64,000 nt of DNA, taken from assembly GCF_001468005.1 (NCBI RefSeq), contig NZ_LNYY01000019.1, positions 714,445 to 778,444 on the forward strand. Reading direction: 5' to 3'. Shown piece after piece: positions 1-64,000 of this stretch (positions are counted from its first letter, which is position 1; the number at the start of each line of letters is the position of its first letter). The translations under genes and the position numbers were made by a program. The notes under the pieces are model-generated. The model saw nothing but the letters and a program-made list of their open reading frames with translations. It searched no databases and was not told the DNA's origin. The stretch comes from Legionella steelei. Its GTDB lineage: Bacteria > Pseudomonadota > Gammaproteobacteria > Legionellales > Legionellaceae.

Positions 1-203
1 AACGATAAAAATCCCGGTGCATGTTGCTTTTTCATCAAGTTCTCCCATGTTTTTATTGCATATTATTTTTTTCACAAGGCACTTTCATATTTCATCGATG
101 TCCGCAAATTCATTTTGTTTAAATTTAACTCCATATTTTGTAATTATGATCATATAATCCACTAAATCAACTTAACGCATCAAAAGTTTCCGGAGTGGTT
201 GTA

Positions 204-1346
204 ATGAAATCAAAAACGTTTTTTAACCATGTACCTAAACGTGAGCACGTAGGTCATAAGCATCAAAATGAATATTCTAGAAGAGTATTAGACTTTGTTT
301 TAAAAGAAAAGTGGCATACTGAAATAACCTCTTCAATTCCAAAATACGTTCAAAACTTCAAAAAAATGTACTCAACGAAGTTTGATACATTTCCCAAAAT
401 TGCGGAATCAATAGAAAAACAGAATAAGGGACGATTTATTTACAGAGGCATGAGCCTTAGGGAGTTAGTAGATGTCCTAAGTCATACAAAATTCATATGC
501 GCACCCAAGCAAAAACAAGACCACTATGATATTGCTGAGCACGTTGTAGCGAATAATACATCAAGATTTCTCTCTTTAACGCCATCATTAATCCTTGGTA
601 GTCGATACGCCAGTATAAGCAGCATAATTCCCAGTAATGGGGCAATAATGCAAACCAATCTACCACCCTTTTTTATTGATCCTAAAGAGCTGCTAGGCAC
701 GCATCCAGAGTTATATCAGCGCTACCATCAACGTAAAGAAAATGATGAACGCGCAACTGACACCGCGAATTTTCAAGGAGTATCCGATGTGATGGAAACA
801 ACCTCAGGAAACTCAGAAATCACAATGATTAGGAATTTTGGCAAAACTTATGTCGGATTAGGAATGCACGATGTAAAATCAATTCATTTATTAACCGTTC
901 CCGGTCAAATATTGTGGCAATGGACAAGCATAAAAACGCCTTTACATGAAATTACCTTTGAAAATCCAGAGTATAAGCCTAGAGTTTGTGTGATTAAAAC
1001 TGGCTTTGTAGCCCATGATAATTATCTTAAAGATGAGTTTGATTTAGTTAACAAAAGAAATAGAGGTATGGGGCTCATTCCTCCTGAAGGTAGAGTGATT
1101 ACATTGCATGAAGCAAAAAAAATAGCAGAATCAGGTTTATTGGAGCAAATTAACAAGGCATACGAGAGTGAGGATACCTATGTTTTTTCACATGTTCCAA
1201 CATACATTCCAATTAATGATATAGACGCAATTATGGAATATATAAATCAAACCATTAGATCATTGCCTAACCTCAAAAAAATAATGCAAGGGCCTACAAT
1301 AGAAGAAATCCCAGACTCAGAACCAGAAAGACCTAAAACAGTATAA
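204..1346 (+). CDS. Putative ADP-ribosyltransferase-fold protein, candidate secreted effector
   Basis: I do not recognise the family by name. The protein (380 aa from ATG 204) has a layout like R-S-E ADP-ribosyltransferases: a YRG motif near residue 81, a 'RFLSLTPS' Ser/Thr strand near residues 121-128 followed by YA, and a 'GNSEIT' Glu near residue 205. There is no signal peptide or membrane segment. The last 20 residues are hydrophilic with several Glu (TIEEIPDSEPE), as in many Dot/Icm substrates. The frame is open from GTG 195, but GGAG at 192-195 lies 8 nt before ATG 204, so 204 is the better start. It is a single-gene unit followed by a strong terminator. The ART assignment is inference from motif order; the catalytic residues need structural confirmation. 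Confidence 0.6.
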   Translation: MKSKTFFNHVPKREHVGHKHQNEYSRRVLDFVLKEKWHTEITSSIPKYVQNFKKMYSTKFDTFPKIAESIEKQNKGRFIYRGMSLRELVDVLSHTKFICAPKQKQDHYDIAEHVVANNTSRFLSLTPSLILGSRYASISSIIPSNGAIMQTNLPPFFIDPKELLGTHPELYQRYHQRKENDERATDTANFQGVSDVMETTSGNSEITMIRNFGKTYVGLGMHDVKSIHLLTVPGQILWQWTSIKTPLHEITFENPEYKPRVCVIKTGFVAHDNYLKDEFDLVNKRNRGMGLIPPEGRVITLHEAKKIAESGLLEQINKAYESEDTYVFSHVPTYIPINDIDAIMEYINQTIRSLPNLKKIMQGPTIEEIPDSEPERPKTV

Positions 1347-1395
1347 ATTACATCGATAAAAATCAGACTGTCAATTTATTGACATGGTAAATGCA

Positions 1396-1433
1396 GGCGA
1401 TTTGGTACAGCAGCTATCAAATCGCCCTTTTTT
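1396..1433 (+). terminator. Rho-independent terminator, probably bidirectional
   Basis: A perfect 9-bp stem, GGCGATTTG (1396-1404) with CAAATCGCC (1418-1426), encloses a 13-nt loop and is followed by CTTTTTT. It lies 50 nt after the stop of the ART-like gene. The T run overlaps the stop region of the convergent small membrane gene. Confidence 0.85.
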
Positions 1434-1629
1434 AGTGATGACCTTTTCTAATGCGCTTATACCAACCTTTTAACTCAGGCCAAAATGCAATAATGAAGAT
1501 TATAAGGGTAAACAAAATCACTGAAATGACCATTTGCACAATAGGAAACTTCAGCTCATCATGTGCAACAAACCAACTTGTAATCGATCCTGAGACCACA
1601 AAAAGTAATCTTAAAAGCCAAAAAAACAT
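1432..1629 (-). CDS. Small inner-membrane protein of unknown function
   Basis: The 65-residue product starts with a hydrophobic segment (about residues 1-20), has a short polar loop (HDELKFP), a second strong transmembrane helix (about residues 30-50), and a basic tail ending RIRKGHH. An upstream in-frame GTG at 1638 overlaps the GGAG of the ribosome site; that GGAG sits 8 nt before ATG 1629, which is therefore preferred. The opposite-strand frame here lacks a start context and looks like a shadow. The protein resembles the small two-helix membrane proteins common in Legionella, but no function can be assigned. Confidence 0.6.
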   Translation of the reverse strand: MFFWLLRLLFVVSGSITSWFVAHDELKFPIVQMVISVILFTLIIFIIAFWPELKGWYKRIRKGHH

Positions 1630-1746
1630 AAATAACACTCCAGATAATTTATGTGCTTACATGCTATTTGAGTATGGTTAAAATTAAGCCTGAAATAGAC
1701 TACGTCCATGACCGGAACTGTTCACCAGATTTTCTTAATTCCATTA

Positions 1747-3129
1747 TTATTTTCTGCGTACGTACAATAAAGCCATAACACATGAAGCTTTGCGCGATAA
1801 CTCATCACTACCGCGACTAGTAAGGATAATAGGCACATGAGCTCCTAATACTATTCCCGCCGCTTCAATACCGGATAAATAAGTCATTTGCTTGTAAAGC
1901 ATATTACCCGACTCAACATCAGGAACAACCAAAATATCCGCATTACCAGCAACTGGAGAACAAATACCCTTTTCACGCGCTGACTCCATGGATACAGCAT
2001 TATCAAATGCCAAAGGGCCATCTAAAACTCCACCAGTTATCTGTCCACGCTCAGCCATTTTACACAAAGCGGTTGCATCGAGAGTCGATGGAATTTTTTC
2101 ATTTACAGTTTCAACTGCAGAAAGAATAGCAACATTAGGAGTACCTAGTTTAAGCGCATGGAATAAATCAATGGCATTTTGCACAATGTCACATTTTTCT
2201 TTTAAATTAGGAAAAAGATTAATTGCTGCGTCAGTTAAAAAAATTGGCTTTGGATATCCAGGTACATCCAAAGCGAATACATGACTCATCCGACGCCCTG
2301 TTCGCAAGCCATTTTCTTTAACAACAACAGGCTTCATCAGCTCCTCAGTATGAATTTTCCCCTTCATAATCGCTTCAACTTTTTTTGTTGCAGCGAGTTT
2401 CACTGCTATTTCAGCGGCTTCGTTGCTGTGTTCTGTAGCAATAAGTTCATACGCAGAAATATCAACTAAGGCCTCCTTTGCGGCATCAAGAATTTTTTGT
2501 TTCGGTCCAACAAGAATAGGAGTAATTAAACCTTCTTCAGCAGAGGCAACAGCACCTTTTAGAGACAGCACATCAACTGGATGCACTACTGCAGTTTTAA
2601 GGGGTTTTAAGGAGTTTTTTGCTGTAATTAAGTGCTGATACCAATGTTCTTGCTTCGGCTTCAACTCTACTTCAGGAAGTTCAACACGTTTCCTTCTCAC
2701 CTTTGCTGTTGGGGCGATAACCGTTGCAAGGCCACTAATGACCGTTTTTCCTAACTGATTCACACACTTACAATCAAGTTCAACAATGTGTTGTTCGGGT
2801 ATTTTATTGACTACTACAAGTGTAACGGTGACTGTATCACCTAAAGCAACTGGATGTTCAAACTTTAAAGTTTGATCTAAATAAATAGTTCCAGGACCAG
2901 GCAGCTCTGTTCCTAGGACTGTAGATAAAAGAGACGCACCCCACATCCCATGAGCAATGATTTTATGAAACATATCATTTTGAGCATACTCTGCATCAAC
3001 ATGTGCGGGATTTACATCTCCAGACATAACCGCAAAAAGCTCAATGTCTTCCTTGGTTAATGTTCGTATTAAACTTGCTGACTCACCGATTGCTAATTCA
3101 TCAAAGACATGATTTTCAATATAACTCAT
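1747..3129 (-). CDS. Bifunctional MaoC-type enoyl-CoA hydratase / phosphate acetyl- or butyryltransferase
   Basis: This 460-residue fusion has an N-terminal MaoC hot-dog domain (about residues 10-140) with the hydratase signature SGDVNPAH, including the Asp38 and His43 positions expected of the catalytic pair. A phosphate acetyl/butyryltransferase domain (about 165-455) follows, with the conserved 'GVLDGPLAFDNA' and 'VVPDVESGN' stretches. The hydratase acts on enoyl- or hydroxyacyl-CoA, and the second domain exchanges CoA for phosphate to give acyl-phosphate. No acetate or butyrate kinase gene lies beside it here. It is transcribed divergently from the alcohol dehydrogenase, with about 150 bp between the two genes. 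The start has AGG about 7 nt upstream. Acyl-chain preference cannot be read from sequence. Confidence 0.9.
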   Translation of the reverse strand: MSYIENHVFDELAIGESASLIRTLTKEDIELFAVMSGDVNPAHVDAEYAQNDMFHKIIAHGMWGASLLSTVLGTELPGPGTIYLDQTLKFEHPVALGDTVTVTLVVVNKIPEQHIVELDCKCVNQLGKTVISGLATVIAPTAKVRRKRVELPEVELKPKQEHWYQHLITAKNSLKPLKTAVVHPVDVLSLKGAVASAEEGLITPILVGPKQKILDAAKEALVDISAYELIATEHSNEAAEIAVKLAATKKVEAIMKGKIHTEELMKPVVVKENGLRTGRRMSHVFALDVPGYPKPIFLTDAAINLFPNLKEKCDIVQNAIDLFHALKLGTPNVAILSAVETVNEKIPSTLDATALCKMAERGQITGGVLDGPLAFDNAVSMESAREKGICSPVAGNADILVVPDVESGNMLYKQMTYLSGIEAAGIVLGAHVPIILTSRGSDELSRKASCVMALLYVRRK

Positions 3130-3283
3130 TTGTATGCCTATTATTATAAAGGTTTATGTAAATCTGCCAAAATAAGTTTGATATACAAATGTAATTTGTC
3201 AAGCAAAATAGTTTTCGCTATTTAGTCTACAGTTTAATAAATACCCATCATTATGTAACGTAAAACATTTAGGAATAATGATT

Positions 3284-4270
3284 ATGATGCATGCTATGGT
3301 TTTGGAAAAGCCAGGACACAAACTAATCTACAAACAGGTAAAAAAGCCAACTCCTAAAGAAGAAGAAGTACTCATCAAAGTACATGCCTGTGGTATTTGT
3401 CGAACCGATTTACATGTTGTAGACGGGGAATTAAAAAATCCCACGCTTCCACTGATTCCAGGTCACCAAATTGTTGGTACCATCGAAAAAATCGGCTCTT
3501 CAGTCCCCCATTTTGAGATCGGCCAACGAATTGGAGTTCCTTGGTTAGGCGGAAGTTGTGGGACGTGCTCATTTTGCTTGTCTGGGCGCGAAAATCTTTG
3601 TGATAACGCTCGTTTTACTGGCTATCAAATAGACGGTGGATTCGCAGAGTATTGTGTTGCGAACCACCGGTTTTGCTTTCCCATACCCGATGGATATTCT
3701 GATTATCAAGCTGCACCACTCTTTTGCGCCGGGTTAATTGGCTATCGTGCTTTATTAAAAACCAATAATGCCGAGCACTTAGGATTATATGGTTTTGGCG
3801 CTGCAGCGCATATTCTTATTCAAGTAGCACAAAAGCAAAAACGAAAAGTATATGCTTTCACTAGCCCCGGCGACACCCATGCTCAGGAGTTTGCTTATAA
3901 GCTAGGAGCTACATGGGCTGGAGACTCAGATAAATCGCCACCACATCTTCTTGATGCTGCAATCATTTTTGCACCTGTTGGCACGCTTGTCCCACTTGCA
4001 CTTCGCAATACAACAAAAGGTGGTATTGTTGTTTGTGCAGGAATCCACATGAGTGACATCCCCAGTTTTCCTTATAATATTCTCTGGGGTGAACGAACTC
4101 TTTGCTCTGTTGCCAACCTCACGCGCAAAGATGGAGAAGATTTTTTATCATTAGCACCAAATGTACCCGTTAAAACAGAAACTCATACTTATCCATTGAC
4201 CGAAGTCAATCAGGCGCTTGAGGATCTTCGTCATGGAAGGTTTACAGGTGCTGCAGTTATCACTATCTAA
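3284..4270 (+). CDS. Zinc-dependent alcohol dehydrogenase family protein
   Basis: This is a medium-chain dehydrogenase/reductase of about 328 residues. The N-terminal GroES-like domain carries the catalytic zinc site (CGICRTDLH and the GH of GHQIVG) and a structural zinc loop (GSCGTCSFCLSGRENLC, four Cys). The nucleotide-binding domain has 'GLYGFGAAAH'. It should oxidise alcohols or reduce aldehydes with NAD(P). Four ATGs occur close together (3278, 3284, 3287, 3296); AGGA at 3271-3274 fits 3284 or 3287 best. It is a single-gene unit divergent from the MaoC-PTB gene. The first glycine-rich motif (GFGAAAH) is less canonical than GxGxxG. The substrate is unknown. Confidence 0.9.
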   Translation: MMHAMVLEKPGHKLIYKQVKKPTPKEEEVLIKVHACGICRTDLHVVDGELKNPTLPLIPGHQIVGTIEKIGSSVPHFEIGQRIGVPWLGGSCGTCSFCLSGRENLCDNARFTGYQIDGGFAEYCVANHRFCFPIPDGYSDYQAAPLFCAGLIGYRALLKTNNAEHLGLYGFGAAAHILIQVAQKQKRKVYAFTSPGDTHAQEFAYKLGATWAGDSDKSPPHLLDAAIIFAPVGTLVPLALRNTTKGGIVVCAGIHMSDIPSFPYNILWGERTLCSVANLTRKDGEDFLSLAPNVPVKTETHTYPLTEVNQALEDLRHGRFTGAAVITI

Positions 4271-4298
4271 AGTCTGAGTAACCAAATCTGTGGTATAT

Positions 4299-4340
4299 CC
4301 CCTCCCCTAACCCACTCCCCAAAGGGACGCAGGAGAGGGC
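4299..4340. repeat. Imperfect inverted repeat rich in CCCTCCCC / GGAGAGGG
   Basis: Shortly after the alcohol dehydrogenase stop, a C-rich arm (CCCCTCCCCT) and a G-rich arm (AGGAGAGGGC) flank a short spacer. This resembles the CCCTCTCC-type dispersed palindromes of many gammaproteobacteria. It may act as a terminator or mRNA end stabiliser. It is followed by a degenerate 'CCTGGGTTCCGCTAACG' remnant of another repeat at about 4375-4401. Confidence 0.45.
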
Positions 4341-4516
4341 ATTAAATAATTTTCCGTAATCAGGAGTCAATACAAGCCCTGGGTTCCGCTAACGTCGCAC
4401 TCATGTTACAAAAACGAGACAACTTTTTATTGTTAATGCCTCTTGATTTGGTGCATGAGATTTGGGAGTATCGGCATATGACATCTGTGCCATTTTATTT
4501 ATCAAAGGGAATTATT

Positions 4517-5284
4517 ATGTTTCAACAAGCAATAGTACGTACACCATCACCCAACCTAATTCATGGCTTAACATCAACTACAGAATTAGGTCGTCCAGAT
4601 TATTTCAAAGCCCTTGAGCAACATCAAAATTACATTAAAGCATTATCCAGCTGTGGTGTGGAAGTTACTGTCCTACCTGCTACAAACGATTTCCCTGATT
4701 CATGTTTTGTCGAAGATCCAGCCCTTCTTACAGATAAAGTTGCAATTCTGACTCGACCAGGAGCTCTATCAAGACAAGGCGAAGTTGATTTAATTGAACC
4801 ATGCATTCAATCTTTTTATAAAGGACGCACCTATAGAATAGAAGCCCCAGGAACGTTAGAAGCGGGGGATGTCATGCAAGTAGAGGATGTTTTTTACATA
4901 GGAATTTCACAGCGCACCAATCTTGATGGCGCGCAACAATTGACTTCAATATTGGCACAATTTGGCTATAAAAGTACGTTAATCGAACTTAAAAAATTCC
5001 TTCATTTAAAAACAGGCATTTCCTATCTTGGGAATGGTCACGTGCTAGTCAATGGTGAATTAGTGAATCATCCTGCCTTGATGTCATTGAAACAATTAAT
5101 TGTTGATGATAACGAAGCTTATGCAGCAAATTGTATTAGGGTGAATAATGCAGTCATTATGCCTCAAGGTTTTCACCACACCACAGAAATGGTACGTAAT
5201 TCAGGTTGTGACGTCATTTCTGTGGATGTAAGTGAATTTCGTAAAATTGATGGTGGTTTAAGCTGTTTATCATTGAGATTTTAA
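4517..5284 (+). CDS. ddaH: Dimethylargininase (NG,NG-dimethylarginine dimethylaminohydrolase)
   Basis: The 255-residue product hydrolyses methylated arginines to citrulline plus (di)methylamine, and belongs to the guanidino-modifying enzyme superfamily. Catalytic residues fall where expected: Asp67 in DSCFVEDPA, Glu115 in GTLEAGD, His163 in LHLKTG, and the nucleophile Cys250 in GGLSCLS near the C-terminus. An open frame extends upstream to 4403, but AAAGGGA at 4504-4510 lies 6 nt before ATG 4517, and family alignment also begins at MFQQAIVRTPS. The stop codon shares its last base with the start of the permease gene, so the two are translationally coupled. Arginine deiminase is a less likely alternative given the size and motifs. 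Confidence 0.93.
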   Translation: MFQQAIVRTPSPNLIHGLTSTTELGRPDYFKALEQHQNYIKALSSCGVEVTVLPATNDFPDSCFVEDPALLTDKVAILTRPGALSRQGEVDLIEPCIQSFYKGRTYRIEAPGTLEAGDVMQVEDVFYIGISQRTNLDGAQQLTSILAQFGYKSTLIELKKFLHLKTGISYLGNGHVLVNGELVNHPALMSLKQLIVDDNEAYAANCIRVNNAVIMPQGFHHTTEMVRNSGCDVISVDVSEFRKIDGGLSCLSLRF

Positions 5285-6630
5285 TGAATAAAAAGCTAAC
5301 TGTTTTTAGTTTAACATTGATGACCGTTGGTTCAGTTGATAGCATACGCAATTTACCTGCTGCGGCATTAGTTGGCACAGATATTTTCTGGTATTTTGGA
5401 CTGGCGTTATGCTTCTTTTTGCTGCCCAGCGCAATTATTGCAGGATGGTTTTCTTCTCAGTCTCATGAGGGAATCTACGGATGGGTCAAAAAAAGTCTAG
5501 GTCCAAAAGCAGGCTTTATCGCCATTTGGTTCCAATGGATGCAAAACATCCTTATTTATCCCACATTTTTCAGCTTTATCGCGGGAACACTTTTATATTG
5601 TATCAATCCGAATTTCATTGAGAATAAAGTACTTCTTTTTATCCTAATCAATCTTTTTATTTGGTGTTTGACTTGGGTTAACATAAAAGGCATTTACTTG
5701 TCTCATCGGGTGACTGTTTTTTGCTCCATCTTTGGATTATTGCTTCCATTTATCTTAATTTTGGCTATAGGGACTATTTGGATGATCTTTTATCCTCAAT
5801 CCCTAAACCATATTTCCCCATCCAATCAGGATTCATGGGCATCTCTAACCGCGATTATTCTTTCTTTTTGTGGGATTGAGATTGCTGGTGTTTATACCCA
5901 GGAAAGTAAGCCAGGCGCTTTACCTGTTGCCATTGTGCTTTCAGTAATTATTATTTTTGTTACGATGCTCTTTGGTTCACTGACTTTAGCATTCATCCTT
6001 TCTCCAAAACAATTGAATCTTATTGGTGGCATTCCCGAACTATTTCAAGTATTTTTTACGCAAATTCAATTTGCTAACCTAAGCTTGGTTGTCAATATTT
6101 TAATTGTTTTGGGCTGTATTGGTTGCGCTAATAATTGGCTTATCTCTCCACTGAAAGGCCTTTTGTTTGCGAGCAATGATCTCCACCATTCAGCACATCA
6201 ATCCCCTTCCAAATTCTTGCTGATCCAAGCATGTGGCGTGTCGTTTATAAGCACCCTTTTTTTATTATTTCCAAGCATTAACGCCTCATACTGGTTTATG
6301 ATTACTTTAGCAACGCAAATGTATTTATTCATGTATGCGTTTATGTTTGCAGGGGCAATACGATTAGCATGGCAAGAAAAAAAACGCTTTTATTGGTTAA
6401 TTACCACATGCTCTATTTTTGGATTCATAGGTATTACCATTTCTCTTGTAGTTAGTTTTACACCACCTAGTTCATTAAAATATGGATCGTTATTACGCTA
6501 TGATTTATTGATTATTGCATGTTTGTTACTCATTGGTTTTTCATCTATTTTATGGAAAAAAGTGCTAAAAGGATCCGCAAACAATACACAGCAATTTGGG
6601 CTATTGATAGATCAACAACCTCAAGATTAA
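5284..6630 (+). CDS. APC-superfamily amino-acid permease/antiporter (GadC/YjeM-like)
   Basis: This is a 448-residue integral membrane protein with about 12 hydrophobic helices. It starts with the APC signature in 'LTLMTVGSVDSIRNLPAAAL' and has a helix-3 region rich in Trp (IWFQWMQN), as in glutamate:GABA antiporter-type permeases. The start codon overlaps the ddaH stop by one base (TAATG), which implies coupled synthesis. Imported methylarginine, or exchange of arginine-type substrate for citrulline, would fit the partner enzyme, but this is inference from operon structure. The C-terminal about 20 residues are polar and cytoplasmic. Confidence 0.85.
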   Translation: MNKKLTVFSLTLMTVGSVDSIRNLPAAALVGTDIFWYFGLALCFFLLPSAIIAGWFSSQSHEGIYGWVKKSLGPKAGFIAIWFQWMQNILIYPTFFSFIAGTLLYCINPNFIENKVLLFILINLFIWCLTWVNIKGIYLSHRVTVFCSIFGLLLPFILILAIGTIWMIFYPQSLNHISPSNQDSWASLTAIILSFCGIEIAGVYTQESKPGALPVAIVLSVIIIFVTMLFGSLTLAFILSPKQLNLIGGIPELFQVFFTQIQFANLSLVVNILIVLGCIGCANNWLISPLKGLLFASNDLHHSAHQSPSKFLLIQACGVSFISTLFLLFPSINASYWFMITLATQMYLFMYAFMFAGAIRLAWQEKKRFYWLITTCSIFGFIGITISLVVSFTPPSSLKYGSLLRYDLLIIACLLLIGFSSILWKKVLKGSANNTQQFGLLIDQQPQD

Positions 6631-6727
6631 CATATTGATTTATCTGTTTATTAGGAAACTAGCTACTTTACTTTAAACCTTAAAAAGTTTATAATTTGAA
6701 CAGATGTTTAATATTGGAGTCTCTTCC

Positions 6728-8500
6728 GTGCCTACTACTTCATTGCCCACCCGATCTGTACCAATGACTTTAAGTGAAAGTCAACTAGAACGATTGTTTG
6801 CATCCATAGAACGAAATGGCAATCCTCATACCGCACAAACAGATTCTTATTTAGCAATTCAGCTTCTTTCTCGTTTTGGACTACAGAATGCGAAACAAGT
6901 AGCTGAGTTTCTTAAAACAGCTGGTGGTAACGAAACCATCAACATGATAGTTCAAGAGCTTGTGAAAGAAGAGGCACAAATTCAATATATCAGAGAGCAA
7001 ACCGCAGAAGAAATGCTCAAGCAAGAAGGCTTGCTTCTTCGCCTTCTTGCATTCATTGCAAAAGATAAAGAGCTTGCGAAACACGTCAATCAAATTATTC
7101 AACAACAAATCGATCAAAAACTTAAAGAAACAAAAACTGTTGAAGGAAGTAGTGCTAACTCTATTGCGATACAAATCTTGGACGCTAATATTCGAGCCTA
7201 TAGCAACGTACTTAACGCTCTTAATGAAGAACAAGAAGCTCTGGAAGAAGAATTAGAGGAAATAGAAGAAGCGCTGAATGCTCTTGAAGAAGAAGCCTTA
7301 TTAATGGAAGAAGAGCATGCCCATATGACTGACCATTTGGATGCGCTTAATGCGTTTCTTCAAGCACCCCTGTTCAACAATCAACCAATTACTCAATTTG
7401 CTAGTTATTCAAGCCAACAAATAGCTTCTTTAAGTGCACAACTTGCAGCGCTTAGAGCGCAACATACTGCACAGGTTGTCCCCTCAATTGATGTCAGTAG
7501 GGCACAAACCATTGAATCACCTATCGACAGAAAAATTCGCATGCTGCAAGAGCGACTTGACTTTTATCAAAATCAATTTGCACAACCTCCACATAGTCAT
7601 GAACAAGTAGTTCAACGATTAATCGATCAGGTACGTGCTCGATTAGCCGAAATGCAACATCACGATGAAATGCAAGTGCCTCTGATGTCCCGTCAACGTG
7701 AATTGGATGGATTAAGATTACAAGAACGTGGATTCCTGCAAGCACAGCAGTTTTTGAAAAAAGAAAAAATTCTCCTTAATGCCCATTTGGAACCTGTTAA
7801 TGATTTTAATCAGGCTTACTTAATTATTGATCCGAGTCATAAAGCACGTTATCAAAAACACGGTGATTCCTATGTCGTTCTTTCTGAGGGCCTTGATCCA
7901 CAGCGTTTGAGCGAAGATGACTGGTTGCAAGCAAAACTAAACTATGAGCGCGCAAAAGCCGATGTTTGTTGTGTTAATGCAGATTACCATGCGAGAAGAC
8001 AGCAACGATTTGACTCACTGAATCAACGTATGGAACCTCTTCAACTTAAGAAAAACAATTTCATTGATCGTCTTGATCAAGTTAAGGCAAATAAGGTTGA
8101 GATACTTCATGCATTATCCAGTGCTAAAGCACAACGTGCGTTACTAAACCAACCTCGTGAGGAAGTTACGCCTTTGGCAATGTCTCCCAGACCAACTCCC
8201 AAAGCAACGCCTAAACCCGCTCCCAAATGCAGCTACTCACTGATGATGCGCAATTTAGAGTGCTTGGTACCAACCCATGCACCTGCGCCACGCCCTACAG
8301 ACATTAGAAATGTGAGAGATGTACTTGAAGCAGTGGTTTCACCTGCTCGAAAAAATGAATTGGATGAACTCATCAATGAAGTCAGACCTGGTGAAATTAT
8401 GCAGCCAGAAGTGAGACTTGGTTGGCTCTATAGAATCAAAAAACTCATACCGGATATCCCTGTACCCGAGTTGGACTCTCAATTAAAATTTAAAAAATAA
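6728..8500 (+). CDS. Large coiled-coil protein, candidate Dot/Icm substrate
   Basis: The product has about 590 residues and no signal peptide or membrane helix. Long heptad-like segments dominate, notably a Glu-rich stretch (LEEELEEIEEALNALEEE) near residue 180 and Gln/Arg-rich helices at about 300-470. A Pro-rich linker (PRPTPKATPKPAPK) then joins a small C-terminal domain of about 90 residues. ATG 6704 opens the frame, but GGAG at 6716-6719 stands 8 nt before GTG 6728, which I prefer. I do not recognise the family. Size, coiled coils and monocistronic context are typical of Legionella effectors, but the C-terminus (DSQLKFKK) is basic rather than Glu-rich, so secretion is uncertain. Confidence 0.6.
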   Translation: MPTTSLPTRSVPMTLSESQLERLFASIERNGNPHTAQTDSYLAIQLLSRFGLQNAKQVAEFLKTAGGNETINMIVQELVKEEAQIQYIREQTAEEMLKQEGLLLRLLAFIAKDKELAKHVNQIIQQQIDQKLKETKTVEGSSANSIAIQILDANIRAYSNVLNALNEEQEALEEELEEIEEALNALEEEALLMEEEHAHMTDHLDALNAFLQAPLFNNQPITQFASYSSQQIASLSAQLAALRAQHTAQVVPSIDVSRAQTIESPIDRKIRMLQERLDFYQNQFAQPPHSHEQVVQRLIDQVRARLAEMQHHDEMQVPLMSRQRELDGLRLQERGFLQAQQFLKKEKILLNAHLEPVNDFNQAYLIIDPSHKARYQKHGDSYVVLSEGLDPQRLSEDDWLQAKLNYERAKADVCCVNADYHARRQQRFDSLNQRMEPLQLKKNNFIDRLDQVKANKVEILHALSSAKAQRALLNQPREEVTPLAMSPRPTPKATPKPAPKCSYSLMMRNLECLVPTHAPAPRPTDIRNVRDVLEAVVSPARKNELDELINEVRPGEIMQPEVRLGWLYRIKKLIPDIPVPELDSQLKFKK

Positions 8501-8504
8501 CAAT

Positions 8505-8526
8505 ACACTCACGTACTCGTGAGTGT
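8505..8526 (+). terminator. Perfect 9-bp hairpin just after the coiled-coil gene
   Basis: ACACTCACG (8505-8513) pairs exactly with CGTGAGTGT (8518-8526) across a 4-nt loop, 4 nt after the stop codon. There is no T run downstream, so it may protect the mRNA 3' end or assist Rho rather than act as a classic terminator. Confidence 0.45.
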
Positions 8527-8540
8527 CATAGAAGATAAGT

Positions 8541-8568
8541 GTAGGCGGGGTGTAGCAGCCCAGTCTAC
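8541..8568. repeat. Short copy of GTAGGCTGGGCTG-type palindromic element
   Basis: GTAGGCGGGG and CAGCCCAGTCTAC form an imperfect hairpin that matches the ends of the elements at 10227-10321 and 43288-43435, here without the spacer. The 8500-8909 gap thus holds, in order, a hairpin, this element, a promoter and a leader peptide region. Confidence 0.5.
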
Positions 8569-8639
8569 GTTTGTCACGAAATGCTAAGGCAATGAGGCAG
8601 TAGAAATGAGCACAGAGCCTAATTCTTTTGATAATCTAT

Positions 8640-8669
8640 TTGACAAGATCGAATACAAATTGGTACCAT
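8640..8669 (+). promoter_or_regulatory. Probable sigma-70 promoter for the Val-leader/MFS transcript
   Basis: A consensus -35 box TTGACA (8640-8645) is followed 18 nt later by TACCAT (8664-8669), a 4/6 match to the -10 box. Transcription would start near 8676, about 30 nt before the leader peptide ATG. Confidence 0.5.
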
Positions 8670-8707
8670 CAAAAAATAAATAATTTATTCCACACTCTGT
8701 AATATAT

Positions 8708-8824
8708 ATGAACAAAAACGCGCATCATCAATGTTCTTTAAGCAACTCTTTTGGGTTGGTGCGTGCTATTGCTTCTGTCGCGTCTGTGGTGGTGGTCGTC
8801 GTGGTCTTTCTCTCCTCACCCTAG
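8708..8824 (+). CDS. Valine-rich leader peptide (attenuator leader)
   Basis: The frame ATG 8708 to TAG 8822-8824 encodes 38 residues with seven consecutive Val codons (GTG/GTC) at positions 27-33, further Val at 18 and 24, and scattered Leu and Ile. It ends 84 nt before the MFS transporter start. This is the organisation of the ilv/leu-type leader peptides, where ribosome stalling at scarce valyl-tRNA controls the downstream gene. The stop codon lies inside one arm of an alternative RNA pairing (8819-8826 with 8850-8857). The main weakness is the absence of a clear Shine-Dalgarno before ATG 8708. An overlapping frame from ATG 8731 is also open but has no ribosome site and no biased codon run. 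Confidence 0.65.
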   Translation: MNKNAHHQCSLSNSFGLVRAIASVASVVVVVVVFLSSP

Positions 8825-8873
8825 AGTTGCGTTTTCGATTATTTAGCCTCTCTAGGGAGAAGGCAAAATAATC
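8819..8873 (+). promoter_or_regulatory. Mutually exclusive hairpins of a putative attenuator
   Basis: Structure A pairs CCCTAGAG (8819-8826, containing the leader stop codon) perfectly with CTCTAGGG (8850-8857). Structure B is a long hairpin with 5' arm 8837-8852 and 3' arm 8857-8873: 4 bp and 3 bp blocks plus an 8-bp GATTATTT/AAATAATC base, loop TAGG. A and B share 8850-8852 and 8857, so they cannot form together. A ribosome finishing the leader would cover the 5' arm of A and let B form; one stalled on the Val codons would leave A free. B lacks a following T run, so the mechanism may be Rho-assisted or act on translation. Confidence 0.55.
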
Positions 8874-8908
8874 AAACGATACGACTAACTATCTTGAGGA
8901 AATTCACT

Positions 8909-10192
8909 ATGGGAAATACACTCGATGCAGAGGCATCGCAGAAACAAATCACTTATCGCGCCATCTTTATCATTAGTTTATGTGCTGCATTTTTATTTTA
9001 TAAATATATCCTCCAAAATTTTCCAAGCGTAATGCCTCAACAATTGATGGATACATTTAACCTACAAGGACTAGGTCTTGGTGTTTTATCAGGAGTATAT
9101 TTCTGGACCTATCTGATTGTGCCTTTATTTGTAGGAATTATTCTCGATCATTATGGAACACGCTGGGTTACAACAGGGGCCATTTTTTGCTGCGCTATCG
9201 GAATTTATATTTTCTCCCAAGCCCAGGAGTTAAATACCGCGATTTTAGGGCGTGCTTTAACAGGAGTTGGTGTTTCCTTTGCTTCCATCGCTTATTTCAA
9301 ATTAGCAGCAGTATGGTTTCCAAACAAATATTATGCATTGCTTACCTCGTTCCTTGTTACCGCTGCCATGGTTGGTGCAATATTTGGACAAATGCCGCTA
9401 GCATGGTTAGTCAGTCAGATCGGATGGAGAGCCAGTTTAGTTGATGTAGCTTGGATGGGGATCATTTTAGCATTCTTGTTCCTGTTTGTTGTTCAAGACA
9501 AACCATCCTATTCCATTGAATCATCAAAATCTGAAATTCATGCTTCTAAAAACCCGCATTTATGGCAAGATATTTTGTTAATAGTAAAAAATAAACAAAA
9601 CTGGCTATTAACCGGATACAGTGGTTTAGCATTCTCTCCCATAGTTATTTTTTGTGGCTTATGGGGAAATCCTTTTTTGCAACAAGCATATCATTTAGAT
9701 AAATTAGTTGCCCCATCTCTCATTTCTCTGGTTTTTGTAGGATTAGCTCTTGCATGTCCTGTATTTGCTTTATTTACTAACCGCATACAAAATCGTTGTG
9801 CTTTTATGTTTTACAGTACTTTAGTGTCTGCTTTATCCATTAGTTTGGTAATCTACGCACATCCTATGCCACTCTGGTTACTGAGCATATTGCTCTTCCT
9901 TTTTGGGTTTAGTTTAGGGGCATTTCCAATCGTATTTGTAATTGGAAAAGAATCAAATCCATTATACCTGGCAGGTACAGTAACCTCTTTAATCAATGCC
10001 AGCGATGCATTTCTGGATGCAGTTACTGAGCCAGCAATAGGAAAACTTCTTGATGTCTTTAGTAACGCCAGTACTTCTCATGAGTTTTCACTATTTAGTT
10101 ATCATATCGCTCTCGCTATTTTGCCGTTATACCAGATAATCGGAGCATTTTTGATGCGATGGGTTAAAGATGAGCATCGTGCGGTACATTAA
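8909..10192 (+). CDS. MFS transporter (Pht-like), predicted valine/nutrient importer
   Basis: This is a 427-residue major facilitator protein with about 12 transmembrane helices. The loop between helices 2 and 3 carries the MFS pattern (GIILDHYGTRW), and helix 4 has 'LGRALTGVGVSFASIAYFK'. It resembles the Legionella phagosomal transporter (Pht) group, one of whose members has been linked to valine uptake. The start is ATG 8909 with GAGGA at 8896-8900, not the TTG overlapping that site. The Val-rich leader upstream makes a branched-chain amino acid, most likely valine, the leading substrate; this is inferred from regulation and not from the protein itself. It is followed by a palindromic element at a convergent junction. 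Confidence 0.8.
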   Translation: MGNTLDAEASQKQITYRAIFIISLCAAFLFYKYILQNFPSVMPQQLMDTFNLQGLGLGVLSGVYFWTYLIVPLFVGIILDHYGTRWVTTGAIFCCAIGIYIFSQAQELNTAILGRALTGVGVSFASIAYFKLAAVWFPNKYYALLTSFLVTAAMVGAIFGQMPLAWLVSQIGWRASLVDVAWMGIILAFLFLFVVQDKPSYSIESSKSEIHASKNPHLWQDILLIVKNKQNWLLTGYSGLAFSPIVIFCGLWGNPFLQQAYHLDKLVAPSLISLVFVGLALACPVFALFTNRIQNRCAFMFYSTLVSALSISLVIYAHPMPLWLLSILLFLFGFSLGAFPIVFVIGKESNPLYLAGTVTSLINASDAFLDAVTEPAIGKLLDVFSNASTSHEFSLFSYHIALAILPLYQIIGAFLMRWVKDEHRAVH

Positions 10193-10226
10193 GGAGCATG
10201 TTGTACGTCGTAAACTCCTCAGTAAG

Positions 10227-10321
10227 GTAGGCTGGGCTGTTAAGTCCAGCACTTTAAATTTCGCTAAAATTCCCTTAAAAATAAGATCAAGCTAAACGCT
10301 GGGCTTAACAGCCTAGCCGAC
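10227..10321. repeat. GTAGGCTGGGCTG-type palindromic element, 95 bp
   Basis: The left arm GTAGGCTGGGCTGTTAAG continuing to 10250 is nearly the reverse complement of the right arm at 10298-10321, with about four mismatches. It fills the junction between the converging MFS and GGCT-family genes and probably terminates both. The same arms occur at 43288-43435. Confidence 0.75.
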
Positions 10322-10346
10322 AATCACTACTATTCCTTTTCCTGCT

Positions 10347-10706
10347 TCATGATAACAACTCAATACTCTCAACATGAACATATACCCAGGCAAGTATGCC
10401 CGAAGTAAGTTTCACTTGAATCCGTTTGTAATCTTCCACCTCATAAGAATCAGCTTTTTTTAACTCTGCGGGACTTATCTCAAACACCATCCCATCCACA
10501 CTATCCGTTGATTTTCCAGTATAAGTAATAATTGGATGTTCATCTTCACCGCTTGCAGCAATGACGCTGGAATCTTTTATCTTAACTTTAGACATGCCAA
10601 AACCAGGAAGGCTATCTACTGCTCCATGTAACTTTCTTCCAAAATTACTTAATTGAACCGATTCATAACGTAATGTTCCATAAGAAAATAGCTTTTCAGT
10701 ATTCAC
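10347..10706 (-). CDS. Gamma-glutamylcyclotransferase (AIG2-like) family protein
   Basis: This 119-residue protein has the N-terminal 'LFSYGTLRY' loop (YGTL) that binds gamma-glutamyl substrates, the 'VDGMVFEIS' strand, and the acidic position in 'ADSYEVEDYKRI' that corresponds to the catalytic Glu of the GGCT fold. Members of this family cyclise gamma-glutamyl amines or are uncharacterised. The length is normal for bacterial single-domain members. It is a single-gene unit, divergent from the secreted protein at 10882. The substrate is not predictable. Confidence 0.85.
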   Translation of the reverse strand: MNTEKLFSYGTLRYESVQLSNFGRKLHGAVDSLPGFGMSKVKIKDSSVIAASGEDEHPIITYTGKSTDSVDGMVFEISPAELKKADSYEVEDYKRIQVKLTSGILAWVYVHVESIELLS

Positions 10707-10837
10707 AACAATCTACCTCTAAATAATCGAATTGTGGCCGATTATCCAGGTTTTTTTATCAATCACAAGATTGCTGGCTTTAGAATAGTTTAAATATTTA
10801 TGATCAAATAAATAACTCATTTTTTAATTGAAAGCTT

Positions 10838-10846
10838 TGTTATACT
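10838..10846 (+). promoter_or_regulatory. Extended -10 promoter
   Basis: TGTTATACT gives a TG dinucleotide one base before TATACT (10841-10846, 5/6 to consensus). It lies about 35 nt upstream of the secreted-protein start codon. No good -35 is visible at the right distance, as is usual for extended -10 promoters. Confidence 0.5.
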
Positions 10847-10881
10847 GTAATTATGTGCACATACTTTTAGGGACAAAATAA

Positions 10882-11400
10882 ATGCGCTTATTACCAATTT
10901 TTTGTATTCTATATGTATGTACTAATTCATCTGTTTTGGCAGCAAAACAACACACTTATCGTGATGCGGTAGGTCTTCGTCATAGTTTGTCAAAGCAAGA
11001 ACTTTCTATTTATATCGATCAAAACAAAATATTAAAAAATATCCCCTACTTACAAAAAACAGGTATCGTTGATACAAATCTTTCCAATACAGAGGCGGGT
11101 TTCTATGCCACTGAACTCGCAGCACAAGTATCCATACCGTATGTCACTAAAATTATTCAAAAACTGTATTCTTCGAATGTAAAAGCAGATCAAATTTATA
11201 TTAAGTCCTACCTTCTTGCTACGGACTCATATGGTAATAACACGCCATCCTTTTGTTATTCATTTACTTTTAACCGTCAGCTGTATCAAAAAATTAATTG
11301 GAAAAATTTTCAAGCAAATAATATTGTAAAAATTGTCCCTGATTTCAAAGTATCAGACATGTGCAAAGCACTTGCTGAAACAAGTCCTCTTAGTATTTGA
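10882..11400 (+). CDS. Secreted protein of unknown function
   Basis: The 172-residue product begins with a signal peptide (MRLLPIFCILYVCTNSSVLA, probable cleavage before or at AKQH). The mature part is a soluble domain of about 150 residues with two late Cys (in PSFCYSF and SDMCKAL) that could pair. AGGGA at 10869-10873 serves the ATG. I do not recognise the family. The neighbour downstream is a decayed GGDEF fragment on the other strand, so the locus has been rearranged on that side. Confidence 0.65.
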   Translation: MRLLPIFCILYVCTNSSVLAAKQHTYRDAVGLRHSLSKQELSIYIDQNKILKNIPYLQKTGIVDTNLSNTEAGFYATELAAQVSIPYVTKIIQKLYSSNVKADQIYIKSYLLATDSYGNNTPSFCYSFTFNRQLYQKINWKNFQANNIVKIVPDFKVSDMCKALAETSPLSI

Positions 11401-11405
11401 AAGTA

Positions 11406-11609
11406 TTAACGATTTCGATTCGAATGCATGCTTGAACTTGCTACGACTTTATTACGACCCATCTTTTTGGCTTCATAAAGTGCTTCGTCAGTTTGGGATA
11501 TTAAAGCATCTATTCTTTTGCCATCATAAGGATAAAAAGATATCCCAATGGAGATAGTCACTGAAAAACGATGAGTGGCGGTACGTAAACGATTACGAAT
11601 TAAGTCTGA
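11406..11609 (-). pseudogene. Remnant of a GGDEF (diguanylate cyclase) domain C-terminus
   Basis: Read on the minus strand, 68 codons ending at TAA 11406-11408 encode the characteristic end of a GGDEF domain: 'FSVTISIGISFYPYDG', 'ALISQTDEALYEAKKMGRNKV', then a short tail. The frame is cut upstream by TAG at 11610-11612, and the GGDEF active-site motif with the N-terminal part of the domain is missing. The remnant has no start codon of its own in a plausible context and overlaps the last 10 bases of the dacB gene. It is the 3' end of a lost diguanylate cyclase gene, and is inert unless read through from dacB in another frame. Confidence 0.8.
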
Positions 11610-13009
11610 CTACCTTCTACGCTGTATTTATCTAAAGCCAATAATATCTTTTCTTCAAGTGACTTGGCTTTTTCTAAGGGTTGATTCACCCCATTGATAA
11701 TAATAGAAAAAATAAATGTTTTTTCATTTGGATTAATCATAAAACCCGATAGTGAAGAAATATCATGCATTGAACCCGTTTTTGCGTATACTTTTTTCTC
11801 AAGTATTGTTTTCTTCATTCTATCTTTGAGTGTTCCTGAAACACCTGCTTGTGGTAAGGCCTTGAAGAAAATCGTATTCATGTCTTTATCATGATAAAGA
11901 TCGCTAAGTAGGTTGACCATTTGTTCCGCCGTCACCAAATTATAACGAGTGCCTTCACCATCCACGATCTCCATTTGCGTCATATTAAGATGTGTATGCT
12001 CAGATAATATTTTTTTAATCGCAAAAGCACCTTCTTTATGAGTTCCCTTTCCGGTGAGTGAATAACCTAATTTTTTAGTTAAACTGTTTGCATAAAGATT
12101 ATCAGATTGCTGTAACATATGTGTTATTAATTTACTAAGGGGTTTAGATTGGAAACTGGCAACAAAAGCAGTATCTGATGGAGATACTCCCGTAGTGATC
12201 GTTCCTTTCACGGCAATATTGCTTTGATTAAGGGTCTTTTTGACTACTTGTTTTACTAATAAAATGGGATCAGGAATAGCAAGTTCGATTAATTTTGGGT
12301 TTTTATCCTGAATCATGCAACCATATAAGCGCACAGTATTATTGGGTTTCGTTTCAAGATTCAGACTACAATGATTTTTTTCCTCTTCTTTACTCACTGT
12401 CACTACTTCATTAATAAGAGTTAAAGCTTTGGGAAGAGTTTTGGGCTTCGCCTTGGCGAGTTGGCCTAATTCATTTGCACTAATTAATTCATAAACCACT
12501 TTATTATCATTCAAAATTGCTGCGGTATCTGGTGCCGCGTAATACCATCCTAAATCGTCATAAGAGGTTCCACTTGGATAATATGGGGATTGATATTGTG
12601 AGCTATCAATTACCACATTGCCGTTTACTGTGTTTACATTATTTTTTTGCAAACTCAGCACTAAAGAAGTCAAATTATCTACAGTAAAAGACGGTGACCC
12701 AGTAAATTGAAGATAGTAATCCTGATTTTTTCGTGACAGTGTGGTTATAAAACGGTAGTCTGGTTTTAATTGATAAAGCGCAGCTGCTGCTGTAAGCACT
12801 TTCATACCACTGGCTGGAGACAATAGTTTATCCGCATTTCTGCTGTAAACAACTTGCCCGGTCTGGGCATCTTTAATCAATACGCCAACGGTTGCATGGG
12901 GCAATTGTTGTGCAATAATCCCATCTATTTTTTCTGAAAGCGTTTGAGAATTGCCAAGTTGGCTAACGAATAAAGCTGCGAAAGCCCATAAATAATTAGA
13001 ATAGCGCAC
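11600..13009 (-). CDS. dacB: D-alanyl-D-alanine carboxypeptidase/endopeptidase, PBP4 class
   Basis: This periplasmic class C penicillin-binding protein (469 aa) trims D-Ala and cleaves D-Ala-mDAP crosslinks. The three active-site motifs are present: SxxK as SGMK (about residues 67-70), SxN as SDN in 'MLQQSDNLYANS', and KTG in 'YAKTGSM'. The large inserted domain between SxxK and SxN is typical of PBP4. The frame opens at 13069, but AGGG lies 8 nt before GTG 13009, which gives a clean signal peptide (RYSNYLWAFAALFVSQLGNSQ). It is the last of three consecutive minus-strand peptidoglycan genes, about 110 bp after the YkuD gene. Confidence 0.92.
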   Translation of the reverse strand: MRYSNYLWAFAALFVSQLGNSQTLSEKIDGIIAQQLPHATVGVLIKDAQTGQVVYSRNADKLLSPASGMKVLTAAAALYQLKPDYRFITTLSRKNQDYYLQFTGSPSFTVDNLTSLVLSLQKNNVNTVNGNVVIDSSQYQSPYYPSGTSYDDLGWYYAAPDTAAILNDNKVVYELISANELGQLAKAKPKTLPKALTLINEVVTVSKEEEKNHCSLNLETKPNNTVRLYGCMIQDKNPKLIELAIPDPILLVKQVVKKTLNQSNIAVKGTITTGVSPSDTAFVASFQSKPLSKLITHMLQQSDNLYANSLTKKLGYSLTGKGTHKEGAFAIKKILSEHTHLNMTQMEIVDGEGTRYNLVTAEQMVNLLSDLYHDKDMNTIFFKALPQAGVSGTLKDRMKKTILEKKVYAKTGSMHDISSLSGFMINPNEKTFIFSIIINGVNQPLEKAKSLEEKILLALDKYSVEGSQT

Positions 13010-13118
13010 GACAAATACCCTAATAAGATACGTAGAGTATAGCTTTACCCATTCAGAGACGAAGTGCAACCCCTAATCTAAGTATTTTGCAGCTGCATCA
13101 GTCCCAGACTCATCTCTT

Positions 13119-13802
13119 TCATAATGACATCGAATTTGATATGTATATAAAAGGATGTTGTTTCTTATCCAGCCAATAAAGTAGTTTTAACAAATGAGGT
13201 TTATCCAGAGCAAGACATCCATGTGTTCCTACATTAATCGATTGCCAAAGATGTATGAAAATAGCACTACCGGCTCCAGGGACCACTGGATTCATATTGT
13301 AATTGATGACTGCACCCATTTTATATGCGTCAATAAGCATCAATTCATAGCTTTTGGCGTTTGTATCGCCGCTGACCCACGTGTTATAACGCTCATGAGA
13401 AACATCATCTATAAATTTATCATCCGCAGTGATGTATTTAAAATCCATTTTAAGCGCTAAAGGTTCTGATCCAAATGCAGTACCCAGGGAATATAAACCA
13501 GCTGGGGTTTTCATATCCCCTTCCTTCTTTTTCCCTATAGGCGCTATACCCTCTTTCCCCACAACGGCAGGAAAAGAATCCAATGCCTGTATCCATGAAT
13601 TTTTTCGTTTCTTACATGCTGTCACTTTTACTTCAAAGCCCTTGATGAGCTGCACTACAATCACTTGTAATGATGAGTTTGGAACGTCTTGTAACGCGGC
13701 TACATCACAAGGCTCAGCAGCTTGTTTAGTCATTGCCATAAAGAGACAAACTAAAATGAGTAAAAGTACCAAAAAAACATATGTAATTTTTGATTTTGCC
13801 AT
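13119..13802 (-). CDS. L,D-transpeptidase (YkuD family)
   Basis: The 227-residue protein has an N-terminal hydrophobic signal/anchor (residues about 5-25) and a YkuD domain. The signature HxxxxxxxTHGC is visible in 'IHLWQSINVGTHGCLAL', giving the catalytic Cys and His. YkuD enzymes form 3-3 crosslinks or attach proteins to peptidoglycan; some members of this branch act as carboxypeptidases. Its start codon is one base after the stop of the NlpC/P60 gene, so the two form an operon. A weak Gly-rich strand (AVVGKEGIAPIGKKKEGDMKTPAG in part) matches the usual entry to the fold. Confidence 0.9.
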   Translation of the reverse strand: MAKSKITYVFLVLLLILVCLFMAMTKQAAEPCDVAALQDVPNSSLQVIVVQLIKGFEVKVTACKKRKNSWIQALDSFPAVVGKEGIAPIGKKKEGDMKTPAGLYSLGTAFGSEPLALKMDFKYITADDKFIDDVSHERYNTWVSGDTNAKSYELMLIDAYKMGAVINYNMNPVVPGAGSAIFIHLWQSINVGTHGCLALDKPHLLKLLYWLDKKQHPFIYISNSMSL

Positions 13803-13803
13803 T

Positions 13804-15309
13804 TTAGAAGCTCAAATTAGGGCTAGCTGGTTTCATAAAGGTATGTGAAAACGCTTCTGGTGTTGGGTCCTTTGTGTTTAACTCATCAAGATAAATCATT
13901 TTAAAGTAAGATTTATTAGCCAATGAACTTATGTCTGGATTTTCAGGGTAATATTTAAGCAAGGGAAAAAACAATGCTTGCCCAATAACATAACGTTTGT
14001 CTCTGCTTGCGGGGCTAAGCCCCCAAATGTTTTGATAGGTCATTGCCGCTTCTTCATGATTTATAGATCTGTTTCCTAAATAAAGCATCACGTGGCCGCC
14101 TATATAAATCAGTGTCATGAGTGGATGACCTTGTGTTTTCAAAGTACGAATACGTTCATCAACTGTGTTTTTAGTTAAATCAACTCCTGAACTTATTTTT
14201 GCCTGTTGTGCCGAATTACGTGGTAACCAAATACCAAACGGAGTAAATAGACTCTTTAATTCTTGTGAGCAATCATTAAAAAAGAAAGCTCCGCCCCATC
14301 CATAAGGACGATTTTGTAATTGTTTCAGGATCTTGGCCATATTTTTTTTTGAAGCCTCAAGCGGCATCACACTTGCAGAATGCGACGACACAACCCCAAT
14401 CTGAGTCACTGCTTGATGATGCTCATTTTTTACTGGAATCAAGATAGATATATCATTATCATCTCGACCAACAAATGGAAATACAGCGCCAATATAGCCT
14501 GTCAATTCGAAGTGATGATGTTGATTCATAACGCTTGTTTCTGTTTCCGTAATTGCAACAAGTCCCTTCTTCGCTGCGTTTTTCCATTGCTCAATAAATT
14601 GAGTTGAGGCATAAGCAATATCCGAGCTTTTTACCCAAGCAAAATAAGCATCAGGTGTTAAGACCAAAGACCACGATTTATCCTGTGACATAGTAAAAAC
14701 ATAGAGCGGTGTTCCTGCCCAAATCACTGACTCTTGCAGGTTATCAAATGGAAATCCTTGGCCAGGTATTGTGAAATGATAAAAATCTGGAGCATGCTCA
14801 GGAAGCGCACGCGCAAATGTATTATTTACGGCAATAGCCTTATTTTTTTCGTTAAAAGCTAGTGTTTCAATAGCTGGCAAATCCATATTGCGTTGGATGC
14901 GATTAAGCCATAGTGCATCATGCTCTTTAAAATTTTCCGCGTAGTGTCGCTCTTCATTGGCTTTATTTTGATTGTCGTATTCTTTTAATATCTCCAATTC
15001 AATTTTCTTTACTGTAGGAAGAGTAGCAACAACCATCCTCTCACTCCAAGGAGAGAGGCCTTCGGGGCTATCAGCATAGTAATGATTATAAAACTGCAGC
15101 AGTTGTGCCGCTTGATATTCAGGTTTTAATAAAGGAAGCTCATAGTCATCGCTGTCTGAGGGCAAATAATCATTAATATTTTGGGAATAAGGTTTTATCG
15201 AAAAATCATAAATAGGGACTTCTGTTGCACAAGCAGCTGATAAAAAGAAAATTCCTAATAATAAAAATCGCCTGCTCATGTACTTAAGAGTAACTAATCC
15301 AAACCGCAT
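13804..15309 (-). CDS. SH3-domain NlpC/P60 peptidoglycan hydrolase, lipoprotein
   Basis: The C-terminal NlpC/P60 (C40) domain has the catalytic Cys in 'FFNDCSQEL' and His in 'IGGHVMLYLG'. Bacterial SH3-type segments precede it at about residues 170-320. These enzymes cleave D-Glu-mDAP bonds in stem peptides. The N-terminus has a lipobox (FFLSAAC), so the protein is probably a membrane-anchored lipoprotein. ATG 15309 with GGAG (15317-15320 on the complement) 7 nt away is preferred over the ORF-opening codon at 15327; a shorter start at 15279 lacks a ribosome site. It is the first gene of a three-gene peptidoglycan set. Confidence 0.88.
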   Translation of the reverse strand: MRFGLVTLKYMSRRFLLLGIFFLSAACATEVPIYDFSIKPYSQNINDYLPSDSDDYELPLLKPEYQAAQLLQFYNHYYADSPEGLSPWSERMVVATLPTVKKIELEILKEYDNQNKANEERHYAENFKEHDALWLNRIQRNMDLPAIETLAFNEKNKAIAVNNTFARALPEHAPDFYHFTIPGQGFPFDNLQESVIWAGTPLYVFTMSQDKSWSLVLTPDAYFAWVKSSDIAYASTQFIEQWKNAAKKGLVAITETETSVMNQHHHFELTGYIGAVFPFVGRDDNDISILIPVKNEHHQAVTQIGVVSSHSASVMPLEASKKNMAKILKQLQNRPYGWGGAFFFNDCSQELKSLFTPFGIWLPRNSAQQAKISSGVDLTKNTVDERIRTLKTQGHPLMTLIYIGGHVMLYLGNRSINHEEAAMTYQNIWGLSPASRDKRYVIGQALFFPLLKYYPENPDISSLANKSYFKMIYLDELNTKDPTPEAFSHTFMKPASPNLSF

Positions 15310-15360
15310 ATAACAGCTCCACACCAATAAAATTTGAGCAATTGTATCATAATTTGAGCT

Positions 15361-16941
15361 TTAGGTAAGAATTTTATCCTCTAAAACTACAGGTGATTCT
15401 TCCGACATGGAGGCAACATGCTCATGACGTGCGGGACTTAACAATCTTTGCGACGAATACAGAATAAAGATACTTAAGGGCAATAAACTCAATAAATCAA
15501 AGGGAAACTTTAAAATACCTATTCCTTCAAAACTTCCTAAGTAGGAAATAACAAGGATGGTAACCATATAAAATAAAAACCAATATAAAAGTGCACTATT
15601 ATCCCAAGTGTTTTTGCGGTGATAGACACAATAAATCAAAATACCAAAAAGTAAGGCAATATCTAACTTCCAAATGACTGAGAACCCACACCAATACAGC
15701 ATTAAATTACAAAAATAAAATGCTGCGTAAGAACAAACTAAAGCCCCAGCAAGTCTAAAAGGTCTTGGTGTTTGTGGCTGTAGTTTACGCATGGCTAAAA
15801 GACATATAGGTCCAATGCTGTATGACAAAATACTCGCAGAAGAAAGAAAAGCCACCAACTTTTGCCATCCAGGAAATGGAAGGAAGGAAAATATTCCCAC
15901 TAATAAATTTGCATAAAGCGTCACGTAAGGAATTTTATGGCGATTCACCTTTAAAAAGATTTTGGGCAAATGATCATTTAATGCCATTCCATATAAAATT
16001 CGCGAAGTTGCTGCGGTATAAACCAATGTTGTTCCAAAGGGAGAAAACGCCGCATCAATTAATAGCAAGGTGGCTACAACACCTAACCCTAAAACTAAGG
16101 TTAACCCCACTAAAGGTCCACTATCGCCAGGATAACTCAAGGCATGCCAGCCATTAGCCAGATATTTCTGAGGAACTGCAGCAATAAAACTCAATTCCAA
16201 CATGAAATACAAAATAAATCCGATCAGTACAGCCCCTAAAATAGCAATAGGAATACTTCTCTGGGGATTTTTTACTTCTCCTGCCAATATCAAGCCGTTT
16301 TGGAATCCAGTAAATGCAAAGGCAACCCCCCCTGCAGAAAGGGCCGTGAAAATACCTATCCAACTTTCTTTAGTAGACAAATCAATTGCGACATTGCCCA
16401 TGGACGGTGCAGCATGTAATAAAGAAACGATGGCAATGCTTGGTAATATAAATTTAATAATACTTGCATATTTATTGCATTCAACAAGCAATTTAATTCC
16501 ATACGAATTCAATACAACGACAAAAAGCATGATGCACATTGCTGCAACATAGCCATATCCAGAAAGCGCGAACGTTGCTGAATCTTTGACAATTAATACC
16601 GGAAAAAAGTGACTTGAATACTGCAGAATTGCCTGAATTTCTATAGGGGTCATAACGACATAAGACAACCACGAGGTCCATGCGAATAAAAATCCGACTT
16701 CCTTCCCATGAGTGAAGGTTGGATAATTAGACATTCCTCCAGAAATTGGAAACATGGTTCCAAGTTCGCACAGAGGCAGTGCGATAAATAGCATAAATAC
16801 AGTAGCAATAATCCATGAGATCAATGAATTACTACCGGCCATTTGGGCGCTAATGAATGGACTAAACAACCATCCTGAGCCAATCATTCCACCTGCGGAG
16901 ACAATTAGGATGTTCGTTGTTGAAATATCACGTTTTAACAT
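15361..16941 (-). CDS. APC-family amino-acid permease
   Basis: This 526-residue permease has about 12-14 membrane helices. The first helix carries the APC substrate loop 'VSAGGMIGSGWLFSP', and the helix-6 region reads 'GGVAFAFTGFQNG'. The cytoplasmic C-terminal tail (about 25 residues) is acidic. AAGG lies before the ATG with good spacing. It ends 50 nt upstream of the NlpC/P60 start and may share its transcript, although nothing else ties it to cell-wall work. The substrate is not readable from sequence. Confidence 0.88.
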   Translation of the reverse strand: MLKRDISTTNILIVSAGGMIGSGWLFSPFISAQMAGSNSLISWIIATVFMLFIALPLCELGTMFPISGGMSNYPTFTHGKEVGFLFAWTSWLSYVVMTPIEIQAILQYSSHFFPVLIVKDSATFALSGYGYVAAMCIMLFVVVLNSYGIKLLVECNKYASIIKFILPSIAIVSLLHAAPSMGNVAIDLSTKESWIGIFTALSAGGVAFAFTGFQNGLILAGEVKNPQRSIPIAILGAVLIGFILYFMLELSFIAAVPQKYLANGWHALSYPGDSGPLVGLTLVLGLGVVATLLLIDAAFSPFGTTLVYTAATSRILYGMALNDHLPKIFLKVNRHKIPYVTLYANLLVGIFSFLPFPGWQKLVAFLSSASILSYSIGPICLLAMRKLQPQTPRPFRLAGALVCSYAAFYFCNLMLYWCGFSVIWKLDIALLFGILIYCVYHRKNTWDNSALLYWFLFYMVTILVISYLGSFEGIGILKFPFDLLSLLPLSIFILYSSQRLLSPARHEHVASMSEESPVVLEDKILT

Positions 16942-17093
16942 AATAAACCTTATGGTGCAGGCAATATTCTAATTTAGCCCAGAAGGTACTGATTATACAA
17001 GTTTTTAATCACTCTCAATCACTGGACTTTGAGCATTTTATATTTCTAGTTGCTAGGCACCTAAGAGTTTATTTTTCTACTGAGCTTGTCATC

Positions 17094-18941
17094 TTAAGCA
17101 GCTGGTGCAACCGGTGCATTTTTTGCGGGTGCAGCAGTTAAATCATATGCGAGTAAATGATTGCGTGATTGCAAATCTTTAAAGAAGCGATCACGGCATG
17201 TGGTCACAGATAATTTATTGGAAAGATCGACCATTTCAGGTATTGAATTAGATGTTAAATAAGTCGATACAGATAAAAACATTGCTGCAGCTAATTTTTT
17301 ATTTTTAATCAGTTGAGGTCCTTGTAAAAGCCATAGTTGCATTTCTGGCTGCAACCAACCCATAGCTTGATTAAAATTAAGTTTTTGGGTCTTCATTAGC
17401 GCATGTAGTTTTGTTGCTTTGGGAACTAAGTGGACTATATCTATTTTTGCTGCGGATTTTTTTAACTCAGAAGCAATAACAGATTGGAAATCTGGATTAA
17501 ATGTTGCAAGGAGCTGTAATAAATCGCGCTCAGTAGAGAATGCCTTTTGAGATAACTGAGCGACAATTGTTTTTGACAATGCAAGTCGCTCGTCGGTATT
17601 CTGAGCCAAGGCTAAAACATTGTTGGCTTCCGTCATATATCCGCATTGTACATAGCCATGTGCCATTTTCTGCAACAATGCGAATCGCTCAGCAGGACTC
17701 TGCGCTAACGCGAAAACTTTATTTGCTTCCACCACATATCCGTCTCGAGCATAGCCCAATGCCATAGACTGCAACACAGCAAGTCGGCCAGCAGAATTCT
17801 GAACTGACGCAAGGGCTTTGTTGGCCTCCGCCACATATCCACCTTGAGCATAGCCACATACCAGTTGTTGCAGCACTGCCAGTCGTTCAGCAGGACTATC
17901 GGCTAACGCTAAGACTTTATTTGCTTCCGCCACATGTCCGTTTAGAGCATAACCATATGCCATGTACACCAACAATGCACGTCGCTCAATTGAATTCTGA
18001 GCTAACTCTAAGGCGTTGTTTGCTTCCACTACATATCCGCCTTGAACATAGCCTAATGCCATATGCTGTAACAGTGAAAGTCGGTCAGCCGAATTTTCAG
18101 CTAAGGCGAAGACTTTATTGACCTCTGACACATGTCCACCACAAGCAAAACCAAATGCCATTTGCTGCAGCACTGCAAATCGGTCATCAGAATTCTCGGC
18201 TAATGCTAAAACATTGTTTGCTGCCGCCACATGTCCGCCGCGAGTATAGCCATACGCCATTTCCATCCACAATTTGAGTTGGTCAGCAGGATTCTTCACC
18301 AACATTAGGACTTTGTTTGCCTCCGCCACATGTCCGCCTTGGGCATAAGCTAACGCCATGTATTGCAACACCACAAATCGGTCAGCAGAATTCTGTACTA
18401 ACGATAAGACTTTGTTTGCTTCTGCCGCATGCCCTCTTAGTGCATAGCCAAATGCCATATGCTGCAACACCGCGAATCGGTCGGCAGAATTCTGCACTAA
18501 CGCTAAGATTTTTTTTGCTTCTGACACATGCCCGCCTTGAGCATGGCCTGATGCCATTTGCTTCAACAATTTGAGTCGGTCTACAGAATCCTGTGCTAGT
18601 ACAAACACTTTATCTGCTTCCACTACATGCCCGCCGCGAGCATAGCCATATGCTGCCCACAATAATGAAGCATTGAATTCTTTAATTAAAAAATTAACTG
18701 ACTCTATATTACCTTCAGCTGCTAATTTACTAACTGCCACATCATTTGTTGTAGCATGTTGTACATCAATAGTGGCGAAAAGAAGTATTTTATTAATTGC
18801 TATTTTGGCTTCATTTCTATTCAGATTTTTTGCCGCCTTGTAAATCAGTTCACAAAAACAGATATCATCGGAATTGGGCTTCTTTTGTGGTATCTCTTTT
18901 GAATCACTTTTAAAATCTAACTGACTGACAACTGTTGGCAT
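17094..18941 (-). CDS. Protein with eleven 33-residue TPR/PPR-like repeats
   Basis: The 615-residue soluble protein has an N-terminal region (1-103), eleven head-to-tail 33-residue repeats (104-466; consensus GHVAEANKVLALAQNSADRF followed by AVLQxMAxGYAQG), and a C-terminal domain (467-615) ending in an Ala/Pro-rich tail. Each repeat reads as two antiparallel helices, so the array should form an alpha-solenoid for protein (or less likely RNA) binding. No signal peptide or membrane segment is present. GGAG precedes the ATG. I do not recognise the gene. Repeat similarity is high enough at DNA level for copy-number change. It could be a secreted effector, but the C-terminus lacks Glu. Confidence 0.75.
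   Translation of the reverse strand: MPTVVSQLDFKSDSKEIPQKKPNSDDICFCELIYKAAKNLNRNEAKIAINKILLFATIDVQHATTNDVAVSKLAAEGNIESVNFLIKEFNASLLWAAYGYARGGHVVEADKVFVLAQDSVDRLKLLKQMASGHAQGGHVSEAKKILALVQNSADRFAVLQHMAFGYALRGHAAEANKVLSLVQNSADRFVVLQYMALAYAQGGHVAEANKVLMLVKNPADQLKLWMEMAYGYTRGGHVAAANNVLALAENSDDRFAVLQQMAFGFACGGHVSEVNKVFALAENSADRLSLLQHMALGYVQGGYVVEANNALELAQNSIERRALLVYMAYGYALNGHVAEANKVLALADSPAERLAVLQQLVCGYAQGGYVAEANKALASVQNSAGRLAVLQSMALGYARDGYVVEANKVFALAQSPAERFALLQKMAHGYVQCGYMTEANNVLALAQNTDERLALSKTIVAQLSQKAFSTERDLLQLLATFNPDFQSVIASELKKSAAKIDIVHLVPKATKLHALMKTQKLNFNQAMGWLQPEMQLWLLQGPQLIKNKKLAAAMFLSVSTYLTSNSIPEMVDLSNKLSVTTCRDRFFKDLQSRNHLLAYDLTAAPAKNAPVAPAA
17544..18632 (-). repeat. Eleven tandem 99-bp coding repeats
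   Basis: The DNA encoding residues 104-466 of the repeat protein consists of eleven in-frame 99-bp units. Units share stretches such as 'GCNTCCGCCACATGTCCGCC' and 'TCGGTCAGCAGAATTCTG' with scattered substitutions; the last unit is the most diverged. They are coding repeats, not a CRISPR array. Confidence 0.9.
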
Positions 18942-19132
18942 GAACTATACTCCGCTACCTGATGGCCTTACACCCTCTAATTTCAGCATATTTTAGTACA
19001 TGTTAATTGGGCGAGCCATAAATATTCGCCATGCTGGCTATTTTTCAGTCATTACTATGCTGCAATTCTGGTTTCCTAGAATCGCTTGCATGTGCTCACG
19101 GTTTTGAAAGGTATTCGAAAAAAAAACGCTTT

Positions 19133-19579
19133 CTATTCGTGATATCCACGTTCTATTGCTTCAATTTCTTTGATGACTTGTTCGCCATTTCCATCAGTTT
19201 TAGTATTAAACCAAGAATCTAAAATCTCTGTCGCTAAATCCTGAGTTAAGAGACGATTGGAGAGGGCCAAAACATTTGCCTGATTCCATATCCTTGCTCC
19301 CTTCGCTGTTTGAGCATCAGTGCAAAGTGCTGCCCGTATACCTGGAATTTTATTAGCAACAATCGAAATACCCGTTCCTGTCCAGCAAAAGAAAATACCC
19401 TCATCACAAGTACCCTGCCGAATTGCCTCAGCAGCAACCTGCGCAGTTTTGATCCATGATTCACTGTGTCCTGTTTTGATTGCACCAAATGCAACAACCT
19501 GATGTCCCAAACGTTCAAGCTCTTGAACAACAAACTCATTAACTGGATAAAACTCATCACTACACACTGCTATTTTCAT
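19133..19579 (-). CDS. rpiB: RpiB/LacA/LacB-family sugar-phosphate isomerase
   Basis: This 148-residue protein of the ribose-5-phosphate isomerase B family interconverts ribose-5-P and ribulose-5-P or a related sugar phosphate. The phosphate-binding/catalytic loop 'FCWTGTGISIVANK' and 'GIRAALC' match the subfamily that has CWTGTG rather than CGTGIG; the Cys of that loop is the expected base. The N-terminus MKIAVCSDE fits the usual MKIAIGSDH-type start, although His is replaced by Glu. AGGAG precedes the ATG. It is monocistronic. Because of the subfamily difference the substrate may not be ribose-5-P. Confidence 0.85.
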   Translation of the reverse strand: MKIAVCSDEFYPVNEFVVQELERLGHQVVAFGAIKTGHSESWIKTAQVAAEAIRQGTCDEGIFFCWTGTGISIVANKIPGIRAALCTDAQTAKGARIWNQANVLALSNRLLTQDLATEILDSWFNTKTDGNGEQVIKEIEAIERGYHE

Positions 19580-19660
19580 TAGTTTATTACTCCTTCATAG
19601 CCTGGGTGCAACCCGGGATAATTCACCCATCCGACATCAACGCACCAAAGTTATCAAAAA

Positions 19661-20113
19661 TTACTGAATGCCAAACCAGCCACCGGTATCGCCTCCAGCC
19701 CAACAAGTATTGTTTCTACATGTATTAATTTTTTGAGAACAGAGGAATTTGAATTTATTTTCTTTACTGATATCCATTCCTTTATATCCCTGAGGCTGGC
19801 AAATTCGATCCTCATACTTGCCCCAGACACGAATTTGTCCCATTACATAAATATCTGCTGCCACAGGGTAAACACCTTGATTATGTGAATAACACGCAAT
19901 ATAACAACCAGGCGCCATAGTATAACTGTTATCTGTTGGTAAAAGTGCCTGTTCTGCTCCAGGATAAGGATGATTAATCACTCCATTATTTCCAAGAGTA
20001 TAAACTGGAAAAGGTGACGGCAATAAAGACTTATTGGGATCCATAGGCTCACCTAGAGCAAAACATGTTGTAATAAATAAAAAGCCAATACTACTCAATA
20101 ATATTTTTTTCAT
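19661..20113 (-). CDS. Secreted cysteine-containing protein of unknown function
   Basis: The 150-residue protein has a signal peptide (MKKILLSSIGFLFITTCFA, then LGEP). The mature part has six Cys (CYIACYS, RICQP, FLCSQ, NTCRNNTC), which suggests disulfide bonds, and is rich in Gly, Pro and aromatic residues, ending WAGGDTGGWFGIQ. AAGGAAA lies before the ATG. I do not recognise the family. It could be a periplasmic or type II-secreted protein. A partial palindromic repeat (19598-19628) lies just downstream. Confidence 0.65.
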   Translation of the reverse strand: MKKILLSSIGFLFITTCFALGEPMDPNKSLLPSPFPVYTLGNNGVINHPYPGAEQALLPTDNSYTMAPGCYIACYSHNQGVYPVAADIYVMGQIRVWGKYEDRICQPQGYKGMDISKENKFKFLCSQKINTCRNNTCWAGGDTGGWFGIQ

Positions 20114-20208
20114 TTTATTTCCTTAAAGAGAGACTTATCTAAGTATAGGCAAATAAAAAAAACAGGTTTTGTAGGCATACCTTTATAAATGATTGGACTG
20201 GTAGTCAT

Positions 20209-20371
20209 GTAACCTTGGTGCAGTGGAATCCCGGATTTTTTTTGGCGTCATCCAGTATCGACCATCGTAATAAAGTACTACCGTGGTGCTCACTCTCTTC
20301 TATGAGGAGAGAGAACCTTTGGGAGGGAAGGTGCAGATCCCGGGTTACGGCTTCGCCTTCACCCAGGCTAC
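20209..20371. repeat. GTAGCCTGGGTG-type palindromic element, 163 bp
   Basis: Arms GTAACCTTGGTGCAGTGGAA and the complement of TTCACCCAGGCTAC bound the element, with internal ATCCCGGA / GATCCCGGGTTACGG complementarity. It fills most of the 280-bp gap between the secreted-protein gene and the ATP-grasp gene. A short open frame on the plus strand here is a by-product of the repeat. Confidence 0.65.
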
Positions 20372-20395
20372 AAAGTACTACAGAGCGAATAAACT

Positions 20396-21538
20396 CTATC
20401 TTGGTTGGTTTTCAACTCCATTAAAATCAATGTCATAAGTTGAGGCAGGATAAAACCCTTTCCTCACCCTGATCACTCTGCAAAGCACATTGAGCATGAT
20501 TAGTGTACTTTTCAATCTGAACCATGGATATGCTTTATTTTTTAATACGTCATGTGCTCTTCGGTAATCCTTAACAAAACGGAGCGGATTTTTTAGAAAA
20601 TACTTGAGGCTGTGAAGCATCATTCCCTGCCCCAGCATATAGGGCTGCATATGCTGCATATTAGGTACATCATACTGGCGTTGCCCACTTAAAATAGAAT
20701 GCCAGTCAATCTTATCAGTTAGAAGATGAAAACCGCTGGTTACTCGTGGATTACATTCTAAGACGTAAGCATTACCATTCATTAAAATAAAATCAAAAGC
20801 AATTTGACCGCTAAATTGGAAGCGTTTGCAAAATGTTTTAATAAACTCAGTAATTGGTTTAATTTCTGCAGGCTCGAAATAAATTCCCGTGGAACGCCCC
20901 GCCTGATATTTAGAGTAATAACACGATTGAATTAAAACCTCTCCTTTTTGGGCAATGGCATAAGTACTATACTCTTTTCCTTGAACAAAGTGCTGTGCAA
21001 TATACGGTTCACTGATTGATAAATTTGCAAGAGTTTTTGGCGCGGGTTTAATGAGCGTGCGCGAGCCAAAACGAGAAAAAACCGGTTTTAAAACAAGTGG
21101 GATATCTTTGGGAAGATTTTGTTTGTCCTTATCTGTGTTAATTAACCAACTTTGTGGCGCAGCCAAACCATATTCACTCACAAGTTGGTTAAATTCATAT
21201 TTATTATGCAGTTGATTCAAACGCTCAAAGGGTTCACAGAATACTTTGGTATGCTTTGATAACTCTTCATGACCTTGGCTGATATGAAAAATCTCTTCGC
21301 ATGTAGGAATTAAAAGATCAATTTTATATTGAATCACTATGTCTTTTATTGCTTTCAAAAATGCCGCAAGATCATGATTGGGCTTAGGGGTAACAAAATG
21401 CTTTTTGACTCCTTTAACACATCGCGCAAGCGGGAACAGCATGCTTTCGGCACTGTAAACCTGGTATCCCTGATTCATGAGGCTACGCATAATATCCATG
21501 GTAGCTGGTGCCCTACCACCAGTAATTAAAATGTTCAT
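20396..21538 (-). CDS. ATP-grasp ligase paired with an NRPS
   Basis: The 380-residue enzyme has an N-terminal Rossmann-like preATP-grasp domain beginning MNILITGGRAPATMDI, and an ATP-grasp domain (about 110-300) with 'PLVLKPVFSRFGSRT' as the ATP-clamp Lys loop and 'AFDFILMNGNAYVLECNPR' as the metal-binding segment (E, N). These enzymes activate a carboxylate as acyl-phosphate and join it to an amine or thiol. It begins 35 nt after the NRPS gene with its own AAGGA, so the two are cotranscribed. It probably completes or releases the NRPS product, or supplies an amide-linked building block; this is inference. Confidence 0.8.
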   Translation of the reverse strand: MNILITGGRAPATMDIMRSLMNQGYQVYSAESMLFPLARCVKGVKKHFVTPKPNHDLAAFLKAIKDIVIQYKIDLLIPTCEEIFHISQGHEELSKHTKVFCEPFERLNQLHNKYEFNQLVSEYGLAAPQSWLINTDKDKQNLPKDIPLVLKPVFSRFGSRTLIKPAPKTLANLSISEPYIAQHFVQGKEYSTYAIAQKGEVLIQSCYYSKYQAGRSTGIYFEPAEIKPITEFIKTFCKRFQFSGQIAFDFILMNGNAYVLECNPRVTSGFHLLTDKIDWHSILSGQRQYDVPNMQHMQPYMLGQGMMLHSLKYFLKNPLRFVKDYRRAHDVLKNKAYPWFRLKSTLIMLNVLCRVIRVRKGFYPASTYDIDFNGVENQPR

Positions 21539-21573
21539 CTACATCATTCCTTAAAACCAATTACAATTTCCAT

Positions 21574-24500
21574 TCATTTGCTCTTCATATGGTTCCCGCG
21601 CATAAAGTGCGAGGCGTAGGCGCTCTCAGCTAGATTATCAACAACCCTAAGTTTTGAGAGACAGTCATAAAAATGATATGGCGTTGGACTCATTAATAGT
21701 TGTTCTAATCTTTTGCCAAAGGCAACATGATGTTCAGATAAAATCATGTTTATCAGCATTTCATTAATCATATAAGCCATTTGTATGGAGTCACCTCCCA
21801 TGTCGCCAAAAGTAGCATGACTATCAATAACTTCAAGAGGTAAAGACAAGGTATTCGCAAATAGTTGACGAATTTTTGCTAATAAATTGTCGTCTTCATC
21901 GTGCCTGGAAGAGCTCGATACAGAAACAGGTTTCGGCAATTTATTATAATCTACTTTTCCCTGTACGGTTAAAGGCAGCTCAGCTAAAAAAAAGAAATAT
22001 TTTGGAACCATGTAAGACGGAAGAACAACTGACAACACACTACCTAAATCAGCTAACTGATTCTTTGAGTTAGCCACTATATATGCAGCAAGTTCATTGT
22101 CCACGCACATCACAATCGCTTGCGCTACTCCATCAAGCGCTAATAAGGCATATTCAATTGTAGATAACTCAATACGGTGGCCTCGAATTTTTATTTGCTG
22201 ATCCTTTCTTCCTAAATAAACAAGTAAGCCATCTCCTCGGTGTTTCGCTAAATCACCACTTCGGTACATACGTTGTCCTGGAAAAAAAGGATCATCCATA
22301 AATAGCTGCTGACTCAGTTCAGGTTGATTCAAATACCCTATCCCAACAGAAACTCCTGCAATATAAATTTCTCCCTCCTCTTCAATCTTTACTGGTTTTA
22401 ATTGGTTATCCAAGCAATAGATACGTGTATTCGCTGTAGGAATACCGATAGGCACACTGCCTTGAAGATCGCTTCCTGCATTATATTGATGAACCATGCA
22501 ACCTACAGTAGTTTCCGTAGGGCCGTATTCATTAAATATGCGTGCAACAGGTAATTTTTCATTAATTGTTTGAGCCAATATACAAGGAAAGTCTTCACCG
22601 CCAACAACCAAAGTTACTTGATGCTCTGACTTCATAGGCAAATTACTTATCATTCTTAGGTGCGATGGAGTGAGCTTTAAAAAATTAATCCTTTGATTGG
22701 TTAGAATATCTTTTAATATCAATGAAGTGATGAGCTCAGGCATGAGCCTCATGCTGCCGCCGGTAAGTAATGGCAAATAGACTGTGGTCACGGTTAAATC
22801 AAAAGCAATACTAGTAAATAGAGCAGTATGATAAGGTTTATTATTATTTCGGTATGCATCAACTGCCCAAGATAAATAGTTCAGTAATTGCCCATGGTTT
22901 ATCATAACTCCCTTAGGTGCTCCTGTAGAACCTGAGGTATAGATAATATATGCTAACTGGCTTAAGGAGCTCGTGCATGGCTTGGGTATATTTGTACTCA
23001 TGATGTCTACTGGAATATGGGTACATAAACCTGAATAATTTAATTCGGCATGCTGCTCATGAACAACTAAATCAGGTTTGGCATCTTCTAATAATGCTAA
23101 AACCCAAGCAACAGGTGATTTGATATCAATTGGAATATAAGCAGCACCTAAGTACCAACAAGCCAGCATAGAGCAAATCATATCTTCATTGCGTGGTAAA
23201 TAAATAGCAACTTTATTCCCACACTGAATACCTAATTCAGAAAAATGACTGGCGATATTCAAAATACGATGTGTCAATTGTTTATAAGTTAGAGTTTGAG
23301 TCTTTGAAATTAGAGCATGATCGTTGGGATGTTCTATAGAACGCTCCCATATCTTTGTGAACGTATTTTTTTCTTGAGGATAAGCAATTTGTGTATTGTT
23401 ATATACAGGCCATAGCGAAGCACAGGAGCGCTTTTCATTTGTAGTAATCTTAGACTCATTAATCAACTTCTTAAATTGACTCGCTAAAAGGATGCATTCT
23501 GTTGGTGTGCCATGTTTATTTGATACAGAGAAGCATATTGTTGTTGCATTATGATGTTCCGTGACAATAAGCACAATTGGTGCAATTGGAACATTAATCG
23601 GTAAAAAGTAACCATCGATGGCTTTACTGCCCTGTTTTGAATCAAAATCCGCTAAATTAATCGACAATTTAGATACAATCCCAGACATCATGTAGCGATT
23701 TTTTTTGTTTTGGTAATAAATCAATGATCTAAGTAATCCCTTTAATAAAGATAAAGGTAAAAAACGTACAAATGCATCATACTTTCCAATCTGCAATTCG
23801 TTTTGACTACCAAGTTGTCTCATCATATCACTGAAAATGCTCGACCATGTCGCGCCCTTTGCTGCTTCAACAAAAATAGGGTTTGCAAAATTAGCGGTTG
23901 TATTTGCATGAGCAACATGATGGCGCAAATCTACGGGAATCATAAAGCGAGCCTTTTCAGCCCCTAAATTAGCACTAGCAGCTAATAATATTTGACAAAT
24001 TTTGGCGGTTATTGCATTGATTTTTCCAGGAAGAGTTACTTTATGCCATAGATAATGAGCATGAGTAAGCCCCGTGTTACCTGTTGGCGCGATGCAATCC
24101 AATGGGAAATTAGGACGATACTCATTTTTTCTATTTTGTTTAAGAAAGTCATAATCACTCATCAACTGATGTGTGCCAACTAAAGACTCCTTCCTCCATG
24201 CCCGAAAAATCTCACTCACCCAGTGATATAAGCCCATACCGTCCATGACACCATGAAAAGCACGGAATACTAAAAAATGGCGTATTCCTTTTATATAGGT
24301 AACTTGCGTGGCAGAATGCATAGGATCAAATTTATTGCCATGGAGAAATGGGGCGTATAGTATCTCTTGACCATCCCACTCGTCCTCAATAACACAAACT
24401 AGATCAGCATCTTTTGGCACTTCTGAAGCAACATTCCATATCGAATTGCGCCATCTTAAATTTGCTCGCAAATGTATATATGGATTAGCAATGCTTGCTT

Positions 24501-24657
24501 GAATAATAGCCTGGTTAAGAGAGGAAACATCTACTTCTGAATCCATTTCAAACACTAATTGCAATGAAAAGGAATGATGCATTGCATCGCCAGCAAGATA
24601 CAATTTCTCACTCGGTGTTATTATACGTTCAAACGTATTTTTATATTGATGTGCCAT
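21574..24657 (-). CDS. Single-module non-ribosomal peptide synthetase (C-A-PCP), predicted Asn/Asp
   Basis: The domains of this 1027-residue protein are a condensation-type domain (1-410, HxxxDG as HGVMDG at 135-140), an adenylation domain (about 430-910, core 'YTSGSTGAPKG' at 573-583 and 'YRSGDLAKHRGDG' at 798-810) and a carrier domain (about 925-1000, phosphopantetheine Ser957 in GGDS). No thioesterase or reductase is present. Reading the ten specificity positions by alignment gives D620 L621 T624 K661 V684 G686 E710 V718 G719 K901, i.e. DLTKVGEVGK. That is one position away from the classic asparagine code and two from aspartate. The ribosome site is weak. It sits upstream of an ATP-grasp gene in the same operon. 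No phosphopantetheinyl transferase lies in the window. Confidence 0.88.
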   Translation of the reverse strand: MAHQYKNTFERIITPSEKLYLAGDAMHHSFSLQLVFEMDSEVDVSSLNQAIIQASIANPYIHLRANLRWRNSIWNVASEVPKDADLVCVIEDEWDGQEILYAPFLHGNKFDPMHSATQVTYIKGIRHFLVFRAFHGVMDGMGLYHWVSEIFRAWRKESLVGTHQLMSDYDFLKQNRKNEYRPNFPLDCIAPTGNTGLTHAHYLWHKVTLPGKINAITAKICQILLAASANLGAEKARFMIPVDLRHHVAHANTTANFANPIFVEAAKGATWSSIFSDMMRQLGSQNELQIGKYDAFVRFLPLSLLKGLLRSLIYYQNKKNRYMMSGIVSKLSINLADFDSKQGSKAIDGYFLPINVPIAPIVLIVTEHHNATTICFSVSNKHGTPTECILLASQFKKLINESKITTNEKRSCASLWPVYNNTQIAYPQEKNTFTKIWERSIEHPNDHALISKTQTLTYKQLTHRILNIASHFSELGIQCGNKVAIYLPRNEDMICSMLACWYLGAAYIPIDIKSPVAWVLALLEDAKPDLVVHEQHAELNYSGLCTHIPVDIMSTNIPKPCTSSLSQLAYIIYTSGSTGAPKGVMINHGQLLNYLSWAVDAYRNNNKPYHTALFTSIAFDLTVTTVYLPLLTGGSMRLMPELITSLILKDILTNQRINFLKLTPSHLRMISNLPMKSEHQVTLVVGGEDFPCILAQTINEKLPVARIFNEYGPTETTVGCMVHQYNAGSDLQGSVPIGIPTANTRIYCLDNQLKPVKIEEEGEIYIAGVSVGIGYLNQPELSQQLFMDDPFFPGQRMYRSGDLAKHRGDGLLVYLGRKDQQIKIRGHRIELSTIEYALLALDGVAQAIVMCVDNELAAYIVANSKNQLADLGSVLSVVLPSYMVPKYFFFLAELPLTVQGKVDYNKLPKPVSVSSSSRHDEDDNLLAKIRQLFANTLSLPLEVIDSHATFGDMGGDSIQMAYMINEMLINMILSEHHVAFGKRLEQLLMSPTPYHFYDCLSKLRVVDNLAESAYASHFMRGNHMKSK

Positions 24658-24786
24658 AAAAGCGAGCTAAAAAAATGAGTTATTTTGCTCATAAATACAT
24701 AAAATAGAATGATAACTATACATTAAAAACTGTTTCAATACCAAATGATAATCCTCTGAGATCACCGCTTATTGTACAAGGATAAG

Positions 24787-26439
24787 TCATGGTAGTTTTA
24801 TCTCTCGATCATCACGTTCATCTTTTTCTGTTTCATGTGGAATAATTTGATGTATTCTTTCCTTAAACTCTAGGAAGTCTTTTTTAAAAGTTGTCAATTG
24901 CTTTGCAACATTACTTTGTGTTATCCCAAGCCAACCAAAAAATGTTTTGTTCTGAGCTTTATTAATTGCTTTTTCTATAGAGGGTTTCAGTTCTTCAATT
25001 GCTTCTTGATAATTCATATCTCCTGACGCAACATGTTGCCTTAAAGTATAAACCATATTGCTTAACTGCATTATTGCTATCGTTTTTGCATCAAGATCTT
25101 TAAAATTAATTTCTTTATATTGGTTGCTTATCAAGTCTCTCCATTTATTACCATGTTTTTCATGCACCAGTGCTCCTTTTAATTTTTCAGCTAATTGGTC
25201 AAACTCATAACATCGCGACTCAGACGTTATTTGCTGTAGTATCTTCAAAGGATCGCTGCTTTTTGGATAGTCATCCTGGCAGCAGGTTTTTATAAGTGAG
25301 TCATATTGTTTTTGCGGAATTGTATAGCCATCACTTCCAATCTGACGTTCAAAGGTTCCAAACTCTGTTATGCGCTGTGCGTATAGTATCTTTTTTTGAG
25401 CATCATAAGGTTCAGAGAGCTCCTGAGGTAATGTTATATTGCGAACATTATTAGCCATAACACCATTAATTTCTTTACAGAATGAGGATAGTTCTTCAAT
25501 TGTTTCAATTTGGTCTAACTGAGTCATTAATGGCATGTTTTGAAGAATTTTTTTAGCCTTCTCAATTTCAGGTTGTGTTTTTTCATCTAATTGTTGTTCT
25601 TTCGTCAAATCTACTAACAAACTCATATCGGCGAGTATAATTTCAACTGCAGATTTTATTCGCTCTTTTGTATTGCGAATATAATAGTCGTCACTAGGCG
25701 TCTTATTACTTATACGAATTGATAAATCTCGTTGAATCCCAATTAACTCTGCAATTGGGTTATATTCTTCATAATGTAGAAAAGATGCTTTCTTTAAATT
25801 TGTAGGCAGCATCCCAGCAGTTTCTTGATTTGCGTACGTGTTGGCTGAAACCCTTACAATATCATCTCTATCATCTGCATGAACATAAGTCACATCGCTA
25901 TTGGGATGACTGGCACAAACATCATGTATTTGAAAGTAGGCTAAACGAAACTTCATGTCTCCTGACATTAAATAGGGCTGCCTTACATCGTCCTCCAAAG
26001 TTTGCTTTTCTTTTAAGTCAAAGTTATATCCTGGTTTTTGGCCTAAAACACTATCAAAAACAACCCTCTTATTTATTTCAACTGGGGGCGTTATATTTTT
26101 TCTTAACGCATTAGCAAAATGCTCAATAGCTCGAAATGCAGATCCATTTTTATTTTTAGGACCATCATCTTGATCTTTTTCTGCAGATGTTCTATTCGAT
26201 CCAACCATAATAACCACTTTATCGTATCCGTCTGCTCCTTTTTTTACAGAGTCAAAGAGTACTTGATTGGCTTCTACAACTGCTTTTTCATATTCATCTG
26301 GGGGAATGTTTTCAGGAGTTTTATATTGTTGCAGAAGTTTTTGATATCGCTCGACGAACAAATGACTCCCTAAACAACCATCAAAATCAATGGAAACGAC
26401 GAGCACCTTCTCTCTAGGGATTTCTATTCTTTGCTCCAC
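24787..26439 (-). CDS. HAD-like protein, candidate Dot/Icm effector
   Basis: The 550-residue protein begins with a HAD-superfamily-like motif (SIDFDGCLG, D18 and D20), followed by 'VGSNRTS' (about 80-85) and an acidic motif 'HADDRDDIV' (about 187-195) that could be HAD motif IV. The remaining two-thirds is helical with coiled-coil tendency. There is no signal peptide. The C-terminal 20 residues are charged and Glu/Asp-rich (HETEKDERDDREIKLP), like a Dot/Icm E-block. GTG 26448 opens the frame, but AAGG is too close to it and is 8 nt before GTG 26439. Phosphatase activity is inferred from three motifs only; I do not recognise the family. Confidence 0.65.
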   Translation of the reverse strand: MEQRIEIPREKVLVVSIDFDGCLGSHLFVERYQKLLQQYKTPENIPPDEYEKAVVEANQVLFDSVKKGADGYDKVVIMVGSNRTSAEKDQDDGPKNKNGSAFRAIEHFANALRKNITPPVEINKRVVFDSVLGQKPGYNFDLKEKQTLEDDVRQPYLMSGDMKFRLAYFQIHDVCASHPNSDVTYVHADDRDDIVRVSANTYANQETAGMLPTNLKKASFLHYEEYNPIAELIGIQRDLSIRISNKTPSDDYYIRNTKERIKSAVEIILADMSLLVDLTKEQQLDEKTQPEIEKAKKILQNMPLMTQLDQIETIEELSSFCKEINGVMANNVRNITLPQELSEPYDAQKKILYAQRITEFGTFERQIGSDGYTIPQKQYDSLIKTCCQDDYPKSSDPLKILQQITSESRCYEFDQLAEKLKGALVHEKHGNKWRDLISNQYKEINFKDLDAKTIAIMQLSNMVYTLRQHVASGDMNYQEAIEELKPSIEKAINKAQNKTFFGWLGITQSNVAKQLTTFKKDFLEFKERIHQIIPHETEKDERDDREIKLP

Positions 26440-26641
26440 AACAGACACCTTTTAATATTATGCTTTATTTAATTATAGATATATTTATCATCTATCAAAT
26501 CAAAAATGCACAAAAAGATTTAATTAAGTATTGAGCTGAATCACTACTCTGCAGCAATATTATAAAAAATCTTTTACCTGGTTTCGTTGTGCTACTCCCA
26601 GGCTATAAAGATAATAAAACTCTGTTGTAGATTTTAAACAC

Positions 26642-27232
26642 TTATGATGATTTTCTGCGTTGCATAATTTGCGAAAAGAATTCAGGCTTATTCAAACCCA
26701 TCGATGCAAAAATTTGAGGCACCCTATCCCAAGAACCCTCTTCCTCAATGCTTGCGACAATTAGCTCAAAACCAGCCTTTTTGTCAGGTTCTAAGCCCCA
26801 ACCATTAATATAACAGAGCCCTCTTAATCGTTTTGCAGCGATATGATTTAATGCTATTGCCGCTGACAAATATGCATGCGCCTCTTCAAAAAGTTGATTG
26901 CATTTCTTCAGATTTGTTTCACTTTTAAAAACGCCCTCTTTTTCCAAATTTTGTCTGAATTTTGCTTCTTCAAGGGTCATTTGTCCTATTTGAAAATTAG
27001 CCTCCGCATCATCCAATCCGGCAGCAGCCCTATAGCATTCCTGATACATTAAACTCGCATAAGGAAACTTTTTATTTCCTTTTAACTTGCTGTAAATGGA
27101 TGCTAATTCAAAATAGTAGCCAATTTCTTTTTTTAGCATTTCATCTCCGGGTTGATTGTTTACCCGATTCGCCTGCATCACTTTTATTTTCTTATTAAGT
27201 TTTTTAATTTTCCAACGTTTTAAATAGGCCAT
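26642..27232 (-). CDS. Sel1/TPR-like repeat protein of unknown function
   Basis: This 196-residue helical protein has pairs of helices with small-residue spacing that resemble Sel1-like repeats, notably 'AYLSAAIALNHIAAKRLRGL' followed by 'YINGWGLEPDKKAGFEL'. The N-terminus is very basic (about 30 residues). There is no signal peptide. GGAGAGG lies 2-6 nt before ATG 27232, whereas the upstream ATG 27247 has no ribosome site. It lies 18 nt after the membrane-protein gene and is probably cotranscribed with it. The function is unknown; it may partner the membrane protein. Confidence 0.6.
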   Translation of the reverse strand: MAYLKRWKIKKLNKKIKVMQANRVNNQPGDEMLKKEIGYYFELASIYSKLKGNKKFPYASLMYQECYRAAAGLDDAEANFQIGQMTLEEAKFRQNLEKEGVFKSETNLKKCNQLFEEAHAYLSAAIALNHIAAKRLRGLCYINGWGLEPDKKAGFELIVASIEEEGSWDRVPQIFASMGLNKPEFFSQIMQRRKSS

Positions 27233-27250
27233 AACCTCTCCTGCCATTTG

Positions 27251-27709
27251 CTATGATGTTGCCTGGATAAGATATTGCAATAAAAAAATCACAAGCACAA
27301 TGAGAATCATTAAACCAAGAATCTTTAACCCCAAACCAGCGGATTCTTTTATTTCTTTGCCAATTTGTTTGGTGGGAGGATTTTCTTCTTCCTCTTCAAC
27401 TTTCAACTCTGATTTATAAAGATTGTTATCTATATGATTAGATACAAAATAGGAAATTAATCCAGTGATCATGCTCGGTACAAAAAATATAAGCCAAACA
27501 ATAAGCTTACTGGCTCCAACAGTATAGTTATATTCATCCTGTAATGAACCCAAAAGATCTAAAACAATAGCGGGGACATTATAGTTTAATCCCCAAGCAA
27601 GATAGGGCAAAATATATAAGCTAAAGAAAAACAAGCCCAGGCAAAGAACCAAACAAATCATGCCTAAAATATAGAGTTTACTATTACTGCCAAATCGATC
27701 TTGTTCCAT
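27251..27709 (-). CDS. Three-helix inner-membrane protein of unknown function
   Basis: The 152-residue product has helices at about 12-38, 65-92 and 130-149, with an acidic cytoplasmic or periplasmic loop (EEEEENPP) near residue 105. GGGTTAAT lies before the ATG. It is the first gene of a two-gene unit with the Sel1-like gene. I do not recognise the family. Confidence 0.6.
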   Translation of the reverse strand: MEQDRFGSNSKLYILGMICLVLCLGLFFFSLYILPYLAWGLNYNVPAIVLDLLGSLQDEYNYTVGASKLIVWLIFFVPSMITGLISYFVSNHIDNNLYKSELKVEEEEENPPTKQIGKEIKESAGLGLKILGLMILIVLVIFLLQYLIQATS

Positions 27710-27837
27710 ATTAACCCTAAAAGTATCCTTTTATTAAATTTAAGATAGCAGATGGATCTAAATAAGTACACTTACTGGTGATATTAACTAATTCATTTTA
27801 AAATATAATATAGATAAATTATTTTTTAAGGCAACAC

Positions 27838-28653
27838 ATGAAACGTTATGTTTTTATGATTTCCGATGGTACAGGGATTACAGCTGAAACCTTTGGCCAC
27901 AGTTTAATTACCCAATTTGAAAATATAAAATTTGAAAAGCTCACCATCCCCTATATTGACTCCTTAAAAAAAGCGGAAGTTGCAGTGCAACAAATTAACC
28001 ATGCATTTGAGGAACAAGGAATCAAACCCTTAGTATTTATGACGCTGATTGACCCAGAGATCAGAAATTACATTAAAAATGCAAATGCCCGTGTATTTGA
28101 TTTATTTAATACATTTATTGGTCCTATGGAAGAAGAGCTTAATGAAAAATCTTCTTACACCGTTGGAAGAACCCATGGAGTGGGCAACAGCAAATTGTAC
28201 TTGCACCGACTCGAGGCAATCGATTTTGCGCTCTCTCATGATGATGGCGTCAAAACACGTGGATATGACAAAGCAGATATTATTCTTATTGGCGTTTCGC
28301 GATGTGGTAAAACACCCAGTTGTTTGTATATGGCGCTCCAATATGGAATTTTAGCCGCTAATTACCCATTTACTGAAGAAGAAATTTTCGGCTTTAAGTT
28401 ACCTGATGTACTAAAACCATATAAAAATAAACTTTTTGGATTAACTATTGATCCACAACGTTTACAACACATTAGAGCAGAGCGCAGACCAAACAGCAAA
28501 TACGCCTCATCTGAGCAATGTCGTCTCGAAGTACATGAAGTGGAAGCGATGTATCAAAAAGAAAAAATTCCTTACATTAACTCGACGAAATACTCTATAG
28601 AAGAAATATCAACCAAAATACTTGCTGCCTCAGGCTTACAACGAAAAATATAG
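27838..28653 (+). CDS. ppsR: Phosphoenolpyruvate synthase regulatory protein (kinase/pyrophosphorylase)
   Basis: This DUF299 protein (271 aa, full length for the family) both inactivates PEP synthase by ADP-dependent phosphorylation of a Thr and reactivates it by Pi-dependent dephosphorylation. The N-terminus has the typical 'SDGTGITAETFG', and a P-loop GVSRCGKT sits at 152-159. The conserved 'RPNSKYAS' and 'EVEAMYQKEKIPYINST' stretches are also present. AAGG lies 6 nt before the ATG. It is monocistronic here; the target ppsA is not in the window. Confidence 0.95.
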   Translation: MKRYVFMISDGTGITAETFGHSLITQFENIKFEKLTIPYIDSLKKAEVAVQQINHAFEEQGIKPLVFMTLIDPEIRNYIKNANARVFDLFNTFIGPMEEELNEKSSYTVGRTHGVGNSKLYLHRLEAIDFALSHDDGVKTRGYDKADIILIGVSRCGKTPSCLYMALQYGILAANYPFTEEEIFGFKLPDVLKPYKNKLFGLTIDPQRLQHIRAERRPNSKYASSEQCRLEVHEVEAMYQKEKIPYINSTKYSIEEISTKILAASGLQRKI

Positions 28654-28659
28654 TTCATA

Positions 28660-28700
28660 GTAGCCTAGATGAAAGTCTCAATGATCAAAATCCAGGCTAC
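28660..28700. terminator. Short GTAGCCT-type palindrome between convergent genes
   Basis: GTAGCCTAGAT and ATCCAGGCTAC form an 11-bp stem with one mismatch around a 19-nt loop. It lies 7 nt after the ppsR stop and 6 nt before the chitinase stop, so it can terminate both transcripts. Confidence 0.7.
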
Positions 28701-28706
28701 ACTACA

Positions 28707-30170
28707 TTATTTCGGAATGCTCGGAAAATCCGCATCACAATCATACCGATTATCATTTGCTAAGAAAGTTTTGCAACTTTGACTAATAGTATATTTCACC
28801 GTGGCAGCGTCTGGTACGGCAGTATTTTGCTTCGAGTACATTTGCCAAATAATAACGCCTCCACTGTCTTTTTGCTGGTCAAGAATTTTGTTAACTAATT
28901 GATTGGTTAGCTGTAATTGTCCGTTTACATTTTTAGGATAGGCTGGTTGATTTACTTGAAATCCAAATTGTATTTTTGTATTAATATTATATTTAGCAGG
29001 TAAAAAGGTTACTTTTCCAGTATTATCGATTGTTAGACTGGGTTTACTCTCACTCTCTGCTTTTAACCAATTCGTATAATCTTTCATATATGCACTGACT
29101 TGACCTGGCAAATCCAAAGGTCCATCGGCGTAAGGTGCGCATACAACTGGATTATCACCGCACAAGTCATAAGTCATTACGCCCATACTATCAAAACGTG
29201 ACGCGAGCGCTTCATCTTTATTTATAAGGTTATACCATAGTCCTTTCAAATTTCCCCTCCACCAAAGGCCACCCTTTGTATAAATATCAGGAAATTTGTC
29301 TCCATATACGAAGCCCGTAATTGGCCGAGCCCCACCAGGAGGCGCTGCTACAGCAAATTTAAGGTATTTAGCCCCTGGATCATCCATTATTGCGTGCAAA
29401 ATAGCATCAACTTTATCAATTGTTTTAGGCATAACATAAGAAGAACCAGAGTTTATCCCATATTTCATGAGATTATTATAAGTTGGTCCCCCCGCATTAA
29501 GTATCCTTTGAGCTATATCAGTTGACCATTCACCACCTGAGCTTGGTCCCCAATTTAGCGCATATTGATCCGCATGCCAAAACTCCTCATAGTCAAAATC
29601 AATACCGTCTACCCCTAAATCATTAGCCAATTTTACTATATTTGCATATGATGTTTTTGCCTTAGAAGCCTGATCTGGAACAGTCGGGTCAGGAAACCAA
29701 TCATAAAGGAACTGATTTCCAGCTGCAGGACGAGGCCCGCAATTTTCTTGTACTTCATCAAAGTTACAACTGTAATTCCATCCACCAATAGAGAGAAAGG
29801 TTTGAATTTTTTTTTCTTTAGACAACTTGATCGCTGCTTTTAATGCATTAAAAGCTTGAGCACCTTTTCCATCGTGATCTGTAAAATAGCCCAGTATCCC
29901 AGTATCAGCAAGGCTACCAGTCTGATAATCAATTAATGTTGGCCGAACAAATGAAAAGATAACTCGATTAAAATTTGCTTTTCGAAGTTTAGTCAAATCA
30001 TCAACATATTGTTGAAGCTGTTCAGCATTATCTATAAGCAAATATACAGAGACAATTTTTTCATTGCCTGCTTCATGAGGGTTAATTAAAGATGCATGTG
30101 CAACAAAAGTAGAAGATCCCAACATCAATGTTGTATATAAAACAGAGATATATATCTGTTTTAATCTCAT
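28707..30170 (-). CDS. Secreted GH18 chitinase-like protein
   Basis: The 487-residue protein has a signal peptide (MRLKQIYISVLYTTLMLGSSTFVAHA). The glycoside hydrolase 18 signature DGIDFDYE lies at 188-195 with the catalytic Glu195, and the other conserved strand 'FLSIGGWNYSC' lies upstream. It should cleave beta-1,4 GlcNAc polymers and is probably exported by type II secretion. No chitin-binding domain is obvious. Six or more Cys suggest disulfides. The frame opens at 30275, but GGGAGAGG directly before ATG 30170 fixes the start. It is monocistronic. It may also act on other GlcNAc-containing glycans. Confidence 0.9.
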   Translation of the reverse strand: MRLKQIYISVLYTTLMLGSSTFVAHASLINPHEAGNEKIVSVYLLIDNAEQLQQYVDDLTKLRKANFNRVIFSFVRPTLIDYQTGSLADTGILGYFTDHDGKGAQAFNALKAAIKLSKEKKIQTFLSIGGWNYSCNFDEVQENCGPRPAAGNQFLYDWFPDPTVPDQASKAKTSYANIVKLANDLGVDGIDFDYEEFWHADQYALNWGPSSGGEWSTDIAQRILNAGGPTYNNLMKYGINSGSSYVMPKTIDKVDAILHAIMDDPGAKYLKFAVAAPPGGARPITGFVYGDKFPDIYTKGGLWWRGNLKGLWYNLINKDEALASRFDSMGVMTYDLCGDNPVVCAPYADGPLDLPGQVSAYMKDYTNWLKAESESKPSLTIDNTGKVTFLPAKYNINTKIQFGFQVNQPAYPKNVNGQLQLTNQLVNKILDQQKDSGGVIIWQMYSKQNTAVPDAATVKYTISQSCKTFLANDNRYDCDADFPSIPK

Positions 30171-30330
30171 AACCTCTCCCTGAATATTCACGAGATACCT
30201 GATTAAATTATATACATTTAATTGGGATAAGCAAAAACAGGAAAATTGCACTAAATAATTGAGGTTGATTATCACGCATTTTTGCCTCGGGAAATTATCC
30301 CGAGGACATAAGTAGACTACTTAAAACGAA

Positions 30331-31779
30331 CTAAGTTACAACCCATAGTTGCATAAAGTCATCTACTTTCATTGCGGCAAGTGCATTTGTATCACTCATC
30401 GCATGCATAATACGTTCAACATGATCTGTAGAAAACTGTGTGTTTAAGTTCTTCTTAAATTTAGACAATAAAACAGGGATCCCTTCCTCACGTCTGCGTT
30501 TGTGGCCAATTGGGTATTCCACTGTGATTAAATCACTTTCAGTTCCATCTTTAAAAATTATCTTAATGCTGTTTGCAATAGAGCGCTTCTCGGGATCATG
30601 GTAATCACGAGAAAAACGTTCATTTTCAGTGACATGCATTTTCTCACGTAATGCATCAATGCGCGGGTCAGCAGCAACATCATCTTCATAATGTTCAGCC
30701 TTTAAGTCGCCAAATAATAAACCTATGGCAACCATGTATTGTAAACAATGATCTCTATCTGCTGGGTTATGCAAAGCGCCCTGCTTACTAATGATGCGAA
30801 TCGCTGATTCATGTGTGACCAAATCAATTCGAGCAATATCATCAAATCGGTGTTTCACTATAGGATGTAACATTACAGCACACTCAACAGCAGTTTGTGC
30901 ATGAAACTCAGCAGGATACGATAATTTAAATAAAACGTTTTCCATAACATAACTGTCGTACTGACGTTGGAATTTAAAGACTTTATTTTCAAAAAGAACA
31001 TCATAAAAACCCCATTTGGGGGCACTTAAAGCACTTGGATAACCCATTTCTCCTGCTTGAGCAATTAACGCCAATCGCACAGCTCGCGAAGTAGCATCTC
31101 CTGCCGCCCATGATTTTCTTGACCCAGCATTCGGAGCATGTCTGTAGGTTCTCAAACTTTGGCCATCAACAAAAACCTGAGACAAAGTTCGTAACATCGT
31201 GTCTCTGTCCGCGCCAAACAATTGAGCAGCAACGGCCGCGCTAGCGATCTTAACTAGAAATACGTGATCCAATCCAACTCGATTAAAACTGTTTTCAAGA
31301 GCGAGACAACCTTGAATTTCATGTGCCTTAATCATTGCGGTAAGTACATCTTGCATTAAAATGGGCGCTTTGCCTTTGGCACAATTTTGCCGACACATAT
31401 AATCTGCAACAGCAAGGATAGCACCTAAATTATCAGAAGGATGTCCCCATTCCGCTGCAAGCCAGGTATCATTAAAGTCGAGCCAACGTATCATAGCCCC
31501 AATATTAAAAGCAGCCTGTATGGGATCTAACTCATATGATGTGCCAGGAACACGTGCTCCACCAGTAAGCGTAGCTCCGGGAACAACTGGGCCTAAAAGT
31601 TTAGTACATTCAGAGAAATTTAACGCAAGAATGCCACAACCCAACGTATCCATGAGACATAAACGTGCTGTTTCATATGCTAAAGCGCTATCAATTTTTT
31701 TATTTAATACATAATCTGCTATATCAATCATAACCTGATCGTAATCAGGTTTAATATTATCTTCTACATAACTGTGCAT
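30331..31779 (-). CDS. prpD: 2-methylcitrate dehydratase
   Basis: This is the 482-residue MmgE/PrpD family enzyme that dehydrates 2-methylcitrate to 2-methyl-cis-aconitate in propionate breakdown. Characteristic stretches include '[13 protein letters not shown]' near residue 45, '[19 protein letters not shown]' near 95-115 and '[14 protein letters not shown]'. AGAGG precedes the ATG. It follows prpC by 157 bp on the same strand and completes the prpB-prpC-prpD set. No prpR regulator, acnD or prpF is adjacent, so the isomerisation step probably relies on PrpD itself or a housekeeping aconitase. Confidence 0.95.
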
Positions 31780-31936
31780 AATAACCTCTTGTGTGCGTTG
31801 TTTATTAGACGATATTTTCTTATCGATTAAAAATCCCTGCGCTCACTCATTTGAGGGCGGGCTTATTAATTCTAATCAACACCTCATCCATCTAAGCTCC
31901 TGCTCCCACTGAAGGAGAAGGACTATAGATTAAGTA

Positions 31937-33055
31937 TTACCCTCTCGTTTCAATAGCTGGGAATTTTTGAGGCTCAGGTCCAGTATATTCAGAAGTAGGT
32001 CTTATCAACTTATTATTTGCTCTTTGCTCAAACACATGAGCTGACCATCCTGTAATACGCGACATAACAAAAATCGGAGTGAATAAAAACGTAGGGATGC
32101 CACAATAGTGGTATGCTGAAGCACTATAAAAGTCCAGATTTGGGAATAGTTTTTTCTCATTCCACATCACTTCTTCAATACGTTCTGAAATGTGATATAA
32201 CTGAAGGTCTCCTTTCTCCTCGCCTAAGCGAAATGACCATTTTTTTATAATGTCAGAACGGGGATCACTCGTTGTATACACACGATGGCCAAAACCCATG
32301 ATGAGTGCTTTATTACTCAACATTTTTTTCAACTCAGTTTCTGCTTGGTCAGGGCTATTAAAACGTTCTATAAGCTCCATTGCTGCTTCATTAGCCCCTC
32401 CGTGTAAAGGACCACGTAATGTGCCGATTGCACTTGTAATTGCAGAATAGAAATCAGCAAGTGTTGCCGCAGTGACACGCGCAGCAAAGGTGGATGCATT
32501 GAACTCATGCTCCGCATATAAAATTAAGGATACATTCATCATCTGCGCTTCTAATTTACTAGGCTTACGGCCATGTAATAAAGCAAGAAAATGCGCGCCA
32601 GTGGTTTCTTCATCACTTAAACCAGATATCTCTTTATTATGGAAATGCCATGCATACCAGTAACACATCATTCCTGGAAATATAGCCAGCAAACGATCTG
32701 CAACATGCTTTTCCTGAGAAAAATTATCTTCAGGCTCAATGGTTCCCAAGAAAGAACACCCTGTTCGCAACACATCCATAGGATGAGTGTTTTTAGGAAT
32801 TAGTTTAAGAACAGTCTTTAAACTTTCTGGTAATGCTCTCAAACCAGTCAATTTTTTTGTATATGCATCTAGTTCTTTTTGAGTGGGTAGTTTCCCATAG
32901 AGCAGTAAATAAGCTACTTCTTCAAACGTGGCATACTCTGCTAAATCATCAATTGAATAGCCTCTATAATTTAAACCCTTACCTGCTAGCCCAACTGTAC
33001 AAATTGCGGACTGTCCCGCAACAACACCGGCTAAACCGCCGCTTTTAACACTCAT
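31937..33055 (-). CDS. prpC: 2-methylcitrate synthase
   Basis: This citrate-synthase superfamily enzyme (372 aa) condenses propionyl-CoA with oxaloacetate. The N-terminus '[16 protein letters not shown]' and '[12 protein letters not shown]' are typical of PrpC, and the active-site regions '[15 protein letters not shown]' and '[15 protein letters not shown]' contain the catalytic His positions. GAGGA precedes the ATG. Its start lies inside the last 11 bases of prpB, so translation is coupled. Confidence 0.95.
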
Positions 33056-33929
33056 TGTCTTCCTCCATCAATTGGTCTAGTTTTTGTTCGTATTGATAAT
33101 AACCAAGTACCTCATATAATTCTTCGCGGGATTGCATTGTATCCAACAAGGATTTTTGTGTTCCATCCTGAAGAATTGTCCTATATGTATTTAAAGCAGC
33201 TTGTGACATTGCTCTGAATGCACTTAATGGGTATAAAATTAGTGATACGCCAACGTGTTTCAGCTCATCCCGGCTAAACAAAGGGGTTTTACCAAATTCA
33301 GTGATGTTCGCCAACACCGGCACCTTCACTGCTTGTGTAAACGTTTGATACTCATCAAGACGAGTCATCGCCTCAGGAAATATCATATCAGCCCCCAATT
33401 CAACACAAAGCAATGCTCTTTCGATCGCAGCGTCCATACCCTCAACAGCATAAGCATCTGTTCTCGCCATAATGACAAAATCAGGATCTCGGCGTGCATC
33501 CACTGCGGATTTAATTCGATCCCCCATTTCTTTCATAGAAACAATAGCTTTATTAGGCCTGTGCCCACAGCGTTTTGCCAATACTTGATCTTCAATATGT
33601 ATGGCTGCAACCCCTGTTTTCTCCATGAGTTCCACTGTTCGGGCTATATTAAATGCATGGCCCCATCCAGTGTCCACATCAACAAGTAGTGGTAGAGAAC
33701 AGGCTTCTGTAATTCTGCGTGCATCTTCAAGCACCTGCGATAGATTAGTCATTCCCAAATCAGGTAGGCCATAAGAGGCATTTGCAACCCCTGCTCCAGA
33801 AAGATATATTGCTTTAGCACCCGCAAATTGCGCAAGCATAGCGGAATAAGCGTTGATAGTACCCAATATGGGCAATGGTTTATTTTCTTTGATTATCTGT
33901 TTGAAGACTTTGCCCATGGAACTTGCCAT
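33045..33929 (-). CDS. prpB: Methylisocitrate lyase
   Basis: This isocitrate lyase/PEP mutase superfamily enzyme (294 aa) cleaves 2-methylisocitrate to pyruvate and succinate. The catalytic motif KRCGH is present in '[12 protein letters not shown]', with Mg-binding acidic residues in '[14 protein letters not shown]' and 'IHIEDQ'. GGAG lies 9 nt before the ATG. It is the first gene of the prpBCD unit and overlaps prpC by 11 nt. Confidence 0.95.
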
Positions 33930-34075
33930 TAGCTCTCACTCCTTGATCTTAATATGATAAGTAAACCAACGTAACTGGATCAGCGGAAACGCAACCCGAG
34001 TTTCTCATATGAACTCATGTCCTCTGCTTCGTCCCAGCCACAGGTTTAGTATTATGCTCCAATGAGAATTTCATC

Positions 34076-36085
34076 TCAATCGATTTTAATAGCACCACGA
34101 ATTATATTTTTACGCAAGAAGCGCGCAGGTGATAAAGCCTGTTGTAAATTTCTTGGTAAGCAGCCTATTTCATTATTAATCATCGATGCGAGCCACTCTG
34201 CACATAAAGGAATGGTCGTAAGGCCTCGAGAACCAAAACCAGCACAAGCATAAAGCCCAGGATAATAAGGCCCTGCCTGGGCAATCCAACGTTTTGCATT
34301 CGTTTCCAATGATGCAAATTGCTGCATAAATTGTTCAGCCATAGCAATTTTACCTACTAAAGGAAGATAATCAGGTGTTGAAGCTCTCACTCCAGCCCAA
34401 TGATTTTTTACCTCCTCAGACCATAGAATCTCAGGCGCTAGTTGCCTAAGCTTTGCTAAATTAATTTGATCATCATGTGATTTAATTTGTGACTCTGCTG
34501 TTTTTAACTCATATGTGGCACCTAATTGATGCATTCCGTTAAGAGACGGAAGAACATGACCATCACCACATAGGGGTAATTTTAAGCGAACACTTTGCTC
34601 TGTTGATAAAATCGCTGTCATTTGACCACGAATAGGCTTAACAGGTAGATGCTCCGTTTCTTTAAATGAATTAATTTTATAGCCATTAGCCAAAATGAGT
34701 ACTTCAGCTTCTAAATTATTCACTATCCAGCGCTTATCAAAAACCAGGTGGTTTACTGAACTATTTGTTACTAAAGAAATACTTTCTCTATTTACTAAAA
34801 ACTGACATAATTCTGGAGAATTAATCCATCCTGATAAAGGAATATATAATCCAGGCTTGTCTAGCAAAAATCCAGCCAAATCAGAGGCTTGTTGTGTATC
34901 GACGAGAGAGCCCAGCTCTGGATAATGGGCTAACCAGGAATGTAAACTAGACTGCGCTAACTTTTCCTTGTCAGAGTATGCAAGTAATAGAGAACCACAC
35001 AACTCACCAATCTTTGTTTGCTTTAAAATGCGTTGATAAACTTGCGTGGCATACAAGAATGCTGCGAGCATAAATTGGGTTAATGGTGAATGATATGCAG
35101 AAAGCTTGGGGAATAAAACTGCTTGCTGATTTGCTGATCCACTCTTACCTACCTGCCCCAGTTCATCAATAAGAGTAACATTCCAGCCTCGTTTATTAAG
35201 TGCATATGCAGTAAAACAACCCGCCAAGCCAGCGCCTAAAATAACAGCAGACTTGCTGGAGTGTTTTTCAGGTATACTCACATGCCAAGGTGTATGTCGT
35301 TTTGCTGTTTTTTGTTTTGAGCCTTGTACAAAATACGCACAAATCATGTGGCGTTTTTGTCCAAACCCTTTTCTTTTTTCGACGGCAAATCCATTTTGGT
35401 TTAAGTTGGTTTTAACAGAACCAGCAGCTGTATAGGTTGCTAGAGTGGTATGCTCTTTAGACAGCATAGCAATTATTTTAATTAAAGCATCTGACCACAT
35501 ACTTTTATTTTTAGAAGGAGCAAAGCCATCTAGAAACCATGCATCGACAAAAGTTGTTCTGAGCTGCTTTTCAAGTGAGGGTTCACCACAAATTAATAGC
35601 TGTTCGTAGCACTCCAGCGCATCTCCTAACATTAATGTTAAAGTTACCCTGCCCTCGCAAAATGACAAGTGATGATATCCTGGAGTCAATACAGGGTAAC
35701 TTGCTATAAGTTGCTGAGCTTGTATTGCTAATTGTGGCCAGAATGCAAGCCCTTTTGTTAAATCAGTAAGAGATAAAGGATGCTTTTCACATGAAATGAA
35801 ATGTAATTGGCAGGATTTAGGAGCATATTGTTCCCATAAACTCCAACTTACAAGAAAATTTAAACCGATTCCAAAACCTGTCTCTGCAATAGTAAATGTT
35901 TGTGGTTTGTCATTAGAAAACAATTGCCAACGCTTAATAAGATCATTGCCATCAATAAACACATGAAGTGCTTGATTTATTCCTCCATCAGAAGAATGGT
36001 ACACATCATCATATCGCTTAGAGAAAGGCAGAGCCCCATGCCAATCCAGCTCGGCCTTATTAATAGGTACAAAAAAATTACTCAC
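34076..36085 (-). CDS. mnmC: Bifunctional tRNA mnm5s2U biosynthesis protein MnmC
   Basis: The N-terminal half (about 1-240) is the SAM-dependent methyltransferase domain that makes mnm5 from nm5, and the C-terminal half (about 265-640) is the FAD-dependent oxidoreductase that removes the carboxymethyl group from cmnm5 in wobble U34. The FAD-binding 'AVILGAGLAGCFTAYAL' is clear, as are 'AETGFGIGLNFL' (SAM loop) and 'FLDGFAPSKN'. The length, about 669, is normal for the family. A TTG at 36091 opens the frame; GTG 36085 with GAGTGG 7 nt away is more likely. The 5' end overlaps the peptide transporter gene. Confidence 0.95.
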   Translation of the reverse strand: MSNFFVPINKAELDWHGALPFSKRYDDVYHSSDGGINQALHVFIDGNDLIKRWQLFSNDKPQTFTIAETGFGIGLNFLVSWSLWEQYAPKSCQLHFISCEKHPLSLTDLTKGLAFWPQLAIQAQQLIASYPVLTPGYHHLSFCEGRVTLTLMLGDALECYEQLLICGEPSLEKQLRTTFVDAWFLDGFAPSKNKSMWSDALIKIIAMLSKEHTTLATYTAAGSVKTNLNQNGFAVEKRKGFGQKRHMICAYFVQGSKQKTAKRHTPWHVSIPEKHSSKSAVILGAGLAGCFTAYALNKRGWNVTLIDELGQVGKSGSANQQAVLFPKLSAYHSPLTQFMLAAFLYATQVYQRILKQTKIGELCGSLLLAYSDKEKLAQSSLHSWLAHYPELGSLVDTQQASDLAGFLLDKPGLYIPLSGWINSPELCQFLVNRESISLVTNSSVNHLVFDKRWIVNNLEAEVLILANGYKINSFKETEHLPVKPIRGQMTAILSTEQSVRLKLPLCGDGHVLPSLNGMHQLGATYELKTAESQIKSHDDQINLAKLRQLAPEILWSEEVKNHWAGVRASTPDYLPLVGKIAMAEQFMQQFASLETNAKRWIAQAGPYYPGLYACAGFGSRGLTTIPLCAEWLASMINNEIGCLPRNLQQALSPARFLRKNIIRGAIKID

Positions 36086-37607
36086 ATACAACCACTCGAT
36101 TCGTAGCCATCCCTTTAGCCTGTTGTAATTCAGTTAGCTTTTTTTCCCGAATTAGCTCTCGTAACTTAGGCACTAGAATAAAAAGTACAATTGAAGAAGC
36201 AATTGCAAATAATCCTAGCATTAAAAACACATGGCTATAGCCACTATTAGTTACTAACGGTGAAACACTGTCTTGCCCTTCTATCATCAAGTTCGAGCTA
36301 TAGCTCGACAAAGTTGCTCCAACACCTGAGTTGAGCATCCACATTCCCATCATCACACCCTGCAATGATGAAGGAGCCAAAAATCCTATCATAGCATAAC
36401 CAATTGGAGATATTAAAAGCTCACCAATACTCTGTAGAATATAACTAATAATAATCCAGCTGGGATTCACTAATCCTTCATAATTAGCGTACGTTATGCC
36501 AATGGGCAGTATCACAAAAGCAATTCCAATAAAGAGTAATGCCAGTGCAAACTGAGTAGGAATATTAATTTGTACTCCATTTCTGCGCATTCTTTGCAAC
36601 AGTATCCCTAATAATGGACCACCAATGACTATGGCTACCGTATTAATATTTTGGAACCATTGTGGTGGAATAATCCAACTCGCATACTCTCGTTGCACAT
36701 TATGATCAATAAAGAAAGTAAGTCCCATAGGCGCTATTTGGTAGAGCATCCAAAAAACAGTCCCTACAATCATAAGCACGGCAAAAGCAACCATTTTATC
36801 TCTGGCTTCTTTAGCTGATTGTTGTTTTGCCAAATACAATATTAGTCCGAGCATGGCCACACCGGTCACTAGGACGAGTTTTTTAGCCCACTCAGCATAT
36901 TGCAACAGTTCACTTAACAAGAAAGGGAGTACTATAATCAGCACACACCCTAAAAGAACAGCTCTTTTTTGAGAAGGCTTATCTTTTTTAGAAAAAAATG
37001 TTTCTTTATCTGCTAATTGATTCCAGCAATACAAACAAATGATCAAAGCAATTAAATTCCCTAAGCTGCTCAGTAAAAAAAGTCGCTCATAATTCTGGGT
37101 GAGTTGAAACACGCCACTCAAGCTAAAGCCAACAAAAAAGCCAATATTCATTCCCGCATAATTCATCAGAAAAGCGGTCTCTCGGCGCGTGTCCTCTGGG
37201 GCAAAACGTTGGGTTAGCATACAATTTAAACAGGTTACATTTAAACCCGATCCAGTTAAAAAAGCGGCCAAACCATAATAAAGAAACGAAATATCCCCAA
37301 ACGATAATAAGACACAGCCTATAATTTGTGCCACCATTCCCGCACAAAATAACGCCCGATTAGAGAGCAAACGCCCACCCCAAAAACCGCCAAGTAAATG
37401 TAAGCCATAATTAAATGCAATAAAGACACCCATGATGTTGTTGGCAGTGCTAATTTGCAGTCCCAGCTTTCCTTTCATATACAAAACAAGCGTAGAATAA
37501 AGAACACTAAAACTTAAAGTAGAAACAATCTGAATAAAAAAAAGAGGAACAATTCCTTGTGGCATTGATTTAATGAATTCCTTTTTATTTGTCATTACCG
37601 ACATCAT
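36078..37607 (-). CDS. Proton-dependent oligopeptide (POT/PTR2) transporter
   Basis: This 509-residue membrane protein has about 14 helices. The POT family pattern is visible in 'GGFWGGRLLSNRALFCAG' (helix 2-3) and 'MNYAGMNIGFFVGFSLSG' (the PTR2 FYxxINxG-like position, here NYAGMNIG). It imports di/tripeptides with protons. AAGGA precedes the ATG pair. The stop overlaps the start of mnmC by several bases, so the two are cotranscribed without an obvious functional link. The first E in the usual ExxER motif is not apparent in this divergent member. Confidence 0.88.
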   Translation of the reverse strand: MMSVMTNKKEFIKSMPQGIVPLFFIQIVSTLSFSVLYSTLVLYMKGKLGLQISTANNIMGVFIAFNYGLHLLGGFWGGRLLSNRALFCAGMVAQIIGCVLLSFGDISFLYYGLAAFLTGSGLNVTCLNCMLTQRFAPEDTRRETAFLMNYAGMNIGFFVGFSLSGVFQLTQNYERLFLLSSLGNLIALIICLYCWNQLADKETFFSKKDKPSQKRAVLLGCVLIIVLPFLLSELLQYAEWAKKLVLVTGVAMLGLILYLAKQQSAKEARDKMVAFAVLMIVGTVFWMLYQIAPMGLTFFIDHNVQREYASWIIPPQWFQNINTVAIVIGGPLLGILLQRMRRNGVQINIPTQFALALLFIGIAFVILPIGITYANYEGLVNPSWIIISYILQSIGELLISPIGYAMIGFLAPSSLQGVMMGMWMLNSGVGATLSSYSSNLMIEGQDSVSPLVTNSGYSHVFLMLGLFAIASSIVLFILVPKLRELIREKKLTELQQAKGMATNRVVVCE

Positions 37608-37733
37608 ATGACTTCCTTGTTAATTCAAGACCGTCTTTGAATATGACATGTGAAAAAATTACTGTCTAGTACCTTTAAATATTTATTTTTTTACCGTTTT
37701 ATACGCCATAATTGTAGTTTAGATCGCATGACT

Positions 37734-37823
37734 GTAGCCTTGACGCAGCGCAGCGGATCGCAGTTTTTTGGGCTCTAAATTGCCACCTTAATATCGGTTT
37801 CCGCTATACTGTAGCCAGGCTAC
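37734..37823. repeat. GTAGCCT-type palindromic element, 90 bp
   Basis: The outer arms GTAGCCTTGACGCAGCGCAG and the complement ending in GTAGCCAGGCTAC bound a spacer; internal AGCGGAT / TTTCCGCT-like complementarity is degenerate. It lies between hemL and the peptide transporter, both on the minus strand. The rest of the 228-bp gap shows nothing clear. Confidence 0.6.
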
Positions 37824-37835
37824 GAAATGCTCAGT

Positions 37836-39131
37836 CTATCCTTGTTCTTTTTTCAATTGTCTCAGAACTTCCTCTGCAGCGATTTGAGTTTTAGCAATTT
37901 CATTTGCCCCATGTGCGCTGGAAACAAATCCTGCCTCATACATAGAAGGAGCGAAATAAACGCCTTTTTCTAACATCCCATGATAGAATTTTTTAAATAA
38001 AACCTCATCGGATGCAGCAATATCAGCATAATCTGCAATGTGGGTTTTCTCTGTAAAACAAAAACCAAACATGCCACCTAATGAAGCGGTAAAAAATGGA
38101 ATATTTAATGTTTCAGCAACAGAAGCTAAGGCTTGCGTTAACGCTTGTGTCGTTTGGCTTAGCTTGTCAAAAAATCCAGTTTTTTCAATTTCAGATAACG
38201 TTGCAAGACCAGCAGCCATAGCTAGAGGGTTTCCAGAAAGTGTTCCTGCTTGATAAACAGGGCCTTCAGGCGCTAAAAAGGACATTACGTCTGCTCTGCC
38301 ACCTAAGGCACCTACAGGCATACCACCACCAATAACTTTACCAAGAGTCGTAATATCAGGAGTGATTCCGAATATACCTTGAGCTCCAGTTAATCCAACT
38401 CTAAAACCAGTCATTACTTCGTCAAAAATCAATAAGGCATTATATTGATCACATAATTGTCGTAACCCTTGCAAAAACTTTAGATCTGGCAAAACAAACC
38501 CCATATTCCCTGCAACTGGCTCTAATATTACCGCAGCAATATCATCAGGGAATTTTGCAAATAGTTGTGCAGTTTGCTCTAAATCATTGAAATTTGCAGT
38601 TAGAGTATGCTCTGTAATACTTTGTGGAATTCCTGGGGTTGAAGGGATACCTAAGGTAAGAAGACCTGAACCTGCCTTAACAAGTAAGCTATCACTATGT
38701 CCATGATAACAGCCATTAAATTTTATAAATTTATTTTTCTTAGTGACGCCACGGGCCAAACGAATAGCAGTCATTGTTGCTTCGGTCCCAGAATTCACCA
38801 TTCGTACTTTTTCAATTGAAGGGATTAACGAGATAATTTTTTCGGCCAATTGCACCTCAAGCTCCGTAGGTGCACCAAAACTCATACCACTGTGAAGCAC
38901 TTTATTTACAGCTTCAATCACAACAGGATGACAATGTCCAAGGATTAATGGCCCCCAAGACCCAACATAATCAATGTACTCTTTATCATCTACATCCAGA
39001 AGATAAGCACCCTTACCTTGCTTGAAAAAGATAGGATCACCACCAACACCTTTAAAAGCTCTAACGGGCGAATTAACCCCTCCAGGAATGAGTGTCTGGG
39101 CTTGATGAAATAAATCTGTTGAACGCGTCAT
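37836..39131 (-). CDS. hemL: Glutamate-1-semialdehyde 2,1-aminomutase
   Basis: This PLP-dependent class III aminotransferase (431 aa) converts glutamate-1-semialdehyde to 5-aminolevulinate in the C5 heme pathway. It begins 'MTRSTDLFHQAQTLIPGGVNSPVRAF' in part, as HemL proteins do. The PLP lysine is in 'TTLGKVIGGGMPVGA', and 'FDEVMTGFRVG' supplies the cofactor Asp. The frame is open from 39170, but CGGAGA lies 6-10 nt before ATG 39131. Another heme gene, hemJ, lies about 370 bp away on the same strand beyond the plus-strand rubredoxin gene. Confidence 0.96.
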   Translation of the reverse strand: MTRSTDLFHQAQTLIPGGVNSPVRAFKGVGGDPIFFKQGKGAYLLDVDDKEYIDYVGSWGPLILGHCHPVVIEAVNKVLHSGMSFGAPTELEVQLAEKIISLIPSIEKVRMVNSGTEATMTAIRLARGVTKKNKFIKFNGCYHGHSDSLLVKAGSGLLTLGIPSTPGIPQSITEHTLTANFNDLEQTAQLFAKFPDDIAAVILEPVAGNMGFVLPDLKFLQGLRQLCDQYNALLIFDEVMTGFRVGLTGAQGIFGITPDITTLGKVIGGGMPVGALGGRADVMSFLAPEGPVYQAGTLSGNPLAMAAGLATLSEIEKTGFFDKLSQTTQALTQALASVAETLNIPFFTASLGGMFGFCFTEKTHIADYADIAASDEVLFKKFYHGMLEKGVYFAPSMYEAGFVSSAHGANEIAKTQIAAEEVLRQLKKEQG

Positions 39132-39257
39132 AAAAATCTCCGTAATTTTGCGATATAATATCACAGACATTCCTAAAAATTGGCAAAATAAAGCGGTTTA
39201 TCTTTACATCGAAGCTTACAATAGCTAAATTACGCCATTTTTATAACGAGTATTATT

Positions 39258-39434
39258 ATGCAAGAATATAAAAAATTTATTTGTGTCATTTGTGGCTTTA
39301 TTTATGATGAAGCTGAAGGATGGCCTGAGGATGGAATTGAACCAGGTACACGTTGGGAAGATGTCCCAGAGAATTGGTTTTGTCCAGATTGTGGTGCCGG
39401 TAAAGAAGATTTTGACATGGTAGAAATGGAATAA
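39258..39434 (+). CDS. rubA: Rubredoxin
   Basis: A 58-residue frame encodes a small iron-sulfur electron carrier. Two CxxCG knuckles bind the iron: 'ICVICGF' (C9, C12) and 'FCPDCGA' (C42, C45), with the aromatic core in 'YDEAEGW' and '[11 protein letters not shown]'. The length is standard for rubredoxin. The ribosome site is weak (ACGAG). The gene is isolated, divergent from hemL and convergent with hemJ. The minus-strand open frame over it is a shadow. Confidence 0.95.
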
Positions 39435-39464
39435 GATTCTACCTATTATCATGCATTGAGCATC

Positions 39465-39489
39465 GTAGCCTGGGTGCAACGCAGGCTAC
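39465..39489. terminator. Minimal GTAGCCTG palindrome between rubredoxin and hemJ
   Basis: GTAGCCTG (39465-39472) and CAGGCTAC (39482-39489) pair perfectly over 8 bp around GGTGCAACG. It is the shortest copy of the GTAGCCTGGGTGCAACG family and lies in a 71-bp convergent gap, so a bidirectional terminator role is likely. Confidence 0.7.
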
Positions 39490-39505
39490 GCTTCTACAAA
39501 ACCAT

Positions 39506-39925
39506 CTACGGTTTTGCCACAACTAAGATCACAATCCCTATCAACAACACAGTGGGGATTTCATTATAAATGCGGAAAAAACGAGAGCTTTTTTGATTTT
39601 TATTCCGCGCAAACGCTTTTAAATACTGTCCGCACAATAAGTGATAAAACCATAAAACAACAACCAGACTCAATTTAGCGTGCATCCACCCAGCCTTGAG
39701 ATAATAGGTTGGATTATAACTAAGAAGCCATAATCCCAATAAGGTTGTCAGTATTGCAGCAGGCCAGGTAATTCCATAGTACAATCTTTTTTCCATTATT
39801 TTAAAACGAATGATACTCGTCTCATCATGGGTATCCGCATGATAAACAAATAATCTCGGTAAATAAAATAATCCCGCAAACCATGCAACCATTGCAATAA
39901 TGTGAAACGCTTTGACATATAACAT
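39506..39925 (-). CDS. hemJ: Protoporphyrinogen oxidase HemJ
   Basis: This 139-residue integral membrane protein of the HemJ (UPF0093) family oxidises protoporphyrinogen IX to protoporphyrin IX. It has about four helices, an early His in 'AFHIIAMVAWFAGLFYLPRLFVYH', and the conserved 'MEKRLYYGITWPAAI' and 'WMHAKLSLVVVLW' segments. AGGA lies 8 nt before the ATG. The gene starts 2 nt after the TerC gene ends. Confidence 0.93.
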   Translation of the reverse strand: MLYVKAFHIIAMVAWFAGLFYLPRLFVYHADTHDETSIIRFKIMEKRLYYGITWPAAILTTLLGLWLLSYNPTYYLKAGWMHAKLSLVVVLWFYHLLCGQYLKAFARNKNQKSSRFFRIYNEIPTVLLIGIVILVVAKP

Positions 39926-39927
39926 AA

Positions 39928-40656
39928 TTAATTTCCTGATTTACGCTTATTTTTTTTTCGTGAATGCTTCAATAAATTAAGTGATTCGACTGATAATGAA
40001 AAACCCATGGCGAAATAGATGTATCCTCGAGGAATATGAAAAGAAAGTCCATCGGCAACCAATACCATACCAATTAGAATTAAATAGCTCAGGGCAAGCA
40101 TTTTTATCGTCGGATGTTCTTTAATAAATGCACTCACCACTTCACTAGCAAAAATCATAATTAAAATGGCACATGTAATTGCCAAAGCCATAACCCAAAA
40201 TCGAGAGGTCAAGCCTACAGCAGTTAAAACACTGTCGAGCGAAAAAATAATATCCATTATCACAATTTGAAAAATAACCATCCCAAATGTTGCTTTAAAT
40301 GATATTTTTTTCTTGTCATCCTCTAATATGCTTTCTGCAACATCCTGGTGAATTTCATCTGTAGCTTTCCAAATTAAAAATGCACCACCTAATATGAGAA
40401 AAAAATCACGTGCAGAAAACGACATTTGATTTATTGTAAGTAATGGCTTGGTTAATTTAATCAAATCCACCGCAACTGCAAGTAAAAGCAAGCGCATCAC
40501 CCAAGAGAGAGTGAGTCCTAAACGTCGTGCTTTTTTTCTCTGCTCTAGCGGTAGTTTTTCAGATAAAATGGACAGAATAACCAGATTATCAATTCCTAAA
40601 ACAATTTCTAGTATAAGTAAAACGACTAAGCTCGCAGTAATATCAATAAAATCCAT
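39928..40656 (-). CDS. TerC-family integral membrane protein
   Basis: This 242-residue TerC-fold protein has about seven helices and acidic intramembrane motifs: 'EIVLGIDNLVILSIL' near the start and 'IVIMDIIFSLDSVLTAVG' in the second half. These motifs are typical of the family thought to handle Mn or Ca or protect metalated secreted proteins. ATG 40656 has GAGG 5 nt away; the TTG before it is less likely. It is likely cotranscribed with hemJ. The substrate is uncertain. Confidence 0.9.
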   Translation of the reverse strand: MDFIDITASLVVLLILEIVLGIDNLVILSILSEKLPLEQRKKARRLGLTLSWVMRLLLLAVAVDLIKLTKPLLTINQMSFSARDFFLILGGAFLIWKATDEIHQDVAESILEDDKKKISFKATFGMVIFQIVIMDIIFSLDSVLTAVGLTSRFWVMALAITCAILIMIFASEVVSAFIKEHPTIKMLALSYLILIGMVLVADGLSFHIPRGYIYFAMGFSLSVESLNLLKHSRKKNKRKSGN

Positions 40657-40782
40657 CAAATCCTCAGATGTCAGACATTGAAAAAAATATATGATATACT
40701 CTTAATCTAATTTTTACCTAAGTTTTTCTGTAACATTTACAATCTAAATTTTACATTAAATTGAGGTTTATCAAGGCAAATA

Positions 40783-40811
40783 TTCACTTTATCCTTTTAC
40801 TTCGATATAAT
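40783..40811 (+). promoter_or_regulatory. Sigma-70 promoter of pcnB-folK
   Basis: A perfect -10 TATAAT (40806-40811) follows TTCACT (40783-40788, 4/6) by 17 nt. Transcription would start about 40818, leaving a short leader before the proposed pcnB start at 40845. Confidence 0.7.
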
Positions 40812-40844
40812 ATTCGCGTTTCGTTAATCTTGTGAGATATAGAG

Positions 40845-42188
40845 ATCATCAAATTTATCAAAAAGCTGTTAAAAAGAAACAGGGCTCATGTAGCGCCTGT
40901 TGCTTCAGCTTATATAATCCCAAGGAATAAACATTCCATATCTAAAGCGGACATTAGTAGCAATGCGCTCAAAGTACTGAACCGCCTAATTGGTGCTGGC
41001 TTTCAGGCATATATAGTTGGAGGAAGCGTCAGAGATTTATTAGTGCATAAAGCGCCTAAAGACTTTGATGTTGCAACTGACGCCACCCCGAATCAAGTCA
41101 AAAACTTGTTCAGAAATGGACGCATTATTGGTCGACGATTTAAACTGGTACATATACTTTTTCACCGAGAAATTATTGAAGTTGCTACATTCCGAGGACA
41201 CGTGGCTGTTGATGAGAGTCAACAAACAAATGAACGCGGCATGCTGGTTCGTGATAATGCCTATGGCTCACTTGATGAAGATGCCTGGAGGCGCGATTTT
41301 ACAATTAATTCGCTGTATTACAATATTAATGACTCTACCATCATTGATTTTACTGGTGGCGTAAAAGACGTTGAAGAGAAGCTTATTCGGATGATTGGTG
41401 ACCCAGTCAAGCGTTACCAAGAAGATCCCGTGAGAATGTTACGCGCAATTCGATTTAGTGCGAAATTAAATTTTAAGCTTGCACCAGAAACAGAAGCCCC
41501 TTTTCCTGAAATTAGCCATCTTATCACTCATGTTTCCAATTCACGTTTGTTCGATGAAATAACCAAATTATACCAATGTGGGAATGCGGAAATGGTTCAA
41601 AAATTGCTTATGCAATATGGTTTATTTCAATATTTATGCCCACAAACCAATGCCTTATTAAACAGTACCTATCCAGTAAACGCATTATTAGCCATAGCAC
41701 TAGAAAATACTGATACGCGTATACGTGAAGACAAACCAGTCACCCCAGCGTTTTTATTTGCAGTTCTTTTATGGTTCCCTATGATTGAATGTGCAAAGGA
41801 GTTACAACAAACTGGAATTGATCCATTGCCATCTATAGAAAAGGCGATGTCACTTGTCATTGCTGAACAAAACAAAATCATTTCTATTCCTAAACGCTAT
41901 ACGCAGATTATTCGTGAAATTTGGCTATTACAATATCGTTTTTCAAAAAGATTAGGTGGAAGAGCCTTTAATCTCTTACAACATCCACGCTTTAGAGCAG
42001 CATATGACTTTATGGCATTGCGTGCCCTTGCAAGTGATGAATCCATGGAGTTAGCACAATGGTGGACTGCTTTCCAGGATGCTGATGAAGCAGAGCAAGC
42101 TGATATGATTACACAATTGACACCTGATGCTCCAAAACGTAAACGTCGTCGCAAGCCTAAAAGTAAAAAAACAAGTGATGCACAATGA
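40845..42188 (+). CDS. pcnB: Poly(A) polymerase I with apparent non-canonical start codon
   Basis: This class II nucleotidyltransferase adds A-tails to RNA and so speeds decay. From ATC 40845 the protein has 447 residues, near the family length. It carries 'IPRNKHSISKADISSNALKV' (26-45), the essential GGSVRD (59-64) and catalytic DFD (73-75), then 'RRDFTINSLYY' and a basic tail. From the in-frame TGA at 40833 to GTG 41043 there is no ATG, GTG or TTG, yet this stretch encodes GGSVRD. Starting at 41043 would remove the active-site strand. E. coli pcnB is known to use AUU, so AUC (40845 or 40848) is plausible here. A weak GAG lies 8 nt before 40845. pcnB overlaps folK by 4 nt. Confidence 0.88.
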   Translation: MIKFIKKLLKRNRAHVAPVASAYIIPRNKHSISKADISSNALKVLNRLIGAGFQAYIVGGSVRDLLVHKAPKDFDVATDATPNQVKNLFRNGRIIGRRFKLVHILFHREIIEVATFRGHVAVDESQQTNERGMLVRDNAYGSLDEDAWRRDFTINSLYYNINDSTIIDFTGGVKDVEEKLIRMIGDPVKRYQEDPVRMLRAIRFSAKLNFKLAPETEAPFPEISHLITHVSNSRLFDEITKLYQCGNAEMVQKLLMQYGLFQYLCPQTNALLNSTYPVNALLAIALENTDTRIREDKPVTPAFLFAVLLWFPMIECAKELQQTGIDPLPSIEKAMSLVIAEQNKIISIPKRYTQIIREIWLLQYRFSKRLGGRAFNLLQHPRFRAAYDFMALRALASDESMELAQWWTAFQDADEAEQADMITQLTPDAPKRKRRRKPKSKKTSDAQ

Positions 42189-42628
42189 ATGTTTGTTATT
42201 TAGGCTTGGGCTCAAATCAGCAAGTGCCCGAACGCCAACTCCGAAGAGCAATTAAATCAATAAAAAACTTACGTCATACAGTCGTTACTAAAGTGTCCTC
42301 ATTTTATTGGACTAAAGCGTGGGGACTACACGGTCAACAAGATTTTTGTAATGCAGTGATTGCACTCTCTACGCTCTTATCCCCTTTACAGCTACTGGAT
42401 GCATGTCAAAAAATTGAAAAAAAACAGGGACGAATTCGAAAAAAACGCTGGGGCCCTAGAATTATTGATATTGATCTTCTGTTTTATGAAAATCGAGTTA
42501 TTCAATCGAAGAAACTCATAGTGCCCCATCCACATATAGAGTCTCGAGATTTTGTTTTGAATCCACTCGTAGAAATAAACCCTGACTACAAAAAAGCAAA
42601 GCATCACGTAGATGCTGTAGTAGTGTAA
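42185..42628 (+). CDS. folK: 2-amino-4-hydroxy-6-hydroxymethyldihydropteridine pyrophosphokinase
   Basis: This 147-residue enzyme transfers pyrophosphate from ATP to the pterin in folate synthesis. It has the family markers 'YLGLGSNQ' at the start, 'WGPRIIDIDLLFYE' (Mg-binding Asp pair) and 'LIVPHPHIESRDFVLNPL'. The start overlaps the pcnB stop in ATGA fashion, the usual pcnB-folK pairing of gammaproteobacteria. Confidence 0.96.
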   Translation: MNVCYLGLGSNQQVPERQLRRAIKSIKNLRHTVVTKVSSFYWTKAWGLHGQQDFCNAVIALSTLLSPLQLLDACQKIEKKQGRIRKKRWGPRIIDIDLLFYENRVIQSKKLIVPHPHIESRDFVLNPLVEINPDYKKAKHHVDAVVV

Positions 42629-42856
42629 TGTTGCAATCTGGGTACAAGGTTCGAAATATGAATACAACCTCTTAATCCCTGCTTACCGCTTAAGTCTTCG
42701 AGACTAGGTTTATTGAGCTATTTTTATCAATGAATTACCTAAAACATACAATCCCAAGCTCCAACAGAATTATTTTATATTTTGTGATGTGAAATAGGTA
42801 CTTATATCAAAGAATCTACTATTATTTACAATAACAAACTCAATTGTGAGGCTACT

Positions 42857-43276
42857 ATGTATAATAATATTTTATTTGCTACGGATTTGCTCAAAGAACA
42901 TAATCATCTCACAGAAAAAGCCATCTCCATTGCACAACAATTTCATGCTAAATTATTTTTACTACATGTCATAGAACTTCCCGCGAGTTTTCAGCTTGCA
43001 CAAGGTTTAGGATTTACTGAAATAGCAAATCCGGCCAAAGATGATGCACAAACCGTTTTAGCCTTGTTGGGTGATAACTTTAATATCCCACAAGAGCAAC
43101 AATTTGTTGAAGTAGGCTCAGTTAAAGAACATATTTTTACTAAAGTCAAAGAGTTAAATTGTCAGCTTATTATCATTGGTAGCCACTCATCCGTTGGCTT
43201 GCATACATTTTTAGGAAGTACGGCGCATGCTACGGTTAATCATGCCCCATGTGATGTTTTAACGTTACGACTATAA
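42857..43276 (+). CDS. Universal stress protein (UspA family)
   Basis: This 139-residue protein has a single Usp domain starting 'YNNILFATDLLKEHNHLTEKA', with 'LLHVIE' and a C-terminal 'IIIGSHSSVGLHTFLGSTA' loop that approximates the ATP-binding G-2X-G-9X-G(S/T) pattern. The loop suggests but does not prove nucleotide binding. GTGAGG lies before the ATG. It is monocistronic with about 230 bp upstream that holds only a fragment of a palindromic repeat (near 42630-42655) and an AT-rich stretch. Confidence 0.9.
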   Translation: MYNNILFATDLLKEHNHLTEKAISIAQQFHAKLFLLHVIELPASFQLAQGLGFTEIANPAKDDAQTVLALLGDNFNIPQEQQFVEVGSVKEHIFTKVKELNCQLIIIGSHSSVGLHTFLGSTAHATVNHAPCDVLTLRL

Positions 43277-43287
43277 TAAGCCGAAAC

Positions 43288-43435
43288 GTAGGCTGGGCTG
43301 ATAAGTCCAGCATGTAATTAAGCTAATATATTCTTAACAAACACTGTAACTGAACATACGGTGCAGGGCTTCATGATAAACATTTTGGAGAGTACGAATT
43401 AATTCAGCAGATGCTGGCTTAACAGCCCAGCCTAC
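43288..43435. repeat. GTAGGCTGGGCTG-type palindromic element, 148 bp
   Basis: GTAGGCTGGGCTGATAAG continuing to 43311 and its inverted copy at 43413-43435 bound a 101-nt spacer. The arms are the same as at 10227-10321. It lies between the converging usp and der genes. Confidence 0.75.
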
Positions 43436-43455
43436 ACTTTATACGAAAAAAATTA

Positions 43456-44856
43456 CTATTTTTTACTTCGTACTTTCTTTTTAACATGCTTCATTAATCT
43501 TCTTTTCTTATTCACTTGTCGCTGTGATAACTTAACTTTTTTATCTGCAAAAGGATTTGTACCGCCTTTAAACTCCAGTTTTAAAGGAGTACCAACCAAT
43601 CCCAAATGCTTAATAAATTCATTACTAAGATAACGCCTATAGCTATCCGGTAAATCAGCCAATTGATTTCCATGAATTACAATCACGGGAGGATTGTGAC
43701 CACCAATATGAGCATACCTCAATTTTATCCTGCGTCCGTTCACGCACGGAGGGGTATGTTTCGTGCTAATATCTTGAAGTAAACGCGTTAATCTCGGGGT
43801 TGAAAAAGATTGGGTAGCTGAAGCATACGCCTCATTAATGTCTTTAAATAAACTGCCTACCCCACTACCATGTAGCGCGGATATAAAACGAATTTTTGCA
43901 AAATTTGCAAAATGTAATCTACGGGATAATTCACTTTTTACTTTTTCTTTATGCTCTTCATCCTTGCCGTCCCATTTATTCACTGCAATAACTAAAGCTT
44001 TGCCTGATTCAATAATAAAACCAAGCAAATTCATATCTTGATCAGTAATTCCTTCATCCGCATCAAGAAGTTGTAAACAGACATTAGATTCTTCAATAGC
44101 CTGTAATGTCTTAATTACAGAAAATTTTTCTATCTTTTCACCAATCCGAGATTTTCTTCGCACACCGGCTGTATCTATCAGAATATATTTCTGCTCATCT
44201 CGAACAAACGGAATCGCGATACTGTCTCTAGTCGTACCAGGCATATCATATACAACGACCCTTTCTTCGCCTAAGATTCGGTTAATTAAAGTTGATTTTC
44301 CAACATTAGGACGACCAGCAAAGGCAATTTTAATCGCATTGTCTTCTTCGACTTCATCAACATGAGGCACAAATGGTGATAAAATCTCATCAAGCAACGT
44401 TCTAATACCAGTACCATGCGATGAAGAAATGGAATGAATATCAACAATACCTAAAGCATGGAAATCAGCACAAGCCACATCATCATCAAGTTCTTCTGTT
44501 TTATTAACAACAAGATGTACTTTTTTACTTAATTTGCGCAAATTATTGGCAATTTTCTCATCGATTCCAGTTAGTCCAGAACGGCCATCAACTATGAAAA
44601 GAACTATATCCGCTTCATTCAGTGCTATTTCTGATTGTTTAGACATTAAATTATCAACAGCCACATCATCGACACCGATACCTCCAGTATCAACAACGAT
44701 ATACTGTTTATCATTATGCTGAGCTTGGCCATACTGTCTATCTCGAGTTAAGCCAGGGAAATCAGCAACAAGAGCATCTTGTGTCTTGGTAAGTCTATTG
44801 AATAAAGTAGACTTACCCACATTAGGACGTCCAACAAGTGCAATCACAGGGATCAT
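43456..44856 (-). CDS. der: Ribosome biogenesis GTPase Der (EngA)
   Basis: This 466-residue GTPase has two tandem G domains (P-loops GRPNVGKS at about 9-16 and about 180-187, with 'DTGGIG' and 'DTAGVR' switch II motifs and NKTE/NKWD specificity motifs), then a KH-like domain and a Lys/Arg-rich C-terminal tail for rRNA contact. It acts in 50S assembly. It starts 3 nt after bamB ends, with GTGAG upstream, and is the last gene of the ndk-to-der cluster. Confidence 0.97.
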
Positions 44857-44859
44857 TTA

Positions 44860-46014
44860 TTAACTCACAGATAATTGATTAAGCATTCCATTGTCTGTTA
44901 ATACATATAACTTTCTTCCTACTACACTTGGAGAAATACTAACGCCACCTGAAACTTTTGAACGAGCTATAATTTCGCCTGTTTGAGCATCAACAAAATG
45001 TAGATAACCGGTTTTATCACCTACAACCAAATCATTTTTTATCAGTGCCGGTTCAGTTAATCCTCTTGCTTTCAAACCAGTTTGCTTCCAATTAACCTGG
45101 CCATTGCGCTTATCAATAGACCATAAAACATCATGGCTATCAGTTATATACAAAGTATTACCGCTTAATACCATATTTTTATAAACAGAGCCTGGTTTTC
45201 TCCAAATGAATTGTCCATCTGCTAAAGAAAGAGCACCAATATATCCTTGATAACTTGCAAGATAAACCACATTATTCTCTACAATTGGATCAGCATCGAT
45301 ATCAACTAATCGCTCTACATCACTGGATCCGGACGCATATGCGATGCTTCGCTGCCACATTACACGTCCCGTTTCTCGATCCAATGCATCCAATTTGCCA
45401 TCTGAAAAACCGATCAATATCAAATGTCCCAAAGCAACGGGCGATGAACTTGCTTTCAGAACTAAACTAGGTGAACCATGCTCTGCCATCCATAGCTGTT
45501 TGCCATCTGCTGCATTAAATGCATAAACCCTACCATCGATTGTCTTTACGATTACTTTTTTAGCCATAATAGTTGGTGGCGACAAAATTTCTCCAGTAAC
45601 CTTTTTTTGCCACAATTTTTTACCATTACTTTGATTCAGCACAACTAATGAAGAATTATTAGTGCCGACAGCAACATACCCACTAGCTACAGCCGGACCG
45701 CTAACTAAACCATGCTTTACTTCTGTAGTCCATTTCGCTTCACCATTGTGTTTATTAATTGCTTGGACCAAACCACTGGCATCAGCAGTATAAATAACCC
45801 CACGCTGAACCACAGGCTTCAATCTTAAATATTCTTTATTTTTAGAAGACTTGCCTGCAGCAGCGGTCCAGTTTTGTTCCACTTTAATTTTGTCTTTAAC
45901 CTGCTTAAGCTCTTTAGGTTTTGGGGTGTTATCTTTACCTAACATGTAGTCATCAAGCTTTGAACATCCTTGACTCAAGGCACAGAGAATTAAAATAAAT
46001 AATTTCATTTTCAT
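44860..46014 (-). CDS. bamB: Outer-membrane assembly lipoprotein BamB
   Basis: This 384-residue beta-propeller lipoprotein is part of the BAM complex. It has a signal with lipobox (LSQGC) and PQQ/WD-like repeats of the type 'GKKLWQKKVTGEILSPP', 'GKQLWMAEHGS', 'GRVMWQRSIAYASG' and 'GQFIWRKPGS'. GAGG lies 10 nt before the ATG. It follows yfgM and precedes der, the usual order. Confidence 0.95.
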   Translation of the reverse strand: MKMKLFILILCALSQGCSKLDDYMLGKDNTPKPKELKQVKDKIKVEQNWTAAAGKSSKNKEYLRLKPVVQRGVIYTADASGLVQAINKHNGEAKWTTEVKHGLVSGPAVASGYVAVGTNNSSLVVLNQSNGKKLWQKKVTGEILSPPTIMAKKVIVKTIDGRVYAFNAADGKQLWMAEHGSPSLVLKASSSPVALGHLILIGFSDGKLDALDRETGRVMWQRSIAYASGSSDVERLVDIDADPIVENNVVYLASYQGYIGALSLADGQFIWRKPGSVYKNMVLSGNTLYITDSHDVLWSIDKRNGQVNWKQTGLKARGLTEPALIKNDLVVGDKTGYLHFVDAQTGEIIARSKVSGGVSISPSVVGRKLYVLTDNGMLNQLSVS

Positions 46015-46140
46015 GAAAGTTAAACCTCAATTTTTGCTATACAAATATATCAATAGTTTCATTATGTCTGCATTAGTTTGAAGCCTAGGAAAGCCTTAAG
46101 GTACAGGCTCTATACGGCTCCCAGGCTTATATTAAAATAG

Positions 46141-46815
46141 TTATGCAGACGCTACTTTTTTATTCTCGGAAATCATCGAATGCGATTTGCTTGCTATTGC
46201 ATTAGTTTTCATTTCTAAAAATAAATTTCCCATACCATTATTTTTTACTTCATCTAAAGCTTGCTTGTAGGAGTTCATGGCTTCCTGGTATTGTCCCGTG
46301 GCGCCGTAAATGTCACCTTTCAACTCATTAATGACTGGCAAATAAGTATTATCATGAACACTGCTCAATTCTTTAAGAGCATTTGTGTAAGACTTTTCTG
46401 CAGCAAAAATTCGTGCGATGCGAATCTTAGCAATTTGCTTTAAAGTCGACATCTTACTGTCCGTAGCAACAGCTTGCAGCTCCTCTCTAGCTTGCTCTAG
46501 CTTGTTTTTTGACACGTAAATTTTCGCAAGAGTCATATGCGCTGCATCAGCATAGACGGTACGGTTATGTTCATGAATTAATTCATTCGCATAAGCTCGC
46601 ACTGCTTTAATATTTTGGTTAGAAAGAGCAACCATCATTTGTTCATAGGCAACGGATGCTTGTTGTGTCAGCTTGTCCTGATGCCAGTTTAAATATCGAT
46701 ATCCAGCAATACCAAAGAGTATAAGCGATAATACTACGGTGACTAGATTACCGTATTGCTTCCACCATTTTTTTATCGATTCTAATTGTTCCTCTTCAGT
46801 CATATACACTGACAT
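46141..46815 (-). CDS. yfgM: YfgM-like TPR membrane protein (ancillary SecYEG factor)
   Basis: This 224-residue protein has a short cytoplasmic N-terminus (MTEEEQLESIKKWWKQYG), one membrane helix (about 24-44) and a periplasmic TPR-like domain. In E. coli YfgM associates with SecYEG and PpiD. ATG 46815 has GGAGAG about 5 nt away; the ATG 15 bp upstream has no ribosome site. It starts 15 nt after hisS and is followed by bamB. Confidence 0.9.
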   Translation of the reverse strand: MSVYMTEEEQLESIKKWWKQYGNLVTVVLSLILFGIAGYRYLNWHQDKLTQQASVAYEQMMVALSNQNIKAVRAYANELIHEHNRTVYADAAHMTLAKIYVSKNKLEQAREELQAVATDSKMSTLKQIAKIRIARIFAAEKSYTNALKELSSVHDNTYLPVINELKGDIYGATGQYQEAMNSYKQALDEVKNNGMGNLFLEMKTNAIASKSHSMISENKKVASA

Positions 46816-46830
46816 AATACTCTCCTGCAC

Positions 46831-48108
46831 TCACTCAAAATAATCTTTTAAAACTTGATTAATCATATTTTGATCTACTGTAATTTGTTCCGCTTCATTA
46901 CGTAAATCCTTAATACTAATTTGCTGATTCGCTAATTCATCTTCGCCCAAAATCAAAGCCAGGCGTGCATCACTTTTATCTGCTTTTTTAAATTGACTTT
47001 TAAAACTGCCCCCAGCAGTATTTACGGATACTTCAATTTCCGGATAAGTACTACGTATCATTTCAGAAATTATGAGTCCTCGTACCACCGCCTGCTCATT
47101 GACAGCAATAATATATAACGCATTTTTCTTTTTCTCTTTTTTCAAAAGATTCAGCGTTTCCATCAGCAAGTATATTCTCTCTATACCCAATGCAAAACCT
47201 ACCGCAGGCGTTGGGTTACCACCTAATTGCTCTACCAATATATCATATCGGCCACCAGCGCAAACTGTTGCCTGACTGCCTAATTTATCGGTCACCCATT
47301 CAAAAACAGTATGCCCATAATAATCAAGCCCTCTAACCAAAACAGGATTGACTACATAAGGCACCTGTAATGCATCCAGACCATCACAGAAAGACTGAAA
47401 ATGCGCACGACTTTTTTCATCAAGAACATCAATTAATTTTGGTGCATTAGCTAGTAGCTGCTGCATCTCAGGATTTTTACTGTCCAAAATGCGTAATGGA
47501 TTGCGAGTTAATCTACGTTTGCTGTCCTCATCCAACTGATTTTCATGATCAGTTAAATACTCTACCAGAATTTCTTTATAACGTTGACGCTCAGCTAACT
47601 CACCTAAAGTATTTACTTGTAATTGTACAAAATCCGCAAAGCCTAAGTGCTCCCAAAACTTGCGAGACATGGAAATCAACTCTAATTCAGCCATGGCGCC
47701 AGGCATTCCAAATACCTCAACACCTAATTGATTGAATTGTCGATATCTTCCTTTTTGGGGTCTTTCATGACGAAACATCTGCCCTATATACCAGAGTTTT
47801 TGCTGTTGATTATGTAAGAGGCCATTTTGTAAACAAGCACGCACACAACCGGCAGTACCTTCTGGTCTTAAAGTAATACTGTCTCCATTTAAGTCATTGA
47901 AAGTATACATTTCTTTTTCAACTATATCAGTTACTTCACCTATAGTTCGTTTAAATAGTTGGGTACTTTCAATAAGTGGAAAACGTATTTCCTGATAACC
48001 ATAACTGGACAGAACGCTTATAAAAACTTGTTCGATAGAACGCCATAATGCCGTCACCTCAGGCAAAACATCATTCATTCCTCGTATTGCTTGAATTCGT
48101 TCAGCCAC
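46831..48108 (-). CDS. hisS: Histidyl-tRNA synthetase
   Basis: This 425-residue class II synthetase has motif 2 in 'YIGQMFRHERPQKGRYRQF' and the His-specific 'LVRGLDYYGHTVFEWV' and 'AGGRYDILV' motifs, followed by an anticodon-binding domain ('IIAVNEQAVVRGLII'). GTG is the start. It begins inside the last 8 bases of rodZ, where ispG is found in many gammaproteobacteria. Confidence 0.97.
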   Translation of the reverse strand: MAERIQAIRGMNDVLPEVTALWRSIEQVFISVLSSYGYQEIRFPLIESTQLFKRTIGEVTDIVEKEMYTFNDLNGDSITLRPEGTAGCVRACLQNGLLHNQQQKLWYIGQMFRHERPQKGRYRQFNQLGVEVFGMPGAMAELELISMSRKFWEHLGFADFVQLQVNTLGELAERQRYKEILVEYLTDHENQLDEDSKRRLTRNPLRILDSKNPEMQQLLANAPKLIDVLDEKSRAHFQSFCDGLDALQVPYVVNPVLVRGLDYYGHTVFEWVTDKLGSQATVCAGGRYDILVEQLGGNPTPAVGFALGIERIYLLMETLNLLKKEKKKNALYIIAVNEQAVVRGLIISEMIRSTYPEIEVSVNTAGGSFKSQFKKADKSDARLALILGEDELANQQISIKDLRNEAEQITVDQNMINQVLKDYFE

Positions 48109-48682
48109 CTATCTTCTCCAGAGGTGACATTTCTTGCTTAGGATTTAATAATGACTGCATTTTTGATATATCAGTGAGCTTTAGCTCTGTTGTTTCCGTT
48201 GTTGGTGTTTGATTCAACGATAAATCGGCAGGAGCACTTTTGGCAGGAAATACTTGTTGTGTATCACTGTTTTTTTGCCACCAAATACCTACAGCAACAA
48301 TCACGCCTAAAGCAAACAAAATAGTAAACCAGCGAATAATATGTTCTGCCTTATGAGATTCACGTTTACTTTGCTGCCATAAAAGCGCGCGATCAGATTT
48401 TTTCTCAACGACAAACTGCTCATTAAATATTGCTAAATAAGGTTCAGGCGAAGTACCAAGTAATTTAGCATACGCACGTAAATATCCTTTAACGAAGACA
48501 GGCTCTGGCAACAAATGGAACTCATTGTTTTCAATTAGCTCAATAATACGTGCCCGCAAGTGCAATTTATTAGCAACATATTCAATTGTATATCCTTTTT
48601 GCTGGCGTATGCTGGCAAGTTGCTCGCCTGGATTTTTATCATGTTCTATTATATTTTCATCCAGTGTGGTTATTGTATTCAT
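48101..48682 (-). CDS. rodZ: RodZ-like helix-turn-helix membrane protein, short form
   Basis: The protein has an N-terminal helix-turn-helix (residues about 18-85, 'LASIRQQKGYTIEYVANKLH' in part and 'YLRAYAKLLG'), a basic juxtamembrane stretch, and one helix (about 117-136). Only about 55 periplasmic residues follow, without the beta-sandwich domain of long RodZ (E. coli about 337 aa). It should link MreB to the envelope in rod-shape maintenance. GGAG precedes the ATG. It overlaps pilW by 26 nt and hisS by 8 nt. Confidence 0.85.
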   Translation of the reverse strand: MNTITTLDENIIEHDKNPGEQLASIRQQKGYTIEYVANKLHLRARIIELIENNEFHLLPEPVFVKGYLRAYAKLLGTSPEPYLAIFNEQFVVEKKSDRALLWQQSKRESHKAEHIIRWFTILFALGVIVAVGIWWQKNSDTQQVFPAKSAPADLSLNQTPTTETTELKLTDISKMQSLLNPKQEMSPLEKIGG

Positions 48683-49433
48683 TATTTACTCCACTATTAT
48701 CGATATTGGAATTCAAATTATTTATGCTTTGTTCATATTCTGCAGCTATAGCATGTTGCCCAACTTTATCAGAAGCCTCTTTGGCTAAAGATAATAAAAC
48801 TCTATCATTCAAAACTAATTCTGGATGCTTCTGTACTAGAGCGTATGCCTCTGAGTCATGGCCAGCTTTAATTTCGATTTTCAGTAATTCATAAAAAGAT
48901 ACCTTTCGAGAAGGGTCTTGGTTTAATGCTTTTGCGAAATAAACCTTAGCCTTATCTTCATTAGGAACTGATAGCGCACAAAGACCTGCATTCTCATAAG
49001 CTCCCGCAGTATTTACATACTTTAAATCATTAACCGCTTTTAAAAAGTAAGCCTCGGCTTTTTTATAATCGCCTTGTCGACACAAAAATGCACCATAATT
49101 ATTGGACTGGGCGCCGCCATTCCCTGCTAATGACAAGGCCTTGACATAATATTTCTCTGCTTGGTCTAATTCTTTTGTCTGCTCAAAATAATAAGCCATT
49201 GCCGAATTGACATCAGGGGATCTCGGCTCTTGTTCCAATGCGGTGATAAGCTTTTTTTTCGCTCTTGGTCTATCACCTTGTTTTAAATAACCTAAACCTA
49301 ACTGAACATTATATGATGCAGCCCTACTGAGATTCGGTTTTTTTAAATTTTGTTTTTCACTTTCTTCATCATGTGCGCATGCCTGCAAAAACAAGCTGGC
49401 CACAATAAATAAGAGATAAAACTTTTTTAACAC
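48657..49433 (-). CDS. pilW: Type IV pilus biogenesis/stability lipoprotein PilW (PilF)
   Basis: This 258-residue TPR lipoprotein helps assemble the PilQ secretin. It has a lipobox (LFLQAC) and four to six TPR units ('AASYNVQLGLGYLKQGDRPR', 'SAMAYYFEQTKELDQAEKYY', 'NNYGAFLCRQGDYKKAEAYF'). GTG is the start. It overlaps rodZ by 26 nt, and ribosomes probably reinitiate there. Confidence 0.93.
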   Translation of the reverse strand: MLKKFYLLFIVASLFLQACAHDEESEKQNLKKPNLSRAASYNVQLGLGYLKQGDRPRAKKKLITALEQEPRSPDVNSAMAYYFEQTKELDQAEKYYVKALSLAGNGGAQSNNYGAFLCRQGDYKKAEAYFLKAVNDLKYVNTAGAYENAGLCALSVPNEDKAKVYFAKALNQDPSRKVSFYELLKIEIKAGHDSEAYALVQKHPELVLNDRVLLSLAKEASDKVGQHAIAAEYEQSINNLNSNIDNSGVNNEYNNHTG

Positions 49434-49550
49434 AATATTTCACACTAAGGTTAGAAATGATTGCGCATTATAACCGCTTACAAATAAATTAAAAATGATT
49501 TGTCACAAATAATGACTTTATTGTGGCACAAAAGTTTAGGCCAGGCGTAA

Positions 49551-50684
49551 TCATTGCTCTGCTGGATGCTGCTCTTGATTTTTTTTAGGCATAAAATGTA
49601 ATTTTTGCCACCTCTCAGAGCGGCTTGTTCTGTCCTTAACTTCGCCAGCCAACTGCCCACATGCAGCATCGATGTCATCGCCACGTGTTTTTCGGGTAAT
49701 TGTGTTAATACCATGGGCAATTAATTTATCTCTAAATGCATCAATTGCTTCCTGAGATGAACGCTGATATTGCGTCATTGGAAAAGGATTAAATGGAATT
49801 AAATTGACCTTAGATGGAACATTGCGTAACAACTTTATTAATTGACTTGCATGTTCAGGTTGATCGTTAACGCCTTTGAGCATGACATACTCAAAAGTCA
49901 CTTTTCTTCGTGGTTCATCTTTAAAATAATCTTTACATAAAGCCATTAACTGAGCCAGAGGATATTTTTTATTTATAGGCACCAGCTCATTTCTTAATTC
50001 ATCATTGGGAGCATGCAAGGAAACAGCAAGGGCTACAGGACTAACTTCTCTTAAACGTTGCAGATCAGGTAATACCCCTGAGGTACTTAAAGTAACACGA
50101 CGTTTTGATAATCCATAAGCAAAATCATCCATCATAATGTTCATTGCTGACACAACATTATCGAAATTAAGCAAGGGTTCCCCCATACCCATCATCACCA
50201 CATTAGTGACTTTTTTGTCATGCGCTCCCTGCTGTTGCGATAGCTCACGGACAGCCAACCACACTTGTCCGATAATTTCACCTGTAGATAAATTACGATT
50301 AAAACCTTGCTTTGCAGTAGAACAAAACGAGCAGTTTAACGCACATCCTACTTGGGAAGAAACACAGAGAGTCCCACGATTTGCTTCTGGAATGTATACC
50401 GTCTCAATGCAATTACCACAATCAAGCTTTAAAAGCCATTTATGAGTGCCATCATTAGACTTCTGACAAGCAACTATTTCAGGTAACTTAATATTCGATA
50501 GTTCAGCCAGCTTTTCTCTTAATGACTTGCTTAAATTAGTCATTTTTGTGAAATCAGATAAACCTGCTTGATGAATCCATTGAATTATTTGTTGCGCACG
50601 ATAAGATTGTTCGCCCCAACTATCCAATAGCTCACGCATTTGTTGGTAATTGTAATCCAGCAGATTTACTTTTTGTGCAGTCAT
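49551..50684 (-). CDS. rlmN: 23S rRNA (A2503) / tRNA (A37) C2-methyltransferase
   Basis: This 377-residue radical SAM enzyme has the CxxxCxxC cluster C114-C118-C121 in '[18 protein letters not shown]', '[16 protein letters not shown]' for SAM contact, and the C-terminal catalytic Cys in '[12 protein letters not shown]'. It makes m2A in 23S rRNA and some tRNAs. TGGAG precedes the ATG. It lies upstream of pilW by about 118 bp. Confidence 0.97.
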
Positions 50685-50720
50685 TTTTGCTCCAAATTTA
50701 ATGACTCAATGAATAGAGTT

Positions 50721-50808
50721 GCAGCCTGGGTGCAACGTAGCGGAACTCGGGAGTAGGATATGAAATGACTCATAAACCCCAGATTCCGCTACGCTGCACT
50801 CAGCCTAC
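50721..50808. repeat. GTAGCCTGGGTGCAACGTAGCG-type palindromic element, 88 bp
   Basis: The left arm GCAGCCTGGGTGCAACGTAG, continuing with CGGAACTCGGG, matches the reverse complement of the right arm (CCCAGATTCCGCTACGCTG to CAGCCTAC). It lies between ndk and rlmN and is one of the best-preserved copies. Confidence 0.75.
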
Positions 50809-50850
50809 AATACAACACTACTCGTGCCATTAAATATCAAAAACTATTTC

Positions 50851-51276
50851 TTATCTTTCGCAAACTTCATGAGGTTCAAAGAAGAAAGCAATTTCACGAG
50901 CCGCATTTTCAAGACTATCAGAACCATGTACTGCATTCGCATCAATACTATCAGCAAAATCAGCGCGGATAGTTCCTGGAGCAGCTTCTTTAGGGTTTGT
51001 TGCACCCATAATGTCTCTGTTTTTCATGACCGCGTTTTCACCGTGTAATACTTGAATCATCACTGGACCAGAAATCATGAACTCAACCAAATCATTAAAG
51101 AAAGGGCGTGCACGGTGAATATCATAAAAATTTTCTGCTTGTTCGCGAGAAAGTTGCATCATTTTTGCAGCGATTATGTTTAAACCAGCACTTTCAAAAC
51201 GAGTATAGATTTGGCCAATAACAGATTTAGCTACTGCATCAGGTTTAATAATTGACAATGTTGTTTCTTTTGCCAT
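50851..51276 (-). CDS. ndk: Nucleoside diphosphate kinase
   Basis: This 141-residue enzyme balances NTP pools by phosphate transfer through an active-site His. It has '[10 protein letters not shown]' at the start and the catalytic His in '[17 protein letters not shown]'. GGAG lies 6 nt before ATG 51276; a codon 12 nt upstream opens the frame but has no ribosome site. It is the first gene of the ndk-to-der cluster. Confidence 0.97.
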
Positions 51277-51429
51277 CGTGGACTCCATAGGGGTTTAGTT
51301 AAAGTGCAATATTATACACGAAATGCCGGCTATATGGCTAATATAAATTCATTTTTATATGAATATGCTCTTGATGGCAAAAGCAAAACTAATGTGCTAC
51401 AACCTTGTTTTGCTTTTTTATATTGATTA

Positions 51430-52311
51430 TTACTCAATTGCCCCAATACTTTTATCAAAATATAAAGGCTCACGATTAATCTCATCTTGCGCAGGATCAA
51501 TTTTGTATTCAGGTAAGGATTTCATTAAATCAACAACACGAATAATCGTATCGAAAAATTGATTTCTGTACGCATTGGCTGTCCGATTTAACTCATCCGC
51601 TTGGTCCACATATTCCATTACCTGATCATCAAAATCTATGTCCAGTTGCAAAATTTCTGCTAACGCGGCTTGTATTTTTCTTTTTAAGTCTTCTGTCAAT
51701 GAAATTTTAAGCATTTCATTCATTTTCTCTATAAAAAGAGATTCATTAGCTTGAACTTCTGCCATATTGCAATAAATCAAAGCGTGATTAACTGCCTTTC
51801 GTATTTGGCTCTTTTTCACTGAGAGAGCAGCAGTTTTAAATATACTATTAATTGACTTAATTGCTTTTTCCAATTCCGTGTTAAACATTTGAGTAATTTG
51901 AATCAAAATACGTTGGCTGGTCGCAATCAAGTAATCATGATTCCCCTGTACCTTTTGAAACTCCTCACCAAGCGCAACTAATTGTTGTCGCTCGTTTTCT
52001 ATCACTTCACGTGTTGCAGCACCTTGTGCCTCCTCACCTTTGGAGTTTTCACCAGAAAGCAGATAATCAATGTATAATTTTTGCACATAAACATGATAAT
52101 CGTTTGCTTGCTGTAAGACGATACCATTGAGAACACTTTTTAATGGAACTAGTAATATGCGATGATAAAAACTAAATGGACTTTTAATCGCTGCAACCAA
52201 TTCTGTTTGCACCAAATTGATTTTGTATCTACCTAATATACGCTCAGCGGTTATTACTCCATAAGTTGAAAACCATTGGCTTAACTCAGTATCAATTTCT
52301 TGCTCGTTCAT
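51430..52311 (-). CDS. Helical protein of unknown function
   Basis: The 293-residue protein has no signal peptide, is almost all alpha-helical by composition, and has coiled-coil potential at about 95-160 and 185-260. GGATG precedes the ATG. The C-terminus (EINREPLYFDKSIGAIE) has no strong secretion features. It is divergent from miaE and has no operon partner. I do not recognise the family; it may be a Legionella-conserved protein, and an effector role is only a guess. Confidence 0.6.
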   Translation of the reverse strand: MNEQEIDTELSQWFSTYGVITAERILGRYKINLVQTELVAAIKSPFSFYHRILLVPLKSVLNGIVLQQANDYHVYVQKLYIDYLLSGENSKGEEAQGAATREVIENERQQLVALGEEFQKVQGNHDYLIATSQRILIQITQMFNTELEKAIKSINSIFKTAALSVKKSQIRKAVNHALIYCNMAEVQANESLFIEKMNEMLKISLTEDLKRKIQAALAEILQLDIDFDDQVMEYVDQADELNRTANAYRNQFFDTIIRVVDLMKSLPEYKIDPAQDEINREPLYFDKSIGAIE

Positions 52312-52389
52312 TTTTCATCCAATTTAATTTCTTTAAGGTATATGATATAAGACAGTTTATTTTAATTAAGTATAGTGTGTATCCCGCAG

Positions 52390-53016
52390 ATGTTAAAACG
52401 ATTAGATAATGATTTACAATTATTAAATAACTTTCTTCAGGTAAAAACACCCCAAGCATGGTTAGATTACGCAGCAAATCATATTCCTTTACTATTAATT
52501 GACCATGCCCATTGTGAGCGCAAAGCTGCAGCGACTGCAATTAACTTTATGAGCAAATATCCAGAAAAAAGAGAACTTGTTGACGTAATGTCTCCTTTAG
52601 CTCGTGAAGAGTTACTGCATTTTGAAAAAGTCATTCATTTTATGACCCAAAAAGGGATCGAATTTTGTCCGCTACAACCCTCAGGCTATGCGACACAAAT
52701 GCATAAACTGGTTACGAATAAGGATGTACCTCAGCGTCTAAGTGATCAACTGATCATTGGTGCCATTATTGAAGCCCGTTCCTGTGAGCGTTTTTACGCA
52801 ATCATTCCTTATCTAGAGGATCAAGATTTAATCAAATTTTACAGAACTTTAATTAAATCCGAGGCGCGTCATTTTGAGAATTATTTGAGACTTGCAAAAT
52901 TATACGGTGGTGATATAGAACAGCGTTTAAAATTGTTTTTATCTTTAGAAAATGATTTTATTTTAGCAACTGACTCGGTATTTCGCTTTCATAGCGGAAT
53001 ACCGCAGCTTCAATGA
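52390..53016 (+). CDS. miaE: tRNA-(ms2io6A37) hydroxylase
   Basis: The 208-residue product is a ferritin-like non-heme diiron enzyme that hydroxylates the ms2i6A37 side chain of tRNA. Iron ligands appear in 'IDHAHCERKAAATA', 'AREELLHFEKV', 'IEARSCERFYA' and 'KSEARHFENYL' (E and ExxH pairs). The alignment begins at MLKRLDNDLQLL, so ATG 52390 is the start rather than GTG 52375. It is monocistronic and ends 4 nt before the convergent orphan at 53021. Confidence 0.93.
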   Translation: MLKRLDNDLQLLNNFLQVKTPQAWLDYAANHIPLLLIDHAHCERKAAATAINFMSKYPEKRELVDVMSPLAREELLHFEKVIHFMTQKGIEFCPLQPSGYATQMHKLVTNKDVPQRLSDQLIIGAIIEARSCERFYAIIPYLEDQDLIKFYRTLIKSEARHFENYLRLAKLYGGDIEQRLKLFLSLENDFILATDSVFRFHSGIPQLQ

Positions 53017-53020
53017 GTCA

Positions 53021-53917
53021 TTATGTAGGTGTGGGCGTACTATTTTGCTCTGGCTCTTGTTGCTCACCATATTTCAATTTGGCGTTTGCTTTTAAGAATG
53101 AAGAAAAGCTAGTATTAGGATCGTTGTTTAAATCATTAAACACATCTTCATCTAATAATGCACCAGTTGTCTTATTTTTATATGCTACTGGAGTCCCACG
53201 AGGAGTCCCTGGAGGATTGAGGATAGGTTCATAACCATTTTCTTCTAACCAAAGGTCAACAAATACCTTAAATGCTTTATTTGCTTCATTTTGTTCTTTT
53301 ACAAGCCTTCCATCTGCAGTTTTCTTATCACCTAAGGAAGCCCCAGTATCAGCACGAGTTAAGTCAGCGATATGAACTTTTCCATCTTTAAACGTAACCT
53401 TATGATCTAAAACAGGGGAAGCAATATCACCGACACCTTTAATAAGCTTATGCATTATCGCTGCTTTAATCGACTGATAGATCCTTTCGTTAGGATGAAA
53501 TATAGCGCCAATATAAGGAACATTTTTAGTTTTTGTTTTCACATAGTCCACTAGCTCGCCGCCAACTTGATCAACAGATATGTTTATTGCTTTATTAAGC
53601 TTTGTTAACATGTTCAGCAAGGACATCATGTTAGAACGCCAATCGTTGAAGGCATTTTGCTCTGAGTTAATCATACTGTCAGCCAATTGATCGACTTCTT
53701 GCCAATAAGTTTCTGGCCCGCCCTCTCTTCGATTTTTGAGTTTATGCTTGTTTCTCAAGTCGTCCATAAACTTGGCCCACTTTTGTCGCTGCGCCATTTG
53801 CGCAGTCTCAAGACCTGATTGCCAATCTTTATCGCGTTGATCTTTACGGAGTTTCTCCACTCCCTCTACGGAGCTTTTATTCGCTTCATCCCTTCGTTTA
53901 TCAAATTCAGTCGACAT
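53021..53917 (-). CDS. Hydrophilic protein of unknown function, candidate effector
   Basis: The 298-residue protein is strongly charged, with a Lys/Glu/Arg/Gln-rich N-terminal half (about 1-75), a central region with moderate hydrophobicity (MLTKLNKAINISVDQVGG) and a C-terminus 'YGEQQEPEQNSTPTPT' that is Glu/Gln-rich. There is no signal peptide. GGAG lies about 11 nt before the ATG. It precedes lpxH on the other side by about 17 bp but the two are unlikely to be functionally linked. I do not recognise the family. The tail is compatible with Dot/Icm export but is not diagnostic. Confidence 0.6.
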   Translation of the reverse strand: MSTEFDKRRDEANKSSVEGVEKLRKDQRDKDWQSGLETAQMAQRQKWAKFMDDLRNKHKLKNRREGGPETYWQEVDQLADSMINSEQNAFNDWRSNMMSLLNMLTKLNKAINISVDQVGGELVDYVKTKTKNVPYIGAIFHPNERIYQSIKAAIMHKLIKGVGDIASPVLDHKVTFKDGKVHIADLTRADTGASLGDKKTADGRLVKEQNEANKAFKVFVDLWLEENGYEPILNPPGTPRGTPVAYKNKTTGALLDEDVFNDLNNDPNTSFSSFLKANAKLKYGEQQEPEQNSTPTPT

Positions 53918-53934
53918 ATCAGATCACTCCAAAA

Positions 53935-54654
53935 TCAAGGGCGGGCAAAATAGAACCCTTTTGTATTATGATAACACAACAGCTGGGGTTTGTCATCCCA
54001 GTCACTGAGGACATACCGTTTTAATTCTTGCGAATTATTTTGATAAGAAATTATGCCAGGTTTATGGGTATGGCCATGAATTAATTGGGTCACTTGATAA
54101 TGCAACATGTGCTTAATTACCTCAGTTGCAACCACATCCATTTCATCCAAAGGTTTGTTTTGATTCATCTGGCTACGGTAACGTATTTGCTTCACTAAGC
54201 GCTCACGATATTTTCTTGTTAAACTTAAAAATAAGACAGGAAATATTCTGTTTCGAGTTATCAGTCGAAAACGTTGATGCGCCAAGTCTTTAGTACAATA
54301 TCGATCCCCATGTACTAAGAGTATTTTTTCCTGGCCTAATTGGATTACAGTCGGTTCAGGCAAAATTGTCCATCCAGCTAGTTTTGCAAAAGCTTTCCCC
54401 AATAAAAAATCACGGTTTCCATGCATATAAAATATATTAATTCCTTGTTTTTTTAAAGAAAATAGCTGCTGTGCAATACCTCGGCTCCATTCATCAGTGG
54501 TATCATCTCCCGCCCAAGCATGAAAAAAGTCACCGAGAATATAAACATTTTTAACTGAAATCTTTGCCCATTCAAGAAATTGATTAAAACGTTCCTGAAT
54601 GGCCTGCTCTTCTGGATGCAAATGAAGATCAGAAATAAAAACAGCTTCTATCAT
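53935..54654 (-). CDS. lpxH: UDP-2,3-diacylglucosamine diphosphatase
   Basis: This 239-residue calcineurin-like Mn enzyme cleaves UDP-2,3-diacylglucosamine to lipid X in lipid A synthesis. Metal ligands are in 'FISDLHLHP', 'LGDFFHAWAGDD', 'HGNRDFLLG' and 'HGHTHKPG'. Its start overlaps the minC stop by 4 nt. Confidence 0.96.
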   Translation of the reverse strand: MIEAVFISDLHLHPEEQAIQERFNQFLEWAKISVKNVYILGDFFHAWAGDDTTDEWSRGIAQQLFSLKKQGINIFYMHGNRDFLLGKAFAKLAGWTILPEPTVIQLGQEKILLVHGDRYCTKDLAHQRFRLITRNRIFPVLFLSLTRKYRERLVKQIRYRSQMNQNKPLDEMDVVATEVIKHMLHYQVTQLIHGHTHKPGIISYQNNSQELKRYVLSDWDDKPQLLCYHNTKGFYFARP

Positions 54655-55352
54655 AAAGGCTCAATATGTATGTGATCATCCATTAAATAAATTTGGCACG
54701 GTCCATTATAAGGTTCAATGGCATCGCTTAAGCGATAATATCCAGCAATTGATACTAACTCAGCCTCAAGTGATTGACAAAAAATTCTCGCCTCTTTATC
54801 ACCTGAGATCCCCGCTAAAGCTCTGCCTCTTAAAGCACCATAAACATGAATGCAACCATCAGCTAACAATTCAGCACCATGGCTGACTGAAGAGGCAATC
54901 ACCAGATCGGAACCCTTTGCGACTACTTGCTGTCCTGAACGAACTGGCGTGGTAATTAATTTTGTTATTGTTTTTGTTGATTCATGATGATTATTTTCAA
55001 TTGGTCGCTCAATAATAGGCTTATCTTGAGTCGACGATGCATGTAAGACTGCTAACCCATGGCATTGAGCTAATGTATTATGTACGACACTTCCTCCTTG
55101 AATGGCAACAGGAATCATCCCATGTGTGCGCGCGGTTTGGAGCAAAGACGGTAAATCAAATTCCAATTGTTGTACCGAAGACAAATCAAAAACAACAGGG
55201 GTATGTTCAAATAATTTGGGGGCTTTGGCAACAGTGTCAACCAGCTGCTGCGAAAAAATATTAGGGTCTGTATTTAATACATGCAATACAGTAAACGTAT
55301 AAAGACGGCCCTTCAGTTTAAATGCTTGAGTTTGTGTTGTATGTTCACTCAT
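54651..55352 (-). CDS. minC: Septum site-determining protein MinC
   Basis: The N-terminal domain (about 1-100) and the C-terminal beta-helix domain ('HGAELLADGCIHVYGALRGR', then 'ALAGISGDKEARIFCQS') are those of the FtsZ-inhibiting MinC; the protein has 233 residues. GGA lies about 10 nt before ATG 55352; the upstream ATG 55367 has no ribosome site. It is paired with lpxH and not with minD/minE, which are not in the window. The gene is divergent from fadD. Confidence 0.93.
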   Translation of the reverse strand: MSEHTTQTQAFKLKGRLYTFTVLHVLNTDPNIFSQQLVDTVAKAPKLFEHTPVVFDLSSVQQLEFDLPSLLQTARTHGMIPVAIQGGSVVHNTLAQCHGLAVLHASSTQDKPIIERPIENNHHESTKTITKLITTPVRSGQQVVAKGSDLVIASSVSHGAELLADGCIHVYGALRGRALAGISGDKEARIFCQSLEAELVSIAGYYRLSDAIEPYNGPCQIYLMDDHIHIEPL

Positions 55353-55423
55353 GAGTATGATATCCATAACGAATATTTTTGTTTATACTAACATGTGAAA
55401 ACCAATAACAGAAGGATATTAAG

Positions 55424-57133
55424 GTGGATAAACGGTGGTTTGAACAATATCAGAAAGGAGTTCCGCACGAAATTGACTCGAGTCAATATTCTTCCCTCGT
55501 AGATTTGTTTAAAGAATCATGCACGCGTTATGCTAAAAAAACCTCATATATCAATTTGGGGAGCGGTATTACTTTTAGTGAACTGGATGAGTTAAGCAGG
55601 GATTTGGCTGCGTACCTTCAACAACTTAAATTGGATAAAGGCGCACGCGTAGCAATCATGCTCCCTAACGTTCTTCAATATCCAGTAGCTTTGTTTGCTA
55701 TCTTACGTGCAGGTTATGTAGTTGTTAATACCAACCCACTGTACACTACAGACGAACTGATTCACCAGATGAATGACTCAGGCGCTGAAGTAATCATTGT
55801 TCTTGCAAATTTTGCAAAAACCGTTGAAAAGGCACTAAGCGCCATTCCAGCATTAAAACATGTCATTGTCACTGAAATAGCCGATTTGTTTCCAACGCCG
55901 AAGCGTATTATTGTCAATGCAGTAGTTAAATACATTAAAAAAATGATACCTGCTTATGAGATTCCTCACGCAGTAGCATTTAATTATGCATTGCTTGAAG
56001 GAAAACAGGCGCCATTACATCACGTAGAGTTAGGTCATAATGACATTGCATTTTTGCAATATACCGGAGGAACAACCGGTGTGGCAAAAGGTGCGATTTT
56101 AACTCATGGCAATATGGTCTCTAATGTCCTGCAAGCCGAAGCATGGATTACACCTATAGGTTTAGATGGTGATGAAATCATTGTTACAGCGATTCCGCTG
56201 TATCACGTTTTCTCCCTTACGGCCAATTGTTTAACTTTTTTAAAACTGGGTGCAAAGAACATTCTTATTACAAATCCCCGTGATGTAGGACACTTTATTA
56301 AAGAAATCAAAAATGGGCATTTTTCAGCAATTACCGGTGTTAATACCTTATTTAATGCTTTATTAAACCATCCTAAATTTAAAGAAGTCGATTTCAGTAA
56401 ACTAAAAATTTCACTTGCTGGCGGGATGGCATTACAAAAAAGTGTAGCACTTAAGTGGCTGGAAACAACCAAGACGCCTGTATTAGAAGCTTATGGTTTA
56501 ACAGAAACCAGTCCTGCTGCCATTATGAATCCTATGAATCTTACTGAATATAATGGAAGCGTAGGATTACCAGTTCCTTCCACCGATGTGATTATCCTCG
56601 ATGATGATGAGCATGAAGTGCCGGTAGGAACAAGCGGGGAAATATGTATTAAAGGTCCTCAGGTAACTCCGGGATATTGGAAACGACCCGATGAAACCGC
56701 TATGGTGTTTACTAAAAATGGCTATTTAAAAACAGGTGACATTGGCAAAATGGATGAAGAAGGTTTTATTTATTTGGTCGATCGCAAAAAAGATATGCTA
56801 CTTGTCTCTGGTTTTAATGTTTATCCAAATGAAGTAGAACAAGTTATCTCAATGCATCCTGGTGTTTTAGAGGTTGGGGTTGTTGGTGTTGTTGATAAGG
56901 AGTCCGGTGAGCGTGTTAAAGCCTGTATCGTGAAAAAAGATCCTGATTTAACTGCAGAACAAATCATTGCTTATTGTCGAGAGCATTTAACTGCTTATAA
57001 AGTTCCCAAAATAGTTGAGTTTTACTCTGAGCTCCCCAAAACAAACGTAGGGAAGATTCTGCGTCGAGCCCTTAAAGATACTCATGCGGCCTCTCCGAGC
57101 CTCCCTGAGAAAAAACCTGCTGTTACCATATAA
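55424..57133 (+). CDS. fadD: Long-chain fatty acid-CoA ligase
   Basis: This 569-residue acyl-adenylate-forming enzyme activates fatty acids to acyl-CoA. The AMP-binding motif 'YTGGTTGVAKGAILTH' and 'LEAYGLTETSPAA' are clear, with 'YLKTGDIGKMDEEGFIYLVDR' and 'VLVSGFNV'-type C-domain residues (LLVSGFNVYPNEVE) and the catalytic Lys in 'PKTNVGKILRRALKD'. The start is GTG with AGGA upstream. It is monocistronic. Confidence 0.95.
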   Translation: MDKRWFEQYQKGVPHEIDSSQYSSLVDLFKESCTRYAKKTSYINLGSGITFSELDELSRDLAAYLQQLKLDKGARVAIMLPNVLQYPVALFAILRAGYVVVNTNPLYTTDELIHQMNDSGAEVIIVLANFAKTVEKALSAIPALKHVIVTEIADLFPTPKRIIVNAVVKYIKKMIPAYEIPHAVAFNYALLEGKQAPLHHVELGHNDIAFLQYTGGTTGVAKGAILTHGNMVSNVLQAEAWITPIGLDGDEIIVTAIPLYHVFSLTANCLTFLKLGAKNILITNPRDVGHFIKEIKNGHFSAITGVNTLFNALLNHPKFKEVDFSKLKISLAGGMALQKSVALKWLETTKTPVLEAYGLTETSPAAIMNPMNLTEYNGSVGLPVPSTDVIILDDDEHEVPVGTSGEICIKGPQVTPGYWKRPDETAMVFTKNGYLKTGDIGKMDEEGFIYLVDRKKDMLLVSGFNVYPNEVEQVISMHPGVLEVGVVGVVDKESGERVKACIVKKDPDLTAEQIIAYCREHLTAYKVPKIVEFYSELPKTNVGKILRRALKDTHAASPSLPEKKPAVTI

Positions 57134-57143
57134 AATCTTTAGT

Positions 57144-57177
57144 GTAGCCCGGATTAGCACAGTGTAATCCAGGCTAC
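57144..57177. terminator. Palindromic element overlapping a stop codon
   Basis: GTAGCCCGGATTA and TAATCCAGGCTAC form a 13-bp stem with one mismatch around an 8-nt loop, then TTT. It lies between fadD and the convergent Nudix gene, and its right arm supplies the Nudix TAG stop codon (57174-57176). Confidence 0.75.
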
Positions 57178-57680
57178 TTTAATACTAACTGCTTCATTAT
57201 GTGAGCCGTTGCCCCCCAAACCCAATCTTCATTTGCAGTAAATTCACAGGTGACATAACGACGTCCTTCTCGATCAAATATATAATCTTTATAATTTTTT
57301 GCATCTTGAACTAATGTCATTGGAATGGATATGAGGCGAACTACTTCCTGCTGATTTAACTGATAAGGTTGAACAGACTCAACACTCGCATACCAAGGAT
57401 GAATAATACTTCCTAACAACGTTCTTTGTGCGTTTAATTCTTTGATCAACGTAACGCGGTCTGAGTCAATCCCTAACTCTTCTTGTAGCTCTCGGAGCGC
57501 AGTCGCATAATAATTCTCGTCCCCCTCTTCCCATGAACCACCTGGGAAACAAATTTCACCAGGATGCGCCCGCAATTGGTCACTGCGTTTTGTCAAAATT
57601 AACGAGTCAGATAATTGCTCATACAGAACAACCACTGCAGAATGCACAATTCTTTTCCCTTTAAGTTCATTTAAGTCCAT
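57174..57680 (-). CDS. Nudix CoA pyrophosphatase-like hydrolase
   Basis: This 168-residue protein has a Nudix box (GGSWEEGDENYYATALRELQ, followed by EELGI) and an upstream 'SDQLRAHPGEICFPG' region that matches the NuCoA (UPF0035) signature. It probably cleaves CoA to 3',5'-ADP and phosphopantetheine. Its start lies 14 nt inside the 3' end of pabB, so translation is coupled. The ribosome site is weak. Confidence 0.9.
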   Translation of the reverse strand: MDLNELKGKRIVHSAVVVLYEQLSDSLILTKRSDQLRAHPGEICFPGGSWEEGDENYYATALRELQEELGIDSDRVTLIKELNAQRTLLGSIIHPWYASVESVQPYQLNQQEVVRLISIPMTLVQDAKNYKDYIFDREGRRYVTCEFTANEDWVWGATAHIMKQLVLK

Positions 57681-59001
57681 TAATAACCGCTGCTATTTTG
57701 ATGAAACATTCACGATATTCATCTTCACTGTCTGAGTCAATAACTATTCCACCACCAGCAGCTAAATGTAAAATATTTTCTTTGGCGGTGATTGTACGAA
57801 TGGCAATATTAGTATCAAAACGGCCATGTCGTGAAAAATAGCCTATGGACCCGCAATAAATCCCTCGGGCGTAAGACTCTTGCTCTTGAATAATTCGCAT
57901 GGCTTCAATTTTTGGCGCGCCTGTAATAGACCCCCCAGGAAAGCAAGATACAAATGCTTCAAAAGGCGAAATTTGGGGCATGCATTGCGCTTCAATCGTA
58001 CTTACTAAATGATGTACTGAATTATAACTTTGTACTTCACATAAATTAGTAACATGCACCGAGCCGGGCTGAGCAATTTTACCTAGATCATTTCTTAATA
58101 AATCAACGATCATGACATTCTCGGCGCGATTTTTTTCACAAGAAATTAATTTATTTTTTAAATGACCATCTTCAACAAGATCATGAGATCGTCCTATTGT
58201 TCCTTTAATAGGAGACGTCACTACTTTACCCATTTCATGAAGCAGAAATCGTTCTGGTGAGAAACTTAAAATATCAGCATGTTCTGTTCTCAAAAAAGCA
58301 GCAAATGGAACAGGGTTTTTCAAACAAATTCTTTCATAAAAAGCCCAGCTGTCTCCCTCATAGGCGGCATGAAATGCTTGTGTCAGATTAACTTGATAGC
58401 TTCTTCCGTCTTTCAACGATTGATAAACAGAGGAGAATGCCTCAAGGTAATCCTCTTTAGTCATCAAAGGAGTAAAATTGCTTCTAATTGTTGCTACACC
58501 AGGTTGACGAATGGGGTTATTCCATAATTCAAGTACTTCATCAACTATTCTAGGCGTTGATTGATGTGTATTGGCAGCAAATAATGTGATGGCCTTTTTA
58601 TAGTGGTCAACAATAATGGCCCAATCATATAAACCCAAATTTAATAAAGGCATATTCTCTAATGTGGGTTGTATATTAGCATTAATACCGAGCAACTTTG
58701 CTCCAAGATCATAGGCTACATATCCCAGGGCTCCTCCCTGAAAAGGGAGATCCGTCACCGAGGGTATAGGAGATAAAATTTGACTTATTTTTTTCAATGA
58801 TTGTGATAAATCAGAAGCATTTTGATCGATTTGGATAAAATCATAAGGATAAGCACTAAGAATATCGTAGCGCCCATGAGTTCGGTCAGTACTTTCTAAA
58901 AGAGCAAAACCAGGTAAATGCCTTAATTTTTGGTAATAATCGTGTAGCGCATAATGATAGTCCAATGAATGTAGTACAAACTGACTCAAAATAAACCTCA
59001 T
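57667..59001 (-). CDS. pabB: Aminodeoxychorismate synthase component I
   Basis: This chorismate-utilising enzyme (444 aa) combines with PabA to make 4-amino-4-deoxychorismate for folate. It has 'FSPERFLLHE', 'SPIKGTIGRS', 'NRAENVMIVDLLRNDLG' and 'CFPGGSITGAPKIEAM' (the latter including the Lys/Glu active site). ATG 59001 lacks a ribosome site; TTG 58989 with GAGG about 6 nt away is a possible alternative start. It overlaps the Nudix gene. TrpE is less likely given the length and motifs. Confidence 0.93.
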   Translation of the reverse strand: MRFILSQFVLHSLDYHYALHDYYQKLRHLPGFALLESTDRTHGRYDILSAYPYDFIQIDQNASDLSQSLKKISQILSPIPSVTDLPFQGGALGYVAYDLGAKLLGINANIQPTLENMPLLNLGLYDWAIIVDHYKKAITLFAANTHQSTPRIVDEVLELWNNPIRQPGVATIRSNFTPLMTKEDYLEAFSSVYQSLKDGRSYQVNLTQAFHAAYEGDSWAFYERICLKNPVPFAAFLRTEHADILSFSPERFLLHEMGKVVTSPIKGTIGRSHDLVEDGHLKNKLISCEKNRAENVMIVDLLRNDLGKIAQPGSVHVTNLCEVQSYNSVHHLVSTIEAQCMPQISPFEAFVSCFPGGSITGAPKIEAMRIIQEQESYARGIYCGSIGYFSRHGRFDTNIAIRTITAKENILHLAAGGGIVIDSDSEDEYRECFIKIAAVINGLK

Positions 59002-59032
59002 AGGTAATTAATTATTAAGAACTTACTTTTAT

Positions 59033-59109
59033 GTAACCTGATGCAACACTGCGAACCCAGGATATCAATATTTAATAATTTCCAGATTCGCAGTGTTGCA
59101 TCCAGGCTA
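59033..59109. repeat. GTAACCTGATGCAACACTGCG-type palindromic element, 77 bp
   Basis: GTAACCTGATGCAACACTGC and the complement of GCAGTGTTGCATCCAGGCTA form a long perfect-to-near-perfect stem (about 18 bp). It lies in the divergent gap between pabB and pdhA, so it is not a terminator for either and may mark an insertion. Confidence 0.7.
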
Positions 59110-59201
59110 ACTCTGATAACACGAAATCAACACTAATACTCTGGTTTTTGAATTAATTTGTGAGTATGCTATGCAAACGCTTTATTGACAAGGAGCCACA
59201 T

Positions 59202-60275
59202 ATGGCAACAGTTGCTCAATTTGATATTACTTATATTCAATTTTTAAATGAACATGGAAAATTAGTTGGCCAACTGCCCACTTTTGCCCATGATCATTCG
59301 GCGCTAAAAGAACTTTATAAAACCATGGTTCTGACCCGTACCTTTGATAAAAAAGCTATTGCTTTGCAAAGAACTGGTAAAATGGGAACTTATGCTCCTA
59401 TTAACGGACAAGAAGCAATTTCTACGGCTATTGGACATGCGATGCGTACCGAAGATGTACTGATTCCTTATTACCGTGATTATGCAGCTCAGTTTCAACG
59501 CGGCGTGAAAATGTCTGAAATTTTAGCTTTCTGGGGTGGTGATGAACGTGGCAGTCAGTTCTCCTCTAATGCAGAAGACTTACCCATATGTGTTCCTATT
59601 GCCTCTCAATGTTTGCATGCAACAGGTATTGCATTTGCTTTCCAATATCGTAAACAACCACGTGTTGCCGTAGTTTGTCTTGGTGAGGGAGGAACCTCTG
59701 AAGGCGACTTCTATGAAGCAATGAATGTCGCAGGTACTTGGAATTTACCTGTTGTTTTTGTAGTGAATAATAATCAATGGGCAATTTCAGTACCTAGAAA
59801 CCAACAGACGGGCTCAAAAACGATTGCACAAAAAGCAATAGCTGCTGGTTTTGAGGGCATACAAATCGATGGCAATGACATATTGGCAACAAGACAAGTT
59901 ATCGGCGATGCGATTGAAAAAGCGCGACGTGGTGAAGGCCCTACTTTAATTGAGGCTTTATCTTATCGTTTATCTGATCACACAACGGCTGATGATGCCA
60001 CTCGTTATCAACCTGGTTCGGAAGTTGAACAAGCCAAACCTAAGGAACCCATATCACGTTTTAAAGAGTTTCTCGTAGAACAAAAAATCTGGAGTGCACA
60101 AGACGAAGAACATTTAGTAATCCACTGTGCTGAGGAAGTAGAAAAAGCAGTCGATGAATACTTAAGTATGAAAACACAGCCTATCAGCAGTATTTTTGAT
60201 TATCATTACGCTGAATTACCTGAGTATTTAGTAGAACAACGCGCAATAGCTATGGAGGAAGCATCTAATGCCTGA
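59202..60275 (+). CDS. pdhA: Pyruvate/2-oxoacid dehydrogenase E1 alpha subunit
   Basis: This 357-residue TPP-binding alpha subunit of a heterotetrameric E1 has the motif 'LGEGGTSEGDFYEAMNVAGT' (GDG-like, here GEG) followed by 'VNNNQWAIS'. Its phosphorylation-loop region 'YRLSDHTTADDATRY' is like branched-chain-type E1. AAGGAG lies 7 nt before ATG 59202. It overlaps pdhB by 8 nt and begins the pdhABC operon. Confidence 0.92.
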   Translation: MATVAQFDITYIQFLNEHGKLVGQLPTFAHDHSALKELYKTMVLTRTFDKKAIALQRTGKMGTYAPINGQEAISTAIGHAMRTEDVLIPYYRDYAAQFQRGVKMSEILAFWGGDERGSQFSSNAEDLPICVPIASQCLHATGIAFAFQYRKQPRVAVVCLGEGGTSEGDFYEAMNVAGTWNLPVVFVVNNNQWAISVPRNQQTGSKTIAQKAIAAGFEGIQIDGNDILATRQVIGDAIEKARRGEGPTLIEALSYRLSDHTTADDATRYQPGSEVEQAKPKEPISRFKEFLVEQKIWSAQDEEHLVIHCAEEVEKAVDEYLSMKTQPISSIFDYHYAELPEYLVEQRAIAMEEASNA

Positions 60276-61242
60276 TATTACGTTGATTGAGGCAGTAACT
60301 CAGGCTTTGGCTTATGAGTTAGCTCATGATGAAAATGTTGTTGTTTTTGGAGAAGATGTTGGCAAAAACGGCGGTGTATTCCGTGCCACAGTAGGATTGC
60401 AAGAGCGCTTTGGTGAAAAAAGAGTATTTGATACTCCTCTAGCAGAATCCATGATTGCTGGATTGGCGATTGGAATGTCAATTCAGGGGCTAAAACCTGT
60501 CGCTGAATTTCAGTTTATGGGATTTATTTATCCTGCTATGAACCAAATTATTTCTCATGCTGCTCGTATGCGCAATAGAACGCGTGGACGGTTACATTGT
60601 CCTCTCGTTTTTCGAGCTCCTTTTGGCGGAGGTATCCGCGCTCCTGAACATCATTCAGAAAGTACAGAAGCATTATTTGCTCATATTCCTGGATTACAAG
60701 TAGTAATCCCCTCTTCACCCAAACGAGCCTATGGCTTGCTTTTAGCCGCTATGCGTAATCCTGATCCCGTGATTTTTCTTGAACCCAAACGAATTTATCG
60801 TTTGGTCAAGCAACCCGTAGAGGATAATGGTGAAGCACTTCCTATCGGTAAATGCTTTACTTTACAGCAAGGTGATGACGTCACTTTAATAAGCTGGGGC
60901 GCTAGCATGCATGAGACCCAACAGGCAGCAAAACAATTAAGCAGCGAAGGAATTTCTTGTGAAATCATTGATGTTGCAACCATCAAACCACTGGATATAG
61001 AAACAATTCTAGCTTCGGTAGAAAAAACTGGACGTTGTGTTATCGTTCATGAGGGAGCAAAAACTTGTGGGGTTGGCGCTGAAATTTCAGCACAGATTAT
61101 GGAACATTCTATGGCTGATTTAATGGCTCCGGTCCAACGAGTAACTGGATATGACACTGTAATGCCCTATTTCCAACTGGAAAAGCAATACATCCCCAGT
61201 GTTACACGTATTAAAAACAGCGTTATGAGCATAATGGAGTAA
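60268..61242 (+). CDS. pdhB: Pyruvate/2-oxoacid dehydrogenase E1 beta subunit
   Basis: This 324-residue transketolase-like beta subunit has 'VFGEDVGKNGGVFRAT', 'DTPLAESMIAGLAIGMS' and 'PFGGGIRAPEHHSES' (the His pair near the active site). GAGGA lies about 8 nt before the ATG, inside the pdhA end. It precedes pdhC by 2 nt. Confidence 0.94.
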   Translation: MPDITLIEAVTQALAYELAHDENVVVFGEDVGKNGGVFRATVGLQERFGEKRVFDTPLAESMIAGLAIGMSIQGLKPVAEFQFMGFIYPAMNQIISHAARMRNRTRGRLHCPLVFRAPFGGGIRAPEHHSESTEALFAHIPGLQVVIPSSPKRAYGLLLAAMRNPDPVIFLEPKRIYRLVKQPVEDNGEALPIGKCFTLQQGDDVTLISWGASMHETQQAAKQLSSEGISCEIIDVATIKPLDIETILASVEKTGRCVIVHEGAKTCGVGAEISAQIMEHSMADLMAPVQRVTGYDTVMPYFQLEKQYIPSVTRIKNSVMSIME

Positions 61243-61244
61243 TA

Positions 61245-62357
61245 ATGAATATTTTCAATCTACCTGATTTGGGTGAAGGCCTACCAGATGCTGAGATACA
61301 TGAATGGTTCGTCAAAGAAGGCGATACTGTGGTGGCAGATCAACCGTTAGCTTCTATGGAAACTGCAAAAGCTGTAGTGGATGTACCTTGTCCTCAGTCT
61401 GGAACGATTAGCAAATTATATGGGAAACCTGGTGATGTAATTAAAACAGGAGAACCTTTGGTAGCTTTTGAATCAACCAGTGCTAAACCAGCAGATAAAG
61501 GAACAGTAGTTGGTAACTTAGAAGAAAGTAACGAAATCTTTGAAGATAATTTTACTGTTGGTGTCCAACACTCTAAAAATCGAATTAAAGCAACTCCCGC
61601 AGTGAAAATGCTTGCTAAAAAGTTAGGCATTGATTTATCTACAGTTAAAGGAACTGGAGAGTTTGGTGTTATTACGCGGGATGATGTTCAGACACAAGCA
61701 GATAAAAACGCTGAAGTTCCTGCTGGTTTTGAGCCGCTACGCGGAGTTAGACGAGCAATGCTCAATAGTATGATTCAATCTCATACAGAAGTAGTTCCTG
61801 TAAGTATTTTTGATGAAGCAGATATTAGTGCGTGGAAACCAGGTACTGATATTACAGTTCGCTTAATTAGAGCAATCACCTATGCTGCTAAAAAAGAACC
61901 AGCACTCAATGCATGGTTCGATACCAAACATAGTGCACGTCAATGTTTTGAGCAGGTACATCTTGGATTGGCTATGGATAATGAAGAAGGATTGTTTGTG
62001 CCTGTAATTCATAATGCAGGAACACTTTCCGATGCTGATCTGCGGAAAATGATTAATGACTTTAAAAAATCGGTGAGCAATCGAGAGATTACTGCAGATA
62101 AATTGAAAGGTGCAACGATAACTCTTTCCAATTTTGGAAAATTCGCTGGCCGTTTTGCAAGCCCAATTATTGTTCCACCGATGGTTGCCATTCTAGCTGT
62201 AGGCCGACTCTATCAAGGTGCTGTTGTGAATAACTCAGGAGCCATAGAAGCGCATAATATGCTGCCTTTGTCATTGAGTTTTGATCATAGAGCAGTTACT
62301 GGAGGCGAGGCAACTCGTTTCTTAGGTGCAGTAATGGAGTCCCTGCAGAAGGAATAG
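61245..62357 (+). CDS. pdhC: 2-oxoacid dehydrogenase E2 (dihydrolipoamide acyltransferase)
   Basis: The 370-residue protein has one lipoyl domain (1-75, Lys42 in METAKAVVDV), an E1/E3-binding domain (about 108-145, KATPAVKMLAKKLGI) and a catalytic domain. The active-site DHRxxDG reads DHRAVTGG: His348 is present, while the usual Asp is Thr352. It transfers the acyl group from lipoate to CoA. GGAG lies before the ATG. No E3 (lpd) gene follows. Confidence 0.92.
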   Translation: MNIFNLPDLGEGLPDAEIHEWFVKEGDTVVADQPLASMETAKAVVDVPCPQSGTISKLYGKPGDVIKTGEPLVAFESTSAKPADKGTVVGNLEESNEIFEDNFTVGVQHSKNRIKATPAVKMLAKKLGIDLSTVKGTGEFGVITRDDVQTQADKNAEVPAGFEPLRGVRRAMLNSMIQSHTEVVPVSIFDEADISAWKPGTDITVRLIRAITYAAKKEPALNAWFDTKHSARQCFEQVHLGLAMDNEEGLFVPVIHNAGTLSDADLRKMINDFKKSVSNREITADKLKGATITLSNFGKFAGRFASPIIVPPMVAILAVGRLYQGAVVNNSGAIEAHNMLPLSLSFDHRAVTGGEATRFLGAVMESLQKE

Positions 62358-62379
62358 TAAATTCTTTCTCTTGATGGAT

Positions 62380-62466
62380 GCAACCTGGGTGACGTGTAGA
62401 GGACCAGGGATCCAAGCTTAAATCATAGTTCAATCCCGGGTTACGGCTATGCCTCACCCGGGCTAC
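62380..62466. repeat. GCAACCTGGGTGAC-type palindromic element, 87 bp
   Basis: GCAACCTGGGTGACGTGTAG and the complement of CTATGCCTCACCCGGGCTAC bound ATCC/GGGAT inner arms. It lies at the convergent junction of pdhC and the small secreted protein gene. Confidence 0.65.
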
Positions 62467-62497
62467 AATTAACAATGTCTATCAAAGAAAAAGCATA

Positions 62498-62785
62498 TTA
62501 TTGTTGCATTTTTTGTTGTATTTTACCTTTTACTTTTTCAGCCATTTTCATTTTACACTGTTGCAATTGCTCTGGACTAAAATTGGTATTAGGTAATTTT
62601 TTTTGTCCCATTGCTACAGGTAAAACACAGTCTTTGACTAATTCCTTACCCGCACCTTGTCCACCTTTAAAGTATCCGTTTTGCATACAGGAGATTGCAA
62701 TAGCTTTACATGGTCCTGTCCAGCCAAATAACGAAACACTCATTAATAAGCTAAATATACCAATCTTTGCAAATAATTTGTTCAT
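62498..62785 (-). CDS. Small secreted/periplasmic protein of unknown function
   Basis: This 95-residue protein has a signal peptide (MNKLFAKIGIFSLLMSVSLFG, WTGP). The mature part has four Cys (GPCKAIAISCMQ, VKDCVLP, LQQCKMK) and ends in a charged helix (MKMAEKVKGKIQQKMQQ). AAAGGAATTA lies before the ATG. The plus-strand frame over the same region looks like a shadow. I do not recognise the family. Confidence 0.7.
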   Translation of the reverse strand: MNKLFAKIGIFSLLMSVSLFGWTGPCKAIAISCMQNGYFKGGQGAGKELVKDCVLPVAMGQKKLPNTNFSPEQLQQCKMKMAEKVKGKIQQKMQQ

Positions 62786-62966
62786 ATTAATAATTCCTTT
62801 TAGATTGAGGATAAAAAAATCCTATTTTTGAGAACTGCCTCTAAAATATAGCACAATATTTACACATTGCTTTTATTGTAAATAAAGAAGAAAAAACGAA
62901 TACTTTCATATCTTTTCAAGAGCTCTTAGCGGGAACAAGCCACTTACTATTGAGTCAAATAGCCTA

Positions 62967-64000
62967 TCAGAAGCATCGTAAACCAGGTATGAGCTCCCTT
63001 TCTTGATTATGAAACAGAGCATTCAATTTTTCAGCGGAGTTAGCCCAAAATAGTGGCTGTTGGTTGATACTATAGCCACTATTATAACGTCCTCTTGCAG
63101 AGGTATGACAGTGCATAAAAAAAATCAGTCGTTCAAGACGCTGATTAATCCTTTTTAAATCCATTTTAGTGTAGATACCTTTTCTTTTTTCAACATTTTC
63201 TAATGCCGTAGTTAAGGGGGGCTTTTGTTCATAATTCTCTTTGAGTGTTTTTAACAACTCATTATAGCGTTGCTGTTCGCAAGGAGCTGTCAATAATTCG
63301 GATTTATCAGCAAATAATTTTTTTACACTATGATACCGACGCCCTGAAGGCTGAACTGCGGCTAAAACACCTATCTCCGATGATTCACATATTAGTTTAT
63401 TAAATAAACGCACACTTCCTTTAGAGTGAGCAATACACATAAGCATGTTATATCGCTTGCTATATGGAAGACGCTCATAATTTGCAATCAGATCAGGAAT
63501 TTTTTTATATAACTCAACACAGGAGCTTATAGGATGTTTTTCAACATCTTGATTCAATAAACCACATTCTTTCATTGTACATAGTAAAGAAGCCAACTGC
63601 TTGTTATTGATTATGTATTGCCCAATGGCTCGTTTACACAATAGCAAGAGTTCTGATAGAGTTTTTTTGTGGCGTGACATATCAAAAACTGCAAAGTGAC
63701 ATCTTCTTTGTCTAAGATCAGAGAGCAGATAAGTGCTTTGCTTTTGATTATTCCATGGATTGATTAGAGTAACTTCAAAATCGCCTTGTTGCAAAGGGAT
63801 AATTTTTTCGACTCGCAATGCATGACGTCCATGCCTCTTACCAAACTCATCAATGCGCCCAAAATCCATTCCTATAAATATAGGAACATTGGGGTTTATT
63901 GTTTTTAACTTTACAAGCTTATCTGGATCACGAAAACCCGTTACATAAATCCCTAAAAGCTTACCTAAAAATTCGGTGTCTCTGTGTGTAACAGCGGGAT
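62967..64000 (-). CDS. 3' part of a large gene, possible papain/calpain-like protease, candidate effector
   Basis: The frame is open to the right edge of the window, so the N-terminus lies beyond it; a start at 63869 would only be an internal ATG. The upstream part reads 'GIYVTGFRDPDKLVKLKT' and 'NVPIFIGMDFGRIDEFGKR'. The motif 'GRHALRVEKI', then 'VTLINPWN', resembles the His and Asn active-site pair of calpain-type cysteine proteases (GHAYxV ... RNPWG); the Cys would lie outside the window. The last about 200 residues are basic and helical. I do not recognise the family. If the fold is right, the protein could be a secreted cysteine protease; this is inference. Confidence 0.65.
   Translation of the reverse strand, partial: PAVTHRDTEFLGKLLGIYVTGFRDPDKLVKLKTINPNVPIFIGMDFGRIDEFGKRHGRHALRVEKIIPLQQGDFEVTLINPWNNQKQSTYLLSDLRQRRCHFAVFDMSRHKKTLSELLLLCKRAIGQYIINNKQLASLLCTMKECGLLNQDVEKHPISSCVELYKKIPDLIANYERLPYSKRYNMLMCIAHSKGSVRLFNKLICESSEIGVLAAVQPSGRRYHSVKKLFADKSELLTAPCEQQRYNELLKTLKENYEQKPPLTTALENVEKRKGIYTKMDLKRINQRLERLIFFMHCHTSARGRYNSGYSINQQPLFWANSAEKLNALFHNQERELIPGLRCF

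What the first reader, a model, noticed from the sequence alone, without database searches (positions are those of the whole stretch)
8640..8909. Valine-codon leader peptide and alternative hairpins upstream of an MFS transporter
A 38-codon frame (8708-8824) has seven consecutive Val codons and stops within CCCTAGAG. That arm pairs perfectly with CTCTAGGG at 8850-8857. This pairing excludes a 15-bp hairpin (8837-8873) that lies between the leader and the transporter start. This is the architecture of amino-acid attenuation (as in ilv and leu leaders), but applied to a transporter, which suggests the transporter imports valine and is switched on by valine starvation. The Legionella Pht transporters are known nutrient importers, one of them linked to valine. 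Weak points: no clear ribosome site at 8708, and no U run after the second hairpin.
Basis: partly seen in the sequence, partly recalled or inferred. Interest (0 to 1): 0.85.

Follow-up and report, generated by a model that had tools for sequence, protein, structure and literature searches.

The report
Valine-codon switch before a transporter
A Legionella species that probably cannot make valine appears to read a run of valine codons in a short leader message to decide when to translate a transporter gene, and sister genes use the same RNA design with isoleucine codons instead.

Summary
The leader frame (8708-8824), its Val-rich end, its stop inside CCCTAGAG and a TTGACA-N18-TAnnAT promoter occur in 25 of 25 same-genus orthologues; the CTCTAGGG arm in 24 (L020 has CTCTAGGA). 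In the same genome this RNA design precedes a second MFS gene with an Ile run and a mitochondrial-carrier-like gene with a Leu/Val/Ile mix. Two other designs carry Val or Ile runs before transporters in sister species. IlvC is absent from 45 of 45 genomes, suggesting auxotrophy.

The missing U-run is real. Control of translation fits better: the leader's last codons (TCCTCA, 8813-8818) pair with the transporter's Shine-Dalgarno (TGAGGA, 8895-8900). Folding closes that site in 25 of 25; a ribosome at the last one or two Val codons would cover the anti-SD and free it.

Best reading: ribosome-mediated translational attenuation by valyl-tRNA shortage. Not shown: valine transport, any expression change, and how stalls at earlier Val codons open the site (in the model they mostly do not). 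New variant of a known kind.

The parts
8640..8669 (+). sigma-70-type promoter TTGACA - 18 nt - TACCAT
   Evidence: TTGACA-N18-TAnnAT in 25 of 25 orthologues, the -10 ending 28-39 nt before the leader ATG
8708..8824 (+). leader peptide frame, 38 codons, stop TAG
   Evidence: aligned frame in 25 of 25 orthologues; pN/pS of the last 16 codons 0.49 in frame against 0.99 and 1.64 in the other frames, whole leader 0.79 against 0.78 and 0.97
8786..8806 (+). seven consecutive Val codons (proposed control codons)
   Evidence: all four Val codons used across orthologues
8813..8818 (+). anti-Shine-Dalgarno TCCTCA inside the leader frame
   Evidence: pairs 8895-8900; helix 92.5% paired in 25 orthologues, 3 of 6 pairs with a change on both sides
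8819..8826 (+). arm 2, CCCTAGAG, holding the stop codon
   Evidence: invariant in 25 of 25; A-U, G-U and G-C versions of one 2:3 pair in the carrier loci
8837..8873 (+). hairpin 3:4, 15 bp, no U-run after it
8850..8857 (+). arm 3, CTCTAGGG, complementary to arm 2
   Evidence: first seven bases invariant in 25, full arm in 24 (L020 CTCTAGGA)
8882..8891 (+). 3' side of the outer helix (CGACT and CTA) that pairs with the leader stop region in the closed fold
   Evidence: helix 2, 85.4% of cells paired, no pair with a change on both sides
8895..8900 (+). Shine-Dalgarno TGAGGA of the transporter
   Evidence: closed in the free fold in 25 of 25; mean unpaired 0.013 against 0.38 in 16 other MFS genes of this genome
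8909..10192 (+). MFS transporter, ATG start (TTG at 8894 is a less likely start)
   Evidence: Pfam MFS_1 115.2 bits, cut-off 33.4; 25 orthologues, the window's own included, at 67-100% identity

Best explanation
The region 8640-8911 is a leader-peptide attenuator that senses charged valyl-tRNA and acts on translation of the downstream transporter. Shown by sequence and folding: left alone, the mRNA is predicted to close a long hairpin in which the end of the leader frame (TCCTCA) pairs with the transporter's Shine-Dalgarno. Inferred: with enough valine, ribosomes finish the leader and leave, the hairpin closes, and the transporter is little translated. When valyl-tRNA is short, a ribosome dwells in the Val run. 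At the last Val codons its leading edge covers the anti-Shine-Dalgarno. Arm 2 (CCCTAGAG), just ahead of the ribosome, can pair with arm 3 as it is transcribed, and this delays the long hairpin. The transporter is then translated. The likely purpose is uptake of valine by an organism that cannot make it.
For: Leader frame, Val-rich end and promoter in 25 of 25 orthologues, arms in 24. Shine-Dalgarno closed in 25 of 25 free folds, opening when the A site reaches stop-7 to stop-6; in the window these are the sixth and seventh Val codons (unpaired 0.02 at stop-8, 0.21 at stop-7, 0.40 at stop-6). Shuffling the upstream part of six Val leaders gave equal or tighter closure in 0 to 6 of 40 shuffles each. 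Anti-SD and SD differ together between families: Val TCTCCTCA:TGAGGAGA, Ile TGCCCTCT:GGAGGGTA, one carrier locus TTCTCTCTAAT:ATTGGAGAGAA; own helix score 17.7 (25 Val loci) and 16.2 (29 Ile loci) against 14.1 (Val leader, Ile SD) and 12.7 (Ile leader, Val SD). One pair of helix 2:3 covaries in the carrier loci. The same design carries Ile codons before another MFS gene in 28 of 28 genus loci, two of them with mixed Val-Ile runs. Other designs carry Val runs or Ile runs (5 of 5) in genomes where the first design is absent. IlvC absent in 45 of 45 genomes, found in 14 of 14 controls.
Against: No expression or transport data. At equilibrium a ribosome at stop-12 or stop-8 leaves the SD at most 0.25 unpaired in 25 of 25; with 2:3 enforced at stop-12 it is at most 0.17 in 22 of 25, and at stop-10 it exceeds 0.25 in 10 of 25. 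Helix 2:3 is 0 to 16 kcal/mol less stable than the best fold. A ribosome on the stop codon also opens the SD, so the switch must rest on dwell time. In 5 of 25 orthologues the last Val is at stop-8 or stop-9, followed by Ile or Leu. Whole-leader pN/pS is no better than frame +1. Covariation of the closed structure is modest: score 0.136 against 0.125 (19 of 500 shuffles reach it), and pairs changed on both sides (6 against 5.0) and further pair types (25 against 27.0) do not exceed shuffles. The anti-SD window pairs with the SD at least as well as every window 26-120 nt further up in only 18 of 25 Val, 15 of 29 Ile and 2 of 4 carrier loci. The Ile loci close less well (mean 0.143; under 0.15 in 14 of 28), and for three of them 4 to 11 of 40 shuffles reach the real closure. 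The leader ATG has no visible Shine-Dalgarno.
Confidence: 0.66

Rival explanations
1. Same Val sensor, but acting on transcription: hairpin 3:4, or Rho factor on the untranslated stretch after the leader, ends the transcript when valine is plentiful; a stalled ribosome lets 2:3 form and prevents it.
For: 2:3 forms with probability near 1 as arm 3 emerges and holds for about 14-24 nt more in four of five loci tested, longer in L016, the timing of a classical antiterminator. Arm 2 is invariant in 25 of 25 and arm 3 in 24. The consensus scan did flag one terminator-like site on this strand, but inside the leader, over the Val run (8784-8804, 9 pairs of which 3 are G-C, tail TCTTTCTCTC; 0.3 sites expected in the region); I did not pursue it.
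Against: At most 3 T in the 10 nt after hairpin 3:4 in 25 of 25; no terminator-like site on this strand between the leader and the gene; the matched anti-SD and SD are unexplained by it. Rho could not be tested.
Confidence: 0.22
2. The leader is a general sensor of slow translation or a nascent-chain arrest peptide (hydrophobic run and Pro before the stop), not a valine sensor.
For: CCC (Pro) precedes the stop in the CCCTAGAG leaders by construction of the arm; a ribosome at the stop also opens the SD in the model.
Against: Codon identity differs by locus, Val against Ile, on one RNA design; the CTCTGAG and CCTGTCTTAACGG designs end in other residues; CCC is also part of arm 2.
Confidence: 0.07
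3. The frame encodes a working small membrane protein; the RNA folding is incidental.
For: The C-terminal part is hydrophobic in the leaders aligned.
Against: The N-terminal half is poorly conserved; the stop codon sits inside the conserved RNA arm; no second promoter-like site was found on this strand between leader and gene; the peptide changes wholesale between designs.
Confidence: 0.04

Closest known systems
E. coli ilvB, ilvGMEDA and leu attenuators (recalled, not searched)
   Same: short leader with runs of branched-chain codons, exclusive hairpins
   Different: those act on biosynthesis genes and end transcription at a hairpin plus U-run; here a transporter, no U-run, SD sequestered
Actinobacterial LEU element before leuA (PMC1262725; passages read)
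   Same: leader with a codon run; a base stem that pairs leader sequence with the SD of the gene
   Different: there the Leu codons themselves pair with the SD of a biosynthesis gene, as part of a pseudoknot; here the anti-SD lies after the Val run and the gene is a transporter; no sequence comparison was made
B. subtilis rtpLP-rtpA (anti-TRAP) leader (recalled; listing and abstract start only, which speaks of the T-box)
   Same: ribosome stalled at control codons exposes the SD of the next gene
   Different: Trp codons, Gram-positive, gene for a regulatory protein
erm translational attenuators (listing and abstract starts only; details recalled)
   Same: stalled leader ribosome opens a hairpin that hides the SD
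   Different: stall is caused by antibiotic, not by lack of an amino acid
Toxoplasma ApiAT1 arginine transporter (PMC8370653; listing and abstract start only; role of an upstream frame recalled, the listing counts that term 10 times)
   Same: an intracellular parasite adjusts an amino acid importer to its substrate
   Different: eukaryote, different translation machinery
Pht family of MFS transporters, PhtA (threonine) and PhtJ (valine) of L. pneumophila (passages of PMC3920079 and PMC4158876)
   Same: MFS genes of the same genus that acquire amino acids the cell cannot make
   Different: no leader-peptide control in the passages read; identity of the window gene with a named Pht was not tested

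Membership tests
classical leader-peptide transcription attenuator (trp/ilv/leu type) | short translated leader rich in the codons of the regulating amino acid | tested here: met
   25 of 25 orthologues, 4-11 Val each; translation itself not measured
classical leader-peptide transcription attenuator (trp/ilv/leu type) | two mutually exclusive helices sharing one arm | tested here: met
   2:3 (8 bp in 24 of 25, 7 in L020) against 3:4
classical leader-peptide transcription attenuator (trp/ilv/leu type) | terminator hairpin followed by a U-run | tested here: not met
   mean 1.76 T in the 10 nt after the hairpin, maximum 3, 25 orthologues; no terminator-like site between leader and gene, one inside the leader over the Val run
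translational attenuator (erm, rtpLP type) | SD of the downstream gene closed in the default fold | tested here: met
   25 of 25 Val loci; mean unpaired 0.013 against 0.38 in 16 other MFS genes; folding prediction only
translational attenuator (erm, rtpLP type) | ribosome held at the control codons opens the SD | tested here: inconclusive
   opens at stop-7/-6, where the last Val lies in 20 of 25; stays closed for earlier Val codons at equilibrium
translational attenuator (erm, rtpLP type) | expression rises when the amino acid is short | not testable with these tools
   no expression data held
known RNA family (T-box, riboswitch, catalogued leader) | match at the Rfam gathering score | tested here: not met
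   0 matches in the window
Pht nutrient transporters | member of the major facilitator superfamily | tested here: met
   PF07690, 115.2 bits
Pht nutrient transporters | clusters with named Pht proteins and moves an amino acid | not tested
   no named Pht sequence was at hand; nearest solved chains are SLC37A4, E 2e-07

The most novel reading that the evidence does not exclude
One RNA design acts as an exchangeable tRNA-charge sensor in Legionella: the same arms and sequestered SD carry a Val run before one importer, an Ile run before another, and a mixed Leu/Val/Ile run before a mitochondrial-carrier-like gene, forming a small branched-chain amino acid starvation regulon built on translation in organisms that lost the biosynthesis genes such attenuators usually control. 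Sister lineages rebuilt the same logic with unrelated RNA arms.
Probability: 0.45. Interest if true: 0.82.

Novelty: new variant of a known kind. Interest (0 to 1): 0.72.

Why it matters
Reviews say that amino acid supply steers when L. pneumophila replicates in host cells (passages). This genome shows 55 MFS_1 matches, and their substrates cannot be read from sequence. If right, the codon run before a gene names the substrate that it should import, which makes substrate prediction testable. It would also show attenuation placed on importers in organisms without the pathway, and rebuilt with different RNA arms. None of the rows listed by eight paper searches (titles and abstract starts, capped lists, open-licence papers only) describes leader-peptide control in Legionella.

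Tried and rejected
Terminator after the leader: rejected for lack of a U-run. Known RNA families: none in the window. A scan of 48 places of MFS matches in this genome (ATG frames of 14-75 codons, two best rows shown per place) showed only two that combine 5 or more of one residue in 8 codons with a GU-free 8-bp arm over the stop: Val (window) and Ile; L068 and L072 (Leu) and L094 (Ser) reach 5 without such an arm. That scan could not see the mitochondrial-carrier locus of this genome, which is not an MFS gene; it came from covariance models, one of which had two carrier loci of other genomes in its training set. The bare arm pattern is not proof by itself: the reversed control pattern matches in 12 of 45 genomes; for the CTCTGAG pattern the control is 0 in 45. 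Hits L174, L180, L184 and L185 outside the genus were judged chance (no fitting leader and gene). First start-codon picks were wrong for several Ile loci and were replaced; L148 and L178 stayed wrong and are in the counts. The parser for the CTCTGAG design failed on 6 of 18 loci: three of those genomes (G008, G016, G035) hold the exact arm pair, three (G010, G027, G044) do not. One search was read at first as a clean switch; one search qualified it. The 9 G-U loci in my note should read 8. Weak model hits such as G012:C300 were not examined.

Full report
What is there. The window lies in a Legionella genome. Neither the Val run nor the arm pair is expected in 100 shuffles of the window. A promoter-like TTGACA-N18-TACCAT (8640-8669) precedes it. 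The next gene, 8909-10192, is an MFS protein.

Conservation. All 45 same-genus genomes have MFS relatives; 25, the window's included, have an orthologue at 67-100% identity. All 25 carry the leader at the same place: 36-39 codons from the conserved ATG, 4-11 Val, stop in CCC-TAG-AG. CCCTAGAG, CTCTAGG and AATAATC are invariant. The eighth base of arm 3 is G in 24; L020 has CTCTAGGA, so its 2:3 helix has 7 pairs, and accordingly finds no exact pattern in G010. TTGACA-N18-TAnnAT occurs in 25 of 25. Length changes in the aligned leaders are whole codons. In the last 16 codons pN/pS is 0.49 in frame against 0.99 and 1.64 in the other two frames; over the whole leader the signal is weak (0.79 against 0.78 and 0.97). 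All four Val codons are used (96, 58, 53 and 13).

How it switches. At most 3 T follow the hairpin in 10 nt in any of the 25. Instead the end of the leader frame pairs with the transporter's SD. In the closed fold TCCTCA:TGAGGA closes a chain of helices around hairpin 3:4. Counted on 25 sequences this structure has 88.8% standard pairs against 34-53% when slid; the anti-SD:SD helix has 92.5%, with both-side changes at 3 of 6 pairs. The structure came from one of the sequences, which favours it over the slid versions; the covariation score exceeds shuffles modestly (19 of 500 reach it), and two other measures do not exceed them. With no ribosome the SD is closed in 25 of 25 (0 to 0.12 unpaired). 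It opens to 0.23-0.65 when the A site is at stop-6. In 18 of 25 the last Val is at stop-6, in 2 at stop-7, in 4 at stop-8 and in 1 at stop-9 (read). By comparison the mean is 0.38 in 16 other MFS genes of this genome (of 28 tried, those where an SD motif was found; 3 of the 16 are under 0.15), and 0.013 in the Val loci. Two points stand against a simple switch: ribosomes at earlier Val codons leave the SD mostly closed at equilibrium, and a ribosome on the stop codon also opens it. In five loci tested, 2:3 forms with probability near 1 until about 14-24 nt after arm 3 (longer in L016), then gives way, so its role is probably kinetic. RNAalifold placed 2:3 inside the anti-SD:SD helix, so the two can coexist; 2:3 is not by itself the opener. 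The scan also flags a terminator-like site inside the leader, over the Val run; I have no evidence for or against its use.

The same design with other codons. The exact pattern CCCTAGAG-N-CTCTAGGG is in 36 of 45 genus genomes; the reversed control matches in 12. Besides the Val locus it marks a different MFS gene whose leader ends in Ile runs such as IIIIILPSLP. Of 28 genus loci of that gene (69-100% identity over an 80-residue query), 26 leaders were found at once and the other two (L182, with arm CTCTGGGG, and L183). L146 and L153 have mixed Val-Ile runs; their genomes, G030 and G043, are two of the five (with G027, G036, G044) where neither the pattern searches nor the loci read showed a separate Val leader. 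Covariance models added a third locus in the window's own genome, before a mitochondrial-carrier-like gene with leaders such as SSLVIFFLPSLP; related loci of other genomes had already appeared. One of these proteins was tested and matches PF00153 (120 residues of L237); the others are named by likeness of their first residues, least clear for L238. In 12 such genus loci one pair of the 2:3 helix is A-U in 2, G-U in 8 and G-C in 1; L235 also has G-U there and loses the terminal pair. This is the best covariation evidence for 2:3. The anti-SD follows the SD from family to family: own scores 17.7 (25 Val), 16.2 (29 Ile, one from outside the genus) and 16.8 (4 carrier loci, two from outside); Val leader with Ile SD 14.1, Ile leader with Val SD 12.7, but carrier leader with Val SD 14.6 and Val leader with carrier SD 15.1. 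As a caution, the anti-SD window is at least as good as every window 26-120 nt further up in only 18 of 25 Val, 15 of 29 Ile and 2 of 4 carrier loci, and the Ile loci close less tightly (mean 0.143, under 0.15 in 14 of 28).

Different designs, same logic. Many genomes without the Val design have an MFS relative at about 42% identity behind a Val-rich leader with arms GCTCTGAG:CTCAGGGC. Twelve of 18 such loci parsed (2-8 Val in the 15 codons before the arm, the 2 being G002), and the exact pattern with its CGG extension is in 13 of 45 genomes, only at these loci, with 0 control matches. With G002 and G018, whose arms differ, I count 15 genomes, none among the 25. The distance from stop to start is 89-182 nt in five loci folded, with the free SD 0 to 0.20 unpaired and opening at different codons. 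Five genomes without the Ile-type gene have another MFS relative (51-52% identity to the window gene) behind leaders ending INIIRLS, with 13-nt arm CCTGTCTTAACGG over the stop and a matching CCGTTAAGACAGG or one-base variant; 5 of 5. Their SD changes little in the model, so for them I claim resemblance only. In a family sample of 140 genomes, outside the genus, an Ile leader (G118), two carrier leaders (G082, G074) and two leaders before relatives of the window gene (G079, G067) were found; four other pattern sites there looked like chance.

Physiology. IlvC is absent from 45 of 45 genus genomes and present in 14 of 14 controls, in line with the valine, leucine and isoleucine auxotrophy of L. 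pneumophila and with PhtJ as a valine transporter (passages of PMC3920079 and PMC4158876). That the window gene imports valine is inferred.

Novelty. Rfam has no match at gathering score. None of the rows listed by eight paper searches describes leader peptides in Legionella, and PMC2965389, a survey of attenuators, does not mention Legionella in its main text. The closest precedent read is the actinobacterial LEU element (passages). I rate it a new variant of a known kind: leader attenuation acting on translation, placed on importers, with exchangeable codons.

Noticed in passing
L227 (G000:C21:538652-538757) and L228-L238: The same leader design precedes a mitochondrial-carrier-like gene in 12 genus loci (PF00153 tested for one), with a mixed Leu/Val/Ile run. 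L. pneumophila LncP is a secreted carrier of this family (PMC3252375, title and abstract start); whether these are orthologues of it was not tested.
   Followed up: partly
   Followed up: partly
L146 (G030), L153 (G043): Leaders of the Ile-type transporter with mixed VVVVII or VVVII runs, in two genomes where no separate Val leader was seen.
   Followed up: no
window 8784-8804: Terminator-like site flagged by the consensus scan over the Val run itself, with tail TCTTTCTCTC.
   Followed up: no
L016-L019, about 9-62 nt after the conserved leader ATG: A stem inside the leader frame before the Val run (GACTGCAAC...GTTGTTGCATGCAGTC), with looser counterparts in other orthologues; possibly a pause hairpin.
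   Followed up: no
L117 and L118 (G003:C22): Two copies of the Val-leader transporter locus in opposite orientation, about 45 kb apart on one contig; the 410 bases shown are the same.
   Followed up: no
L060, L151 (G016:C73): The frame of the Ile-type transporter is split in two here (162 and 250 residues), although its leader is present.
   Followed up: no
L056 (G015:C30, contig end): A second Ile leader in G015; no open frame of 120 residues was seen after it before the contig ends.
   Followed up: no
window 6704-8500: LidA-type long coiled-coil protein (PF18641) directly upstream of the leader, same strand.
   Followed up: no
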